A stretch of DNA of 64,000 nt. Origin: Cyclobacteriaceae bacterium. GTDB taxonomy: Bacteria; Bacteroidota; Bacteroidia; Cytophagales; Cyclobacteriaceae. The notes beneath the pieces were generated by a model. The model ran no database searches and was not told where the DNA came from. It saw only the letters and a list, made by a program, of their open reading frames with translations. The stretch is taken from assembly GCA_028278585.1 (NCBI GenBank), contig JANQEC010000067.1, positions 1-64,000 of the forward strand, given 5' to 3'. A program made the translations under genes and the position numbers. Below, in pieces: positions 1 through 64,000 of the stretch (the stretch's first letter is position 1; every line of letters begins with the position of its first letter).

Positions 1-919
1 TGTTTCCATCCGAATCAGCCAATTCGTACCCCTGCCTAGGAATACCACGGTCGATCATTTCAAAGCCAACCAGCTTCCTTGTGACCCCAGCTTCTTTCTG
101 GGCTTTTAGGTTTTCGGCATTCACAAAATCCTTCGTAAATTTCGTTACCCAGCCAAGTCCAGCCTCAAGAGGTGAAGTTTCGTCTGTAATGTCATTTCCA
201 TACAAGCAAAACCCCTTTTCCAACCGCAGCGTATCACGAGCACCCAGACCAATGGGTTTAATTCCAAACTCCTCTCCTGCTTCAAAAATTTTATGCCATA
301 CTCCTTCGGCGTATTCTTTAGTGATGTACAACTCAAATCCTCCAGAACCAGTGTATCCAGTAGCAGAAATAATCATTTCGACATCAGCTAAAATGGCTGT
401 TTTGAAAGTATAAAAGCTAATGGCTCCCAGATCTACATCCGTCAGCTTCTGTAACGCATCAACGGCCTTGGGTCCTTGCACCGCCAATAAAACAATATCA
501 TCCGATACGTTTTCCATCTCCACACCCCATTTATCCTGGCCTTTGATCCAGTTCCAATCTTTCTCAATGTTAGAAGCGTTGACCACCAACATGTATTTCT
601 CATCAGAGAAACGGTAGATCAACAGGTCATCAACAATTCCTCCGGAATCGTTTGGCAAACATGAATACTGTGCCTGACCATTTACCAATTTAGAAGCATC
701 GTTAGAGGTCACCCATTGAATGAGGTCCAGGGCATGTGGCCCTCTAAGCATGAATTCTCCCATGTGTGACACATCGAACACACCCACACCTTCACGTACG
801 GTCAAATGTTCTTCTTTGTCCGATGAATACCGAACTGGCATGTTGTAACCGGCAAACGGAACCATTTTGCCACCCAGTTTTTCATGAATCGCATTAAGAG
901 GAATTTGTTTTGCATCCAT
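1..919 (-). CDS. gcvT: Aminomethyltransferase (glycine cleavage system T protein), partial, runs off left edge
   Basis: Not in the ORF track because no stop lies in the window. Minus-strand translation from ATG at 919 reads [60 protein letters not shown]..., and near the edge [25 protein letters not shown], typical GcvT motifs. Confidence 0.93.
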
Positions 920-959
920 TAGCTAAATATTTGTCGCAAATGTAATCATGAAGAATCGC

Positions 960-2609
960 TCAGGATTCCTTTGAAGAAATTGATTTTTCGAGATTGGAAA
1001 TATAGCTATGAAGACTATCTCCCTGGCCAAGATTTAATTTCTTTCTCAAACGGTATCGGGCAGTTTTCACACTGTTAACTGAAATTCCCAATATAGAAGA
1101 CATCTCCTTGATGTTCATGTTAAGATTGATCAATGCACAAAGCTTTAAATCTCCACCCCGAACTTCAGGGTGTTTGCTTTGGAGTATCGGGAAAAAATTC
1201 TTGTGAACACTTTCAAAATGTAACTTGAATTCTTCCCAATCACGATCAATGTTATCTTCTTGCCTGATCAGTCTCCTGATTTTCCTGATCTTCGACACAG
1301 ACTCTTTCTCGATGGAAGACTCAACATCCTTTAGGTTCTCTTCAACGGATTCAAATAAATTTCTCTTCTGGATAAAATTGATGGTATAAGAGGCTAATTC
1401 CTTGTTTTGGAAATCTATTTTCTGATTTAAGTATTTCTGCTTTCTGGCGCTTTTGTTTTTCTGATAGTTGAAAAAGAGAATAGCTGCAGCAATGACCACT
1501 ATTATCCCTGCAATTAAAAGGTTTCTCCACATTGCCTTGATCTGCTGATCTTTTTCCAACAAAGCAATTCGTTGTCCTTGTATCTCAAGTTCTTGTTTTC
1601 TTTTCTCTGCCTCGTACTTATCTGTGAGTTCTCTTAATCGATTAGCCGTTTGTGTATTGAAAATGGTTTCTTTCAATTCAACGTTTTTTTCATAATGTAC
1701 AAATGCTGATTCATAATCCCCCATCAATGTGTCCAGGACATAAAGTTCTTCATAGGCATCTTGCTCATAAGAATTCAGATTGGTTCCTTGCACAACCTTC
1801 ACAGCTTCCAGAAGAACTTTTCTAGCTTTTGAATACTCCTTTCTTATTATATAAATTCTCCCTATTCGGATCAACGCATAATTGGCTCTTCTTGGGTTTC
1901 CTTCCTGCTTTGAAAGTAGAAGAGACCGTTGGAGTTGTTCAAGCGCTTCATCATAATTTTCGAGGTGGATGTGCAAAGTGGCCATGAAGTTCAATGCACT
2001 TATAATTCCCTGGGTGTAGTTCAAGTCCTCACTTATTCTCAAAGATTCTTTTACGTAACTCATCGCATTGTCTTTTTCATCTAACTGATTTCCAACAATG
2101 GACATGCTCAGATATATATGAGTTTTCCTTTGTTCTAAAGAGAGAACATCCGCAATCGCCAATGCTTTTTTAAGGCTTATCATTGCATCCTCCTCCTGCC
2201 CCATAATATCGTAGATAATCCCAAGCCCCTGATGCACAAAACACAAGTTCGTGGAATCTTTGATCTCCTCACTCAATTCCAGGGATACAAGGTAAGATTC
2301 AAGAGACAGGTCATCCTGGGCCATGCTAAAATAAGAGGAACCAAACCTTGCGTGTGCTACCGCGATCCCCTTTTTATAATCCAGCTGTTCTGCTTTATTC
2401 AATGCTTCTCCAGCATAATATAGCGCTGTATCTGCATTGACGTTGGTATATTGAAGTGCCAGTTCATTCAGTACATCTATGGCCTGAGTATCAACTTGAG
2501 CAACATTCAGTGATTTGATTAGACTATCTATTTCCCTTCGCTGACTATGCGAAACGAAAAGTGACAATAGCATCATTGTCAGCAAAATAATTCGAGATAT
2601 GCGGATCAT
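960..2609 (-). CDS. TPR-repeat membrane regulator with C-terminal LuxR-like HTH
   Basis: Signal peptide, multiple TPR-like helices, one TM segment (LLIAGIIVVIAAAILFF), coiled coil, C-terminal HTH (LNMNIKEMSSILGISVNSVKTARYRLRKKL). Confidence 0.85.
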   Translation of the reverse strand: MIRISRIILLTMMLLSLFVSHSQRREIDSLIKSLNVAQVDTQAIDVLNELALQYTNVNADTALYYAGEALNKAEQLDYKKGIAVAHARFGSSYFSMAQDDLSLESYLVSLELSEEIKDSTNLCFVHQGLGIIYDIMGQEEDAMISLKKALAIADVLSLEQRKTHIYLSMSIVGNQLDEKDNAMSYVKESLRISEDLNYTQGIISALNFMATLHIHLENYDEALEQLQRSLLLSKQEGNPRRANYALIRIGRIYIIRKEYSKARKVLLEAVKVVQGTNLNSYEQDAYEELYVLDTLMGDYESAFVHYEKNVELKETIFNTQTANRLRELTDKYEAEKRKQELEIQGQRIALLEKDQQIKAMWRNLLIAGIIVVIAAAILFFNYQKNKSARKQKYLNQKIDFQNKELASYTINFIQKRNLFESVEENLKDVESSIEKESVSKIRKIRRLIRQEDNIDRDWEEFKLHFESVHKNFFPILQSKHPEVRGGDLKLCALINLNMNIKEMSSILGISVNSVKTARYRLRKKLNLGQGDSLHSYISNLEKSISSKES

Positions 2610-2643
2610 TACACACGTGCAAATGTGTAAATATCGGCAGAAA

Positions 2644-3420
2644 TTATAGGTTTAATTTCAAACCAACCGGACAATGGTCCGATCCGAGGTATTCGTTATA
2701 AATAAGTGAGTCGTCAATGTTTTCCTTCAGTTGCTCACTCGTCAGAAAATAATCAATACGCCAACCAACATTGCGTGCACGTGCATTGTATTTGTAATTC
2801 CACCAGGAATATTTCACCTCATCGGGATACTTCATTCTGAATGAGTCAATAAATCCAGCATTCAAAAGATTTTCAAAACCATCAATTTCATCCTGGGTAT
2901 GGCCCGATTGTTTGTTGTAGTTTTCTTTGGGTCGTGCAAGATCAATTTCAGTATGAGCAACGTTTAAATCTCCACAAATAATGACTGGTTTCTTATCTTC
3001 TAAGCTTAAAACATAATTCCTGAAAGTTTCATCCCAATCTTTCCTATAGTTCAGTCGTTTCATCCCCTCTCCTGAATTAGGAGTATAGACAGTAACAACA
3101 AAAAAAGTATTGAACTCAGCTGCAATCACCCGCCCTTCCTGATCATGCTCTTCAATACCCATGTCATAAAAAACTTCTATCGGCTTTTCCTTAGAAAGAA
3201 TAGCGGTTCCGGAATAGCCTTTTCTTTCCTTCGAAGAGTTTACTGCAGTTGAATATTCGGGCAGTAGTTGAAGCGCCGTTTTTACTTCCTCAGGCTGACC
3301 TTTGGTTTCTTGCAGACATAATACATCCGGATCCATCGTTCTTACATCCTTTAAAAAATCTTTCTTGATCATGGCTCTGATACCATTCACATTCCACGAA
3401 ACCAGGTGAAGTTGAGGCAT
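2644..3420 (-). CDS. xth: Exodeoxyribonuclease III
   Basis: LVSWNVNGIRAM, LCLQETKG, GDLNVAHTEIDLARPK, SDHCPVGL motifs. Confidence 0.95.
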   Translation of the reverse strand: MPQLHLVSWNVNGIRAMIKKDFLKDVRTMDPDVLCLQETKGQPEEVKTALQLLPEYSTAVNSSKERKGYSGTAILSKEKPIEVFYDMGIEEHDQEGRVIAAEFNTFFVVTVYTPNSGEGMKRLNYRKDWDETFRNYVLSLEDKKPVIICGDLNVAHTEIDLARPKENYNKQSGHTQDEIDGFENLLNAGFIDSFRMKYPDEVKYSWWNYKYNARARNVGWRIDYFLTSEQLKENIDDSLIYNEYLGSDHCPVGLKLNL

Positions 3421-3626
3421 AATTTGACTTGATTGCTATTATTTAATTAGAGATGAATAACCTCTCATACAAGTCGCAAAAGAAAGAAAAAGAATTGATT
3501 CCAGAAGAATGAATGTGGTTACTGTTTTATTTTAAATATTTTCAAGGTTATAGCTTCTTTATCTTCTGTTACAATTCGTTCAAAATGCCTTAGGCTAACA
3601 AAATCAACCCTATATTTACTTTATAT

Positions 3627-3857
3627 ATGATAGTGGTGAAGACTTTTGGTCAGGTGAAGGAGGTACTTGGATCGGAGCTGTTGGTAAATAAGGAGATGAC
3701 TGATGTAAAATCACTACGAGATTACTTACGTAACAAGTACCCCACCATTGTATGGTCGACGGTAGCGATTGCCGTCAATACGCAGTATGCGAACGACCCA
3801 GACCCAATAAGTTCGGGCGACGAGATCGCTTTGATCCCACCAGTATCGGGAGGGTAA
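3627..3857 (+). CDS. moaD: MoaD/ThiS-family molybdopterin synthase small subunit
   Basis: 76 aa, ends IPPVSGG (C-terminal GG); adjacent to moaE. Confidence 0.93.
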   Translation: MIVVKTFGQVKEVLGSELLVNKEMTDVKSLRDYLRNKYPTIVWSTVAIAVNTQYANDPDPISSGDEIALIPPVSGG

Positions 3858-3861
3858 TGAA

Positions 3862-4269
3862 TTGGTACAAATAGTAGAACATATTGACCTCAACGAGGCG
3901 TATAATCAGCTGGCTGATCCTGCTGCAGGTGGCACATGCATTTTTGTGGGCACGGTGCGAGACAACAGTCAGGGCAAAGAGGTAGTAGAACTGAATTTCG
4001 AAACTTACGACGCGATGGCTATCTCGGAAATGGAGAAGATCCGGGTCACGGCTATTGAGAAATGGGGCCTGGAAAAAGCGATCATGATCCATGCCGTTGG
4101 AGCAAAGAAAATCGGAGACCCGGTTGTGGTCGTTGGTGTTGCAGCCGCCCACCGGAAGGAAGCGTTTCCTGCATGCCAGTATTTGATCGATGAACTGAAA
4201 AAGACGGTTCCGATCTGGAAGAAAGAATTTTTCACTGACAGCAGTCACTGGGTTTCACAAACTCCCTAA
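3862..4269 (+). CDS. moaE: Molybdopterin synthase catalytic subunit
   Basis: GGTCIFVGTVRDNSQGKEV, YDAMAISEM, AHRKEAFPACQYLIDELKKTVPIWKKE motifs. Confidence 0.95.
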   Translation: MVQIVEHIDLNEAYNQLADPAAGGTCIFVGTVRDNSQGKEVVELNFETYDAMAISEMEKIRVTAIEKWGLEKAIMIHAVGAKKIGDPVVVVGVAAAHRKEAFPACQYLIDELKKTVPIWKKEFFTDSSHWVSQTP

Positions 4270-4270
4270 A

Positions 4271-5251
4271 ATGGAAAAGTTGAAAGACAAATTCGGTAGA
4301 GGGATTAACTACCTCCGATTATCAGTGACGGATCGCTGCAACCTTCGGTGTACGTATTGCATGCCAGAACGGGGATTAAAGTTTGCTCCTAAACAGACGT
4401 TGCTTTCCTACGAGGAATTGTTGGAGTTAACCGATGTGTTGGGATCAGTCGGAATTAATAAAATCCGGATTACTGGTGGTGAGCCGTTCGTTCGAGCGGA
4501 TCTGATCGGATTTCTACGAAAGTTGTCAGAAAAGTCTTTCCTGGAAAGAATCAGTATTACGTCCAACCTGACATTAATCCGACCGCATCTTAATGAGTTG
4601 GAGCATATTGGGATTCGGGATGTGAACGTGAGCCTCGATTGTCTTGAGAAAGAGCGATTCAATGAGATTACACGAAGGGATGAGTTCGAGGAAGTGGAGC
4701 AGACGCTTTATGAAATGATTGATCGCAGATTCAACATCAAGATCAACTGTGTGGCGATGGCTGGGGTGAATGAGGATCAAATCATTCCGTTGCTGAATCT
4801 GGCAAAAGACCAACCGGTATCAGTTCGGTTTCTGGAAGAAATGCCGTTCAATGGATCCGGGAGTGAGCGTAGCAGAACTCTGGACTACCAATCGATTCTT
4901 GGTATTATTTCGAAAGAAGTTGAATTCACCAAACTACTCGATGAACCCTCTTCTACGTCTCAGAATTATGCGATTGAGGGATTCGCAGGGAGCTTTGGAG
5001 TGATCCCTTCGTTTAGCCGGACGTTTTGCGGGGATTGTAATCGCTTGCGGCTGTCTGCTACCGGCGAGGTACGAACCTGTTTGTATGGTCCGAACGTGTT
5101 GAATTTGCGAGACATGCTTCGGAATGGTGATTCGGAAGATGCGATCCGATTGGCATTGGCTGAAGCAGTATCAAACAAACCGAAAGACGGATTCGCCGCA
5201 GCAGACGAAAATGAAAAGACGTATTTATCAATGACAAAATTGGGAGGATGA
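4271..5251 (+). CDS. moaA: GTP 3',8-cyclase (radical SAM)
   Basis: LRLSVTDRCNLRCTYCMPE, RITGGEP, C-terminal FCGDCNRLRLSATGEVRTCLY, ends GG. Confidence 0.96.
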   Translation: MEKLKDKFGRGINYLRLSVTDRCNLRCTYCMPERGLKFAPKQTLLSYEELLELTDVLGSVGINKIRITGGEPFVRADLIGFLRKLSEKSFLERISITSNLTLIRPHLNELEHIGIRDVNVSLDCLEKERFNEITRRDEFEEVEQTLYEMIDRRFNIKINCVAMAGVNEDQIIPLLNLAKDQPVSVRFLEEMPFNGSGSERSRTLDYQSILGIISKEVEFTKLLDEPSSTSQNYAIEGFAGSFGVIPSFSRTFCGDCNRLRLSATGEVRTCLYGPNVLNLRDMLRNGDSEDAIRLALAEAVSNKPKDGFAAADENEKTYLSMTKLGG

Positions 5252-5721
5252 GTAACGAATTAACGCATATCAACAAAGACGGAGGCGTTCACATGGTGGA
5301 CGTGTCAGGCAAGGAAATTACAGAACGAATTGCAGTCGCTCAATCGAGAGTTGAGTTTCCATTGGAAGCGTTTGCTGTTATCTCCGAGAATGGATTTAAT
5401 ACGAAGAAAGGGAACTTGGTTCAGACGGCAGTTTTAGCAGGAATTGGGGCGGTGAAGAAAACATCTGATCTAATACCACTTTGTCATAACATACCGATCT
5501 CGAAAACGGATATCGAGATTAGTCCAATTGCGAATGGATTTGAAGTTTCCTGCTTCGTTAAAACGACAGGTCAGACGGGAGTAGAAATGGAGGCATTAAC
5601 GGGTGCATCGGTGGCTGCTTTGTGTATTTATGATATGTGCAAAGCATTATCTCATGACATTGTATTAGGACCAACCAGGTTGATTGAGAAGAAAGGTGGG
5701 AAGCGAGACTTCTCCAGATGA
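5248..5721 (+). CDS. moaC: Cyclic pyranopterin monophosphate synthase
   Basis: MVDVSGKEITERIA, LIPLCHNIPI, TGVEMEALTGASVAALCIYDMCKA; start overlaps moaA stop. Confidence 0.96.
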   Translation: MSNELTHINKDGGVHMVDVSGKEITERIAVAQSRVEFPLEAFAVISENGFNTKKGNLVQTAVLAGIGAVKKTSDLIPLCHNIPISKTDIEISPIANGFEVSCFVKTTGQTGVEMEALTGASVAALCIYDMCKALSHDIVLGPTRLIEKKGGKRDFSR

Positions 5722-5758
5722 GATGGCGGCCTGGGAAGGTTGTTCAAAATTATCAAAG

Positions 5759-6487
5759 ATGGAAACAGACAAAATTTTAGCATACTTAAGTAGAGGTCGA
5801 ACAGATTTTATCTTTCAATTGCTCCAAAAAAGCAATTGGCAGGAATTGCTTAATGAAGGACAGGTAAAACCTTTGCAATGGCTTGTGTACTACAACGATA
5901 CAACTGCATTGCGAGCTGTTCTAAATGCAGGTGGTAATCTCAGCAGCATTGACCTCAACAGTGAATTAGGTAATGCAGCGTTCTTTGGTCATTGGAAAGT
6001 TTGCGATTTTTTAATCAAGGAAGGAGCAGATGTTAATGCAGTGATCGATCAAAAAACAGGTGAGACATCCTTGCATAATGCATTATCTAAAGCTGGCCGA
6101 CCCTATTATCTATATGTCGTGAAAATTCTGGTGGAAAATGGAGCAGATGTAAATGTGAAAACGATTCCAGGAATTGAAACCGGAGCCTTCATGCGCGATG
6201 TACGTACGAAGGGAGAAACCCCCTTGCATCGTGCAGCAGCATATGCTGATGAAGCAACCGTAGACTATTTAATCCAAAATGGAGCAGACATTGAAGCCAG
6301 AGATGAACATGGGAATTCTCCCATAAGTTGGGCAAGTGAACATCTACGGCCTGGGGCTATATTGTCCTTATTGGCTTTCGGGGATCATAGAGTTGGAGAA
6401 GCTCATAAGAAAAATACTAGTGATCATGGTAGTGGCTGGGGAAATGGAATGGATTGGAACTTGCTTGGGGATTATTTACCCGAATAA
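5759..6487 (+). CDS. Ankyrin-repeat protein inside the Moco operon
   Basis: Likely ATG at 5759 (METDKILAYL...). ANK-like repeats: VKILVENGADVNVKTI, GETPLHRAAAYADEATVDYLIQNGADIEARDEHGNSPISWA. Confidence 0.88.
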   Translation: METDKILAYLSRGRTDFIFQLLQKSNWQELLNEGQVKPLQWLVYYNDTTALRAVLNAGGNLSSIDLNSELGNAAFFGHWKVCDFLIKEGADVNAVIDQKTGETSLHNALSKAGRPYYLYVVKILVENGADVNVKTIPGIETGAFMRDVRTKGETPLHRAAAYADEATVDYLIQNGADIEARDEHGNSPISWASEHLRPGAILSLLAFGDHRVGEAHKKNTSDHGSGWGNGMDWNLLGDYLPE

Positions 6488-6513
6488 CGAATCCTTAATT
6501 TTAAAAAATTGGT

Positions 6514-7095
6514 ATGTCTAAAGATAATTTATACGGCCTAATTCTCATGGGAGGTCAAAGTTCCAGGATGGGGACTGACAAATCCTCATTGGAGTACCAT
6601 GGTCAGCCGCATGCAGAATTCATGTTTGAGCTGGTCAAAAGTATTTTGCCAAACACATTCGTTTCAGTTCGCGAGGGTCAGGAGGTCTCATTTACCGATC
6701 AGGCAATCCAGGATAATTTCCCTACAAAAGGTCCCATCAATGGAATATTAAGTGCAATGACACAACATTCCGATAAGGCATGGTTGGTGTTAGCGGTTGA
6801 TCTTCCATTCGTAACTGAGCAAACCATTCACCATTTAATTGCATCCAGGAATACGGAAAAAATAGCAACCGCATTTGCCACAAAGGAAAGTGGTTTGCCA
6901 GAACCTCTTGTAGCTATCTGGGAACATCATGCGATTGAAGCATTAAAAGAACATCATCTTGTTGAGGACAAAAGATGCCCAAGGAAATTCCTGATCAACA
7001 GCGATATTGAACTGGTTCATCCTCAAGATGATCTTGAACTTTATAATGCCAATAATCCAGAAGAATTCGAGCAAGCCAAATCAATGATCAAATGA
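6514..7095 (+). CDS. mobA: Molybdenum cofactor guanylyltransferase
   Basis: LILMGGQSSRMGTDKSSLEYHGQP signature; DLPFVT motif. Confidence 0.9.
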   Translation: MSKDNLYGLILMGGQSSRMGTDKSSLEYHGQPHAEFMFELVKSILPNTFVSVREGQEVSFTDQAIQDNFPTKGPINGILSAMTQHSDKAWLVLAVDLPFVTEQTIHHLIASRNTEKIATAFATKESGLPEPLVAIWEHHAIEALKEHHLVEDKRCPRKFLINSDIELVHPQDDLELYNANNPEEFEQAKSMIK

Positions 7096-8111
7096 ACACC
7101 GAGCGGTATCAACGACAACTCGTCCTTCCGGATTTTGGACCTGCTAGTCAGCAGAAACTGCAGGATGCTAGTGTCCTGATCGTTGGTGCAGGAGGTTTGG
7201 GTGTTCCTGTCATGCAATACCTGGCTGGCATGGGTATAGGAAAGATAACGATCGTGGATGAGGACGTTGTTTCATTGAGCAATCTCCAGCGGCAGGTAAT
7301 GTACAGGTCAGAGGATGTTGGCAAGAAAAAAGTGGAAGTAGCAAAAACCTATATTCAAAAGCTAAACCCCGAGGTAGAAGTACTAATTGTGGAGCAAATG
7401 GTATCAAATGAAAATGCCTCAGAACTTGTAGCGGGGTCGCATGCAGTGGTTGATTGTACCGATAGCATTGAAGCTCGATACATTATCAACGATGCCTGTG
7501 TAAAGGAGAATGTTCCGTTTGTTTACGGAGCTCTGTATCGTCACGAGGGCCATGTCAGCGTGTTCAATTACAAAGGAGGTGTTACCTATCGGGATATTTA
7601 CCCGGATGATTCCGCAAAAGTTGAAAACTGCAATGAAATTGGAGTTTTGGGTGTGCTGCCGGGAATCATTGGATGCTACCAGGCAATGGAAGCCGTTAAA
7701 GTGCTCACTGGCATTGGAGAACCTCTGGCAGGGAAATTACTGGTGGTGGATGCACTAAAAACTGACCATCATGTTTTTCAATTGGCAGAAAATCCACTTA
7801 AGAATCAGAAAAAAGAAGTTTCTCCTCAATTTCAAGAGAGCCTCCTGACCTGGCAAGAATTAGATGAATTAGATATTGGACGCTATCATTTCGTTGATGT
7901 ACGTCCGCCTACCATTTTCGAAGAATCTCATGATGCCCGATTCATCAATGTCCCAATGGAGATGCTGGCTGGATTTAGTCCGGAAGAAAACAAGGAGGTT
8001 GTTCTTGTCTGTCAAAGAGGTGTTACAACCAAACAGGCATCGGCGTTGTTAAAATCGACATTCTCCGAAACAGTCATTCACCAAGTAAGGGGAGGGTACA
8101 ACGCGAGATGA
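7092..8111 (+). CDS. moeB: HesA/MoeB/ThiF-family adenylyltransferase with C-terminal rhodanese domain
   Basis: RYQRQLVLPDFG, LIVGAGGLGVPVMQYLAGMGIG, Cys-containing rhodanese loop VLVCQRGVTTKQASALL; start overlaps mobA stop. Confidence 0.93.
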   Translation: MNTERYQRQLVLPDFGPASQQKLQDASVLIVGAGGLGVPVMQYLAGMGIGKITIVDEDVVSLSNLQRQVMYRSEDVGKKKVEVAKTYIQKLNPEVEVLIVEQMVSNENASELVAGSHAVVDCTDSIEARYIINDACVKENVPFVYGALYRHEGHVSVFNYKGGVTYRDIYPDDSAKVENCNEIGVLGVLPGIIGCYQAMEAVKVLTGIGEPLAGKLLVVDALKTDHHVFQLAENPLKNQKKEVSPQFQESLLTWQELDELDIGRYHFVDVRPPTIFEESHDARFINVPMEMLAGFSPEENKEVVLVCQRGVTTKQASALLKSTFSETVIHQVRGGYNAR

Positions 8112-8860
8112 ATGAATACTTGTTGTTACCGCTCTTTTTCCTGATTGCACTCTTCTATTCATCCATTGGGTTCGGGGGTGGTTCTAGCTATTTGGCGGTT
8201 TTAAGCCTTGTATTCGTCAATTTTTATGAAATCCGAACACTCGCTCTTTTACTAAATGTAATGGTTGTTTCCATTGGAACAATCTTATTTATTAAAAGAC
8301 AGGTGTTCGACTTGAGAATTTTTTGGCCATTTATCTTACTGAGTGTTCCTCTTGCATTTATTGCGGCAAGGCTCAGGCTTTCTGAAGACGCATTTTTTAT
8401 CATTCTTGGCTCAGCACTAATACTTGCCGCTATTGCGATGATATTTCAAACCTTCAACAACAAGGTGATTTCCAGAAATCTCACTTTGTCAAATAGTGCA
8501 TTCCTTGGAGGCGCTATTGGGTTTCTTTCAGGACTTGTCGGAATTGGAGGTGGCATATTCTTATCCCCTACCCTTAACCTCATTGGATGGAAAGATGCTA
8601 AGGTGATTGCTGCGCTCGCCTCTGTTTTCATATTGGTCAATTCTTTGGCTGGAATCTCCGGATTACTGATTTCTGGAACTTTTCAACTAGACCTTACTTT
8701 TGCCATCAAAATAATAGGTATTGTTATTTTGGGAGGGCTTATTGGTTCAAATCTATCAGTGAAGATGAACGTTAGTTGGATTCGAGGTTTAACCGCAATT
8801 TTGGTGTTGTATGTAGGATCCAGGATAGTTTTGTTGCATGGCTTTGGAATTCACATTTAG
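8108..8860 (+). CDS. TSUP-family (TauE/SafE) anion transporter
   Basis: Multi-TM; IGFGGGSSYLAVLSL and GFLSGLVGIGGGIFLSPTLNL repeats; start overlaps moeB stop. Confidence 0.88.
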   Translation: MNEYLLLPLFFLIALFYSSIGFGGGSSYLAVLSLVFVNFYEIRTLALLLNVMVVSIGTILFIKRQVFDLRIFWPFILLSVPLAFIAARLRLSEDAFFIILGSALILAAIAMIFQTFNNKVISRNLTLSNSAFLGGAIGFLSGLVGIGGGIFLSPTLNLIGWKDAKVIAALASVFILVNSLAGISGLLISGTFQLDLTFAIKIIGIVILGGLIGSNLSVKMNVSWIRGLTAILVLYVGSRIVLLHGFGIHI

Positions 8861-8879
8861 TTCTAAGAAGTTCGGTGAA

Positions 8880-10061
8880 ATGATCTCAGTACAAGAAGCA
8901 TTGGAAATTATTCAAGCTAATCCCATGGACCTGGGGTCAGAAGAAGTGCCTTTTTCAGAAGTTACCGGAAGAGTACTTGACGAGGATATAAGGGCAGACC
9001 GAGATTTCCCTCCATTTAACCGTGCCACCATGGATGGCATCTGTATCTCCCTGAAAGATTGGGAAACAGGCATGCGAACATTTCCTGTTTTTGGAGAACA
9101 ATTTGCCGGAGCACCGCAACAGAAGTTGAAGCTGGGGTCATGCATGGAAGTGATGACCGGAGCGATTGTTCCGGAAAATGCCAATGTGATCATCCGCTAT
9201 GAGGATGTAACGATAGAAAATTCCATAGCCACTGTACATACGGAAGCAATTACAGACATGATGAACATTCACCTTCAGGGGACTGATGCAAATGCTGATG
9301 AGGTCCTGGTAAAAAAGGGAAAAACTATCAGTCATGGAGACATTGGAATATTAACTTCTGTAGGAAAAACTTCGATGCAAGTGAAAAAGCTACCCAAGGT
9401 AGCCATCATTTCAACTGGTGATGAGCTGGTGGAACCGGATCAAAAACCACTACCACATCAAATCAGAAAGTCGAATATTTATACGCTTTGTTCGCTCCTA
9501 AACAATCAAGGATTAACCTCTGAGGTATTTCACATTAATGATGAACTTGAGGAAATCAAATCCAGTCTTGGTGAGATTTTGAGCAACTTCGATGTGCTCC
9601 TTTTAAGTGGCGGGGTTTCAATGGGTAAAAGAGATTTTATTCCAGAAGCCCTGGAAAGTCATGGTGTGAAAACACATTTTCATAAAATCAAGCAGCGTCC
9701 CGGGAAGCCGTTGTGGTTTGGAAGCAACAAGAGCGTGACTGTTTTTGGATTTCCAGGTAATCCTGTTTCAACGATCGCCTGTTACACCGTCTACTTTAAA
9801 AGCTGGCTCGATCAGTCATTGGGACTAGAGTCTGCCACTAATCATGCTGAATTGACAGAAGATATTCATTTTCCAAAAGAGCTGACCTTTTTCGTTCATG
9901 TATCAATTTCGAATGAAAAAGGAATTTTGAAAGCCAAACCACTTCGAGGCAATGGTTCAGGAGATCTCGTAAGTCTATCAACTGCAGATGGCTTTATTGA
10001 GCTGCCTGCGAATCAAAGTCATTTTAAGAAAGGGGAAAAATTTCCTGTATATCTTCTGTAG
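8880..10061 (+). CDS. moeA: Molybdopterin molybdenumtransferase
   Basis: MISVQEALEII, DFPPFNRATMDG, GAIVPENANVIIRYEDV, ISTGDELV, LSGGVSMGKRDF, GFPGNPVS. Likely ATG at 8880 rather than the tracked 8838. Confidence 0.95.
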   Translation: MISVQEALEIIQANPMDLGSEEVPFSEVTGRVLDEDIRADRDFPPFNRATMDGICISLKDWETGMRTFPVFGEQFAGAPQQKLKLGSCMEVMTGAIVPENANVIIRYEDVTIENSIATVHTEAITDMMNIHLQGTDANADEVLVKKGKTISHGDIGILTSVGKTSMQVKKLPKVAIISTGDELVEPDQKPLPHQIRKSNIYTLCSLLNNQGLTSEVFHINDELEEIKSSLGEILSNFDVLLLSGGVSMGKRDFIPEALESHGVKTHFHKIKQRPGKPLWFGSNKSVTVFGFPGNPVSTIACYTVYFKSWLDQSLGLESATNHAELTEDIHFPKELTFFVHVSISNEKGILKAKPLRGNGSGDLVSLSTADGFIELPANQSHFKKGEKFPVYLL

Positions 10062-10129
10062 GCTGTTCTACAACTTTTTTTTGAATATCAGATAGCAGCT
10101 TTGCAACTAAATATAGTTGCACTAAGTTT

Positions 10130-10372
10130 ATGTCTAAGAAAGAAAAGCTGATCAGGCGCTTTTTAAGTATGCCTTCGGATTTTCACTACGATGAGATGGT
10201 CAAGTTTCTAGGGTATTTTGGTTTTTTTGAAGTGGCTAAAGGTAAGACATCTGGATCAAGAGTGATGTTTGAAAATTCCAAAGGTGCTCCGATCAGACTT
10301 CACAGACCTCATCCAAATGGGATAATGAAAATGTATCAACTGAAACAAGTCAAAGAAATTTTAGAGTTATGA
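10130..10372 (+). CDS. hicA: HicA-family mRNA interferase toxin
   Basis: Small dsRBD-like protein: GSRVMFENSKGAPIRLHRPHPNGIMKMYQLKQVKEIL; overlaps hicB start. Confidence 0.88.
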   Translation: MSKKEKLIRRFLSMPSDFHYDEMVKFLGYFGFFEVAKGKTSGSRVMFENSKGAPIRLHRPHPNGIMKMYQLKQVKEILEL

Positions 10373-10704
10373 AAAACCTTGAGTACAAAGGCTACACAGG
10401 CAGCATCGAGTATAGCTCTGAGGATAATCTGCTGTATGGTAAGGTCCTTGGCATTAAAGGGCTCATTTCATATGAGGGAGAGACCGGAAAAGGTCTTGAA
10501 CAGGACTTCAAGGATGCAATCGATACCTATTTGACTGATTGTGATACAGAGAAAATCCAACCTGAAAAGCCCTTCAAGGGCAGTTTTAATGTTAGGGTTT
10601 CACCCTCTCTGCATCAGAAAGCGGCGCTACTGGCCAAGGAAGCTAAGGTCTCGTTGAATAGTTTTGTTGCTGAGGCCATTCGGTTAAGAATTCAAAAATC
10701 ATAA
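10369..10704 (+). CDS. hicB: HicB-family antitoxin with C-terminal RHH domain
   Basis: EYKGYTGSIEYSSEDNLLYGKVLGIKGLISYEGET; C-terminal FNVRVSPSLHQKAALLAKEAKVSLNSFVAEAI. Confidence 0.9.
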   Translation: MKNLEYKGYTGSIEYSSEDNLLYGKVLGIKGLISYEGETGKGLEQDFKDAIDTYLTDCDTEKIQPEKPFKGSFNVRVSPSLHQKAALLAKEAKVSLNSFVAEAIRLRIQKS

Positions 10705-10781
10705 ATAACTCCACTGGTCAAAGTCATTTAAGAAGGGTGATGTTTTCATCGTGGCATTTGTTTTAATGATAAGATTTGACC

Positions 10782-11252
10782 TCACCATCTTTTTTCAGTC
10801 AATGTATTGTATTGTCTACTCAGTTCGAGACATTCATCTTCTAATATCCCTCTAACTATTGTCGGTCTCGGACCCCAATTGATGATATCATCTGTTCTAA
10901 GGATATTGTATTTTGATGTGTAACCACCAATATGGTTAACGGAAGTCCCATACACTACAATTGGAATTTTGTAGTGCCTGATAGCATAAGAGCACATGAT
11001 ACAAGGCTCATGTGTAGTATACAAAGCAGATTTGCCAAGCAATTGGTCATTGCCTCGGGCAATTACATCCCGAATTGCCAAAATCTCTGCATGATTCGTG
11101 ACATCTTTAGTCGATTTACCTGACTCTATTCCACGCCCAATTATTTCATCTTCAACCACAATTACACAACCAACTGGCGGATCGCCATTCCGCAAGGCAA
11201 TACGAGCTAATTCAAGACACTCATTCAAATAGTCATCCTCAGAATTCTTCAT
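10782..11252 (-). CDS. Nucleoside deaminase (cytidine/guanine/tRNA-adenosine deaminase superfamily)
   Basis: HAEILAIRD and TTHEPCIMCSYAI zinc-binding motifs. Confidence 0.88.
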   Translation of the reverse strand: MKNSEDDYLNECLELARIALRNGDPPVGCVIVVEDEIIGRGIESGKSTKDVTNHAEILAIRDVIARGNDQLLGKSALYTTHEPCIMCSYAIRHYKIPIVVYGTSVNHIGGYTSKYNILRTDDIINWGPRPTIVRGILEDECLELSRQYNTLTEKRW

Positions 11253-11312
11253 TATTTTGAAGTAAATGATTTAATGGTTGTGCTTTCCCGCACAATTCTA
11301 TCGACAACAAAT

Positions 11313-12242
11313 TCATCGAACATTTTCGATTGGATTAAAGGGTGAATATCCGAGAAATTCCCAGTTCACATCGTGATGCGAATTAGTAAGTATCCAACGT
11401 TTCAAATGAAAAATCCAGTAACGTCCCGTGCCGGTGGTTTTAACCAGGTCATCATCGGAAGTCTGATTAAACAGAAGCTCAGCTTCACCCGTAAGCTGCA
11501 ATGTTCTTTTGTTCTCAAAATCAACAAATAAAAGCCCTGCTTTTGTGTTTTGTTGAAAGTTGCCCAAGGTATTATACATGCTGTTCCCCTGGTAATCCGG
11601 GATTTTTAAAGCGGCACCATTAAGTAGTTCTACAAAACCTGAATGTCCACCACGATGAGAGGCATCCATCCGAGATTCCCCACTTTGACTCCCAACAAAA
11701 AGCGTATCTGCATTTGAAATCCATTCTTCAAGCTCATCCGTCAAAGCACTTCCTTCTGTTTTGTGAGCAGAAACGTTTCCAAATGAATCTGAACTAGAAA
11801 TTACGCGTTGCTGAATGTATTTGGGGCAGTTAGGGTAAGCCTCCAAAATAGATACATTAATGCGATTTTCTAATCGATCAGCATTGCCATTGATTCGAAA
11901 CCTTCTTCTCGTATTAAGTTCAATAAATAAGGTGCCAATGACTCCATTTTCCTTAATGTTGGAGTAGAAAATATCGTTGGGATCACTTCGCATCTTATTG
12001 AGATTGACAGAAATTGAATTGGGTGTAGGTACTGAGACAATGCCAAAATCTCCAAGTAGTAGTGAAACCCAAACGTTGCTATCCGCATCCACACTACTGG
12101 CAATAAACATGGGTTGTTTTTCAATAAAATTTATCGCGCCTTTAATTATTGAATCCGTTATTATCCTCCCATTTGAATTTGCCTGGAGCTCTTCCCCCAC
12201 CAGCCGTTGTATTTCTTCTTCGCCTTTGTGATACATGTTCAT
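11313..12242 (-). CDS. Pyridoxamine 5'-phosphate oxidase-like (PNPOx split-barrel) protein
   Basis: FIASSVDADSNVWVSLLLG, GTLFIELNTRRRFRINGNA, DTLFVGSQSGESRMDASHRGGHSGFVELLNGAALKIPDYQGNSMYNTLGN. Confidence 0.82.
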   Translation of the reverse strand: MNMYHKGEEEIQRLVGEELQANSNGRIITDSIIKGAINFIEKQPMFIASSVDADSNVWVSLLLGDFGIVSVPTPNSISVNLNKMRSDPNDIFYSNIKENGVIGTLFIELNTRRRFRINGNADRLENRINVSILEAYPNCPKYIQQRVISSSDSFGNVSAHKTEGSALTDELEEWISNADTLFVGSQSGESRMDASHRGGHSGFVELLNGAALKIPDYQGNSMYNTLGNFQQNTKAGLLFVDFENKRTLQLTGEAELLFNQTSDDDLVKTTGTGRYWIFHLKRWILTNSHHDVNWEFLGYSPFNPIENVR

Positions 12243-12302
12243 GATTCATCTATGGGTTAGTGTCACCCCCATTGAATTTCAATAGGAGTGACAGTGTTTG
12301 TG

Positions 12303-12668
12303 TTAAAAAGTGATCACTTGAAAACCTTCCTGGCATAGAACTGCATGGCTTGGAAAGCCAGATGTTCCCGGTACCTGATTATCTGTGATTAGGTCCAATC
12401 CCGATGCGTTTGCACCAAAAACTTCCGCACAACCACAAGAAATACCCTCAATTTTGTCTTCAATCGCCTTGTAAAGCTCATGGCCAGGATGATCTTCTTT
12501 TAGAAGTGCCTCCGGCCACCTTGTACCTGTACCTTGAAAAATTAGTTTCACTTCTTCTTCCGCCTGTTTTGCATCGTACACGACAGCCATTGCATTGAAA
12601 ACTCTCCCCAATGCTTCTTCTGAACCTGCTTTTGGGTCTGATAAGACCACTACTGCTGTTTTACTCAT
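12303..12668 (-). CDS. DsrE-like family protein
   Basis: Small alpha/beta protein: TAVVVLSDPKAGSEEALGRVFNAMAVVYDAKQ...LIFQGTGTRWPEAL. Confidence 0.65.
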   Translation of the reverse strand: MSKTAVVVLSDPKAGSEEALGRVFNAMAVVYDAKQAEEEVKLIFQGTGTRWPEALLKEDHPGHELYKAIEDKIEGISCGCAEVFGANASGLDLITDNQVPGTSGFPSHAVLCQEGFQVITF

Positions 12669-12727
12669 TTTTGAATTAAATTTTTACTTGATTCCGTTCG
12701 CTCGATTATTTGCACCCTTGTAAGATA

Positions 12728-12745
12728 TTACCGAACGTTCGGAAA
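12728..12745. promoter_or_regulatory. Candidate TetR-family operator A (TTACCGAACGTTCGGAAA)
   Basis: Contains the perfect palindrome CCGAACGTTCGG; 16/18 identical to site B; upstream of the DsrE-like gene start (12668). Confidence 0.75.
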
Positions 12746-12764
12746 AATTAAGGTGCAAATTTTT

Positions 12765-13328
12765 TTATGTCCCTTGATACATCATTTCAATTTCCTTCAA
12801 GGCATCTATAAATGGCTTGGTGCTCTGAAGTGTCTTTGATACAATAAGGCTCCCCTGTATTTTGACCACCACACGAACTGCTTTTTGATCTGCCTCATTT
12901 TTATTCAGTCCGATATCCTGGCCCAACACTGAAAAACTGTCTATCCAGCTATTCATCGAATTTTTTAGCTTCTCACCAAACAACGCCAGCCCCGTTTCCA
13001 TAGACAAAGCTCTTATGATACAAATAGCTTCACCTGCCTGATACAATTCCTTTACATTGACCAATACACTGGAAAGTCTTTCCTCCGGCAGCCTATCACG
13101 TTGTTGCAAAACAGCAAATACGTGCATATTTAACCATTCATCTACATGATCAAGCACAGCCATTGTAATCTCCTTCTTGCCTCCGGGAAAACGGTGATAT
13201 AAACTGGCTTTTTGCAATCCTGTAGAACTTGCCAGTTCGTTAAGGCTTGCACCATCATATCCTTTCGATCGTAAGACCGACATCAATCCGTCCAGGAGTA
13301 TCTCGTTTTCTACTTTTTGAGGTCGCAT
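12765..13328 (-). CDS. TetR/AcrR-family transcriptional regulator
   Basis: ILLDGLMSVLRSKGYDGASLNELASSTGLQKASLYHRFPGGKKEITMAVL. Confidence 0.92.
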   Translation of the reverse strand: MRPQKVENEILLDGLMSVLRSKGYDGASLNELASSTGLQKASLYHRFPGGKKEITMAVLDHVDEWLNMHVFAVLQQRDRLPEERLSSVLVNVKELYQAGEAICIIRALSMETGLALFGEKLKNSMNSWIDSFSVLGQDIGLNKNEADQKAVRVVVKIQGSLIVSKTLQSTKPFIDALKEIEMMYQGT

Positions 13329-13357
13329 ATCTACAAATATTCAAAGGTATTTGTTTA

Positions 13358-13375
13358 TTACCAAACGTTCGGTAA
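13358..13375. promoter_or_regulatory. Candidate TetR-family operator B (TTACCAAACGTTCGGTAA)
   Basis: Near-perfect palindrome 30 nt upstream of the tetR start; matches site A. Confidence 0.75.
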
Positions 13376-13419
13376 ATTAAATGGTTTCATTTGTTCCACT
13401 TTTTTTGATGTACTTTCAA

Positions 13420-14004
13420 TTAGTCTTTTACCAATTTTTGATATTCCTCCTCGGTATCCACATCGATCTCACCACCAACAAACGGCACCATCGACACGAA
13501 ATCCATATTCCGCATAATGATCTTCTTAGCGCCCTGGTCTCCATCCAGTTTCATCAGATCATCAAAAAAATGATGGCTGAAAATGGCCGGAACACCAACC
13601 TGGTGATTGTATTCACAAGCTGCAATTGATTTGTGATTCTTCTGAACAGAAAGTAATTCGTTCAAAACATCAATCGTCAGGTAAGGTTGATCCGATAGGA
13701 GAATGAGCACATTTTTGAGATTCGGCTCTTTACTTCTCAAATGAGTCAAACCGAATCGGATGGAACTTGCAATTCCTTCCTCCCAACCCTTGTTTTCAAT
13801 TAGCTGTAGGTGTTTTGGATCAATACGACCTCCGATATCTTCCGCATTTGATCCCAGTACGATCACGGACGGATCACATTTGGTCTGAATCGCCAGATCA
13901 ATCAAATGCTGAAGTAAAAGTTTTCCCCTGTACTCAAGTAGTTGCTTTGGTCGTCCCAACCTCGTCGATGCTCCTGCTGCCAAAATGATCAATCCTGTAC
14001 TCAT
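13420..14004 (-). CDS. mocA: MocA-like molybdenum cofactor cytidylyltransferase / NTP transferase
   Basis: GLIILAAGASTRLGRPKQLLEYRGK; GWEEGIASSIRFGL; adjacent to xdhC-like gene. Confidence 0.85.
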   Translation of the reverse strand: MSTGLIILAAGASTRLGRPKQLLEYRGKLLLQHLIDLAIQTKCDPSVIVLGSNAEDIGGRIDPKHLQLIENKGWEEGIASSIRFGLTHLRSKEPNLKNVLILLSDQPYLTIDVLNELLSVQKNHKSIAACEYNHQVGVPAIFSHHFFDDLMKLDGDQGAKKIIMRNMDFVSMVPFVGGEIDVDTEEEYQKLVKD

Positions 14005-15152
14005 AAGTGAACTGTGTCGAATTGTGTGTTGTCTTTTGAATGGATCGGCTGGTCCTTGTCCCTAAGTGAGTGTCCCGTCAATCCCGATAGCACTGCCTTA
14101 ATTTCTGAAAGTATAGAAACGGCAATTTCCTCCGGGGTTTCGGCTCCAATTTCAAGTCCTACAGGAGCATAGATTTTTTCCATCTTCTCAGTGCTTGGAC
14201 TATTTCCAGAGGCTTCCAGGTCATCCAACATTCGCTGAAATTTTTTCTTAGGTCCCAAAATCCCAATGTAAGGAATCTGGTCGCGATCAAGAAGGCATTG
14301 CAACACGGCAAGATCATAATTGTAATTATGTGTCAATAGCACAAATGCAGTTTGATCGTCAATCGGAATGTTCTCTAAGACTGATTCGGGTTTGGAAACA
14401 ATCACCTGGCATGAAGAGACAAAACGCTCCTTTTTCGCATGTGTTGGTCGTCCGTCAACTACATAAATATTCCAGCCCAACGTCTCTGCCATTTTTGCCA
14501 GCCCCTGCACATCGTTACCAGCTCCTACAATAACCAGTGATACTGGCGGAGCGAAATATTCAATAAATACGTTTTGATGAACATCACCATCAATGTATTC
14601 ACGAAAGAGGGATGTCTTTTCCTTTTTCACTTCCTCAGCATCAGAAATGATTCGCTCAGACATTTTACCATTCGATATTGATCCAATGGTTTCATCACCG
14701 ATTAACAAGGACGTTCCAGGGTGAAGATCTTTTTTGTTTTGCAAACTAAAGAGGGAAATAAGTACACATGCTTTTCTATTATCCACTGCTCTTCTAAGTA
14801 GGGAAATGGGATTGTTCTTATTGTTCGCTTCAATGGGCTCAAACAAAACCTGGATGATCCCATTGCATCCTAGTTGTGCCCCGACAATGGCATCTTCTTC
14901 ATCGCTGGTATCGTATGTGATAAGCGTATTTTTCTCTTGAACAAGGGCATACAATGCTTTTCGCAACGCATCACCCTCCAGACAACCTCCACTTATTGCC
15001 CCGGTCGTTATTCCGTTTTCATCTACAAGCATTCTGGCACTTGGTCTACGATAAGAGGAACCCTCTACATGTACAACGGTGGCTAGCACAGACTTTTTAC
15101 CAGCCTTGACCGTCTGTTCATATGAATCGATAATGGCTTTGATTTCTCGCAT
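14001..15152 (-). CDS. xdhC: XdhC/CoxI-family protein
   Basis: TVVHVEGSSYRRPSARMLVDENG, GAISGGCLEGDALRKA, C-terminal Rossmann region VSLVIVGAGNDVQGLAKMAETLGW, YIGILGPKKK. Confidence 0.92.
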   Translation of the reverse strand: MREIKAIIDSYEQTVKAGKKSVLATVVHVEGSSYRRPSARMLVDENGITTGAISGGCLEGDALRKALYALVQEKNTLITYDTSDEEDAIVGAQLGCNGIIQVLFEPIEANNKNNPISLLRRAVDNRKACVLISLFSLQNKKDLHPGTSLLIGDETIGSISNGKMSERIISDAEEVKKEKTSLFREYIDGDVHQNVFIEYFAPPVSLVIVGAGNDVQGLAKMAETLGWNIYVVDGRPTHAKKERFVSSCQVIVSKPESVLENIPIDDQTAFVLLTHNYNYDLAVLQCLLDRDQIPYIGILGPKKKFQRMLDDLEASGNSPSTEKMEKIYAPVGLEIGAETPEEIAVSILSEIKAVLSGLTGHSLRDKDQPIHSKDNTQFDTVHL

Positions 15153-16291
15153 CAGTGTCTTAGTTGTGTGACTGCACGTTCTACTTTTTCAACAGCAAAA
15201 TCAATCTCTGCTTCCGTTGTGAATCTACCAAGCCCAAACCGCAGGGTGGCAAACGCCAGTTCATCAGACATGCCCATACCTTTAAGAACGTGAGAGGGTT
15301 CAACCGTTGCAGAGGTGCAAGCAGAGCCTTGTGAAACTGCAATTTCATTTAATGAAAGCAATAGCTTCTCACCATCAAGTCCCTCAAATGAAATGTTACT
15401 CACATGAGAAAGACGTTTTTCCGCATGGCCATTGCAGCTGGTCCCTGAAATCCGTAATAGCTGTTGCTCCAGTTTATCTCTCAATATCCCAAGTCTTGTC
15501 TCATCATTGGACATAAATTGAAGACATAGCTCACACGCCTTCCCCATCCCTACTATTCCGGGGACGTTTAATGTGCCTGATCGCATTCCTCTTTCATGAC
15601 CACCTCCATCGATTTGAGCGTCTATTTTGATCTTGCTTTTAACGTACAATGCGCCAACCCCTTTTGGGCCATACATTTTATGAGCTGAAAATGACATTAG
15701 ATGAATTCCTAACTCATCCACATCAATCGGAATTTTCCCTACGGCCTGAGTAGCATCCGTCATAAACAACACATTACGTTTGTGAGCCAGCTCGCCTATT
15801 TCTTTGATTGGTTGAATAACCCCTGTTTCATTATTCGCATACATAATACTAATGAGGATTGTCCTATCGGTGATTTCAGCCTCAAGTTCGTTCAGGTCAA
15901 TAAGGCCATCCGGATCAACCCGTAAATACGTCACCTCAAATCCAGAGTTTTCAAGTTGTTTTAATGGATCAAGAATAGCTTTATGCTCCGTCTGACATGA
16001 AATAATGTGCCCGTTTATACCTTCATGATTCTTGGTAATGCCCTTTATCGCAAGGTTATTCGACTCAGTTGCACCTGATGTGAAAATGATCTCTTGAGGA
16101 CGTGCTCCAATCAATTCAGCAATCTGCTCCCTTGCATTTTGAACTGCCTCATCTGCCTGCCAGCCAAAAGCATGATTTCTACTTGCGGCATTTCCAAAAC
16201 GTTCGCTGAAGAAGGGTAACATTTCCTCCAGGACCTTCGGATCAACCGGTGTCGTAGCATTGTTATCTAAGTAAACCTTGCCTGTGTCCAT
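15152..16291 (-). CDS. Cysteine desulfurase (NifS/IscS family)
   Basis: VYLDNNATTPVDPKV, FTSGATESNNLAIKG, SFSAHKMYGPKGVGALYV, SQGSACTS. Confidence 0.95.
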   Translation of the reverse strand: MDTGKVYLDNNATTPVDPKVLEEMLPFFSERFGNAASRNHAFGWQADEAVQNAREQIAELIGARPQEIIFTSGATESNNLAIKGITKNHEGINGHIISCQTEHKAILDPLKQLENSGFEVTYLRVDPDGLIDLNELEAEITDRTILISIMYANNETGVIQPIKEIGELAHKRNVLFMTDATQAVGKIPIDVDELGIHLMSFSAHKMYGPKGVGALYVKSKIKIDAQIDGGGHERGMRSGTLNVPGIVGMGKACELCLQFMSNDETRLGILRDKLEQQLLRISGTSCNGHAEKRLSHVSNISFEGLDGEKLLLSLNEIAVSQGSACTSATVEPSHVLKGMGMSDELAFATLRFGLGRFTTEAEIDFAVEKVERAVTQLRH

Positions 16292-16497
16292 AAATTATAA
16301 GCAGAATTCGTGTATTCAATCCGATGAACGAATTTAACGAGCCCATTTTTAATCCGCTGGTTAATCTGTCGATACAAAAGGGTTGATCGTTTGTCGTTTG
16401 TCGAGTAAAATGAGCTTTATATGCCGATCGTCATTATTTCTGTGGACATTGGAGTAGAAATTCACTATTTTGTGTGGTTCAAAAAATTAAAATCAAC

Positions 16498-16959
16498 ATG
16501 GCCTCATATTCTATCAAAGTAAATGGCAAATCACACCAGGTGGATGTCGATGCAGATACTCCCATTTTATGGGTGTTGCGAGATCATTTAAAATTAGTTG
16601 GAACTAAATTCGGATGCGGTATTGCGCAGTGTGGCGCATGCACCATTCATGCGAATGGCAATGCCATACGCTCCTGTCAACTTCCCATTTCGGCTGTAAA
16701 CGATATGGAGCTAACAACAATTGAAGGACTTTCTGAAAATGGGAAGCACCCTGTGCAGGAAGCCTGGCTTGAGCATGATGTACCACAATGTGGCTACTGT
16801 CAGGCAGGTCAGATCATGAATGCTGCTGCCTTTCTAGACAAAAATTCCAATCCTACAGATGATGAAATTGCTACAGCCATGAATGGTAACATTTGTCGAT
16901 GTGGAACTTATGTTAGAATCAATAAGGCGATCAAAACCGCCGCTGAAAAAATGTCCTGA
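16498..16959 (+). CDS. Molybdo-hydroxylase [2Fe-2S] subunit (isoquinoline 1-oxidoreductase alpha / IorA-type)
   Basis: [20 protein letters not shown] and [17 protein letters not shown]...[11 protein letters not shown] clusters; ATG at 16498 preferred. Confidence 0.93.
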
Positions 16960-16981
16960 TCCATCCTAAACGACTATTCTT

Positions 16982-19177
16982 ATGACGCTCATAACAACCC
17001 AAATAAATAGACGATCTTTCTTAAAAGTATCCACAGCAGCAGGTGGTGGTATGATGCTCGGCTTTAGCTGGCTAGCCTCTTGCAGTGCTCCCGGAGAAAC
17101 AGTCAAAGCACCACCAAAAGAGTGGTTCGACATCAACGCTTACATTAAAATAGGTGACAATGGCACAATCACCTTGTACAGTCCTAACCCTGAAATTGGA
17201 CAGAATGTAAAAACTTCAATGCCAGTGATTGTGGCTGAAGAACTTGATGTTGATTGGAAGGATGTGGTAGTTGAACAAGCGGATCTCAACCTAATTAAGT
17301 ACAGCCGTCAATTAGCTGGTGGAAGCCAGTCGATCAGGCAGGGATGGCAAGGCTTGAGAATGGCTGGAGCTACCGGCCGTCGCATGTTGATGGAAGCTGC
17401 AGCAAAACAATGGAATGTGCCTGTGGGTGAATTAACCACCGACAAAGGTGTCGTTTATCACAAGTCGAGCAATCAATCTGCAAACTATGGAGAATTGGCT
17501 GCTGCAGCCGCTTTGATTGAGGTTCCAGCTGAGGTAGAGTTGAAAGATCCAAAAGATTTCAAACTGATTGGCGGAAATATCAAGAATGTTGATGCCAAGA
17601 AAATAGTTAAGGGTGAGCCCTTGTTTGGTCTGGACGTAGATGAGGAAGGAATGCTGGTGGCCATGATAATTCACCCTCCAGCTTTCGGAATGAAACTGGA
17701 GAATTGGGATGCCAGTAATGCGAAAGCAATGCCAGGAATCAGGGATGTCTTTACCATTAATACCGAACCATCAGAAAAACAGTGGTCGGACACAAATGCA
17801 TTCACCGAACTGATAGCTGTGGTCGGGGAATCTACCTGGCAGGTGATGAAAGCAAAAAAAGCCGTTGATGTTCAATGGGTTAGTGATAGTCCGGCAGAGA
17901 ACAGTGATGATCATGAGCAAAAATTGCTTGAAGCCATTGATAAGAAAGGGGATGTCAGAAGAACGGATGGAAATCCTGAAAGAGCGATTGCGAATAGTGA
18001 ACGAGTAATAGAAGGCGTTTACAGTGCTCCATTCATGGCTCACAACACCATGGAGCCCATGAATTTCTATGCCAATGTTACCGATACAAAAGCTGTACTC
18101 AATGGCCCTATTCAAACACCGGAGTATTTAGAAAAGTCAGTTGCTGATGTTTTAGGAATGTCATTGGATCAGGTTGATATCCAGATGACACGAATGGGTG
18201 GTGGATTTGGCAGGAGGTTATACGGACACTTTGGAATTGAAGCGGCTGCAATCTCTCAAAAAGCAAAAGCACCGATCAAGCTTGTCTATACACGGGAGGA
18301 TGACATGACCCAAGGCACCTATCGTCCAATGTACCGAGTTAGGTACCGGGCGTCTTTAGACAAAAACAATAAGTTAACCGGATGGTATGCAAAGGGTACA
18401 GGAATACCGGGCAGTCCATTGTTCCATAACAGATTCCCGGCCGGGGCAATTGAAAATTATGGTTCTGAGAATGTGAGTGTTCCTACGAATATATCGACTG
18501 GAGCATGGCGTGCACCACGCTCTCATTTCACGGCAGGCGCAGAAAACTCCTTCCTTGACGAGATCGCTGAAGCAGCTGGAAAAGATCCAATTGATTTTCG
18601 TTTGGAACTTTTTGATCGAGCCATCAATAGTCCAATTGGGGAAAACAATGATTATGATGCGGAACGATACGCCGGGGTTTTAAAATTAGTTAGAGAAAAA
18701 TCTGGCTGGGACAATGAAATCCCTGGAATTTACCGAGGGGTTTCCGTTTATTATTGCCATAATTCATATGTCGCAGAAGTGGTTGATCTTGAGAAGAATA
18801 GCAACGACGAATTGAAGATCAAAAAAGTTTGGTGTGCGGTTGATTGTGGTATCGTTGTGAATAAAGAAGGTGCCCTCAACCAAATCGAAGGTGGTATCAT
18901 TGATGGAATTGGATCGGCAATGTATAGCAGTCTCAATTTTGAGAATGGTCGTCCAATACAGGAAAATTTCAACTCCTATCGACTGATCAGACATACAGAA
19001 GCTCCTCCGGAGATTGAAACATTCTTCGTTGAAAATGGAATAGCTCCAACTGGATTAGGAGAGCCCACTTTACCTCCAGTTTCCGGAGCGTTAGCAAATG
19101 CCATGTACAAAGCGACAGGTCAGCGCTATTATCATCAGCCATTTGCCATCGCTGAGCAGACAGTCGAGTTGGGGTAA
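16982..19177 (+). CDS. Molybdopterin-binding subunit of xanthine dehydrogenase family (IorB-type), TAT-exported
   Basis: N-terminal RRSFLKVSTAAGGGMMLGFSWLASC; MTRMGGGFGRRLYGHFGIEAAAIS; GLGEPTLPPVSGALANA. Confidence 0.93.
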   Translation: MTLITTQINRRSFLKVSTAAGGGMMLGFSWLASCSAPGETVKAPPKEWFDINAYIKIGDNGTITLYSPNPEIGQNVKTSMPVIVAEELDVDWKDVVVEQADLNLIKYSRQLAGGSQSIRQGWQGLRMAGATGRRMLMEAAAKQWNVPVGELTTDKGVVYHKSSNQSANYGELAAAAALIEVPAEVELKDPKDFKLIGGNIKNVDAKKIVKGEPLFGLDVDEEGMLVAMIIHPPAFGMKLENWDASNAKAMPGIRDVFTINTEPSEKQWSDTNAFTELIAVVGESTWQVMKAKKAVDVQWVSDSPAENSDDHEQKLLEAIDKKGDVRRTDGNPERAIANSERVIEGVYSAPFMAHNTMEPMNFYANVTDTKAVLNGPIQTPEYLEKSVADVLGMSLDQVDIQMTRMGGGFGRRLYGHFGIEAAAISQKAKAPIKLVYTREDDMTQGTYRPMYRVRYRASLDKNNKLTGWYAKGTGIPGSPLFHNRFPAGAIENYGSENVSVPTNISTGAWRAPRSHFTAGAENSFLDEIAEAAGKDPIDFRLELFDRAINSPIGENNDYDAERYAGVLKLVREKSGWDNEIPGIYRGVSVYYCHNSYVAEVVDLEKNSNDELKIKKVWCAVDCGIVVNKEGALNQIEGGIIDGIGSAMYSSLNFENGRPIQENFNSYRLIRHTEAPPEIETFFVENGIAPTGLGEPTLPPVSGALANAMYKATGQRYYHQPFAIAEQTVELG

Positions 19178-19179
19178 TA

Positions 19180-20544
19180 TTGTACTTTGTGCGTAGTGCG
19201 AGGAGAAGCGGGTTCAAAATCACATGGATTTTAACCATTTTTCTGGTTTCAATCCTTTGGACGGACGGATCTAGCCAGGTAATTACAACGTCTTCCGACA
19301 GCTACTTCTGTCCTCCCTGTGGATGCACTGCAGATCATCTGGTCTTCACTTCACCCGGTCAATGCACGCACTGTTCCATGCAGCTGATAAAGGTAGAGTC
19401 CGGATATAGAGGTGAGGCACAGGCGTCACTCGCACGGGTTTTCCAGAATGGGAAGGTATACTCCAAAATGTATGTTCGGATTATCTATCCTCTTATCATC
19501 TTTGAGCTGATCTTTGCTCTACTGCTATTTACTCAAGTGGGAAAAAGTCAGCGATTCATTTTTTTTTCCATATTCATTTTCTCCATTTCCCTCTACATGT
19601 TGAAGTTCCAACTATACGGTACGGTATACGCTTTGACATCGTCAAGAATTGCACTCTTTATTCCGATCTCATTTCTGCTCCTGGTTTGGCCTTCGCTCTA
19701 TTTTTTCCTGAGACAAAGCGTTGAAAAAAAAGCGATTCCCATCCAGGAACTTATGGTTCATTTTGCTCCGGGAGCTTTGTTTTGGGTTTTTCAGATAGCC
19801 TCGTTTCTGATGTACCCATTGAGTGAGAAGCTCATTTACAACTCTTTTGACTCGGTTCTGGTCCCGATTGAGCAGGTCCTCTTTGTACTTGGTGGATGCT
19901 ATTATGGCTGGAAAATTTTAAAAATTCGCGAGGTTGTCATGCAGAAAAATTCCAATGCATCCTTACGTCTGAGATATGGCATTTTCACCGCATTCGTTTT
20001 TGCCGTTACAATGCTTCTAAGCTTGATGCTTTTTACCAATTTCTTTCTCTACCAGGGACAGGTCACCACACTCGATTATCACCTTCTTTGGTTGATGTTT
20101 ACCTTATTCGTACCCTGGTTTTGTTACGAAGCCTGGAGAAACAGGGACGCTTTCATGTTGATTACAGGTCAAGTCTACAGATTATCCGATCAAAAAGTCG
20201 GTGCATTGAAAGACAAGTTCGATCAAATTCTCAGGGACGGGAGAACAATTAAAGACCCCACACTGGGCCTTGCGAATATTGCAGAGCTATTAGAAGTTAG
20301 TCCAAGGGAAATAACGGAATTGATACGAAGGGCTTATCAATCTAATTTCTATGAGGTAGTCAATTCTAGTCGGGTGGAAATGGTCAAGACTAAACTCTTG
20401 CAATCGGATTTTGACCACCTGACCAATGAGGCCATTGGGCAACTGTGCGGTTTTAGATCAAAAACCACTTTTATCAAAGCATTTAGGACAGTTACGGGGC
20501 TGACCCCTGGTCAGTATAAGGAAAATCATAAAGCATCTGCCTGA
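19180..20544 (+). CDS. Membrane-embedded AraC-family regulator with N-terminal Cys-rich metal-binding-like motif
   Basis: YFCPPCGCTADHLVFTSPGQCTHCSMQLI; multiple TM helices; C-terminal AraC HTH (FYEVVNSSRVEMVKTKLL...GQLCGFRSKTTFIKAFRTVTGLTPGQYKE). Start codon uncertain (TTG/GTG). Confidence 0.88.
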   Translation: MYFVRSARRSGFKITWILTIFLVSILWTDGSSQVITTSSDSYFCPPCGCTADHLVFTSPGQCTHCSMQLIKVESGYRGEAQASLARVFQNGKVYSKMYVRIIYPLIIFELIFALLLFTQVGKSQRFIFFSIFIFSISLYMLKFQLYGTVYALTSSRIALFIPISFLLLVWPSLYFFLRQSVEKKAIPIQELMVHFAPGALFWVFQIASFLMYPLSEKLIYNSFDSVLVPIEQVLFVLGGCYYGWKILKIREVVMQKNSNASLRLRYGIFTAFVFAVTMLLSLMLFTNFFLYQGQVTTLDYHLLWLMFTLFVPWFCYEAWRNRDAFMLITGQVYRLSDQKVGALKDKFDQILRDGRTIKDPTLGLANIAELLEVSPREITELIRRAYQSNFYEVVNSSRVEMVKTKLLQSDFDHLTNEAIGQLCGFRSKTTFIKAFRTVTGLTPGQYKENHKASA

Positions 20545-20657
20545 TTTTGATTGTAATCATCTCATTCCTATCTGGACCATTTGCCAGCAACTGAACTTAC
20601 GCAGGTCCAACAAATCATTCTTAAGTAGATACACAACGTTTGGTTTGTGAAAAAGAC

Positions 20658-21920
20658 ATGCGGGCAACTTTCATATTTCTTTTGAGCAATCTGTTGATCA
20701 CCTGTGCACAGGCACAATGTGACACCACACTTCCCAATTCGAGAGACGGTTCATTCTCACCGGATGGGAATCAAATCGTGTTTTCATCTTCAAGAAATGG
20801 TAATCAAGACATCTATATAATGAATAGTAACGGAACGGACCAAAAATGGCTGGCCGGAACAAAAAATGCGGACTATTATCCAACTTTTACTCCAGACGGA
20901 AAATACATTGTCTTTGACTCCTATGGTGATGGAACAGCTTCTATCATTATCATGAAGGCAGATGGGACGGATCTAAGGCAACTAACTGATCCAAATAAGT
21001 TTAATACCGACCCAAGAGTCTCGCCTGATCAAAGCAAGATTCTCTTTTATGGGAAAGAGGAAGGCTCTGATCACATTTTTGTCATGGATCTTGATGGACA
21101 AAACGTGAGAAGATTAACGCATACCAAAGGCAATGAACGTACACCTGTTTGGTCGCCTGATGGAAAAAAAATCGTGTTCATTTCCGGAAGAGACGGCAAC
21201 CGTGAGGTCTATACCATGCTTGCTGACGGTTCAAACCAGGTGAAAATCACTGATAATGCCGGTCCGGATCTTGTAGCAAGTTGGTCACCTGATGGACGGA
21301 AAATCTTGTTTTATGGAAAGAATCAGCCTCGATCTGTGAATCCTCTCGAAGAAACCGAAATCCTGACGATCAACCCGGACGGTACGGAGCGGGAAAACCT
21401 GACTAAGGACAACTTTCCGGATCAAGGCCCTACCTTTTCTCCTGATGGACAAAAAATTCTGTACACTTCCTGTCGGGGCAATCGCGAGCTGTTCATGATG
21501 AACAAAGATGGAAGTAGCAAGCGTCAATTGACGTTCTCGCTCGACAAGGATTCCAAAGAAGTAGCTGCAATTCAAAAGGTTGTCTTCAAGTCCTACATCC
21601 ACCCCATTTACTACGACGCAAGCCTTGAGCATCTCAAAGAAGGAATCCACGAAGAATTCAATATGTATGTGTTACATCATAACAGGCTCTCAAAAAGATC
21701 AAGAGACCAGTGGATAGAAAAACTAAGAAACGTGAGAAAATCTAACCGCTCATCCAGCAACTATACCTATACATTCGATCAAGTAGATTTTGAAGGTCAA
21801 ACAGCCTTCGTCAAACTGATCATATTCCAAAAAGGAGAAAAGAAATTCATTGATTACCTGTGCCTATACAAATTCAATCAGGACTGGAAGGTCATGACCA
21901 AATTGTTCACGATGAAGTAG
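20658..21920 (+). CDS. Secreted TolB-like / WD40-like (PD40) beta-propeller protein with C-terminal NTF2-like or lumazine-type extension
   Basis: Repeated SPDGxxIxF motifs: FSPDGNQIVFSS, WSPDGKKIVFISG, WSPDGRKILFYG, FSPDGQKILYTS; signal peptide MRATFIFLLSNLLITCAQA. The C-terminal domain assignment is a guess. Confidence 0.85.
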   Translation: MRATFIFLLSNLLITCAQAQCDTTLPNSRDGSFSPDGNQIVFSSSRNGNQDIYIMNSNGTDQKWLAGTKNADYYPTFTPDGKYIVFDSYGDGTASIIIMKADGTDLRQLTDPNKFNTDPRVSPDQSKILFYGKEEGSDHIFVMDLDGQNVRRLTHTKGNERTPVWSPDGKKIVFISGRDGNREVYTMLADGSNQVKITDNAGPDLVASWSPDGRKILFYGKNQPRSVNPLEETEILTINPDGTERENLTKDNFPDQGPTFSPDGQKILYTSCRGNRELFMMNKDGSSKRQLTFSLDKDSKEVAAIQKVVFKSYIHPIYYDASLEHLKEGIHEEFNMYVLHHNRLSKRSRDQWIEKLRNVRKSNRSSSNYTYTFDQVDFEGQTAFVKLIIFQKGEKKFIDYLCLYKFNQDWKVMTKLFTMK

Positions 21921-21943
21921 AAAAAAACTATCTTAACAAGGCC

Positions 21944-23293
21944 ATGAAATCACCCAAGTGCTTGGTAATTCAACTTTTCTTTCTGCTAGTTGCAGTGATG
22001 AGTTTTGCTCAGGTGAATGAACTTGAATCGAGGATGGACACCTATCTTGAGCCACTTCTCAAGAGTAACAATTTTAGCGGTTTCATTCTTATCGCTGAAA
22101 AAGGAGAAATTATAGTTAGTAAAGGGTACGGCTATTCTGATATTGAACTCAAAAAGGAGAATTCAGCCAATACCAAATTTCAGATAGCATCACTTTCAAA
22201 AACATTTACTGCAACAGCTGTTTTACTCCTGTTGGAAAGGGGGGAACTGAAACTCAGTGATCCGATTGTAACCTATGTTCCCGAGTTGGAGAACTACAAG
22301 GATGTGACTATTCACCATCTGCTCAATCATACTTCAGGCATTCCTGATATTAACCGACAGGAAATTTATAAGAAGATTCACCGCTCACCCCAAACGACGA
22401 CCAGCCTGATCGACATAATAAAAGAATTCGAACCAAGTTTCAAGCCAGGTGAAAAAGCATATGCCTACAGTAACTCGAATTACAACATTCTGGCACGAAT
22501 CATCGAGATCTCATCAAATACAGATTATGGTGACTTCCTGCAACGGAACTTTTTCGAAAAATTGGAAATGATCAATTCTGGTCATCGGGGAGAAATGGAC
22601 CAAGCAATCAAAAATCTTGCAAAGGGATATGTACCTTCGGGAGGATATACTTCGGTAGAAAATGCACCATATCTCGACTGGTCGGTAAAGACGGGAAATG
22701 GGTCGCTCTACTCGACATCAGAAGATCTTCTAAGATGGGTGAAAGCCCTTATGTCAGGTCAGGTTTTAAGTCCTACAACATTGCAATTAATGAAAGACAA
22801 TAGGTATGGGTGGTTCGTAGGAGAAAAATTGGACGAGGAGGTCATTTATATGAACGGAAGTAGTCCTGGATATAATGGATACTTTGGCTATTTCCCAAGC
22901 CTGGAGTTAACTATAGTTGTTCTTGGGAACCATGACATAGCACTTTCCACTACAATAGGCAATGGACTTTTCTTCATTCTGAATGATCAGAATCCAGATC
23001 CCTTTCCCTCACTGGAACCTTATCCGGTCAGTAAAAAATTCATAAGTAGCATTGAGGGTGAGTATAAATTCCCATATTATACAATTGAGATTATCAGAGG
23101 AAAGAAACAAATCTCTTACAGAGGTGGATATCCCTACTATGATGTCTCGATGATACCAATAGAAAAGAACAAACTATTCAATCGCTTTTTCTGGACCTTC
23201 CTAATACTAGAACGAGATGAAGACGAGAAGGTCATATCCATACATTGGGAAGGTAATCCCAATCAAAAGGGAACAAGAGTGACGAAAGATTAA
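21944..23293 (+). CDS. Serine hydrolase (class C beta-lactamase-like / penicillin-binding)
   Basis: SLSKTFTA (SxxK), YSNSNYN (YxN), HHLLNHTSGIPD motif; signal peptide; likely start 21944. Confidence 0.9.
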   Translation: MKSPKCLVIQLFFLLVAVMSFAQVNELESRMDTYLEPLLKSNNFSGFILIAEKGEIIVSKGYGYSDIELKKENSANTKFQIASLSKTFTATAVLLLLERGELKLSDPIVTYVPELENYKDVTIHHLLNHTSGIPDINRQEIYKKIHRSPQTTTSLIDIIKEFEPSFKPGEKAYAYSNSNYNILARIIEISSNTDYGDFLQRNFFEKLEMINSGHRGEMDQAIKNLAKGYVPSGGYTSVENAPYLDWSVKTGNGSLYSTSEDLLRWVKALMSGQVLSPTTLQLMKDNRYGWFVGEKLDEEVIYMNGSSPGYNGYFGYFPSLELTIVVLGNHDIALSTTIGNGLFFILNDQNPDPFPSLEPYPVSKKFISSIEGEYKFPYYTIEIIRGKKQISYRGGYPYYDVSMIPIEKNKLFNRFFWTFLILERDEDEKVISIHWEGNPNQKGTRVTKD

Positions 23294-23297
23294 TCCC

Positions 23298-25247
23298 CTA
23301 AATCAGAGTCACATCGGCAATCACCTCCAGCAAGGCTGGTCCATCATGATCAAAGACTTTTTTCATTGCGGCATCCAGGTCTTCTTTCTTCTCGACCTTT
23401 ATTCCAAGGGCGCCACAACCAGTCGCATATTCGGCGAATTGCGGATTGTGTAAATCGGTAGCCCAGACATCAAATTCTCCTGCCCGCTGTTCTTTGGAAA
23501 TTTTACCCAGTTCTGAGTTATTTAGAAGAATCAATTTTATCGGCATGTTGTATTTAACTGCAGTAGTGACTTCCGCCAGGTATTGGCAAAATCCACCATC
23601 ACCAGCGACCGCCATCACTGGTCGAGAATCGCCAACCGCTGCCCAGGCGCCCATTGCTGCCGGAAACGCAAAACCGATTGATCCAAGGTACCCGGACATC
23701 AAGAACGTATGCTCCTTGCTTTCGAAATATCGCCCTAACGAGTACGCATTGTTCCCAACATCCACACAAATAACAGCATTTTCAGGAGACAATCGATTTA
23801 GCGCATCGAAAATAGCAATTGAACTTACTCCCTTCCCGTGATCATCTTGCATCCGTCGCTCTTTTTCTGACTTCCATATTTTCCATCGTTCGGCTACCTC
23901 AGGACGTTGATCTACAGTATTCAGCTCTCCTCCAATTTCGTTTGTCAACCTTTCCACCGTTACTGAGATCTCTCCCCAGACCGGACAATCAACTGTATGA
24001 AACTTGCTTAGGGCTAAGCGATCAAAATCCACCTGAATCGTGGGTTTGTGATCTGTGATTCCCGTATGGTTCGAAAAAGAAGCTCCGAAGACACACAACA
24101 GATCACACTCATTCATGAACCAGGACGCGATTGGCGTACCACTTCGACCAAGCACACCGCATCCAAGCGGGTGATTATCCGGTATTTGACCTTTCCCCTT
24201 AAATGTGGTTAAAACCGGAGCGTTAATGCTTTCAGCAAAAGCGATAACAGCTTCCATATCAAACCTGGCTCCATGTCCAACAATAATCACAGGTCGTTTT
24301 GCGGTCTTGAACATTTCAATTGCCTTTTGAACACTTTCCTCCGGAGGATTGATTTTGTCACTTGTCATCCATCCTTCTGGATTTGTAGGCTTTTCATTTT
24401 CAGAAGCCACCACTTCTTGCACCTCATCAGGAAAAGTCAAATGGGATACGTCACGATTGATTATTGCATGTTTAACAGCCGTCCCCATCAAATGTACATG
24501 CTTGCTGTTGGCCTGAACTGAATGGTTGAATTCCGCCACTGCTCCAAAAGCTTTGACCAAGTCTACTTCCTGGAAATTCCCTGTTCCGATGACTTGAGTG
24601 GCAACTTGTCCCGTCAAAGCCAAAATCGGCGCCCGATCCACTTTGGCATCCCAAAGCCCGGTAAACATGTTGGTAGAGCCAGGGCCTGCAATGGCAAAGC
24701 ATGCCGCCGGCTTGCTTGTAAGTTTCCCATACGCCGAAGCTGCAAATGCTCCCGCTCCTTCATGTCGAATGCCATAGAAATCCAATTTCCCTTTTTCCGC
24801 TTGTCGGCGCAGGGCATCGGCAAAGCCCAGGTTGGAGTGACCAACCATTCCAAAGACTTTCGTTACACCCCAGTTGATCATAGTTTCGGCCATCACATCT
24901 GATATCGTGGTTTGATGCTTCTCTTCCTCTTCAATGCCGACATATACCGCATTGTCTTCAACTTTTGTGAGATAGGTCTCTACTCCACCGTCATCATAAC
25001 CTGGAGCAAGACCTGTGCAAGGATGATAATCCCAACCATGCCATGGACATCTGAGCAATCCGTTCTCAATACTTCCTTCCCCTAATGGTCCGCCCTGGTG
25101 AGGGCATTTATTATCCAATGCACAGATTTTTCCTTCGAAGTGAGTAAGACATATTCCCTGGTGCTCAGCCGTCACAGTCATGACCCTGCCTTCCGGAAGT
25201 TCCTCTACATTGTCCAGTACTTTATGCCATTTCATTTTGGTAGCCAT
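23298..25247 (-). CDS. Fusion: N-terminal Rieske [2Fe-2S] domain + ThDP-dependent enzyme (pyruvate oxidase/acetolactate synthase-like)
   Basis: Rieske CPHQGGPLGEG...CPWHGWDYHPCTG; ThDP Glu motif IRHEGAGAFAASAYG; AGDGGFCQYLAEVTTAVKYNMPIKLILLNN. Confidence 0.93.
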   Translation of the reverse strand: MATKMKWHKVLDNVEELPEGRVMTVTAEHQGICLTHFEGKICALDNKCPHQGGPLGEGSIENGLLRCPWHGWDYHPCTGLAPGYDDGGVETYLTKVEDNAVYVGIEEEEKHQTTISDVMAETMINWGVTKVFGMVGHSNLGFADALRRQAEKGKLDFYGIRHEGAGAFAASAYGKLTSKPAACFAIAGPGSTNMFTGLWDAKVDRAPILALTGQVATQVIGTGNFQEVDLVKAFGAVAEFNHSVQANSKHVHLMGTAVKHAIINRDVSHLTFPDEVQEVVASENEKPTNPEGWMTSDKINPPEESVQKAIEMFKTAKRPVIIVGHGARFDMEAVIAFAESINAPVLTTFKGKGQIPDNHPLGCGVLGRSGTPIASWFMNECDLLCVFGASFSNHTGITDHKPTIQVDFDRLALSKFHTVDCPVWGEISVTVERLTNEIGGELNTVDQRPEVAERWKIWKSEKERRMQDDHGKGVSSIAIFDALNRLSPENAVICVDVGNNAYSLGRYFESKEHTFLMSGYLGSIGFAFPAAMGAWAAVGDSRPVMAVAGDGGFCQYLAEVTTAVKYNMPIKLILLNNSELGKISKEQRAGEFDVWATDLHNPQFAEYATGCGALGIKVEKKEDLDAAMKKVFDHDGPALLEVIADVTLI

Positions 25248-25259
25248 AATTCTTTTGTC

Positions 25260-26519
25260 TTATGATTCATATTTCTTCAGTAGTCCTTTCACCACCCTCT
25301 CCACCGATAATCCTTGCACAAGTATTGAAAAGACCACAACCATGTAGGTTATAAATAAAATTAACTCTCTGTTTTGATCTACAGGTAACGTCAATGCTAA
25401 GGCGATGGAAATTCCACCACGAAGGCCCGCCCATGTGAGTACCACGAGTTCCCTGCTATTTGACCTATGCTGACTCGTCTGGACACTGTTGCCGATCATT
25501 GTTGCCACATACCTGCTAATTAAGACGATCAAAATAGCAGCCACACTAAGTAATGCATATGAGGCTTTGAAGTCTAGTACCAGGATTTCAATCCCGATCA
25601 ATACAAAAAGGATTGCGTTCAGCACTTCATCTATGATCATCCAGAAGGTATTCAGATTTAGTTTTAGTGTTTCAGGAAGGTCTTTTTTCGAAAGTCTGTT
25701 TCCAATCATGATTCCTGCTACCACGATTCCGAGCGCCCCGGAAACACCAATGATTTCTGCGAGTGCATAGCCAGCCATCACAATACCTAGTGTGATATGA
25801 ACTTCGATGATCGGCTCATCTTTTATCACTTTGAGGAACCAGATTCCGATGTAACCCAAAATCAGTCCAAGCAAAACACCACCCCCACCTTCAACCAAGA
25901 AGTCTTTAGCAATGCTAAGCGCACTCACCTCTTCTCCTCCATGTTCTGCACTTCCACCGGTGGCTATTGCAAGCAAAGTCAGAAACACTACGATTCCAAC
26001 TCCATCATTGAAAAGTGACTCCCCGATGATCTTTATTTCCAGTTTCTTCTTCACATTCGCTTTCTGCAAAAGACCCAGAACAGCAACCGGATCGGTTGGT
26101 GATATGAGTGCTCCGAAAACAAGCGCCTGTTTGAAATGCAATCCTGCATCAAAAAACCCTGCCACATAGTAAAACATGGTCCCAACCAGGAACGTGGAAA
26201 TCAGGATACCTACCGTAGCAAAAACAATAACAGGTGCCTTTTCTTCAAGCAGGTTGTCAAGGTTAACATGAATAGCTCCAGCAAAAAGCAGGAAGCCAAG
26301 CAAAAAATCGAAAAGGATGGTTCGAAAATCAATTTCCACTACCACACTACACACCTGATGAAACCAATTAAGATTGATGAGCTGCAAAGCTCCCAAAAGG
26401 CCAGAGACAATAATGGATAAAATCATCACACCAATTGTAGGTGGTAGCCTGAGCACTTTATGGTTGATAAAACTCAATAATGCTGAAACCGCAACGATCA
26501 ACGAAAAAATTGCAAACAT
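25260..26519 (-). CDS. CPA1-type Na+/H+ antiporter
   Basis: Multi-TM; GALISPTDPVAVLGLLQKANVKKKLEIKIIGESLFNDGVGIVVFLTLL; LTWAGLRGGISIALALTLP. Confidence 0.93.
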   Translation of the reverse strand: MFAIFSLIVAVSALLSFINHKVLRLPPTIGVMILSIIVSGLLGALQLINLNWFHQVCSVVVEIDFRTILFDFLLGFLLFAGAIHVNLDNLLEEKAPVIVFATVGILISTFLVGTMFYYVAGFFDAGLHFKQALVFGALISPTDPVAVLGLLQKANVKKKLEIKIIGESLFNDGVGIVVFLTLLAIATGGSAEHGGEEVSALSIAKDFLVEGGGGVLLGLILGYIGIWFLKVIKDEPIIEVHITLGIVMAGYALAEIIGVSGALGIVVAGIMIGNRLSKKDLPETLKLNLNTFWMIIDEVLNAILFVLIGIEILVLDFKASYALLSVAAILIVLISRYVATMIGNSVQTSQHRSNSRELVVLTWAGLRGGISIALALTLPVDQNRELILFITYMVVVFSILVQGLSVERVVKGLLKKYES

Positions 26520-26522
26520 ATC

Positions 26523-28136
26523 TTAACCAATTCCAGCGTAGTTGATACCTGTCAGTTTGTGCATGTCATAATCAAAAGTTGACAGGTCATCTTTATTGAA
26601 TTTAGAAATATCATCGTACCCACATGATCTTGCCACCACTTTGATCAGGTCCGTGCTGGCACTGAAAAAGTTATTGAGCTGGTTTGCAGAATTCTGAACA
26701 ATGAGCCTGGCACGAAGGTGGTCCTTTTGAGTAGCGACACCTACGGGACAGTTATTGGTATGACAGGCGCGCATTCCCAAACAACCAATTGCCTGAAGAG
26801 CGGAATTGGAAACGGCAATTGCGTCCGCACCGAGCATTAGTGCTTTCGAGAAATCCTCAGCAATCCTGAGTCCTCCGGTAACTACTAGAGTAACATCCTT
26901 AACTCCTTGCTCATCCATAAACTTTCGGGCCCTTGCCAATGCCGGAATAGTAGGCACATTGATATTATTTCTCAGTACCGTTGGAGCAGCGCCGGTTCCG
27001 CCTCCTCTTCCATCGAGTATGATATAATCAACGCCGGTCTCCAAAGCAAAAGCCATATCTTTTTCAAGATGACTGGCCGCGATCTTGAAACCTACTGGAA
27101 TACCACCTGATACTTTTCGTACTTCTTCTGCAAAATTTCGGAAATCAGCTACACCATTAAATTCAGGAAAAGTTGCAGGACTTATCGCTGATTGTCCGGG
27201 CTCCAACCCCCGCACTTCTGCTATCTCTCCTTGCACTTTATTTCCAGGTAAATGACCTCCGGTACCGGTTTTTGCTCCTTGCCCACCTTTGAAATGGAAT
27301 GCTTGCACTTTTTCAATTTTATCCCAGCTAAAACCAAATTGTGCTGAAGCCAGCTCATAGAAATACCTAGAATTGTTGGCCTGCTCATCGGGAAGCATCC
27401 CTCCTTCTCCGGAACAAATACCCGTTCCTGCCATTTCAGCCCCCTTAGAAAGGGCAATTTTTGCTTCTCTTGAAAGCGCGCCGAAACTCATGTCGGAAAC
27501 AAATAAAGGAATATCTAATTCCAGTGGCTTTTTAGCTTTCGGTCCTATGACAACCTTTGTTGCCACTTCATCCTCATCTAGCAAAGGTTTTTTGTGAAGT
27601 TGAGCAGGTAAAAACTGAATATCCTCCCACTTAGGCAATGTATTTCTATCAACACCCATGGCTTCTGTAAATCCATGATGTCCGAGTTTCGTGAGCCCAT
27701 CTTTAGCAAGCGTAGATATCTGTCTTGTATAAGGTTCTGTATCCTCAGGGTGAGTATCTGCATAAAGGCCTTGATATGAATCTCGATCAAATGGCTGAGG
27801 GTTATGTTTTTGAAATGCAACGATCTCAGCTTTATCTACACAAACAAATCCATCTGAAATGATCCCTGTAAATTTCTCAAGCTTCTCGCTATTATTGTAC
27901 GAACTAACTCCTGTATCATAACGATAATCCCAATTGTGAAGGCCGCAGACAATATTATCTCCTATGATCGTTGCATCCGACATTAACGCTCCACGATGCT
28001 GACATCTACCATACAACACGGAAACATTGTCTCCATACTTCACGATCACCAAGTCTGTTTGTTCAGCTAATGCATAGGTGGGGGTTTTTTCTTTCAGATC
28101 AGACAGTTTGATCAGTTGAATTAAATCTTTAGACAT
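26523..28136 (-). CDS. Fusion: N-terminal Rieske [2Fe-2S] domain + FMN-binding glutamate synthase-like (GltB central domain) protein
   Basis: Rieske YGRCQHRGALMSD...VCGLHNWDYRYDTG; FMN/GltS motifs SDMSFGALSREAKIALSKGAEMAGTGICSGEGGML, GGQGAKTGTGGHLPG, DGRGGGTGAAP; 3Fe-4S type CLGMRACHTNNCPVGVATQ. Confidence 0.93.
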   Translation of the reverse strand: MSKDLIQLIKLSDLKEKTPTYALAEQTDLVIVKYGDNVSVLYGRCQHRGALMSDATIIGDNIVCGLHNWDYRYDTGVSSYNNSEKLEKFTGIISDGFVCVDKAEIVAFQKHNPQPFDRDSYQGLYADTHPEDTEPYTRQISTLAKDGLTKLGHHGFTEAMGVDRNTLPKWEDIQFLPAQLHKKPLLDEDEVATKVVIGPKAKKPLELDIPLFVSDMSFGALSREAKIALSKGAEMAGTGICSGEGGMLPDEQANNSRYFYELASAQFGFSWDKIEKVQAFHFKGGQGAKTGTGGHLPGNKVQGEIAEVRGLEPGQSAISPATFPEFNGVADFRNFAEEVRKVSGGIPVGFKIAASHLEKDMAFALETGVDYIILDGRGGGTGAAPTVLRNNINVPTIPALARARKFMDEQGVKDVTLVVTGGLRIAEDFSKALMLGADAIAVSNSALQAIGCLGMRACHTNNCPVGVATQKDHLRARLIVQNSANQLNNFFSASTDLIKVVARSCGYDDISKFNKDDLSTFDYDMHKLTGINYAGIG

Positions 28137-28471
28137 GTGATAAATGAGGTTTGTTAGTAATCAGGTTAGCCGAGTCATTCAAAAGTACCTTCATAACAAT
28201 TTAGTCAATGTAGTCCACATTACATTCCTTACGAAAAGAGTCGGGGCAACAATTTCCCGTCAATTTGAACTTTTCAAGTTGACTTACGCGCAAGGGTACA
28301 ATTACCGTTAAATCAGAGCTAAATAAAGGGACCATTTTTACCCTGACACTTCCTCAATGAGCATTAGGCTTCTTCTATTTATTCAGAAGAAAAATAAAAC
28401 TCAAAAAGTTGATAACAATAACATAAAATCATTTGTGACATGATAGATTTGAGGGCCAGTTTTAATTTGCT

Positions 28472-28879
28472 GTGGTGAATAAACTTCAAAAAGTATTACT
28501 TGTAGATGACGATGATATCGTGAATTCGATCAACAAGGTAATTATTAAACATGCAAAATTTGCCGATGAGATCGTAGCTGAAACAATAGCTTCTAACGCT
28601 ATCAATTATATCAAAAATCAAAAGGAGGAAGGTTCTCTTCCAGAACTTATTTTTCTTGATATCAATATGCCTGAAATGGATGGATGGGATTTTGTAGATG
28701 AGTACGTGAAGTTAGGATTTGAAGAAAATGGTCCCCGGATCATCATGCTTACATCATCGATAAATCCTCGGGACGAAAACAGAGCTTCTTTGATCGACGA
28801 AATCACAGATTTCATGTCCAAGCCTCTTTCACCCGAAATTCTTGAAAGGATTTATGCTGAGCACTTCAGTACTAATTAA
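28472..28879 (+). CDS. Single-domain CheY-like response regulator
   Basis: VLLVDDDDIVN, LIFLDINMPEMDGWDFVDEY, IIMLTSS, DFMSKPL; GTG start. Confidence 0.9.
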   Translation: MVNKLQKVLLVDDDDIVNSINKVIIKHAKFADEIVAETIASNAINYIKNQKEEGSLPELIFLDINMPEMDGWDFVDEYVKLGFEENGPRIIMLTSSINPRDENRASLIDEITDFMSKPLSPEILERIYAEHFSTN

Positions 28880-30386
28880 GTCGTAAAACAAACCTTGTCC
28901 CTTTCTTAGGTTCGCTTTCCACCTTGATATTTCCTTTATGGTATGTTAAAATAGTATTAATTATATGCATACCTAATCCGGTTCCATCTGTGTGGGTATG
29001 AAGTCTGACGAAAGGCTTCATTATTTCTTCTCCATGCTTAATTGCATCAAACCCAAGCCCGTTGTCCCGAACGAACAAAATGGTGTGTCCATCTACTATA
29101 GTAGTCTTTACCTCTATCATCAGGTCTTTATCTGGATCCCTGTATTTGATAGCGTTTGATAGCAGATTTTGAAGAATGCTTTTCAAGTGTTGTCCCGGAT
29201 AAAAAATCGTTGGACAAGCTTTGAAATCCTTGCGGATCTTCGCATTTGATTCCTTTATTTGAACAACCAGGTTTCCAACGGCTTCTTTCAAAATGGAATC
29301 GAAATCAAGGCTTTCTTTTTTAATACCCAATTGCTCACGGACCTTGTTGAATTCAACTAGTGCATTCACTGTCGTCTCTAGCTTGACTGCCGACCTTCTT
29401 GCATTGTTTAGGACAGTATCATAGTGGGAACTGCTGATTTTATCCCTATCCAACATCCCCAATAGAGATTTCATGTTCTCTATAGGAGCCTTCAGGTCAT
29501 GGGCTGTTCGGTAAGAAAAATTGATGAACCGATCAATATCATGCTGCGCGTTTTGCAACTTTTCAGCCATTGAGTTAAACGAATCAACAATATCTTCTGT
29601 GATGCTATTGGATCTCAACTTTATTTTTTCGTCGAATTCTCCGGCACCCAGTTTTTCGGCTCCAGCTCGTATATCCTCCAGCGGACCCCAAATTCGAAAG
29701 CTAAATGTGTAAACAGCGATCAGTGAAAAAATCACAAAAACCAAGGTCAAAGTCACAATTAGTTCCATAGAAATCACCTCTTCCCTTTCCACTTCCTTCA
29801 TCAGGTTTTCTGTGAAAATCTCATGTCTAATTAGTATATCTTCGATTTGCTTGTTAAAGCGGTCCTCATCAATCTCTACCCTATCTGCCAGCACCAATGC
29901 TTCATCAAGCCTACCTTCCTCCAAGAAATTCAACACTGCAAAGGCCCCGTTCTCATAATTGGTATGATCAACCTCAAGTTTTTTAACATAGAGCAACAAG
30001 ATTTTTAGACTGCTTTTTTGTGCTTCCTGTTTTGTCTGTTCAAATGAGACTGATACTTGTTCTTCCGCAGCTTTTAAATCCACATCAACATCATTGGCAA
30101 GCCGACGAAATGTACTGTCCGCTATCTGAAAGTTTTGCAGGCTTTGTGGTGAATTTTGACCATCTGTCGCATAGCGAACTGCCCTTTCGAATTCAATGGA
30201 TTGTTCTAGTTGCTTCGTCTCAATTTTAGTGAGAGTTTCAATCAGAGGTAAATCAATTTCCGCAACATCCTCAACATCTCTATGGGTGTTTACAAGACGT
30301 ATCAGCGCCACTGCTCCCAATATGAGAATCAGGGAAATGATCAGCGCACTTCTACGTAGGATGGTATCTCGTACTCGGTTTTTCAT
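28872..30386 (-). CDS. HAMP-domain sensor histidine kinase
   Basis: Two TM segments, HAMP-like region, SYRTAHDLKAPIENM (H-box), LQNLLSNAIKYRDPDK (N-box), VRDNGLGF (G1), GTGLGMHIINTIL (G2). Confidence 0.93.
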   Translation of the reverse strand: MKNRVRDTILRRSALIISLILILGAVALIRLVNTHRDVEDVAEIDLPLIETLTKIETKQLEQSIEFERAVRYATDGQNSPQSLQNFQIADSTFRRLANDVDVDLKAAEEQVSVSFEQTKQEAQKSSLKILLLYVKKLEVDHTNYENGAFAVLNFLEEGRLDEALVLADRVEIDEDRFNKQIEDILIRHEIFTENLMKEVEREEVISMELIVTLTLVFVIFSLIAVYTFSFRIWGPLEDIRAGAEKLGAGEFDEKIKLRSNSITEDIVDSFNSMAEKLQNAQHDIDRFINFSYRTAHDLKAPIENMKSLLGMLDRDKISSSHYDTVLNNARRSAVKLETTVNALVEFNKVREQLGIKKESLDFDSILKEAVGNLVVQIKESNAKIRKDFKACPTIFYPGQHLKSILQNLLSNAIKYRDPDKDLMIEVKTTIVDGHTILFVRDNGLGFDAIKHGEEIMKPFVRLHTHTDGTGLGMHIINTILTYHKGNIKVESEPKKGTRFVLRLN

Positions 30387-30407
30387 TGGTGAGTTAGGAC
30401 CTGCAAA

Positions 30408-31196
30408 TTAGTCTAATTCTATTTTAGCAGACATTACCCGAATGGTTTCATCCAGATTCATGGTTTCAATCTTTAGCTGGGTGAGTAAGCTCTCGTAATT
30501 TTCACGATCCTCCCAATTAGCCTTTACTAGATCCACTAAAGCTAAAATGGTTGTAATTGGATGTCGAATATTATGAGAAGCGTAAAACGCATGATCTGTT
30601 AGCTTTTTTCTCATTTCCTCCTTTTCCTTATCCACAAACTCTGAAAGGTCTCCGTCAGACATTTTCTCAGGATGGTACCTGGCCAGCCACTGCTTAGAAT
30701 TGTAAGATTGAATGATGTAAGAAAGGGCGATGTGCAGATGAATAACTTCACTGTCCTCCCATTTTCTGATTTTGCCTGATTGCTCTACAAGGATGAAACC
30801 AAATAAGATGCCATTGTACCATACCTGTTGTCCCATCGTAGAGCTAATGTTGTTGGGTATGAGGTAATCATCCATTACCTCAGATAGCCTGGAATCTTTT
30901 GCAGCATTGCTGGCAATAATTGATTGATTTGTGATGAGGTGGTTGTAATACTTTGGATATTCCTTTTGCCAAATAGCATTTTCCTTGCTGAATGAATCAA
31001 GGTTGTAATCATAGAGCTGCATGTTCTCAAAAGCCTCCTTATATGGCTTATATAACCAAAAGGAAGTACGACTCACATGAAGCTCTCTAGCTAGCACCAC
31101 CAACACTTCTCGAACAAAATCCTCAAATCTCCCTTTTGTCAACGATTCTGATTCCGAGAGTTCAAGAAATGTCTTGTATGTCGTCGTGTTTTGCAT
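30408..31196 (-). CDS. GAF-like sensor protein with DHp-like H-box but no HATPase domain
   Basis: GAF-like N-terminus and FYASHNIRHPITTILALVDLVKANW; ORF ends about 50 aa after the H-box. Confidence 0.75.
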   Translation of the reverse strand: MQNTTTYKTFLELSESESLTKGRFEDFVREVLVVLARELHVSRTSFWLYKPYKEAFENMQLYDYNLDSFSKENAIWQKEYPKYYNHLITNQSIIASNAAKDSRLSEVMDDYLIPNNISSTMGQQVWYNGILFGFILVEQSGKIRKWEDSEVIHLHIALSYIIQSYNSKQWLARYHPEKMSDGDLSEFVDKEKEEMRKKLTDHAFYASHNIRHPITTILALVDLVKANWEDRENYESLLTQLKIETMNLDETIRVMSAKIELD

Positions 31197-31241
31197 TTAT
31201 ACAGGGCGGTGGCAGAGGTAGCTTAATAGGTAAGTTAAGTT

Positions 31242-31661
31242 TTAGTTGGCAAAGATCTGCTCGTCATCTTTAAACGCTTTGAACTCCAATGAATTGCCTG
31301 ATGGGTCCTTAAAAAACATGGTGGCCTGCTCCCCAAGTTGACCTTCAAATCGAATATAGGGTTCAATGATAAACTCGATGTTATTGGCTTTTAATCGTTC
31401 AGAAAGCTGCTCCCAATCTCCCCAATTTAAGACAACTCCAAAATGTGGGACAGGTACATGTTTGCCATCCACAGGATTGGTCTGATCCTCTTTATCGCTA
31501 TCTAGCTTGTGGATCACAAATTGATGACCAAAAAAATTAAAATCCACCCATTGATCTGAAGATCGGCCTTCGGTAAAGCCTAAAACATCGCGGTAAAAAG
31601 ACCTGGTTTCATCCAGATCTTTAACTGGCATAGCCAAATGAAAGGGTCTCAAATTTTCCAT
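31242..31661 (-). CDS. VOC-family (glyoxalase-like) protein
   Basis: [58 protein letters not shown]; internal ATG at 31661 preferred over 31730 because it avoids overlap with pruA. Confidence 0.88.
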
Positions 31662-31665
31662 ACTT

Positions 31666-33291
31666 CTAAGATAAGAAAGGGTACTTGTAATCAGTTGGTG
31701 GAACGAAGGTTTCTTTGATCGTCCTGGCACTCACCCATCTTAACAAGTTCATCATTGCTCCAGCCTTGTCATTGGTGCCCGATCCACGAGCTCCACCAAA
31801 TGGTTGCTGTCCAACAACAGCACCTGTTGGTTTATCATTGATATAGAAGTTTCCGGCAGCGTTTCTAAGCTTCTTAGTAGCAAGGTCCACTGCATATCGA
31901 TCGCGCGAGAATATTGCACCTGTAAGTGCATATGGAGAAGTTTCGTCAACAACAGTAAGGATCTCATCAAATTTCTCCGGATCATATACGTGAATTGTCA
32001 AGACAGGTCCAAAAATTTCTTCACACATGGTTCTATACTTAGGATCTTCTGCCTGGAAAACAGTAGGCTCAATAAACCACCCTTTCGATCCATCGTAATT
32101 ACCGCCGGCTACCAGCTCAACACCGCTATCCTCTTTCGCCTGATCAATGTATCCGGTAATTTTTTTGAATGACGTTTCATCAATGACAGCATTCACAAAA
32201 TTTCCAAAGTCTTCCGGTGATCCCATCTTGATCTCTTTCAGATCAGCAATCATGAATTTTTTTACATCTTCCCAAATGTTGGAAGGAATGTAAGCCCTGG
32301 AAGCGGCACTACATTTCTGTCCCTGGAATTCAAAAGCACCTCTAACCAATCCAGTAGCCACTTCTTTTGCGTTTGCAGATTTATGGGCAACTACAAAATC
32401 TTTTCCTCCGGTCTCTCCAACGATTCTTGGGTAGGTTTTGTATGTATCCAGATTGGCACCTATTGTTTTCCAAAGGTGTTTGAAGACGCCAGTGCTTCCT
32501 GTAAAGTGAAGTCCGGCAAAATCAGGATGATTAAAGACCACATCTCCGGCAACAGGTCCGTCAACATAAATGAGGTTGATCACACCATCAGGTAAACCAG
32601 CCTCCTGGAATACCTCCATAATTACCTGTGCAGAATAGACCTGCGTGTAATTCGGTTTCCAAACAATCGTATTTCCCATCATCGCAGGTGCTGCAGGAAG
32701 ATTCCCAGCGATCGCTGTGAAGTTGAACGGTGTGATAGCAAACAAAAAGCCTTCAAGCGGTCGGTATTCCATCCTATTCCACAATCCATCCATTGACTCC
32801 GGCTGCTGCATGTAAACTTCCTGCATAAAGGAAACATTGAACCTTAGGAAATCAATAAACTCACATGCCGCATCAATTTCTGCCTGGTGCGCATTCTTTC
32901 CTTGTCCTAACATAGTAGCCGCATTGATCTTTGATCGGTATGGCCCCGCCAATAAGTCAGCTGCTTTCAGGAAAATTGTTGCCCTGTTTTCCCAGGTCAT
33001 GTTTTCCCAAGCCTCCTTCGCAGAAAGAGCTGCATCAATTGCCATTTTCACATGAGAAGCATCGCCTTCAGAAAAATGTCCCAAAACATGCTGATGATCG
33101 TGTGGACAGGTCATTGCTATTTTGGTGTCAGTAGTGACTTTCTCAGCCCCAATGAACATTGGTGCATCCACCTTCGCTTTGTACATTTCTTTGTACTTGG
33201 AAAGTAGTGCATCGCGCTCTGGGGTGCCCGGAGCATAGCTAAGAATTGGTTCATTCACTGGGTCTGGAACAAAAAAATTTCCTTTCGGCAT
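31666..33291 (-). CDS. pruA: L-glutamate gamma-semialdehyde dehydrogenase
   Basis: [19 protein letters not shown] start, [54 protein letters not shown]. Confidence 0.95.
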
Positions 33292-33431
33292 GTCGGTTTT
33301 ATTTGGATTGAAAAACAAGTGAGCAAATCTAATCAACACTATTGAAGGAAAGAGTGTTCAACCTTGTTGAAACTATTATTTAGAGATAACTTCCTTGGTT
33401 ATTCAGCCAGGCACTATTCCAGGTCGCATTT

Positions 33432-33770
33432 ATGAAAGAAGAGAAAAATACGGTAGAAAACGATGCGGAAATTATCCCTGTCACAAAAGATAATTACAAC
33501 AAAATATTAAGAATCACATACAAGAGTATGTGGCAACCTCCATTTGTGTTCATTGTGGTTGGAGGAATCTTCGGGCTTCCTTTTTGTTCATTCCTTTTTC
33601 TAGCAAAATTTTCCTTTCTGAATTCTTTTTTGATGGCTCTGATTATTGTTGTGCTTTACACCTGGCTTGGCCCTTTGCTTTATGTAAAACTATCTTATCG
33701 TTTGGCTAAGAAAGATCCTAGAGCGGGGCTAAGAAAGCATCGCCATCTCTCAAAGTTCGACGAGGTGTAA
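33432..33770 (+). CDS. Small hypothetical membrane protein (two predicted TM segments)
   Basis: Isolated ORF with RBS-compatible spacing; hydrophobic segments FVFIVVGGIFGLPFCSFLFLA and FLMALIIVVLYTWLGPLLYV. Confidence 0.6.
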   Translation: MKEEKNTVENDAEIIPVTKDNYNKILRITYKSMWQPPFVFIVVGGIFGLPFCSFLFLAKFSFLNSFLMALIIVVLYTWLGPLLYVKLSYRLAKKDPRAGLRKHRHLSKFDEV

Positions 33771-33780
33771 TCCCATTGGA

Positions 33781-34464
33781 TCACAGAATTCTTATCAACT
33801 CATCAAGGGATTGGATTGAATAATCTGCCATTGATCTTTTTCTTCCACTTGGGTCGTAAAGAATCGTCTTTATTCCAAATTGTCGAGCCCCATGAATATC
33901 AGTCTTTGGATTGTCGCCAATCATGACACTTTCAATTTTGCTTGCATTGGCCTTATTGAGGGCATCTTGAAAAATTTCGGGTTCTGGCTTTCTTGCCTGG
34001 GATGTTTCAGAAGTAACAATCACCTCAAAGTATTCTTGAATTCCTGATGAGGATAATTTCACTGGTTGTACATCATTGAATCCATTGGTAATGATGTGAA
34101 GCCTGTATTTCTTGAATAAATAGTCTAACGTAATCTTTGCATGTTCAATCAAGTGGGGTTTTCTTGAGCAGTTGTTCATGAAGTAGTTGGAAGATTCTTC
34201 TGCATGAGACTCATCGATACCTACTTTTCTAAAAACTTCCAGGAACCGATTCTCCTTAATGTAGTCTCTATTGATCAGCTTGTTATTGTATTTGAACCAC
34301 ATCTGATCATTTATCTCATAGTAGGTATTAATGAATTTTTTCAAAGAAACAGAACTACTAAGCCCCAATTGATCATACAATTCTGTCAAGGTTTCTTGCG
34401 CATTCTTATCATAATCCCAAAGGGTATGATCAAGATCGAAAAAAATATGTCTGATCTCTTTCAA
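33781..34464 (-). CDS. yjjG: YjjG-family HAD noncanonical pyrimidine nucleotidase
   Basis: IFFDLDHTLWDYDKNAQETL, IITNGFNDVQPVKL, KPEPEIFQDALNKA, MIGDNPKTDIHGARQFGIKTI. Confidence 0.92.
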   Translation of the reverse strand: MKEIRHIFFDLDHTLWDYDKNAQETLTELYDQLGLSSSVSLKKFINTYYEINDQMWFKYNNKLINRDYIKENRFLEVFRKVGIDESHAEESSNYFMNNCSRKPHLIEHAKITLDYLFKKYRLHIITNGFNDVQPVKLSSSGIQEYFEVIVTSETSQARKPEPEIFQDALNKANASKIESVMIGDNPKTDIHGARQFGIKTILYDPSGRKRSMADYSIQSLDELIRIL

Positions 34465-34844
34465 CGGTGGTAGCTTCTGGCTTCAATCTTATTTTTAGCC
34501 AAAGCCCTGTTGGCACTCATGGTTTCATACACCTCAAGGTCTTTCTGAAGTTGTGGGTCTCTTTCAAGGAAATTGAATATTTGACTTACCATATCGTATC
34601 CTTCTTCTTTGATGCTATAAAAGACCCATTGATCAAATTTTCTGGCTGTGACCATCCCCGCATTCTTTAAATAGGTGATATGTCTTGAGGTTTTCGTTTG
34701 AGTAAAATCAAGGATCGATTCAAGGTCAGTAATGCACAATTCTTCTTTTTTGTACAGAAGATGAATGATTCGGGTGCGGGAGTCATCAGCAAACGACTTA
34801 AAAATTTGAGTGCCATATGCAAGGTTAAAATTCTTGAGCCTCAT
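34461..34844 (-). CDS. ArsR-family winged-helix regulator
   Basis: FKSFADDSRTRIIHLLYKKEELCITDLESILDFTQTKTSRHITYLKNAGMVTARKFDQWVFYSI. Confidence 0.92.
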   Translation of the reverse strand: MRLKNFNLAYGTQIFKSFADDSRTRIIHLLYKKEELCITDLESILDFTQTKTSRHITYLKNAGMVTARKFDQWVFYSIKEEGYDMVSQIFNFLERDPQLQKDLEVYETMSANRALAKNKIEARSYHR

Positions 34845-34870
34845 TATTTTCTCCTTACTTTTACCGAAGT

Positions 34871-34893
34871 TAAACTTTTCACGTTAAAGTTTA
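34871..34893. promoter_or_regulatory. Inverted repeat TAAACTTT-N7-AAAGTTTA, candidate ArsR operator
   Basis: Perfect 8-bp arms in the divergent intergenic region between arsR (start 34844, -) and the 34917 CDS (+). Confidence 0.6.
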
Positions 34894-34916
34894 TCAAAGA
34901 ATATAAATCAATACAC

Positions 34917-35537
34917 GTGCGGATCTTAATAACGTTTTTTACAGTATTCCTAATTACCGGTTTTTGCTATGCGCAGGAGCAAGACAAAGAGATTATTCAA
35001 TTCACAGGAGTGGTTTTTACCCAGGACAGTACAACAGTAGTCCCCGGTGTTCACATTTATATTCCTAAATCCGGGCGGGGTACCACTTCCAATCCGTATG
35101 GCTTTTTTTCTATGCCTGTTTTAGAGGGAGACAGTGTTGTCTTCAGCGCCGTTGGTTTTAAGAGATCTTTTTATATCGTACCTAAACATACCGGGAATTC
35201 GAGCAGCTTACAACTTATCGTTACCCTTAACGATGATATTCAATTTCTTGAAGAGGTAGAGATCAGACCATATCCTACTGAGGAAATGTTCAAGGAGGCA
35301 CTGATTACGATGGAGCTTCCCTATGAAAAGGAGTATGCGAATATTCACCAATGGATGAATAGCGAGATCATGCGTAGAGGCTATTATGATCTTCCAAACT
35401 CACCAAATGCCAATCATAGGTATTTTGTACAACAGCAATTTCAGGCATACATCAATCGATATTCACCACCACAAAATCAATTGTTGAACCCATTTGCCTG
35501 GGCCAATTTTATCAATTCCCTGAAAAGGAAAAAGTAG
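34917..35537 (+). CDS. Secreted carboxypeptidase-regulatory-like (CarboxypepD_reg-like) domain protein
   Basis: Signal peptide VRILITFFTVFLITGFCYAQ; GVVFTQDSTTVVPGVHIYIPKSGRGTTSNPYGFFSMPVLEGDSVVFSAVGF. The tracked start at 34698 overlaps arsR; GTG at 34917 preferred. Confidence 0.85.
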   Translation: MRILITFFTVFLITGFCYAQEQDKEIIQFTGVVFTQDSTTVVPGVHIYIPKSGRGTTSNPYGFFSMPVLEGDSVVFSAVGFKRSFYIVPKHTGNSSSLQLIVTLNDDIQFLEEVEIRPYPTEEMFKEALITMELPYEKEYANIHQWMNSEIMRRGYYDLPNSPNANHRYFVQQQFQAYINRYSPPQNQLLNPFAWANFINSLKRKK

Positions 35538-35538
35538 G

Positions 35539-36810
35539 TTAGCTTTCTGCCTGTATTTGAGCTGCCACCTCTTGCACTTTGTTCCAAACACGGAACGTAT
35601 TCTTGTAGCAGATCTTGGCAATATCTTCCTCTGAATATCCTCTTTTTAGAAGCTCATAAATCAAATTTGGATAGGTAGAAACATCCTTAAGCCCCTTCGG
35701 CAAGCTATCTCCTACGCCATCATAATCTGACCCGAAACCGACATAATCAATTCCGGCAACTTTAACCACATTGTCAATATGGTCAGCCACAGTCTCAATA
35801 TCCTCATAGACGTCATTGTCAATCGCATATTGCCTGGCATATTCTTTATAAGCCTCATCGTCGGTTGTCAAGTCATTCTCAGTTCTCCAATTGGTTAGAT
35901 CTTCACGCATTTTGTCGCGCTTGTCTTGTGCTTCTTGCGACAAAAAGCTTGAGCCAAAGTTGATGTGGATAACGCCTCCTTTATCAGCCATCGCTTTAAT
36001 CAGATTATCCGGCATGTTTCGCTCCCATCCTGGTGTAAAAGATCTGCAAGAAGAATGAGATGCGATAACTGGTGCCTGCGTAATCGCAAGCGCATCAAAA
36101 GCAGCACTATCAGTAACATGGGAAATATCAACCATAATTCCCCATTTGTTCATCTCTTTGACTACCTCTTCTCCAAAAGGACTTAGTCCGTTCCAGGTGT
36201 AGGTAGTATCATAAGAAGAATCACAGATCTGGTTATCCTTTCCATGTGTCAATGTTATGTACCTGATTCCTCGATCAAAAAAGTATTTGACATTGTTGAT
36301 ATCGTCTTCAATTGGTGCTCCATTTTCCATTCCCATAGGTAGAGAGATCAGGTCACCTTCAAAATTCTTCTCAATATCCTGAGGAGAATTTGCCATGGCA
36401 AACATGTCAGGAAAAGTGACAGGCAGCCTGGAAACCATATCTATCAGTGAATCTGCAAACTCCTTAGCACCACCAGTATCCTGATACCTGGATGGTACGT
36501 AAATGGACATAAACGGGGCATCCAACCCTCCTTTTTTTGCTTTAGGGTAATCAAAATTTCCGGCGGTTTCAACAGATACATCCTCAACCGTCTTTGTTAA
36601 CATAAACCCCTTCACATTCATTCGGTAAGGTAAATCGACATGTCCATCAACCATTATGAATTGATGAGCCAATTCATCTGCATAAACTCTAATTTCATCA
36701 TCCGTCATTTCTGCAATATTCTTCTTCTTTTCTGGAGGAGAACAAGCAACAATAAGGCTGATCAATGCTAGTACTGATAATAAATTTTTTAAAAAGCTCT
36801 TTGGATTCAT
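35539..36810 (-). CDS. Membrane (renal) dipeptidase, peptidase M19 family, lipoprotein
   Basis: Lipobox-like LIVACSP; VDGHVDLPYR, ISHVTDSAAFDAL, APVIASHSSCRSF, VGFGSDYDGVG. Confidence 0.93.
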   Translation of the reverse strand: MNPKSFLKNLLSVLALISLIVACSPPEKKKNIAEMTDDEIRVYADELAHQFIMVDGHVDLPYRMNVKGFMLTKTVEDVSVETAGNFDYPKAKKGGLDAPFMSIYVPSRYQDTGGAKEFADSLIDMVSRLPVTFPDMFAMANSPQDIEKNFEGDLISLPMGMENGAPIEDDINNVKYFFDRGIRYITLTHGKDNQICDSSYDTTYTWNGLSPFGEEVVKEMNKWGIMVDISHVTDSAAFDALAITQAPVIASHSSCRSFTPGWERNMPDNLIKAMADKGGVIHINFGSSFLSQEAQDKRDKMREDLTNWRTENDLTTDDEAYKEYARQYAIDNDVYEDIETVADHIDNVVKVAGIDYVGFGSDYDGVGDSLPKGLKDVSTYPNLIYELLKRGYSEEDIAKICYKNTFRVWNKVQEVAAQIQAES

Positions 36811-37011
36811 AATTATTAGGTTTTTGGATGCAGCAAATGTACCTATTCACCATTAAATGCTAAACCATTGGTTGAATTACATTTTTTTGATATTTTACAG
36901 GAATAAAGAGAGAAGAATGAAGGGATTTGATTTAATTTGTGATGTTGTGTTTTAAAGAAAATATGACATCCTTTGTAGATAGAGTTTAACTCGCTTAATA
37001 AACCGAAAGAT

Positions 37012-37746
37012 ATGACTGACCCTATTTCACCTGAATTGTTGGCAAATTGGAATACCTACGGAGGCTACCTAGCAATGGCTGTTGCAGGAATCGGTGTTCT
37101 GATTCTAATTGGCCACTACTTTAAACTTATGGCCACCGGGGACTTTAAGTCCAGATACGATTACATCAACATGCATGAAATAAACATGCTTTGGAATGGC
37201 ATGTTGCTTCTATTGATTGGAGGGACGCTTTACTTCAACACTGTTATAAATCCCTCAAATTGGCTCTGGTTCTTCGTAGCCCTGTTCATGAGCTCAATGT
37301 TTGCGGTGATTTTAGGTGTTATCATTCAAAATATTCTGAAATTTTACTACCCGTTTTTCATCGAGAAAAGATTGAAAAAATTGAGATATGCACCTCGTAC
37401 ATCTCCTGATGGCAGAAAAATGAAGCTATTGAGTGAAGAAGAAGAGGATGTCTACCTTGACGAAGGTATGCAGGCAGAGGAAGATGCATTCTCAGTAGAT
37501 TACGATGTATGGATTGACGAGGAGTCAGGGTTCACCAAAATTGAAAAATACAACGGTCGACTGCATGCGCTACAGTGCTCTAACTGTAACTATCAAACAT
37601 TGAAAGTTGACAGAGAAGAAATTATTCAACCTGCAACCGATACTGAAGACGGAGAATTGATGAAGTACTTTGCTTGTGGCTATTGTGGTCATAAAGAAAG
37701 AAAGTCTTTCAAGATAGCAAAGCAAAAATCAGAGGCAACAGCCTAA
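37012..37746 (+). CDS. Membrane protein with C-terminal zinc-ribbon-like motif
   Basis: Three predicted TM segments, then acidic region and CSNCNYQ...CGYCGHKERK. Confidence 0.7.
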   Translation: MTDPISPELLANWNTYGGYLAMAVAGIGVLILIGHYFKLMATGDFKSRYDYINMHEINMLWNGMLLLLIGGTLYFNTVINPSNWLWFFVALFMSSMFAVILGVIIQNILKFYYPFFIEKRLKKLRYAPRTSPDGRKMKLLSEEEEDVYLDEGMQAEEDAFSVDYDVWIDEESGFTKIEKYNGRLHALQCSNCNYQTLKVDREEIIQPATDTEDGELMKYFACGYCGHKERKSFKIAKQKSEATA

Positions 37747-37768
37747 CCTAAAAGAAAGCAATTTTTTT

Positions 37769-37800
37769 AAAGCCATCCCGCACGTGCGGGATGGCTTTTT
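37769..37800. terminator. Bidirectional intrinsic terminator
   Basis: Perfect hairpin AAAGCCATCCCGCAC/GTGCGGGATGGCTTT with flanking T and A tracts, between convergent genes. Confidence 0.92.
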
Positions 37801-37804
37801 ATTT

Positions 37805-39232
37805 TTACAGCTTAATGCAAATGTTCTGAGGTTCTGAAAAGAACTGAAGTGCCTCATTACCCCCTTCACGACCAATGCCTGAATCCTTCATCCCTCCAAA
37901 TGGGGTACGAAGGTCTCGCAGAAGCCAACAATTCACCCAAATAATCCCGGAATGTATTTGATGGGCCACATTATGAGCTTTTTTCAAATTGTTCGTCCAG
38001 ATGGTACATGATAGCCCATATCTTGTAGCATTTGCCTGATTGATTGCCTCTTCTTCTGAGCTGAATTTGTCTAGCGTGACAACCGGTCCAAAGATCTCCT
38101 CTTGATTGGTTCGGCAATTTTGATCTAATCCTTCAATGATTGTTGGTTCGAGGTAAAACCCATCTTTTGGTAACCTATTACCTCCAAGCAAGACGGTCCC
38201 ACCTTCTTCCTGAGCAAGCGAAATATACGATTGAACTTTTTCCAGATGAGCTTCCGATACCAGGGCCCCAAGGTCAGATTTCTCATCAAAAGGATCACCC
38301 ACATTTAGTTTTGAAGCTTCTTCAACGAACTTCTTTTTAAACGCATCATAGATCGATGATTCGATTAAGATCCTGGAACCACATAAGCAGATCTCACCTT
38401 GATTGGTGAAGGAACTTTTGACACTCATTTTTACCGCTTCATCCAGATCACAATCAGCGAATACAAGATTTGGATTTTTTCCTCCAAGTTCCAGTGAAAC
38501 TTTCTTGAACTGTTGTGCAGCGGTCGCTCCTACAATTTTGCCAGTAGCCGTTCCTCCAGTGAAGGAGATGGCTTTTGTTGATGTTGACTCGACAATAGCT
38601 TGCCCGATTCCTGAACCTTCACCATGTAAGATATTAAGCACTCCAGGTGGCATTCCTGCCTGTTTTGTGAGTTTACCTAGCATAAATGCTGTCATCGGAG
38701 TCATTTCTGAAGGCTTTGCAATCACACAATTACCCATCGCTAAAGCCGGAGCAATTTTCCATGAAAAAAGATAGAGGGGTAAATTCCAGGGTGATATACA
38801 TCCTACGATTCCAATGGGCGCCCTACGCGTGTAGTTGACCATAAATCCCTCCGAGATATGGGATTCAGAAGAAAAATTGACAATGGAAGAAGCATAAAAA
38901 CGAAAATTAGTAGCCGCTCGAGGAATATCTACGCTAATCGCAAGTGTATAGGGCTTTCCATTGTCGCGGCTTTCAGCAACAGCTAGTTCTTTTATATTAT
39001 CCTCAATCAGGTCTGCTAGTTTGAGAAGAATTCTACTCCTTTTGTCAATCGACATTTTAGACCATACACGAAATCCGTCTTCAGCCGCCTGGACTGCCAG
39101 ATCAAGGTCCTCCTGTGTTGAGTTTGGGATTTGGCTATAAACCTTCCCTCTTCCGGGATCATAGTTGTCTAAATACTGACCCTTTACAGGGTCCATGTAT
39201 TTTCCGCCTATGAAATTCTGAATTTTCTCCAT
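37805..39232 (-). CDS. Aldehyde dehydrogenase, likely 2-aminomuconate 6-semialdehyde dehydrogenase
   Basis: ALDH motifs ISPWNLPLYLFSWKIAPALAMGNCVIAKPSEMTP, SFTGGTATGK, ELGGKNPNLVFADCDLDEA, NQGEICLCGSRI; neighbours are kynurenine-pathway genes. Confidence 0.88.
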   Translation of the reverse strand: MEKIQNFIGGKYMDPVKGQYLDNYDPGRGKVYSQIPNSTQEDLDLAVQAAEDGFRVWSKMSIDKRSRILLKLADLIEDNIKELAVAESRDNGKPYTLAISVDIPRAATNFRFYASSIVNFSSESHISEGFMVNYTRRAPIGIVGCISPWNLPLYLFSWKIAPALAMGNCVIAKPSEMTPMTAFMLGKLTKQAGMPPGVLNILHGEGSGIGQAIVESTSTKAISFTGGTATGKIVGATAAQQFKKVSLELGGKNPNLVFADCDLDEAVKMSVKSSFTNQGEICLCGSRILIESSIYDAFKKKFVEEASKLNVGDPFDEKSDLGALVSEAHLEKVQSYISLAQEEGGTVLLGGNRLPKDGFYLEPTIIEGLDQNCRTNQEEIFGPVVTLDKFSSEEEAINQANATRYGLSCTIWTNNLKKAHNVAHQIHSGIIWVNCWLLRDLRTPFGGMKDSGIGREGGNEALQFFSEPQNICIKL

Positions 39233-39236
39233 TGTC

Positions 39237-40013
39237 CTAAATTGAACCTGTGCGTCCTCCGTCCACTCTTAAACTCGTACCGTTGATATATGCCCCACTG
39301 GGGGAACAAAGAAATGCTGCATAATCAGCAATCTCGCCAGGCTCTCCAAAACGACCACTCGGAATTGAACTAACCATCTCACTTTTAATTTCTTCCTCAG
39401 ATCTCCCCTGCGCCTTTGACCTGTTAGAAATTAATGAAGTAATCCTTCCGGTGTTGATAAAACCCGGTAAGATATTATTTACTGTAATCCCAAATTGGCC
39501 CAATTCATTTGCCATGGTTTTAGCCCAGGATGCCATCGCTCCTCTCACTGTATTGCTAACGCCCAGCCCTGGAATCGGAACCTTCACGGAGGTAGAAATA
39601 ATATTCACGACCCGGCCATAGTTGGCCTTTTGCATTCCAGGAAGGACTAACTGCAAAAGTGTTTGGCTCACGAACAGATGTCTCTTTATAGCTACCTCAA
39701 AATCCTCTATCTCAGCCTCATACAGCTTGCCGGGAGCTGGCCCTCCTGTATTGTTGATCAACAAATGATAGTCACCTTTTTGTAGACCTTCAACTGTTCG
39801 TTCTTTTACCTTATCAAGATCATCGAAATCCGCTACCAGGTAGTCATGCCCATCACCAGGGAGTTGTTTTACAACCTCCTTTAAAACATCTTCATTTCTG
39901 GCAAAAAGAGTGACTTGTGCATTTTGATTGGCCAACTCTTTTGCAATCGCCAACCCCATGCCCTGGGTACTCCCACACACAAGTGCTCTCTTTCCGGTAA
40001 GGTTTAATTCCAT
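39237..40013 (-). CDS. SDR-family oxidoreductase
   Basis: GKRALVCGSTQGMGLAIAKEL; NNTGGPAPG; C-terminal INGTSLRVDGGRTGSI. The canonical YxxxK is not obvious in this copy. Confidence 0.88.
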   Translation of the reverse strand: MELNLTGKRALVCGSTQGMGLAIAKELANQNAQVTLFARNEDVLKEVVKQLPGDGHDYLVADFDDLDKVKERTVEGLQKGDYHLLINNTGGPAPGKLYEAEIEDFEVAIKRHLFVSQTLLQLVLPGMQKANYGRVVNIISTSVKVPIPGLGVSNTVRGAMASWAKTMANELGQFGITVNNILPGFINTGRITSLISNRSKAQGRSEEEIKSEMVSSIPSGRFGEPGEIADYAAFLCSPSGAYINGTSLRVDGGRTGSI

Positions 40014-40122
40014 AAATTTTGGCTAACTTTTCTCCAAAAATACAGCCTGACAGATATTATATCATCAGGAATCAAAATGTGCGCATTTAGGCACTGAATG
40101 GATAAAGTTAAAAAATTGGAAC

Positions 40123-40653
40123 ATGGCTATACAAAGACCTTTTAATCTCCAGGCCTGGATCGAGGAAAACAGGGATATCTTAAAACCACCTGTCGGAAAC
40201 AAGAACCTCTATGCGGATGCCGGTGACTACATTGTTATGATCGTTGGTGGTCCTAATGCTCGAAAGGATTATCATTATAATGAAACTGAAGAGTTGTTCT
40301 ATCAATTGGAGGGTGATATTGAAGTTACTATTCAGGAAGATGGTAATGCAGTGAAGGTCCCGATAAAGGAAGGTGAGATGTACCTGCATCCGGCGAAAGT
40401 TCCTCATTCACCTGCACGCCCCGAAAACACCGTTGGGCTAGTTATCGAACGAAAAAGAGAGCCCGATCACCAGGATGGCCTCATGTGGTTTTGCGACAAC
40501 TGCAATGAAAAATTGCATGACACTTATTTCCATCTTACCAACATCGAGAAAGACTTTCTTCCAAGATTTCGTGAATTTTACAATTCGGAAGAAAAAAGGA
40601 CTTGTAAAAATTGTGGTTCCGTAATGGAAACAGATCCCAGATTCACCGACTAA
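40123..40653 (+). CDS. nbaC: 3-hydroxyanthranilate 3,4-dioxygenase
   Basis: KPPVGNKNLYADAGDYIVMIVGGPNARKDYHYNETEELFYQLEGD; C-terminal rubredoxin-like CDNC...CKNC. Confidence 0.95.
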   Translation: MAIQRPFNLQAWIEENRDILKPPVGNKNLYADAGDYIVMIVGGPNARKDYHYNETEELFYQLEGDIEVTIQEDGNAVKVPIKEGEMYLHPAKVPHSPARPENTVGLVIERKREPDHQDGLMWFCDNCNEKLHDTYFHLTNIEKDFLPRFREFYNSEEKRTCKNCGSVMETDPRFTD

Positions 40654-40669
40654 AAACTCCAGCTTCCAA

Positions 40670-41953
40670 TTGAAAGATAAAGCACTGGCCCTTGACCAAT
40701 CGGATGAGTTGGCCGCATTCAGAAGTCAATTTCACTTTCCACAAACAGGCGGCAAGGATTGCATATATCTATGCGGTAATTCGCTTGGATTACAACCCAA
40801 GCTGACAGAGGAATTCGTCCAAGAAGAGCTCAAGAACTGGCAGGAAAGAGGCGTAAAAGGACATTTTACCGGAGAGAAACCATGGGTTAGCTATCATTTA
40901 AATTCCAAGAAGTCGCTCGCTAAACTGGTCGGATGCTCAGAGGATGAGGTCGTTGCTATGAACAACCTAACAACGAACCTCCACCTGGCGCTTTCTTCCT
41001 TTTATCGCCCCTCTGGGAATCGGAACAAGATCTTGATTGAACGCGGTGCATTTCCATCGGATTTCTATGCTGTGCACTCAGCGATTATCCTAAGTGGAAA
41101 CGATCCCACCGAATGCTTGATTGAATTGGAGCCCAAAGACGGATCTGACTACTTACCGACAGAAGAGGTTTTAGCCAAAATAGAAGATCTTGGCGAACAG
41201 TTGGAATTAGTCATGTTCCCGGGTATTCAATATTATACCGGTCAGTTTTTCAACATCAAAAAAATTACAGAAGTTGCGCATAATGTGGGAGCCAATGCAG
41301 GATTTGACCTGGCGCACACTACCGGAAATATTCCCTTGACCCTTCACGAAGACCGTGTTGATTTTGCAGTTTGGTGTTCGTATAAGTATTTGAACTCTGG
41401 TCCGGGGGGAACAGGCGGGTTTTTCGTTCATTCCGATAATGCAAAAAGAACGGATATACCCAAACAATCCGGATGGTGGGGTCACAAGGCAGAGGGAAGG
41501 TTCAAAATGGATAATGAGATCAATCCCATTCCTACCGCTGACGGGTGGCAGTTAAGCAACATTAACATACTTTCACATGCGGCTCATTTAGCATCGCTAG
41601 AGGTCTTTGATCAGGCTGACATTCATCGTTTAAGAAAGAAAAGCATATTACTTACGGGTTTTCTTGAAGAATTGATTTTATCATCAGAAATTCTGCGGGA
41701 ACATGTAAAAATGATCACACCAAAGAACCCTGAAGAACGTGGAGCTCAATTGTCCTTGTTTCTGACAAAATTGGGCAAACCTGTTTTCGAACGTATTGTT
41801 GAAGAGGGGGTGATACTGGATTGGCGCGAACCGAATGTAATTCGGGTCGCGCCAGTCCCATTGTACAATTCCTTTATGGATGTTTATGAATTCGTGCAAA
41901 TCCTTGAAAATGCTATCAAGGAGCTATCACGAGATAAGAATTATCCTCATTAA
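40670..41953 (+). CDS. kynU: Kynureninase
   Basis: IYLCGNSLGLQPK, AGFDLAHTTGNIPLTLHEDRVDFAVWCSYKYLNSGPGGTGGFFVH, GWWGHKAEGRFKM. Confidence 0.95.
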   Translation: MKDKALALDQSDELAAFRSQFHFPQTGGKDCIYLCGNSLGLQPKLTEEFVQEELKNWQERGVKGHFTGEKPWVSYHLNSKKSLAKLVGCSEDEVVAMNNLTTNLHLALSSFYRPSGNRNKILIERGAFPSDFYAVHSAIILSGNDPTECLIELEPKDGSDYLPTEEVLAKIEDLGEQLELVMFPGIQYYTGQFFNIKKITEVAHNVGANAGFDLAHTTGNIPLTLHEDRVDFAVWCSYKYLNSGPGGTGGFFVHSDNAKRTDIPKQSGWWGHKAEGRFKMDNEINPIPTADGWQLSNINILSHAAHLASLEVFDQADIHRLRKKSILLTGFLEELILSSEILREHVKMITPKNPEERGAQLSLFLTKLGKPVFERIVEEGVILDWREPNVIRVAPVPLYNSFMDVYEFVQILENAIKELSRDKNYPH

Positions 41954-42621
41954 TCCCTTGATTGCGCAAGCAACCAGTCATAAAAATCTTGTTTACTAAA
42001 TATTGCCGGCCAGATGCCATGACCTTCACCTTCCAAAGAAATCAGCTCAGCACTTTCAGACCCACATTCTTTTAACTTGTTCACCATGTTTTGACTTCTG
42101 TCATAGCCATAATCCGCCGTGCCATGATAGACACGAATTGGGAGATCCTTGAGCTTGCAGAGGTCGTTGAGGCTCCCACCTGCAGGAGCTAGTGGTGATG
42201 CTGCGGCCAATAAATGATTGATCTTCTTCACATTGGCCCATGTGCCAGCTCCGCCCATACTGTACCCAAACAGATACACTCGATCCGGATCAATGGAAAC
42301 TTTCCCGGAAGCTTGTTTCAAAACTCCTTCCAAATCAACATTCGACCATGAACATCCGCTTGTGCAGGATGGAGCAATGACGATGAAAGGGAAGGTCAAA
42401 CCTGCCCTAGCCGCGTACTTGGTTGGGTGATGCTTTGTGTTAGATCTGTCACCACCATGCAAAAAAATAATTGTGGGGTGTTTTTGATCTTCGACATAAT
42501 TATCTGGTGTACTTAAAATGTAGGGTAGGTCCTTGAAACGTTCATTCGTGGAGTTCTTAATTTCTTGTGACCAACTGCTCAGGGATGAAACAAGGAATAG
42601 AATAGTTAATGCTTTTGTCAT
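41950..42621 (-). CDS. Secreted carboxylesterase / prolyl-oligopeptidase-like alpha/beta hydrolase
   Basis: IIFLHGGDRSN, DPDRVYLFGYSMGGAGTW (GxSxG), HGTADYGYD, GEGHGIW. Confidence 0.88.
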   Translation of the reverse strand: MTKALTILFLVSSLSSWSQEIKNSTNERFKDLPYILSTPDNYVEDQKHPTIIFLHGGDRSNTKHHPTKYAARAGLTFPFIVIAPSCTSGCSWSNVDLEGVLKQASGKVSIDPDRVYLFGYSMGGAGTWANVKKINHLLAAASPLAPAGGSLNDLCKLKDLPIRVYHGTADYGYDRSQNMVNKLKECGSESAELISLEGEGHGIWPAIFSKQDFYDWLLAQSRD

Positions 42622-42625
42622 GGTA

Positions 42626-43399
42626 TTATAATGTTTTTGGGAGATTACTTTTGAAATTACGACTGCCTCTTACTCTTATGTCATTCTCGAGAACAACAAA
42701 GAAATCACCATTAAAATAAGATTCCAGGTATTGGATCTTTTGAACATTCACCAAATGGGATTTGTGGATCTGAACAAAAATCTTGTACTTTCTTTCGAGG
42801 GTCTTTAATGTGCTTTTAACAATGTGTGTGTGATCTGATAAATGAATCTTCACATATGAATCCATTGCTTCAATCCAATTAATATCCTTTAATTGTAGAA
42901 AGTGAATCTTCCCATTTGACTTAACAATAAGTCTTGAATCAGAATCACTTTCAGAATGGATCAGGGCATCCCCATTCTGATTCTTTTGATACTCTTGCAA
43001 TAGACTCTTCAGTTTTTCTTCTAGTGAAGGATCCTTCTTGTTATTGAAATAATCCTTTGCTCGATCCAGCGATTTATGAAACCTTTCACTACTATACGGC
43101 TTTAAGAGGTAGTCCAGTGCATTCACCTCAAAAGCTTTTAGTGCATATTGATCATATGCTGTTGAAAAAATAACAATTGGCCAATTTTGTTCGGACATAC
43201 TTCCCAACACATCAAACCCATTGATACCGGGCATTTGAATATCCAGGAAAATTAAATCGGGTTTCATGGAAGAAATTTTATCAATCGCTTCTTTACCGTC
43301 TTTGGCTTCTCCAATTAAATCAACCTGTGGATCTCCAATGAGCAGAAGCTTAATGCCTTCTCTGGCCTTTTTTTCATCGTCAATGATCAGCGTTCTCAT
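42626..43399 (-). CDS. LytTR-family response regulator
   Basis: Receiver LIIDDEKKAREGIKLLL...LIFLDIQMPGINGFDVL...ALDYLLKPYS; LytTR DINWIEAMDSYVKIHL. Confidence 0.93.
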   Translation of the reverse strand: MRTLIIDDEKKAREGIKLLLIGDPQVDLIGEAKDGKEAIDKISSMKPDLIFLDIQMPGINGFDVLGSMSEQNWPIVIFSTAYDQYALKAFEVNALDYLLKPYSSERFHKSLDRAKDYFNNKKDPSLEEKLKSLLQEYQKNQNGDALIHSESDSDSRLIVKSNGKIHFLQLKDINWIEAMDSYVKIHLSDHTHIVKSTLKTLERKYKIFVQIHKSHLVNVQKIQYLESYFNGDFFVVLENDIRVRGSRNFKSNLPKTL

Positions 43400-44460
43400 A
43401 ATTCTACAACTTCTTTTTTATTCAAATGTGGAAGTGTCAATACAGCAGTAACACCATTTTCCACTTCCTCCAGTGTAAGGCTGGCTTTTTCCTTAAACAG
43501 CGTTTCTAACCTGGTCCTAACATTGGATAATCCAATACCGCTGCTCTGTCCATTAAGACTCAGTGTGCCAGAATTAAAAACTTTTAAAATCAGACTATCT
43601 TCTTTTTGTTCGCTGGTGATCTTGATTGAAGATTGTCCCAATACCTTGTCTACTCCATGAACGATCCCATTCTCTACTAGTGGCTGAAGAATAAACACCG
43701 GCACTTTGAGATGTTTATCCTCTTTATTTATTTGAATCTCTACGTCAAGTCGATCTTCAAATCTTATCCTCTCTATTTCCAGGTATTTTTTGGCAAAATC
43801 AACTTCCTCTTCCAAATCGACCAACTGGTTTTCGAAATTGTTGAGCGACATACGAAGAAGATCGCTAAGCTTCAACAACATTTCCAATGCCTCTTCATCT
43901 TTAGCAGAACGCATAAGCGTTGCAATTGCATTGTGGGCGTTAAAAAGGAAGTGAGGCCGGATTTGCATCTTCAAAGCTTGAATATTCGCCTGCGTTAATG
44001 CCGATTCAAGTTTGGTTGCTTCAAGGGATTTATACTGATATTTTTTTGTTATTTCTATGACATAAAAGACAATGATCATAACCCAGGAAATAATGATGGC
44101 TTCCATCAGAAAAAAAGTGCCCCCGAAGAGCTGTTGAAATGAAAATGTAGCTGGAATTCCAGCAAATAATACGCCCGACCCAATGAAAATTGCCCGGTTT
44201 ATACTCAACTTGATCATCCCAATGAGTATACCTAGCGTGAAGAGGAACAAAATTCGATGAGGCAGCCTGAATTTTTCGGACCAGGAAAAAAGCCTATAAG
44301 AAGGTATGGTAAGAAGTATCCAAAGGATGTATCCGGGAATGTAATACCATAGAAAAATATCATCTGTCAAGCTCTGTGGCTTTTTCAGAAGTTCTATGAT
44401 AAAAAAAAGCAGCCAGGGCAAGATTACCTGTACGCTGCTTTTGATAGTTGGCCTGATCAT
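43396..44460 (-). CDS. LytS/YehU-type sensor histidine kinase
   Basis: TM N-terminus; LKMQIRPHFLFNAHNAIATLMRSAKDEEALEMLLKLSDLLR; PVFILQPLVENGIVHGV; overlaps regulator start. Confidence 0.93.
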   Translation of the reverse strand: MIRPTIKSSVQVILPWLLFFIIELLKKPQSLTDDIFLWYYIPGYILWILLTIPSYRLFSWSEKFRLPHRILFLFTLGILIGMIKLSINRAIFIGSGVLFAGIPATFSFQQLFGGTFFLMEAIIISWVMIIVFYVIEITKKYQYKSLEATKLESALTQANIQALKMQIRPHFLFNAHNAIATLMRSAKDEEALEMLLKLSDLLRMSLNNFENQLVDLEEEVDFAKKYLEIERIRFEDRLDVEIQINKEDKHLKVPVFILQPLVENGIVHGVDKVLGQSSIKITSEQKEDSLILKVFNSGTLSLNGQSSGIGLSNVRTRLETLFKEKASLTLEEVENGVTAVLTLPHLNKKEVVEL

Positions 44461-44521
44461 AACCTAATTAATTACTAATATGGTCTTTAATACGAGAAAC
44501 AACTAGATCAGGCCGGACGGA

Positions 44522-45211
44522 TCAACCGTCTAATAAACCTTTTAATTTATTTTCCCCTCTCGATCTCCAAAATTTGATGAAGTCTTTATTCCAATAGGTT
44601 GTGAGGCCGCGATTCTCTACTTTGTTGAATATTTGTTCTGCATAATCAAGTAGTCCAATACCTGCAACGATGTCCTGGTAGTCATCTCTGCCTAAGAGAT
44701 CGATTCCTCTGAGCACATACATGAGTGGGTTTCTCATATTGTATTTGACTGCCTCTCGGTATGTCTTGTCCTCCAAGGCTTTCATTTCACCTCTTTCAGC
44801 ATCGTCGGAGATAGTAACAGCGATGAAACCGTATATAAAAGCTTCCAGTGCCAAAAAGTTTGACCTTTCTTCATCGCTCATCTCACCTTTAATTGAAATC
44901 GCCTTATCTAAATAGGTCTTACATTCTTCTAGAAGTGTTCTTGGTTTTAGATCCTTCGGGTAGTCTGGCCTTCCATAAAGACGAGAAACCTGGGTCCCAA
45001 TGTAAGCAGTCCAGTATCCCGGCAACCATTCATTAGGGTATTTATCTGCCAATTTCTTGAAGGCATTGTAGGCTACAATTTCAGATGCAACTGAAGACGC
45101 GGTATCATGGATGTAAAGGGTTTCTTTAATGTCACTAGCAAATTTTTCCGACTGACCAAAGCCAACGAATAGCAACATTGTAAATGTCAAGGACAAAGCT
45201 ATTTTATTCAT
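44522..45211 (-). CDS. Secreted hypothetical protein, helical/TPR-like
   Basis: Signal peptide MNKIALSLTFTMLLFVGFGQS; no recognised catalytic motif. Confidence 0.6.
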   Translation of the reverse strand: MNKIALSLTFTMLLFVGFGQSEKFASDIKETLYIHDTASSVASEIVAYNAFKKLADKYPNEWLPGYWTAYIGTQVSRLYGRPDYPKDLKPRTLLEECKTYLDKAISIKGEMSDEERSNFLALEAFIYGFIAVTISDDAERGEMKALEDKTYREAVKYNMRNPLMYVLRGIDLLGRDDYQDIVAGIGLLDYAEQIFNKVENRGLTTYWNKDFIKFWRSRGENKLKGLLDG

Positions 45212-45381
45212 TTTGATGACTATTTAGACTGTCCTTTGATACGTGCCTTTTTATTGGGCGTCAAAAAAACTTGGCGACATGATCATTAAACCATGCAAGA
45301 AGAATTTATCTGCCCTTAAAAAGAGACGGTTTATTTACAAATGTGATTCTGTATCAAGAACCCGGGAAACGAGAATTCCAA

Positions 45382-45828
45382 TTAATAGTCAAGTGCAAGG
45401 CGAGCTGAAAGCGTATCGATGGTCCTTTGTTCTTCATGAGCAATTCCATCTGCGGCATTGGCAAATAGATACATCGCCTCTTGAACAAATTCTTTTTCAT
45501 CCTCATGCTCACCCAAATAGTTTTTGAGTGTGTTGAGAAATTTCTTCTCCCACTTGTCAATATTCTCCAGGAGGTACCTAAACTCTGTCCTAAACAACTG
45601 CTCAATTTTTTCCGCACTTGCATTGGGCATTTGATCAAGGTACAGAAGTGCCAGGCCTTTGGAAATGCTTAACACACCGTCCCACTCTTCTTTGTCCAAT
45701 TTCCCATCACTCATACAAACAAGTAGGGCAGGATAAATTTTGATGATGTAGGTGAACTGATCAAGACTGAGATCTGACTTTCTTGTTTTCAAGTATTCGT
45801 CTAAAAGAGTTTCTTCTTGTGGCTTCAT
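45382..45828 (-). CDS. Hypothetical helical protein, possibly TerB-like
   Basis: Two acidic motifs, MSDGKLDKEEWDGVL and AADGIAHEEQRTIDTL, resembling TerB-like repeats; no search done. Confidence 0.55.
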   Translation of the reverse strand: MKPQEETLLDEYLKTRKSDLSLDQFTYIIKIYPALLVCMSDGKLDKEEWDGVLSISKGLALLYLDQMPNASAEKIEQLFRTEFRYLLENIDKWEKKFLNTLKNYLGEHEDEKEFVQEAMYLFANAADGIAHEEQRTIDTLSARLALDY

Positions 45829-45917
45829 AGATATGCAAGTATATGTATATACACACTCATTTTAAATGGTAACCTTAAAATTGTGATTTTTCCATAATTA
45901 ATTTCACTAATCCAATG

Positions 45918-47390
45918 TCAATTGATCGTAACTACCCGTTCATCTGAATTTATGATGGCCTTATAGTTAGAATAATTTTCTAAAATCTCATCTACATAGG
46001 CAACAGGTTCCGCACCTCTACAATAACCAAATTCCACTACAGGATCACTAAAATATTTTGTATATGATTTTTTCAATAAAAATTCCCTTACATCCTGCCA
46101 CTTAGTTGGGTCCTTCTCATACTTTCTTGTCAGTTTAACTGCATCAAGAACATGTCCTCTACCAACATTGTAAGAGGCTAATATAAATTTCAATTGCTCA
46201 TCCGGATCTTCAATGTCCTTCTTCCACGTATTTTGCAACCATAGCAGATGCATTTTCCCAGCATAAATATTTTGAGCCGGGTCCGTTAATTTAGTCACCT
46301 TATACTCTTTAGCAGTCCTTGGCAAAACCTGCATTAATCCTATCGCTCCTGCCCAAGACTTGGCTCTTCTGTCAAACCTGGATTCCTTAAAGATTAGTGC
46401 TGCTAACAACCGCCAATCCCAGCCAAGCTCAGCAGCAGCATCTTTGATCAATGAATCATATGGAGAAATGTGTCCACCACTCATGGTGGAGTATTTGCTC
46501 CTGGACCTTGCTAGTGACGCCTTAGAACTTTTAAAATATTTGTCGTAGATCACATAGTAGTCTGTGGTTTTCCTCATTTTTTCAATCCAGCTATTGAGTG
46601 AATTCAGAAGATCAGGGGCATTCTTACGCACACCCCATGCAATTTGCTGAGGAAAACTTACAGCAGTCTTAATATCCAGGTTTCTATAATAGGTCGAATT
46701 GACCTGGGCAATATTTTTTTCAACAACAGTGTAATCAATGTTTCCCTCAGCTACGGCACGAATCAAATTCTCTGTTTCAACCTGATTACCACCAGGAATA
46801 ATTAAAATATCACCGCCGATTTCTTCAGATAGATTCACCAATCTATCATGGTAAGATGAATGTGATCTAACAGTAACTTCTTTGCCAATCAAATCAATTG
46901 GATTTCGAATGAGTTGCGCCTCTATCTCATGATATTTCATTTCCCGCCAATTCTCGGGTTTTCTTTGTATCAGGACCAGATGCTGTTGGTTGTGATAGTG
47001 AGTAAATGCTATTTTTTTCTTACGCTCCTTTGTCACTGTCAGGTTGTAAGCCATGATATCCCCAGCTCCAGTATTGAGTTTGTTGAATGCCTCTTCCAAG
47101 TTTTGGGTGATGTCAATTTTTAGCTCTACTCCTAACTCGTCGCTATATCGCTTCAGAAGTTCGTATTCATAGCCCATCGTTTTGCCCCGATAAATAAATA
47201 GCCCAGTAGAACTATTGTCCATTAATGCAGTGATAAATCCGCGTTCTTTTATTTTATCGAGATCAAATTCAAAGATGAATTCCTTCTTTTCTTTGATTTC
47301 GAGATTACTGCTAACAGTTGATTGCCTGCATGAAAAAATTATTAGGCTTAGGCAAACAAGCAGCCCTATATTTTGGAAGTTGGATGACAT
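45918..47390 (-). CDS. mltF: MltF-like protein: periplasmic substrate-binding domain + lytic transglycosylase (SLT) domain
   Basis: SBP_bac_3-like N-terminus; AAELGWDWRLLAALIFKESRFDRRAKSWAGAIGLMQVLPRTAKEY; LASYNVGRGHVLDAV. Confidence 0.92.
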   Translation of the reverse strand: MSSNFQNIGLLVCLSLIIFSCRQSTVSSNLEIKEKKEFIFEFDLDKIKERGFITALMDNSSTGLFIYRGKTMGYEYELLKRYSDELGVELKIDITQNLEEAFNKLNTGAGDIMAYNLTVTKERKKKIAFTHYHNQQHLVLIQRKPENWREMKYHEIEAQLIRNPIDLIGKEVTVRSHSSYHDRLVNLSEEIGGDILIIPGGNQVETENLIRAVAEGNIDYTVVEKNIAQVNSTYYRNLDIKTAVSFPQQIAWGVRKNAPDLLNSLNSWIEKMRKTTDYYVIYDKYFKSSKASLARSRSKYSTMSGGHISPYDSLIKDAAAELGWDWRLLAALIFKESRFDRRAKSWAGAIGLMQVLPRTAKEYKVTKLTDPAQNIYAGKMHLLWLQNTWKKDIEDPDEQLKFILASYNVGRGHVLDAVKLTRKYEKDPTKWQDVREFLLKKSYTKYFSDPVVEFGYCRGAEPVAYVDEILENYSNYKAIINSDERVVTIN

Positions 47391-47442
47391 ACCAAAAGAT
47401 AATGTACAAAAAAAACGTAAGTTTTTTGAGAGTGTTCTCTAT

Positions 47443-49359
47443 TTAGAGGAGTGGGCTTGAAGAAATTTCTGTCAATTCGACCACCGCTTGCTTAATAGCT
47501 TCCTTATCGTACCCACATTCTTGATGTAATTGAGGCTGTTCTCCGTGTTCGATGATCCTGTCAGGAATTCCGAGGCGCTTAACGCTTACCTGGTAATCAT
47601 TGTCTGAAGCAAATTCGAGAATTGCAGACCCAAAACCACCCATTAAGCATCCGTCTTCCACGGTTATTACCTTGCCGAATTTACTCATCACATCATGAAG
47701 CATCTTTTCGTCCAGTGGTTTTGCAAACCGCATATCAAATACTGCTGGATCTAACCCGTCTTCTTTTAATTCCAGTGCAGCTTCTTCGGCAAAATTACCC
47801 ACATGGCCAATGGATAAAATAGCAATGTCTGATCCTTCAACAATCTGTCGCCCTGTTCCTATTTCCACCAGCTCCAATTGTGTTCTCCATTCCGGTGTTA
47901 CGCCATTTCCTCTCGGGTATCGAATAGAGAAAGGTCCATCGTGATGGCTTGCTGTATACATTAAATTTCTAAGCTCAGACTCATTCATCGGTGCAGATAC
48001 TACCATATTTGGCAAGCATCTCATGTAGGCAATATCAAAAACGCCATGATGTGTGGGTCCATCTGCTCCTGCCAATCCAGCTCTGTCCATGCAAAAAATC
48101 ACGGGTAGATTTTGGATACATACATCATGAACCACCTGATCATAAGCACGTTGCATAAACGTACTATAGATATTGCAGAAAGGAATCAACCCCTGGGTGG
48201 CAAGTCCTGCAGAAAAGGTAACGGCATGTTGCTCAGCTATACCAACATCGTACGCCCGGTCTGGCAGTTCTTCCATCATTATCTTCATGGAAGATCCAGA
48301 TGGCATTGCCGGGGTTATCCCAATAATTTTTTTATTCTCCTTAGCTAATTCAACCAATGTGTGTCCAAAGACATCCTGGTATTTTGGAGGCTGAGGTTTG
48401 TCGTATACCTTCTTGTTAATAGCTCCTGAGATCTTGTCAAAAGTGCCTGGAGCATGCCATTTGGTCTGATCTTTCTCCGCAAGATCGTATCCCTTCCCTT
48501 TTACAGTTAAACAATGCAAGATTTTAGGACCTGGTATATCCTTTAAATCTCTTAGCACATCAACTAAATGATTTACATCATGACCATCAATTGGGCCAAA
48601 ATATCTTAAGTTGAGCGACTCAAAAAGATTGCTTTGCTTTAATAGTAAAGACTTTATACTGTTTTCAACCTTAGCCGCAATTTCCTGAGCATTAGGGCCG
48701 AACTTGCTGATTTTACCAAGCAACTTCCAAATCTCGTCTCTGAATCTGTTGTATGTATGACTGGTGGTAATGTCTGTCAAATAATCCTTTAGCGCACCGA
48801 CATTTGGATCAATAGACATACAGTTGTCATTCAGAATAATGAGCAAATTCGAATTGGAAACACCAGCATGATTCATGGCTTCAAAAGCCAATCCACCTGT
48901 CATGGCACCATCACCGATCACGGCGATATGTTGCTTATCTTCATTTTTTTGTTTAGACGCTTCAGCCATGCCAAGAGCTGCAGAGATTGACGTAGAAGAA
49001 TGTCCAACGCCAAAGGTGTCATACTCACTTTCGCTTCTTTTCGGAAATCCGGAGAGGCCTTTGTATTTTCTGTTGGTATGAAAACGATCTTTTCTTCCTG
49101 TTAGAATTTTATGTCCATATGCCTGATGGCCAACATCCCAAACCAGCTGATCTTCCGGAGTATTGAAAACATAATGTAATGCGACTGTTAATTCAGCAAC
49201 ACCAAGGCTGGCACCAAAGTGACCGCCATAAACAGATACATTATCAATAATAAAATTTCTTAGCTCTTCGCAAACTTGTGCAAGCTGACGTTGATCCAGT
49301 TTTTTGAGATCTCCAGGTGAATTGATCTCAGCAAGTAATGGTCCCGGTATTATCTCCAT
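47443..49359 (-). CDS. dxs: 1-deoxy-D-xylulose-5-phosphate synthase
   Basis: YGGHFGASLGVAELTVALHYVFNTPEDQLVWDVGHQAYGHKILTGRKD; GDGAMTGGLAFEAMNHAG; DRAGLAGADGPTHHGVFD. Confidence 0.97.
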   Translation of the reverse strand: MEIIPGPLLAEINSPGDLKKLDQRQLAQVCEELRNFIIDNVSVYGGHFGASLGVAELTVALHYVFNTPEDQLVWDVGHQAYGHKILTGRKDRFHTNRKYKGLSGFPKRSESEYDTFGVGHSSTSISAALGMAEASKQKNEDKQHIAVIGDGAMTGGLAFEAMNHAGVSNSNLLIILNDNCMSIDPNVGALKDYLTDITTSHTYNRFRDEIWKLLGKISKFGPNAQEIAAKVENSIKSLLLKQSNLFESLNLRYFGPIDGHDVNHLVDVLRDLKDIPGPKILHCLTVKGKGYDLAEKDQTKWHAPGTFDKISGAINKKVYDKPQPPKYQDVFGHTLVELAKENKKIIGITPAMPSGSSMKIMMEELPDRAYDVGIAEQHAVTFSAGLATQGLIPFCNIYSTFMQRAYDQVVHDVCIQNLPVIFCMDRAGLAGADGPTHHGVFDIAYMRCLPNMVVSAPMNESELRNLMYTASHHDGPFSIRYPRGNGVTPEWRTQLELVEIGTGRQIVEGSDIAILSIGHVGNFAEEAALELKEDGLDPAVFDMRFAKPLDEKMLHDVMSKFGKVITVEDGCLMGGFGSAILEFASDNDYQVSVKRLGIPDRIIEHGEQPQLHQECGYDKEAIKQAVVELTEISSSPLL

Positions 49360-49511
49360 TCTATCAAATGTCCCTGATAAACTGACTTGAAGATAAAAAG
49401 TTTAGTGTTATTCACTTTAAATCAGTTTGTTTAAGGCCACAAAGCTAATCATATCATCAGTAAGCTACTTTATTCTACTTTGAAATTAACATTTGATGGT
49501 AATTTTGAATT

Positions 49512-50300
49512 GTGATTGATTCCAGGCAAGATGAAAAATTTGAGATAAAGCTTCCTTTGTTCGAAGGACCTTTTGATCTACTCCTTTTTTTTATAGAGCG
49601 AGATGAATTGGATATTTACGATATCCCAATTGCAACAATTACCAACGACTTTTTGGATTATCTGCATCAGTTAGAACAAATGGACGTAGAGGTGGCCAGC
49701 GAATTCATTCTGGTTGCTGCTACGCTGATGCGAATTAAAGCAAAAATGCTGCTCCCTCGACCAGTTTTAGATGAAGAAGGAAATGAAATTGATCCAAGAG
49801 AGGAACTGGTGAAGCATCTTTTGGAATACAAAAAATATAAGTCAGTCATTTCCACCCTGACAAAAATGGAAGCTGAAAGATTGGATCGGGAAAAGCGTGG
49901 AAACCTATCGAAAGAAATCAGAAAACTCTCGGAGAGTATCAATGTAGAGGCCGAGATGCAGGATCTTGATCTCTACAAGATGATGAAGGTTTTTCAAAAA
50001 GTGTTAGCACGGTACGAGTTTGAAAAAAATAAGCCTGTCCATCGCGTGGTTCAGTATCCTTACACCATAGAAAGGCAAAAAGCTGCACTTATGGAACGTC
50101 TGGTCTACGGAAAAAGACTTGCGTTTACTGATTTGATAGCTGAAAAACCGGAAAAAATTCTAGTGATCTTCAACTTCCTATCTATCCTTGAGCTATTACA
50201 GCTTAAACAAGTTGTCATTCACCTGGGCGAAGGATTTAATAATTTCTGGGTAGAAAGAAGAGATGAAAGTAAAGAGTTGGCTCACGACGGGGAATCGTGA
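49512..50300 (+). CDS. scpA: Segregation and condensation protein A
   Basis: FEIKLPLFEGPFDLLLFFIERDELDIYDIPIATITNDFLDYL; ATLMRIKAKMLLPRP; GTG start. Confidence 0.95.
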   Translation: MIDSRQDEKFEIKLPLFEGPFDLLLFFIERDELDIYDIPIATITNDFLDYLHQLEQMDVEVASEFILVAATLMRIKAKMLLPRPVLDEEGNEIDPREELVKHLLEYKKYKSVISTLTKMEAERLDREKRGNLSKEIRKLSESINVEAEMQDLDLYKMMKVFQKVLARYEFEKNKPVHRVVQYPYTIERQKAALMERLVYGKRLAFTDLIAEKPEKILVIFNFLSILELLQLKQVVIHLGEGFNNFWVERRDESKELAHDGES

Positions 50301-50316
50301 GCCCAGGTTTTAAGTT

Positions 50317-50736
50317 TTAGAATCGCTCAGTTCTCGAAAAAAAGAATCCTGCCTCAATTTGGGCATTTTCATCGGAATCCGAACCATGAATCGCATTAGC
50401 TTCGATAGAGGTTGCAAATAGCTTCCTAATGGTCCCCTCCGCAGCCTCCGCAGGATTTGTCGCTCCTATAAGCGTTCTGAAATCCTCTACTGCATTGTCT
50501 TTTTCCAAAACCATGGCTATGATCGGACCTGAGGACATGTATGCCACTAAATCGTTGTAGAAAGGTCGCTCTTTGTGCACCTCATAAAATTGTCCTGCTC
50601 TTTCACTACTTAGCTTCGTAACCTTTGCCGCGCTTATTCTAAACCCAGCTTCTTCAATCATTTTAATAATCGCTCCTGAATTTCCCGCACCAAAAGCATC
50701 GGGCTTTATCATCGTAAATGTGGTCTGTCCTGCCAT
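50317..50736 (-). CDS. ndk: Nucleoside diphosphate kinase
   Basis: [45 protein letters not shown] at 50736 preferred. Confidence 0.96.
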
Positions 50737-50872
50737 ATTTTTTGTTTTATCTTTTTTTGAAGGTCTTTGAAATCCGCGCAAAAATAACATTTCTACCTTT
50801 CTATGAGGAGAAAAACATGGTTTTCTAAATGTTGCTAATTTTGCCGCTCACTTTTGCCTCTAGGGCAACTTT

Positions 50873-51883
50873 ATGAAGGATACTGCGGTTCTGAAGAACT
50901 TTTTAAGCGATTCAAGGAAAATTGTTATAACGACTCATGCCAACCCAGATGCTGATGCGTTGGGATCATCATTAGGGTTATTCCATTTCCTGAAGTCACT
51001 CGGGCATGATGTGCAGGTCATCGTTCCTAACAGCTATCCCGATTTTCTCGAATGGATGGCTGGAAATGGGACAGTCATGATCTATGAGGATAACCAGACG
51101 AAATCAGACGAACTACTTGACGAAGCAGATTTACTCTTTTGCCTTGATTTTTCCGGTTTCAACAGGATCAAACGAATGAAAGAAAAGGCTGAAAATATTG
51201 AAGCCAAGATCGGACTGATCGACCATCACTTAAATCCTGAAATTAAACCGGATTTCAATTTTTGGAATGACACTGCTGCTGCTACGGCTGAATTAGTTTA
51301 TGACCTAATTCTCGACTATTCTGATGCAAAAGCCATAGACGTTGACATTGCAGAATGTCTCTACGCGGGAATAATGACCGATACCGGCTCATTCAGACAT
51401 CCATCAACCAGTTCCAAGATACACAGAACAGTAGCGGATCTTATTGACCTTGGGGCAGACGTAAACAAGGTGAGTCGGCTTATCTACGACACTAATTCTT
51501 TGGATAGACTAAGATTCCTAGGTCATGCATTGGCAGAAAAGTTGCGTGTGGATGAAAAGGCTAGAGTCGCCTATTTTGTTATTGATGAAAACGACTTTAA
51601 GAATTTTCGGTTAAAACAGGGTGACACTGAGGGTTTGGTGAACTATGCTCTCTCCATTAAAGGAATAGTTGTTGCTGCAATCATCATTCATAAGGAAAAT
51701 GAAATAAAATTATCATTTAGAAGTATTGGTGATTTTGCTGTCAATAAATTTGCGGAAGAATACTTTGGAGGAGGTGGTCATAAAAATGCTTCTGGAGGTA
51801 CATCCGATTTAACCTTGAGTGAAACTGAGGAAAAATTTAAATCATTAATTGATCAGAATATTTTAAAAACGAAACCGGAATAA
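50873..51883 (+). CDS. nrnA: DHH-family bifunctional oligoribonuclease/PAP phosphatase
   Basis: ITTHANPDADALGSSLGL, GLIDHHLNPE, AGIMTDTGSFRHPSTS, GGGGHKNASGG. Confidence 0.93.
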   Translation: MKDTAVLKNFLSDSRKIVITTHANPDADALGSSLGLFHFLKSLGHDVQVIVPNSYPDFLEWMAGNGTVMIYEDNQTKSDELLDEADLLFCLDFSGFNRIKRMKEKAENIEAKIGLIDHHLNPEIKPDFNFWNDTAAATAELVYDLILDYSDAKAIDVDIAECLYAGIMTDTGSFRHPSTSSKIHRTVADLIDLGADVNKVSRLIYDTNSLDRLRFLGHALAEKLRVDEKARVAYFVIDENDFKNFRLKQGDTEGLVNYALSIKGIVVAAIIIHKENEIKLSFRSIGDFAVNKFAEEYFGGGGHKNASGGTSDLTLSETEEKFKSLIDQNILKTKPE

Positions 51884-52026
51884 CCGGATAATATGAAAAA
51901 ATGAAATGACCATAATGGTCTACGCTATCCGGTCTTACGCGACCCGGTCTTTTGATCATTGAGCTAATGCAGACCGTTTGATGATAAAGCGTGCCAAATG
52001 ACACATTTCTTAAAAACTTTAAACAC

Positions 52027-52926
52027 ATGAAAAATATATTAATTGTCTTGGTTTTAGCGGTTTTGATTTCCTGTAATCCTTCACCGGAATCTTTCACCAC
52101 GAGTAAAGGCACTCAAGTAAGCTATTTTGAGAGTGGGAATGGAGATTTTCCAGCTGATTCACTTGTAGGTCTTTTTTGTATCGGGTATGAAACAGAGGAT
52201 GGTAAGGTTATGATGGAGGCCGACTTTGAAAACCCACTAGCCCTTCAGATAACACCAAACAATGTGGCACAACAAGGAGAATTATACGAGATTTTGTCAA
52301 GGCTGAGAACAGGTGACAGTGTAGGATTTGAACTCGTTGCTGCTGAGCTTTTTGAAAAAACATTCAGGGCACCACTTCCTGACTCAATCGCTCCTGATAG
52401 TAAAATACGGTTCAAGATCTCGTTCCTTGACCAGTTATCCGAAACAGGTTACTATGCATGGGCTGAAGAAAAAGCAAAAGCGGATGCCGAAAAACAGCTA
52501 GTAATTGATGATGAAATTCTTGATACTTACATGGCAGAGAACAATGTTTCTATTCAAAAAACAGAAACAGGATTAAGGTACGTTATTACTGAAGAGGGAA
52601 GCGGAGCAAAACCTCAAAACGGCCAGACAGTACAAGTTAACTATGCAGGCTGGCTGCTAAATGGTCCATACTTTGATACCAGTATCGAATCTGTTGCAAG
52701 GGAACAAGGGTTGTACCAGGAAGGGAGACCTTACCAACCTTTTTCTTTTATCCTTGGACAGGGACGGGTCATTAAAGGATGGGATGAAGGAATTGCGCTT
52801 TTAAATGTAGGAAGCAAAGCGCGGCTTTACATTCCAAGCTCACTTGGATATGGAAGTAGAGGCAGTGGCATAATTAAACCCAATTCCATATTGGTTTTTG
52901 ACGTTGAACTTGTTGGTATCCAATAA
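52027..52926 (+). CDS. FKBP-type peptidyl-prolyl isomerase lipoprotein
   Basis: Lipobox LAVLISCNP; VQVNYAGWLLNGPYFDTSIES...VIKGWDEGIALLNVGSKARLYIPSSLGYGSRG. Confidence 0.92.
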   Translation: MKNILIVLVLAVLISCNPSPESFTTSKGTQVSYFESGNGDFPADSLVGLFCIGYETEDGKVMMEADFENPLALQITPNNVAQQGELYEILSRLRTGDSVGFELVAAELFEKTFRAPLPDSIAPDSKIRFKISFLDQLSETGYYAWAEEKAKADAEKQLVIDDEILDTYMAENNVSIQKTETGLRYVITEEGSGAKPQNGQTVQVNYAGWLLNGPYFDTSIESVAREQGLYQEGRPYQPFSFILGQGRVIKGWDEGIALLNVGSKARLYIPSSLGYGSRGSGIIKPNSILVFDVELVGIQ

Positions 52927-52942
52927 ATGTTGATAGGATAGA

Positions 52943-53545
52943 ATGAAAACATTAGCACTTATTTCATTTGCGATAGGACTTACTTTTCTAATTTCTTGTG
53001 GAGAGGGAACCGTCGTTGTAATAGAAGATCCCTCAGTGCAGCGGGCCATCGATATTGGGATAATTGATGAGTATCTGACAGCCAAAGGGTACGATCCAGC
53101 TACTGTGGACACAACTGAATCAGGAGTTAGATACATCATTATCAACGAAGGGCAAACAGCTGATGAAAATCTTTCCATTGATGAAAGTGATATTGTAGAT
53201 TTCGATTACATCGGTAGATTGACGACAGATAAACTGTTTGACACAAGTATTGAATCGATTTCTGAGGAAGACACAGCCATCTTTTCTAGCGCTAAAGTGT
53301 TTCAACCCATAAGGATTAATTATTCCACCACAGGCTGGACACTTGGTGGTAGTTTCATCGCAGGATTCTCTCAGGGTATCACAGCGACCTTTGACAAAGT
53401 GCATGTTGGCGGCAAGGTATTGATCGTGTTCCCATCTGACCTGGGGTATGGTGCCATTCCACAATTCGGCAATGAAGTAGAAACCATCCCAGCAAACTCT
53501 GTAGTTACATTTGAATTATTTCCTGTTCGTGTTATTAAGCAATGA
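52943..53545 (+). CDS. Second FKBP-type peptidyl-prolyl isomerase lipoprotein, divergent
   Basis: Lipobox TFLISCGEG; VDFDYIGRLTTDKLFDTSIES...FIAGFSQGITATFDKVHVGGKVLIVFPSDLGYG. Confidence 0.88.
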   Translation: MKTLALISFAIGLTFLISCGEGTVVVIEDPSVQRAIDIGIIDEYLTAKGYDPATVDTTESGVRYIIINEGQTADENLSIDESDIVDFDYIGRLTTDKLFDTSIESISEEDTAIFSSAKVFQPIRINYSTTGWTLGGSFIAGFSQGITATFDKVHVGGKVLIVFPSDLGYGAIPQFGNEVETIPANSVVTFELFPVRVIKQ

Positions 53546-54123
53546 AAATTTGCTTCGCCTCACACAATCAAAATAAAGTCAGAGAAATAGCTGCTCTATC
53601 CCCAAAAGGTATAGAGATAGTTGGACTGGTTGACCTTGATATACATGAAGATATTGAGGAGACAGGATCTACCTTGGAAGAAAATTCCAAGATCAAAGCA
53701 CGCTACGTATACGACAAGCACAAAATTCCAGTTTTTGCTGATGATAGTGGACTGGAAGTAAATGCATTAAATGGAGATCCTGGAGTCATCACAGCCAGGT
53801 ATGCCGGACCGGAAAGAGACAATCTGAAAAATATTGAATTGCTACTCAAAAACCTTGAGGGGTTTAAAGATAAAACCGCACAGTTTCGAACTGTAATAAC
53901 ACTGATCAAAGATGGAAAAGAGATGCAGTTCGAGGGTATTGCTGTCGGTGAAATTCAGGATGAATTGAAAGGAACCAACGGTTTCGGCTATGACCCTATT
54001 TTTGTGCCTAAAGGATTTGATCGAACGTTTGCGGAAATGGACCCTGAAGAAAAAAACAAGCTGTCGCACAGAGCAAAAGCATTTCAAAAACTTCTTTCAT
54101 ATCTTGGTGAGATAAATGGATAA
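53542..54123 (+). CDS. rdgB: RdgB/HAM1 non-canonical purine NTP pyrophosphatase
   Basis: ICFASHNQNKVREI, VFADDSGLEVNALNGDPGVITARYAG, GFGYDPIFVPKGFDRTFAEMDPEEKNKLSHRAKA. Confidence 0.95.
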   Translation: MKICFASHNQNKVREIAALSPKGIEIVGLVDLDIHEDIEETGSTLEENSKIKARYVYDKHKIPVFADDSGLEVNALNGDPGVITARYAGPERDNLKNIELLLKNLEGFKDKTAQFRTVITLIKDGKEMQFEGIAVGEIQDELKGTNGFGYDPIFVPKGFDRTFAEMDPEEKNKLSHRAKAFQKLLSYLGEING

Positions 54124-54715
54124 ACCAAAAGTCATTGGAGTTACAGGGGGAAGTGGGTCTGGTAAAACCCTCTTTATCAACCAACTAATCGAACGACTTC
54201 CTGAAGTCGCCGTTCACTCCATGGATAACTATTACATAAAAAGGACCCTCCAGCCGAAAGATGACAAGGGAGTTGAAAATTTTGACACATTAGATTCTAT
54301 CAATTTAGAGAAATACATCGCAGACTTGAAACTCCTGATCAGTGGTCAATCATTAGAATTGGAAGAATACAACTACAACAATCCAGGTGCTGCGAAGAAA
54401 ATCATTGAGGTAAAGAGTGCCGATATTATTCTTGTGGAAGGAATTTTCGCTTTGTATACAGAGGATTTAAGAGATCTTCTTGATCTAAAGATCTTCATTG
54501 AAGCTCCTGGATACCTAAGACTTAAAAGACGCATTATTCGAGATGAAGAACGTGGGTATGATCTGGATGATGTTCTTTATCGCTTTGAGCACCATGTCAC
54601 GCCTGCTTTCTATAATTACATTGAGCCATCCAGAAAATGGGCTGACATAATCATTCCAAATCATGACAATTTTGAAAAAGGATTGGAAGTCATACTTGCT
54701 TTTTTAAATCGGTGA
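54116..54715 (+). CDS. udk: Uridine kinase
   Basis: VIGVTGGSGSGKTLFINQL, DNYYIKR, DIILVEGIFALY, RRIIRDEERGYD. Confidence 0.93.
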   Translation: MDKPKVIGVTGGSGSGKTLFINQLIERLPEVAVHSMDNYYIKRTLQPKDDKGVENFDTLDSINLEKYIADLKLLISGQSLELEEYNYNNPGAAKKIIEVKSADIILVEGIFALYTEDLRDLLDLKIFIEAPGYLRLKRRIIRDEERGYDLDDVLYRFEHHVTPAFYNYIEPSRKWADIIIPNHDNFEKGLEVILAFLNR

Positions 54716-54738
54716 TTTTAGTAAATTTGCGGTCCTTT

Positions 54739-55092
54739 ATGATCAAAAAAGTTCTCATATCGCAAAAAAGAATGCACCTGATTGTAGGAGTACTACTAAG
54801 TGCTTTTGTATGCCTGCAAGCAATCCACGCTGAATCCAATTGGGAAGATGCCCAGGAACTACATGATCAAACGGATTCTAAAACTGACTCAGAAGCATCC
54901 ATTTCTTTACCGCAAACAATTCCAAATTCTGCGTCTCAGATCAATTTAGGATTCGACTCTTACCTGCTGGATGAAGTAACATTCCAGGAGGAAAACAACC
55001 AAAAAACAACACCTTCAGAACTCGTAACACCGCGAATTCATAAGGCTATACGAATTTTATTGAAACGCATAGTTACTCCGAACGCACCCTAA
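54739..55092 (+). CDS. Hypothetical secreted small protein
   Basis: Signal-peptide-like MIKKVLISQKRMHLIVGVLLSAFVCLQAIHA; ATG at 54739 preferred. Confidence 0.6.
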   Translation: MIKKVLISQKRMHLIVGVLLSAFVCLQAIHAESNWEDAQELHDQTDSKTDSEASISLPQTIPNSASQINLGFDSYLLDEVTFQEENNQKTTPSELVTPRIHKAIRILLKRIVTPNAP

Positions 55093-55192
55093 CTATCCCG
55101 AAGAGGAACGATCCTCTGTTTACCCCAAGTTTTCAAAAAATTTAATCAACCATTTCAAGCCAGTGTGAATCATTGGCTAAACATTTAAAATC

Positions 55193-58171
55193 ATGAAAAA
55201 TAAAGGATTTGTAATATTCTTAACCATTCTTATCTCACTGCTATGCATTTACTACCTGTCGTTCACGATGATAGCGCAGGGAATAACAGAAAAAGCTACA
55301 TCTGAGACAGTAGATACTGATGGAAACATCGATGTTGTTGAAAAGCAACGTTATCTCGATTCCATTTGGAACGAGCCGGTCTACGATCTGTTAGGAGCAA
55401 GTTATACCTACAAGGAAATCAAAGAAACGGAGTTGAACCTTGGGCTTGATTTGCAAGGCGGAATGCACGTTACCCTGGAAGTATCTCCCATTGATATCCT
55501 GAAAGGATTGAGTGGAAATAGCAAAGATTCAGACTTCAATAATGCACTTGCCCAGGCAAAAACCAATATCAGGGGTACACAACTGAACTTCGTGGATGAA
55601 TTCTATCGCGTATTCAAGGAGCTGGATCAAACAAAAGAACTGGCTCAAATATTTGCTACTGCGGCCAACAGAGGCCGAATCAATCTAAGCAGCACTGATG
55701 CCGAAATACTGGATATCATAAATACAGAAGTTGAAAGTGCAATTGATCGATCATTTAACATTTTAAGAACCAGGATCGACCGATTTGGCACCTCACAACC
55801 AAATATTCAGCGGCTTCAGGGAACTGGCAGAATTCAAATAGAATTGCCAGGTGTCGATAACCCGGAAAGAGTAAGAAAATTACTTCAGGGAGTGGCAAAG
55901 CTAGAGTTTTGGGAGGTCCATCAAGCACAAGAGGCAATTCCAGTGCTTAGTTCAATCAATCAAATGATTTCCGATGAGCTGAAACTTCAAGCCCCGGAAC
56001 TTTCTGAAGATGAAAAGCAGGTGAGTCAGGATTTAAGTGAGCTATTGGCAGAAAATACAACTGAGGGAGATAGCCTGACCAACGCTGAAGGAGATACGGT
56101 CACACAAGCAAATCTTGATTCACTATTTGTAAGAAATTCTGCATTGTTTGAATTGTTAAAACAGTCTCCAAATTATCCGGGATTCCTTTATGATGTTAAA
56201 GACACAGCTAGAATCAACCGTATTTTGGAGCGAGAGGACGTACAAGCACTCATTCCGGCAACGATGAAATTCTTATGGGATGTTAAGCCAAAGGACAAAG
56301 GAGAAGAGCTAACTGGACCCGATCTTCTTGAATTATATCCTATCAAGTCCAACAGGACTGGAAAAGCAAGCCTTACTGGTGAGACCATCGCCAACGCATC
56401 GCAAAACCTGAATGAACGAGCTGAGCCAGAAGTAACCATGCAAATGAATGCCAGTGGTGCCAGAATATGGGCTAAAATGACCAGAGAAAACATCGGTCAA
56501 CGAATCGCGATAGTATTAGATAATTATGTGTTCTCAGCACCTAATGTACTTGGCGAGATTCCAAATGGAAGCTCTTCTATATCCGGTGGTTTCGATAACA
56601 TAGATGAAGCAAAAGATCTGGCAAACATCTTGAAGGCAGGTTCTTTGCCAGCTCCAACTACGATTGTTGAGGATGTTGTTGTTGGACCAACTCTAGGAAA
56701 AGTAGCCCAAAATCAGGGACTGAACTCTATCTTATTTGGATTGATAATCGTGATTCTCTTCATGGTTATCTACTACGCAAAAGGTGGATTGATTGCTAAC
56801 GTAGCACTTTTTTTCAATGTCTTTTTCATCATGGGAATTTTAGCCCAATTTGGGTCTTCCCTCACACTTCCGGGTATTGCAGGTATCGTTTTGACCTTTG
56901 GTATGGCTATTGACGCCAACGTATTGATATTCGAGAGAATTAAAGAAGAACTAAGAAATGGATCCGGACTAAAAGCAGCGATCTCTTCTGGTTACAAGAA
57001 AGCTTACTGGTCAATCTTTGATGCAAACCTTACCACCTTGATAGTAGGTATGATCTTATTCTGGCTGGGACAAGGCCCTATCAAAGGATTTGCTATTACA
57101 CTGATGATTGGAATTGTTTGCTCATTCTTCAGTGCCGTATTTATCACACGTGTGATTGTGGAGGCTTTTTCTAAAAAAGGCGACAATGCAAAAATCTCTT
57201 TCGCAAACGCCTTTTCTAAAAATGCACTGACCGGACTCAATCTTGACTTTTTAGGAAAAAGAAGATTGGCCTATTATTTCAGTGCCACATTCATTACTGT
57301 CGGAATAGTAGCCTTGATCTTAAAAGGTATCACTCTTGGTGTAGATTTTAAAGGCGGAAGATCCTATGTGGTAGCTTTTGAGGAAGCAAGAGATGCGACA
57401 GAAATCAGGAATTCTCTTAGCAACTATTTTGATGTTCAAGTGAAAACTTTCGGAGCTCCTGAAATTCTTAAAATAACAACCAGCTACCTGATTGACGATG
57501 AAACCGATGAGGCAGATATTCAGGTGAAAGATGAGCTTGTAAGAGCTTTAACAGAATCAACCGGTTTGAGTTACATGAAGGACGACACCAACCTGGGGGA
57601 AGGGAATTTCACAATCTCAAGCTCTTCCAAAGTAAGCCCTACCATCGCTGATGATATTAAAAATTCATCATACAAGTCTGGTATCCTGGCTTTGATCTGT
57701 ATTTTCATTTATATCGTTTTTAGATTCAGGAAATGGCAGTTTGGACTTGGAGCAATTGTGGCTCTTTTTCATGATACACTTTTCGTATTATCTGCATTTG
57801 CAATCGCAAACTTGTTCGGGATTTCATTCGAGGCAGACCAGGTTTTTGTGGCAGCAATTCTGACCATTATTGGATATTCCATTAATGATACTGTCGTGGT
57901 GTTTGATCGTATCCGGGAAAACCTTGGAATAAAATCAGGATCTGAACTGATCAAAGTGTTTAATGAATCTTTAAACAACACAATAAGTAGAACATTGATC
58001 ACATCGCTTACAACATTGATAGTGGTTATTATACTTTTTATTTTTGGAGGCGCCGTACTGCAAGGGTTCTCATTTGCACTACTTGTAGGAATAATAGTTG
58101 GAACCTACTCCTCGGTTTTCATCGCAACTCCCATTGTAATCGATCTTAACAAAGCACAAGTAGCTGAATAA
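55193..58171 (+). CDS. secDF: Protein translocase subunit SecDF (fused)
   Basis: ELNLGLDLQGGMHVTLEVSP, LRTRIDRFGTSQPNIQ, FGMAIDANVLIFERIKEELRNG, second half GVDFKGGRSYVVAFEE, GYSINDTVVVFDRIREN. Confidence 0.97.
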   Translation: MKNKGFVIFLTILISLLCIYYLSFTMIAQGITEKATSETVDTDGNIDVVEKQRYLDSIWNEPVYDLLGASYTYKEIKETELNLGLDLQGGMHVTLEVSPIDILKGLSGNSKDSDFNNALAQAKTNIRGTQLNFVDEFYRVFKELDQTKELAQIFATAANRGRINLSSTDAEILDIINTEVESAIDRSFNILRTRIDRFGTSQPNIQRLQGTGRIQIELPGVDNPERVRKLLQGVAKLEFWEVHQAQEAIPVLSSINQMISDELKLQAPELSEDEKQVSQDLSELLAENTTEGDSLTNAEGDTVTQANLDSLFVRNSALFELLKQSPNYPGFLYDVKDTARINRILEREDVQALIPATMKFLWDVKPKDKGEELTGPDLLELYPIKSNRTGKASLTGETIANASQNLNERAEPEVTMQMNASGARIWAKMTRENIGQRIAIVLDNYVFSAPNVLGEIPNGSSSISGGFDNIDEAKDLANILKAGSLPAPTTIVEDVVVGPTLGKVAQNQGLNSILFGLIIVILFMVIYYAKGGLIANVALFFNVFFIMGILAQFGSSLTLPGIAGIVLTFGMAIDANVLIFERIKEELRNGSGLKAAISSGYKKAYWSIFDANLTTLIVGMILFWLGQGPIKGFAITLMIGIVCSFFSAVFITRVIVEAFSKKGDNAKISFANAFSKNALTGLNLDFLGKRRLAYYFSATFITVGIVALILKGITLGVDFKGGRSYVVAFEEARDATEIRNSLSNYFDVQVKTFGAPEILKITTSYLIDDETDEADIQVKDELVRALTESTGLSYMKDDTNLGEGNFTISSSSKVSPTIADDIKNSSYKSGILALICIFIYIVFRFRKWQFGLGAIVALFHDTLFVLSAFAIANLFGISFEADQVFVAAILTIIGYSINDTVVVFDRIRENLGIKSGSELIKVFNESLNNTISRTLITSLTTLIVVIILFIFGGAVLQGFSFALLVGIIVGTYSSVFIATPIVIDLNKAQVAE

Positions 58172-58191
58172 CCAGTGATTTTAATCCTTTG

Positions 58192-58226
58192 AAACCTCAA
58201 CCGGGTCCGGTTGAGGTTTTTTTGTG
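58192..58226 (+). terminator. Intrinsic terminator after secDF
   Basis: AAACCTCAACCGG-GT-CCGGTTGAGGTTT followed by T-run. Confidence 0.92.
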
Positions 58227-58274
58227 TCCAAAAACTTATTACGTAACTTAGATGTCAATAATCTCCCTTCCCCC

Positions 58275-59033
58275 ATGATAAAATCATTAAGGAATTTTAT
58301 TGTCGCCATCATCCTGATCACTGGTGCTAAACTTATCGAAGTAAATTTTTACCACATTTTAAAGTCACCTCACCCCGAAGACAAGGAGTATAAAGAAAAG
58401 GAGGGGGAAAAAGCGGAAAAAACGCCAAACAAAGATCAGTTGGATGAGGTCATTGAGTCAACCCAGAAAGAAGAAATTGATTCGACAAACCAGACAAGCA
58501 ACGTGGTAGAAGAACCCGTTGTTGAAGACCAGGTGAATGAATCTCCCGATACAAATACAGATGAAACAAGTGATTCAGAGAGCAATTTTGAATCGGATAA
58601 TCCCCAGGCAGCAAGTACCACATTGACTGGTGACGCTTATTTCCAGGATCTGAAAAATTCATACCTCAGCCCCATCATTGCAAGTTTGCCTGAAGGGCGT
58701 ACTCGGGAGGATGTTGTAATAAGGTATTACAAACACGAAAATGACGGGAATAGAGCTTATATATTAAAAGAATTAGGCTACTACCTGCATGAACGTGAAG
58801 CAGAAAATAATCAACGTTTGGCCAGTAACTCTCTATACTACGGAAGTGATGTTGATTTAAGAGATATCCAAATTGTTGCTTACACCTTACTAAAAGAGGG
58901 TATGCCATTAAAGGCCATCAAGCGATCGGCATACGACTGGAAATTCAATTCAATTGAAATTGGTGCTGATTCTCTGGTAGAAAGCAATTCCATATTAAGC
59001 GTCTCTGACATACAAGCTTTCGAAATCCGTTAA
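58275..59033 (+). CDS. Hypothetical single-TM protein with long acidic Ser/Thr/Glu-rich linker
   Basis: TM MIKSLRNFIVAIILITGAKLIEV; acidic linker; C-terminal folded region DIQIVAYTLLKEGMPLKAIKRSAYDW. The tracked start 58224 lies in the terminator T-run, so ATG 58275 is preferred. Confidence 0.7.
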   Translation: MIKSLRNFIVAIILITGAKLIEVNFYHILKSPHPEDKEYKEKEGEKAEKTPNKDQLDEVIESTQKEEIDSTNQTSNVVEEPVVEDQVNESPDTNTDETSDSESNFESDNPQAASTTLTGDAYFQDLKNSYLSPIIASLPEGRTREDVVIRYYKHENDGNRAYILKELGYYLHEREAENNQRLASNSLYYGSDVDLRDIQIVAYTLLKEGMPLKAIKRSAYDWKFNSIEIGADSLVESNSILSVSDIQAFEIR

Positions 59034-59182
59034 TCTGATCATTTAGAGGTATTGAATCCATAAAAAAATCTGAGTAAGAAAATCAAGGCCGATCATGCTC
59101 CCACCCGATTCGGACGGGAAAAGCCCAGCCTGAAAGGTTTTGGCGATCCTCTTTTGTTTCATTTGTTCCAGGTGAAAAGTAG

Positions 59183-59452
59183 CTAGTGGATAATTTCGAA
59201 AGCTGTTCGAGGTTGTGATTCAACGTCTTCATACAAGACATCATCTACCCGTGAATATGGTGGTCCCTTCTTGCACCACTTAATCATTTCATTCACCTTT
59301 TCTCTATCACCCTGGACTTCTAACATTACAGTACCGTCTGCTTCGTTACGTACCCAACCAACAAGTTTTAGCTCATCTGCCGTGGTTTTTGCTGATGCCC
59401 GATAGAACACCCCCTGCACCTTTCCAAAAACTCTAATTCGCTTACAAACCAT
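59183..59452 (-). CDS. Acylphosphatase
   Basis: RIRVFGKVQGVFYRASAKTTADELKLVGWVRNEADGTVMLEVQGD. Confidence 0.95.
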   Translation of the reverse strand: MVCKRIRVFGKVQGVFYRASAKTTADELKLVGWVRNEADGTVMLEVQGDREKVNEMIKWCKKGPPYSRVDDVLYEDVESQPRTAFEIIH

Positions 59453-59934
59453 CAGATTTCTTCTTTTGAGAGCTGAGTATGCAACTCATTTACTTTCATT
59501 AAAGCAGCACTCCCGTACCACGGATGTAGTTCCATTATTAATCTGCCTGCTTGAATTGCCGGATCAGTTGCAGTTAATTCTTCTGCTTCCTCCACGGTCT
59601 CTACAGCAAAAATGTATATGCCTTTCACCTCATGATCATCCATGAAGGGACCAGCAAGTATCAACTTACCCATCTCTGCCATCCGTCCGATGTTATCAAG
59701 GTGAGCGCGTTGAAGATCCGCGGCTTCTGTGGAATCCTGATCCCTGTTTGGTCCGGCTTTCAAATAAGCCATTACGTACTTTCTCATCCCATAGGCATCT
59801 GCTCCTGTTTCGGCTGCCAGGAGAGAATCAAAGGTGGGCACTTCTGTTAGAGATTTTCCATCATCTTTCTCTACGGTAACTGTACATGACCAAAAAATAA
59901 GGAGACCTAATAAATACAGTGTAGCATTCTTCAT
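59452..59934 (-). CDS. YciI-like (YCII-related) lipoprotein
   Basis: YVMAYLKAGPNRDQDSTEAADLQRAHLDNIGRMAEMGKLILAGPFMDDHEVKGIYIFAVETVEEAEELTATDPAIQAGRL. Confidence 0.85.
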   Translation of the reverse strand: MKNATLYLLGLLIFWSCTVTVEKDDGKSLTEVPTFDSLLAAETGADAYGMRKYVMAYLKAGPNRDQDSTEAADLQRAHLDNIGRMAEMGKLILAGPFMDDHEVKGIYIFAVETVEEAEELTATDPAIQAGRLIMELHPWYGSAALMKVNELHTQLSKEEI

Positions 59935-60161
59935 TCAACAAATCCTGATTAAAGATCATAAGTTTTTTAAAAAATCAAAACGAGGTGGATCATTAATTGA
60001 AAAGCAGCAACTTTTATCACTTGTACACCATATGTACACCTGATCTACTATCCTCCAAATCCACTCTCACCGTATGTTTGAGCCACTTTTCTAATCAATA
60101 GTGATTGTTAGCTGCATACCACCAAAAAGCAGTATACAACTTAAACAAAACATATGATAGT

Positions 60162-60863
60162 ATGAATTTTAATGACAATTCAAGAAGGAAATTTATGGGA
60201 AAATTAGCTGTAGGAGCTACTGCTGGTCTAGCCTTTATTTCGAATCCACTTCAAGCAAATCTTAGTTCTGAAGCATTTTCCATCTCAGATGGAAAGCTTG
60301 ATCAAACCGGAAATGAAGTTGATAAAGCGCTTAAAGCGCTAGGTAAGAAAGAACACCCCGTGGCGTATGATATGTCTTCGAGCAATCCATGGGGCCTTAT
60401 TTGGTCCAATGTTTATTACATGACCAATAATCAAACCGGTACTACTCCAGGTAATCTTGGTGTTCTCAATGTTTTCAGGCACCATGGGATGGTCTTTGGA
60501 TTAAACGATGCCACAATCAAAAAATACAAATTGGGTGAATTCTTCGGATTGAATGATCCAATCACCAACTCTCCTATCACCAGGAATCCTTATTACATCC
60601 CCGAAGATGGTGTTTTTCCTCTTCCCGGATTGGATGGGATCAAGGCACTTGCGGAAAAAGGAGCGATGTTTTGCATCTGTGATATGGCAAGAAGAGTATA
60701 CGCGCAGTTTGTAGGACAGAAGGTAGGTGCTAAGACTGAAGAAGTATACGATGACTTTGTGAAAGGTACCCTTGCCGAGGTAAAAGCTGCTCCATCGGGT
60801 GTCTGGGTACTCGGCAGATTGGCTGAGAATGGAATCGCATACATTGACGCTAGTGTCGGATAA
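60162..60863 (+). CDS. TAT-exported protein, possibly DsrE-fold
   Basis: Twin-arginine signal NSRRKFMGKLAVGATAGLAFI; soluble domain with MFCICDMARRVYAQFVGQKVGAKTEEVYDDFV; upstream of a DsrE-like gene. Fold assignment tentative. Confidence 0.7.
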   Translation: MNFNDNSRRKFMGKLAVGATAGLAFISNPLQANLSSEAFSISDGKLDQTGNEVDKALKALGKKEHPVAYDMSSSNPWGLIWSNVYYMTNNQTGTTPGNLGVLNVFRHHGMVFGLNDATIKKYKLGEFFGLNDPITNSPITRNPYYIPEDGVFPLPGLDGIKALAEKGAMFCICDMARRVYAQFVGQKVGAKTEEVYDDFVKGTLAEVKAAPSGVWVLGRLAENGIAYIDASVG

Positions 60864-60870
60864 GACACTT

Positions 60871-60908
60871 AAAATCATCCCTCCTGAAAAACCCGGGGGG
60901 ATGATTTT
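60871..60908. terminator. Terminator or intercistronic hairpin
   Basis: AAAATCATCCCTCC...GGGGGGATGATTTT, 14-bp stem with one wobble; short T tract. Confidence 0.65.
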
Positions 60909-60952
60909 ACCCAAGCCTCTTGCTCGCAACAATGAATTTTAAAACATTACTT

Positions 60953-61366
60953 ATGAAAAACTACATTCTATTTCTACTGTTTGCTCTTTGCTTCCTTGGA
61001 GTGAAGGCACAACAATTACCGATAAAGGTTGTATTCGATATTACAAGTGCTGATCCTAAGGTTCATCAATCAACCATGAGGCATGTAAACCTGATGGCTT
61101 CTTCTTATCCGGATTCTCAATTTGAAGTAGTGATTTACAGCGGTTCCATCGGTATGGTTTTAAAAGAAGAATCTACTGTGGCAGATCATATCATCCAGTA
61201 TGAAAATAATGATAATGTATCCTTCAAAGTCTGTGCAATGACCATGAAGAGAAAGCAGGTAAAAGAAGAACAGTTGTTGGCAGGAGTAGGTACGGTCCCC
61301 GACGGCATCATGGAAATAGTTAGTAAACAAGCGGATGGATGGGGTTACATCAAAGAGGCTAATTGA
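60953..61366 (+). CDS. Secreted DsrE/DsrF-like family protein
   Basis: Signal peptide MKNYILFLLFALCFLGVKAQ; IKVVFDITSADPKVHQSTMRHVNLMASSYPDSQFEVVIYSGSIGMVLKE. Confidence 0.8.
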   Translation: MKNYILFLLFALCFLGVKAQQLPIKVVFDITSADPKVHQSTMRHVNLMASSYPDSQFEVVIYSGSIGMVLKEESTVADHIIQYENNDNVSFKVCAMTMKRKQVKEEQLLAGVGTVPDGIMEIVSKQADGWGYIKEAN

Positions 61367-61384
61367 ACGGCCAGTTAACACTAC

Positions 61385-61425
61385 ATGCTCATCTAAGTGT
61401 TACCACTTTAGATGAGCATTTCTAG
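61385..61425. terminator. Terminator-like hairpin between DsrE-like gene and tsdA-like gene
   Basis: ATGCTCATCTAAGTG...CACTTTAGATGAGCAT with one bulge, then short T-rich tract. Confidence 0.7.
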
Positions 61426-61448
61426 CATCACCTCGATCTCTAATCATA

Positions 61449-62489
61449 ATGGAAAAAAAACTAGACGAGATCAAATTACTTCTCAAAATTGTTTCCGCAC
61501 TATTCAGTTTAGTGATAGTCCTCTTCGTTTTCGTAATAATAGCTCAATTCGCCCCAATCCATTCTTCTGGCCATCTGAGCTCAATGTCGGATGTATCCTC
61601 CTGGAAACCTAAATCAATTACAACTGATCTTCCAGAAGGAAAAAGCGGAAAGATGATCAAATACGGATATACACTGATCACCCAGACATCCCGGCTTATC
61701 GGACCTGGGTCTGGGAGCATAACTATGCGTTATTCTGGGAATAACCTGAACTGCAACAATTGCCATCTTGACGCTGGGCGAAAAATAGGATCAGGTTCGT
61801 TCGTAGGGATCACTAACAGATTTCCGCAGTTCAGAAGTAGAGAAAACAAGATCGGCACCCTGGCAGAGCGTATCAATGGCTGCATGGAGCGGAGTATGAA
61901 TGGAAAAGCATTGCCTGAAAAAAGCAATGAGATGAAAGCAATGATCGCGTACATGAAGTGGCTCAGCGAGTCGGTACCAAAGGATGTTGAAAAATTGTAT
62001 AAGGGATATATTGAAATTAAAATTCCAGAAGAAAAGGCTAACCCCGTCAGGGGTGAAAAGCTGTACAAATCAAATTGTCAGGTTTGTCATATGGAAAAAG
62101 GGAGAGGACTTCAATCGCCTGACACGTCATCAACGAGTTACATTTATCCCCCACTCGCAGGTAAGGACACTTACAATGATGGAGCTGGAATGAACAGGAT
62201 ACTTACAGCAGCGAAATTTATCAAAGGAAATATGCCACTCGGAGCAACATTTGATGCTCCACGTGTTACGGATGAAGAAGCGTACCACATAGCGGCCTAC
62301 ATTAATAGCTTAGACCGTCCTGCAAAACCAAACAAAGAAGCAGATTTTCCCGACAAAAAATTAAAGCCAGTATCTACTCCTTATGGCCCTTGGGCAGATG
62401 ATTTCTCGGCCGAGCAGCATAAGTACGGTCCTTTTCAACCAATCATTGAATTCTATAAAAAGGAATATGATATAACTAAAACAAAATAA
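61449..62489 (+). CDS. tsdA: Membrane-anchored dihaem cytochrome c, TsdA-type thiosulfate dehydrogenase
   Basis: N-terminal TM; CNNCHLDAGRK...FPQFRSRENKIGTLAERINGCMERSMNGKALP; second haem CQVCHMEKG. Confidence 0.88.
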   Translation: MEKKLDEIKLLLKIVSALFSLVIVLFVFVIIAQFAPIHSSGHLSSMSDVSSWKPKSITTDLPEGKSGKMIKYGYTLITQTSRLIGPGSGSITMRYSGNNLNCNNCHLDAGRKIGSGSFVGITNRFPQFRSRENKIGTLAERINGCMERSMNGKALPEKSNEMKAMIAYMKWLSESVPKDVEKLYKGYIEIKIPEEKANPVRGEKLYKSNCQVCHMEKGRGLQSPDTSSTSYIYPPLAGKDTYNDGAGMNRILTAAKFIKGNMPLGATFDAPRVTDEEAYHIAAYINSLDRPAKPNKEADFPDKKLKPVSTPYGPWADDFSAEQHKYGPFQPIIEFYKKEYDITKTK

Positions 62490-62518
62490 CGAGATCAAGA
62501 CTTGATTAGCCTATCAGG

Positions 62519-63100
62519 TTAAGCGTCTTCGGCAACCACTTCTTGCACTTCAGGGACCATCCTTTTCAAGAGATTCTCAATCCCGGATTTGAGCGTTATG
62601 GTAGACGATGGGCAACCACTGCACGAGCCTTGTAACAGCACCTTCACCGTCCCCTCGTTAAAGGAATGGAAGCTTATCGCTCCTCCATCCATCTCTACTG
62701 CTGGTCGAATGTATTCCTCCAAAACTCCTTTTATTTTAGTCTCAGTATCATCACCAGTAAGTTCTTCATCCAGCGTCTTTTCAATTTTTTCTGTTAAAAC
62801 CGGCTTCCCCTCTTCCAGGTAGGTCTTAATAAATTGTTGGATCTCGTTTTTAACTTCAAACCAATCCGTCTGCTCATCTTTTGTGACCGTTACGAAGTTG
62901 CTCATGTAAAAAACACGAGTGATGTAGGAGAATTTTTCAAAAAGTGCTTTTGCCAACGGAGCCTGATCAGTAGTTTCAATTGATGGATAGTCCCGACTAA
63001 CTCCTTCAGGCACTAACATGAAGTTTGCAACAAACTTTAGTGAGTTGGGATTAGGGTTAGATTCAGTATAGATAGTGACGGGTTTTGAGGTTGCTTGCAT
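62519..63100 (-). CDS. NifU-family Fe-S carrier (Nfu_N + NifU C-terminal domain)
   Basis: ESNPNPNSLKFVANFMLVPEG; GSCSGCPSSTITLKSGIENLLKRMVPEV. Confidence 0.93.
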   Translation of the reverse strand: MQATSKPVTIYTESNPNPNSLKFVANFMLVPEGVSRDYPSIETTDQAPLAKALFEKFSYITRVFYMSNFVTVTKDEQTDWFEVKNEIQQFIKTYLEEGKPVLTEKIEKTLDEELTGDDTETKIKGVLEEYIRPAVEMDGGAISFHSFNEGTVKVLLQGSCSGCPSSTITLKSGIENLLKRMVPEVQEVVAEDA

Positions 63101-63152
63101 GAAAATCGATTTCCAATTAGAACCGCAAAGATGCTACAGAAAGTTCAATCTT

Positions 63153-63219
63153 GGTTGATTGGTGAAAGAGTTAGTTAGTTGATTGGTTTATTAGTAGAAT
63201 TGGTTAAATAGTTAATTAG
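63153..63219. repeat. Low-complexity GTTRATTGG-type repeat, left copy
   Basis: ggttgattggtgaaagagttagttagttgattggtttattagtagaattggttaaatagttaattag; 16-nt core at 63198-63213 is inverted at 63730-63745. Confidence 0.75.
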
Positions 63220-63237
63220 TGTATAGGATGAGAACCA

Positions 63238-63675
63238 TTAACCCTTCTTATTCCACCTGGGTAACTCACCATAAATGTCTACATATTTTTGTATTAACTT
63301 GTTTTCCAATATCCTTGGACAATCCTGGTATTTTTCATTATGAGTGATATACCAGTAGATGTCCAATGCTTCTATCTTCTCAAACTTTATTTGATTCGGC
63401 CATGAAATTCGCCTAGCTACTTTGCCAAACTGGTGCCCGCTTACGATTCTATCTTTGATGCCTCCAATTCCGGCACTTCTGACTATTATCTTACCATCAC
63501 TTCCGACTTTTCCAGATCTTCCTATGTATACAAGCTCAATTTTTCCATCTTTCAATGCATATACCAAATAAACACCACTTTTATCGGTCGGGGCATTACA
63601 TATCTTATTGAGATTATCACTCGCTTTGAAAAAGAAATGATCCCATTCCTGGTATTTGTTAAGCTCATCAAACAC
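63238..63675 (-). CDS. GIY-YIG-like endonuclease domain protein
   Basis: SGVYLVYALKDGKIELVYIGRSGK (GVY...VYIG), later Glu in RILENKLIQKY. Confidence 0.65.
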   Translation of the reverse strand: MFDELNKYQEWDHFFFKASDNLNKICNAPTDKSGVYLVYALKDGKIELVYIGRSGKVGSDGKIIVRSAGIGGIKDRIVSGHQFGKVARRISWPNQIKFEKIEALDIYWYITHNEKYQDCPRILENKLIQKYVDIYGELPRWNKKG

Positions 63676-63702
63676 AATTCGAAATCACATGAAAGCAGTT
63701 AA

Positions 63703-63757
63703 ATAATCATCTAATCTATTTAACTATTCAACTATTTAACCAATTAACTAATCAACT
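63703..63757. repeat. Low-complexity repeat, right copy, inverted relative to left copy
   Basis: taaataatcatctaatctatttaactattcaactatttaaccaattaactaatcaac; core AACTATTTAACCAATT 63730-63745 is the exact reverse complement of 63198-63213. Confidence 0.75.
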
Positions 63758-64000
63758 TTTAGTCAATTCTCCTTCCGTTCCGGCAACAAGCGTTGCCACA
63801 GTAGCATCTCCGGTTACATTTACAACAGTACGACACATGTCAAGCGGTCTGTCGACCGGGAAAATAATCGCCATCCACGCTGGATTCAATCCTACTGATT
63901 GTAGCACAATGATTAACATCACAAGTCCTGCGCTTGGAACTGCAGCAGACCCAATGGATGCTAAAGTTGCGGTCAATACAATAACCAATTGTTGAGTAAA
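63756..64000 (-). CDS. Dicarboxylate/amino acid:cation symporter (DAACS), partial, runs off right edge
   Basis: Reading frame continues past the tracked start to the window edge: [38 protein letters not shown]...[27 protein letters not shown]. Confidence 0.9.

Follow-up and report, generated by a model that had tools for sequence, protein, structure and literature searches.

What do a TsdA-like cytochrome and the two exported proteins encoded beside it do together outside the cytoplasm? The question is raised by a locus near the end of the window, a stretch of 64,000 nucleotides that begins a contig of a Cyclobacteriaceae bacterium (genome G000), in which three same-strand (+) open reading frames, each starting with ATG, follow one another at 60162-60863, 60953-61366 and 61449-62489. 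A sequence-only reading of this DNA had described three co-directional genes with two hairpins between them, all of which we found, and had proposed a periplasmic sulfur-oxidation module. A near-perfect stem-loop separates genes 1 and 2 (60870..60909, +; z = -5.8, equalled by 0/200 shuffles); it also scores as a terminator-like site and is a probable (bidirectional) terminator or attenuator. A second lies between genes 2 and 3 (61385..61419, +; z = -4.4, equalled by 1/200 shuffles). Because the first hairpin is terminator-like, the three genes may not share one transcript in the window's genome, and with strong hairpins in between, co-transcription of the Tat gene, dsrE and tsdA appears not to be assured there. 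In another genome, G118, the equivalent genes are spaced just 13-23 bases apart. Divergent from the Tat gene is a gene for a lipoprotein-like YCII-domain protein (59452-59934, -), adjoined by an acylphosphatase gene (59183-59452). As set out below, the locus encodes TsdA and two exported DsrE-fold proteins.

The third gene (61449..62489, +) encodes a 346-residue TsdA-family dihaem cytochrome c. Its best relatives in the PDB are structures of Allochromatium vinosum TsdA (4wqc, E = 4.6e-40), and the SoxA/TsdA domain PF21342 scores 47.4 bits against a cut-off of 27. The N-terminus carries a hydrophobic anchor, and the protein is probably held in the membrane through residues about 11-33; the motifs CNNCH, RINGCMERSMNG and CQVCH follow. 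We counted residue conservation over 28 Bacteroidota homologues, and both CxxCH motifs, haem 1 (C102-H106, 61752..61766, +) and haem 2 (C210-H214, 62076..62090, +), are conserved in 28/28. Equally invariant are Cys145, the axial ligand of the active-site haem (61881..61883, +), which the 4wqc alignment places at the position of Cys138 of the Campylobacter jejuni enzyme, and the haem-2 ligand M262. The TsdA signatures read earlier from the bare sequence are thus borne out by PF21342, by the 4wqc match and by every known haem ligand.

The second gene (60953..61366, +) encodes a 137-residue DsrE-family protein of the MTH1491/ST0148 type. PF02635 matches at 33.7 bits (gathering cut-off 22.7), and a PDB search returned ST0148 with E = about 1e-9 (1.2e-9) and MTH1491 with 2e-8. 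A Sec-type signal, MKNYILFLLFALCFLGVKA-QQ, stands at its N-terminus; here and elsewhere signal peptides were judged by eye, save for the Tat signal, which was called with the TIGR01409 model. Related proteins also carry such an N-terminal signal peptide, in contrast to the cytoplasmic DsrEFH and TusBCD proteins. The mature part contains a single cysteine, Cys94 (codon 61232-61234), invariant in 16/16 exported homologues. The earlier description of this gene product as a secreted DsrE-like protein agrees with the family match and the signal. Elsewhere in the genome, away from tsdA, another DsrE-family gene (L021:5693-6223, contig C410) encodes an apparently exported protein of a longer type (176 residues; PF02635, 44 bits), and in G329 a second exported DsrE gene (L095:6138-7860, contig C8) sits between genes for two related thioredoxin-like proteins of cluster C9.

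The first gene (60162..60863, +) encodes a 233-residue protein with a twin-arginine motif, SRRKFMGK, whose Tat signal scores over the TIGR01409 cut-off; the arginine pair R8 R9 (60183..60188, +) is invariant in 9/9 aligned homologues. Apart from this signal, direct sequence searches of Pfam, NCBIfam and the PDB gave no match, the gathering cut-off of PF02635 was not reached, and a profile search of the PDB returned 1l1s at E=0.042 only. Because this match is weak, the fold assignment rests on profile-profile and structure comparison. Aligned with hhalign against the exported DsrE set, the Tat protein gave E = 3.4e-7, and 2.6e-11 with larger alignments (16 sequences per side); the best of 40 column-shuffled controls reached 0.048. 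An AlphaFold2 model had a mean pLDDT of 81.7, with low values mostly within the first 47 residues. Searched with Foldseek against 350,542 PDB chains, this model returned 1l1s, 2pd2 and 8uja as its top three matches, all MTH1491/ST0148-type DsrE proteins (probability 0.99-1.00, E 0.004-0.01), while the next match had a probability of 0.06. By these comparisons of profile and predicted structure, the Tat protein is a second, divergent exported DsrE-fold protein, and the earlier treatment of it as a separate kind of protein falls away.

Residue conservation within the Tat family singles out one cysteine. Cys173 (codon 60678-60680) is invariant in 16/16 homologues and aligns with the DsrE cysteine in the profile alignment; in the AlphaFold2 model it ends strand 169-173, directly before helix 174-188. 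Cys171 is kept in 13/16. Nine aligned homologues share R8 R9, H65, C173 and a C-terminal PSGxW...G..Y pattern, and H65 (H84 in another alignment's numbering) and C173 remain invariant across 16. A conserved active-site cysteine, which the earlier reading had set as a check, is accordingly present in both exported DsrE-type proteins, in 16/16 homologues of each.

To determine how tightly the three genes are associated, we surveyed their distribution in genomes of which a part, including the window's own (73.8% complete), are incomplete. The Tat protein is rare: it occurs in 7/297 genomes of an even sample of the phylum, all seven with TsdA, and in 0/9 congeners examined. Among 395 genomes sampled from the class, 15 have the Tat protein and 92 have TsdA, and all 15 have both (hypergeometric p=1.3e-10, shared ancestry ignored). 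By genus, TsdA is present in 12/12 genera with the Tat protein compared with 51/197 overall (p=3e-8, ancestry again ignored), and a further check found it in 16/16 Tat-protein genomes examined. A plasmid search for the Tat family gave no match, and scanning the GTDB contig collection with one sequence returned one Tat homologue only, probably because the query was a single protein.

The association extends to gene neighbourhood. In 8/16 known loci the Tat gene adjoins tsdA (G000, G118, G007, G329, G122, G033, G644 and G635); the complete trio stands in a row in G000, G118, G007 and G329, and in G033 a DsrE gene lies beside the Tat-tsdA pair. Gene order varies (TsdA-TAT-DsrE, DsrE-TAT-TsdA, TAT-DsrE-TsdA), with a convergent arrangement in G033, and in G329 and G625 the next gene downstream is one for a TauE/SafE exporter. 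Counting DsrE genes no more than 5 kb from tsdA gave 13/40 cases against an expectation of about 0.09. The conserved synteny that the sequence-only reading had asked after is thus seen across several Bacteroidota families. Sequence distances of the Tat protein and TsdA track each other modestly (rho 0.49, p=0.007), those of the Tat protein and DsrE not significantly (rho 0.24, p=0.17), with few genomes in both sets. One could suppose that the genes are transcribed separately and became neighbours by chance or shared transfer, with the DsrE-type proteins engaged in unrelated thiol chemistry, and the two strong hairpins and the variation in order and orientation would fit such a loose neighbourhood. 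Yet an association that recurs across many families while gene order changes is a mark of selection, and chance neighbourhood is disfavoured by the 15/15 co-occurrence and by the excess of nearby DsrE genes. The association between the Tat protein and TsdA is not chance, and we consider a loose neighbourhood very improbable.

A tie to TsdA could also mean service to the enzyme itself: the DsrE-type proteins might relay sulfur for the cytochrome or repair it, clearing thiosulfonate from Cys145, for instance, and not be pathway carriers. In favour of this, the Tat protein is tied exclusively to TsdA (15/15) and to no one downstream enzyme, and the TsdA mechanism proceeds via a cysteine S-thiosulfonate (PMC4423706). 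However, 77/92 TsdA genomes in the class sample do without the Tat protein and many lack a nearby DsrE gene, and the purified enzymes of A. vinosum and C. jejuni function without a partner (PMC5146829). A repair role is, in our judgement, unlikely.

The genes around tsdA in other Bacteroidota form wider clusters. They include two half-size YeeE/SoxT-type transporter genes (PF04143), genes for TauE, rhodanese and an OprD-like porin (a weak match), and a SoxB-like metallophosphoesterase that scores about 220-306 bits with TIGR04486, about half the SoxB cut-off of 550. In six genomes (G218, G142, G291, G293, G186 and G049; loci L078-L083) rhodanese, two split YeeE/SoxT proteins, TsdA, an exported DsrE protein, a SoxB-like protein, an OprD-like porin and TauE form a conserved cluster of varying membership, which by gene content looks like a SoxYZ-free thiosulfate island. 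SoxZ (PF08770) was found in 0/29 genomes searched, although the control genomes likewise gave 0. In three further loci (L084, L085 and L086; G154, G214 and G080) a more divergent exported DsrE gene comes after tsdA, together with genes for one or two exported solute-binding proteins (PF13531 in the one tested).

Searches of the 73.8% complete window genome found no SoxB-like gene (E<=1e-30), PF04143 or TatC; the other Tat-protein genomes tested have TatC without exception (14/14). SoxB-like genes are rarer among genomes with the Tat protein (4/15) than among other TsdA genomes (10/14), a post hoc comparison uncorrected for relatedness (p=0.027), and replacement of SoxB by the Tat protein is a lead only. 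In G293, genes for a type III sulfide:quinone reductase (SQR), TusE/DsrC and a DsrE2-like protein come directly after tsdA-soxB. The window's genome has the same SQR-TusE-DsrE2 trio on another contig (C319, L022:1660-3785), its SQR scoring over the cut-off of the selenoprotein-subtype model NF049943; an acetyl-CoA hydrolase/transferase gene comes after this row. The gene content of this trio is a separate indication that the window's organism oxidises sulfide.

In which direction the cytochrome runs is a separate matter. TsdA enzymes operate both ways. In the window's enzyme the haem-2 environment reads K259-G-N261-M262, with N261-M262 at 62229..62234 (+), and asparagine precedes the methionine in 28/28 Bacteroidota homologues. 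At this place A. vinosum TsdA has a lysine (K208-M209) and C. jejuni TsdA an asparagine (N254-M255); the latter enzyme is biased towards reducing tetrathionate (PMC5146829). One possibility is therefore that TsdA here chiefly reduces tetrathionate, serving as an electron sink like the C. jejuni enzyme, with the exported DsrE-type proteins scavenging or detoxifying reactive sulfane or thiosulfonate species formed on the way; the match to the C. jejuni K252-x-N254-M255 pattern, unlike that of A. vinosum, speaks for this. Swapping N254 for lysine, however, did not make the C. jejuni enzyme an oxidase (PMC5146829), so this one residue is not enough to determine direction, and with a haem-2 asparagine as in C. 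jejuni the direction is unreadable from sequence. Moreover, tsdA in relatives stands beside the oxidation-side genes for SoxB-like, SoxT, TauE and SQR proteins, in G007 cytochrome-bd-like oxidase genes (by eye) adjoin it, and the cluster on C319 favours oxidation, though from another contig. A reductive module thus seems rather improbable. Of the proposed periplasmic sulfur-oxidation module, an extracytoplasmic TsdA module is supported by the invariant cysteines and the synteny, whereas oxidation is not established, given the C. jejuni-like haem 2.

We propose that the locus is an extracytoplasmic thiosulfate/tetrathionate module made of TsdA and a cysteine-carrying DsrE pair, a proposal whose chances we regard as evenly balanced. 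In such a module, membrane-anchored TsdA would interconvert thiosulfate and tetrathionate outside the cytoplasm, as full conservation of its ligands suggests, and exchange electrons with the respiratory chain. The DsrE pair would most likely draw thiosulfonate or sulfane sulfur from the tetrathionate that TsdA forms: each protein, one exported through Sec and one through Tat, would accept the group on its invariant cysteine, with tetrathionate or a related compound as the source, and keep it bound as Cys-S-SSO3- or Cys-S-SH. To judge from relatives, bound sulfur may then be passed on: in some of them a SoxB-like hydrolase and SoxT/YeeE importers would receive it, and TauE exporters would dispose of sulfite; in the window's genome it may feed a cytoplasmic DsrE2-TusE pool encoded beside the type III SQR. 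Several points count against the module: the sparseness of the Tat family (7/297, 0/9 congeners), the different DsrE type in the Metallosphaera cuprina precedent discussed below, the lack of detected SoxB-like, PF04143 and TatC genes in the 73.8% complete G000, the absence of a significant distance correlation between the Tat protein and DsrE, and the hairpins between the genes.

To our knowledge, the DsrE-fold sulfur carriers characterised so far reside in the cytoplasm. The occurrence of two exported members linked to TsdA suggests that sulfur bound to proteins of this type may be handled outside the cytoplasm too. For a protein family that domain libraries do not recognise, it supplies a fold, a partner and a candidate for the catalytic residue, and it would help to predict which heterotrophic Bacteroidota join the sulfur cycle. 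No exported or Tat-exported DsrE protein beside TsdA was found in the open-access literature searched. A more tentative extension, which we hold to be possible and on balance doubtful, is that exported DsrE-fold proteins replace SoxYZ in Bacteroidota: TsdA would make tetrathionate, an exported DsrE-type cysteine would take over its thiosulfonate group, a SoxB-like enzyme, where there is one, would trim off sulfate and SoxT would import the sulfane sulfur, with the Tat family serving TsdA as a dedicated partner that had gone unrecognised. If true, this would be a SoxYZ-free periplasmic carrier pathway.

Compared with known systems, the cytochrome shares with A. vinosum TsdA (PDB 4wq7/4v2k) the two CxxCH haems, the axial cysteine, the haem-2 methionine and the SoxA/TsdA domain; it differs in having asparagine in place of Lys208, a membrane anchor, and exported DsrE partners encoded alongside. 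With the C. jejuni tetrathionate reductase it shares the K-x-N-M haem-2 motif and the axial cysteine (PMC5146829), but oxidation-side genes lie near tsdA in the window's relatives. MTH1491 and ST0148 (PDB 1l1s and 2pd2; named as hypothetical proteins) are the closest solved relatives of the Sec-exported protein and the top fold matches of the Tat protein. Matches to these chains begin at residue 1-5, so that they have no export signal, unlike the window's proteins, and the Tat protein further differs by a long insert and by going unseen by the family's Pfam model.

Among pathways, the Sox system (SoxYZ carrier, SoxT importer; PMC11582611) likewise uses an extracytoplasmic cysteine carrier, and YeeE/SoxT-type transporters occur in the clusters of the window's relatives; SoxZ gave no match in the searched genomes or in the control. 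The route proposed for Erythrobacter flavus 21-3 (PMC7608252) resembles the module in combining TsdA and SoxB without SoxYZ; in the available portion of that paper its authors report tsdA and soxB gene sets in Bacteroidetes too, leave the acceptor of the sulfane sulfur open and describe no DsrE partner, and the search of G000, itself incomplete, turned up no SoxB-like gene. By fold, residue, location and genetic linkage, exported DsrE-fold cysteine proteins would be natural candidates for this missing acceptor in TsdA-SoxB thiosulfate oxidation. DsrE3A of M. cuprina differs in being cytoplasmic, in having two conserved cysteines and TusA as its partner, and in belonging to another DsrE subfamily. 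The DsrE3A-TusA system nevertheless offers a precedent in a DsrE-family cysteine protein with tetrathionate chemistry: tetrathionate, which TsdA produces, reacts with DsrE3A to give a Cys-S-thiosulfonate, whereas the five further sulfur compounds tried did not react (PMC4175335).
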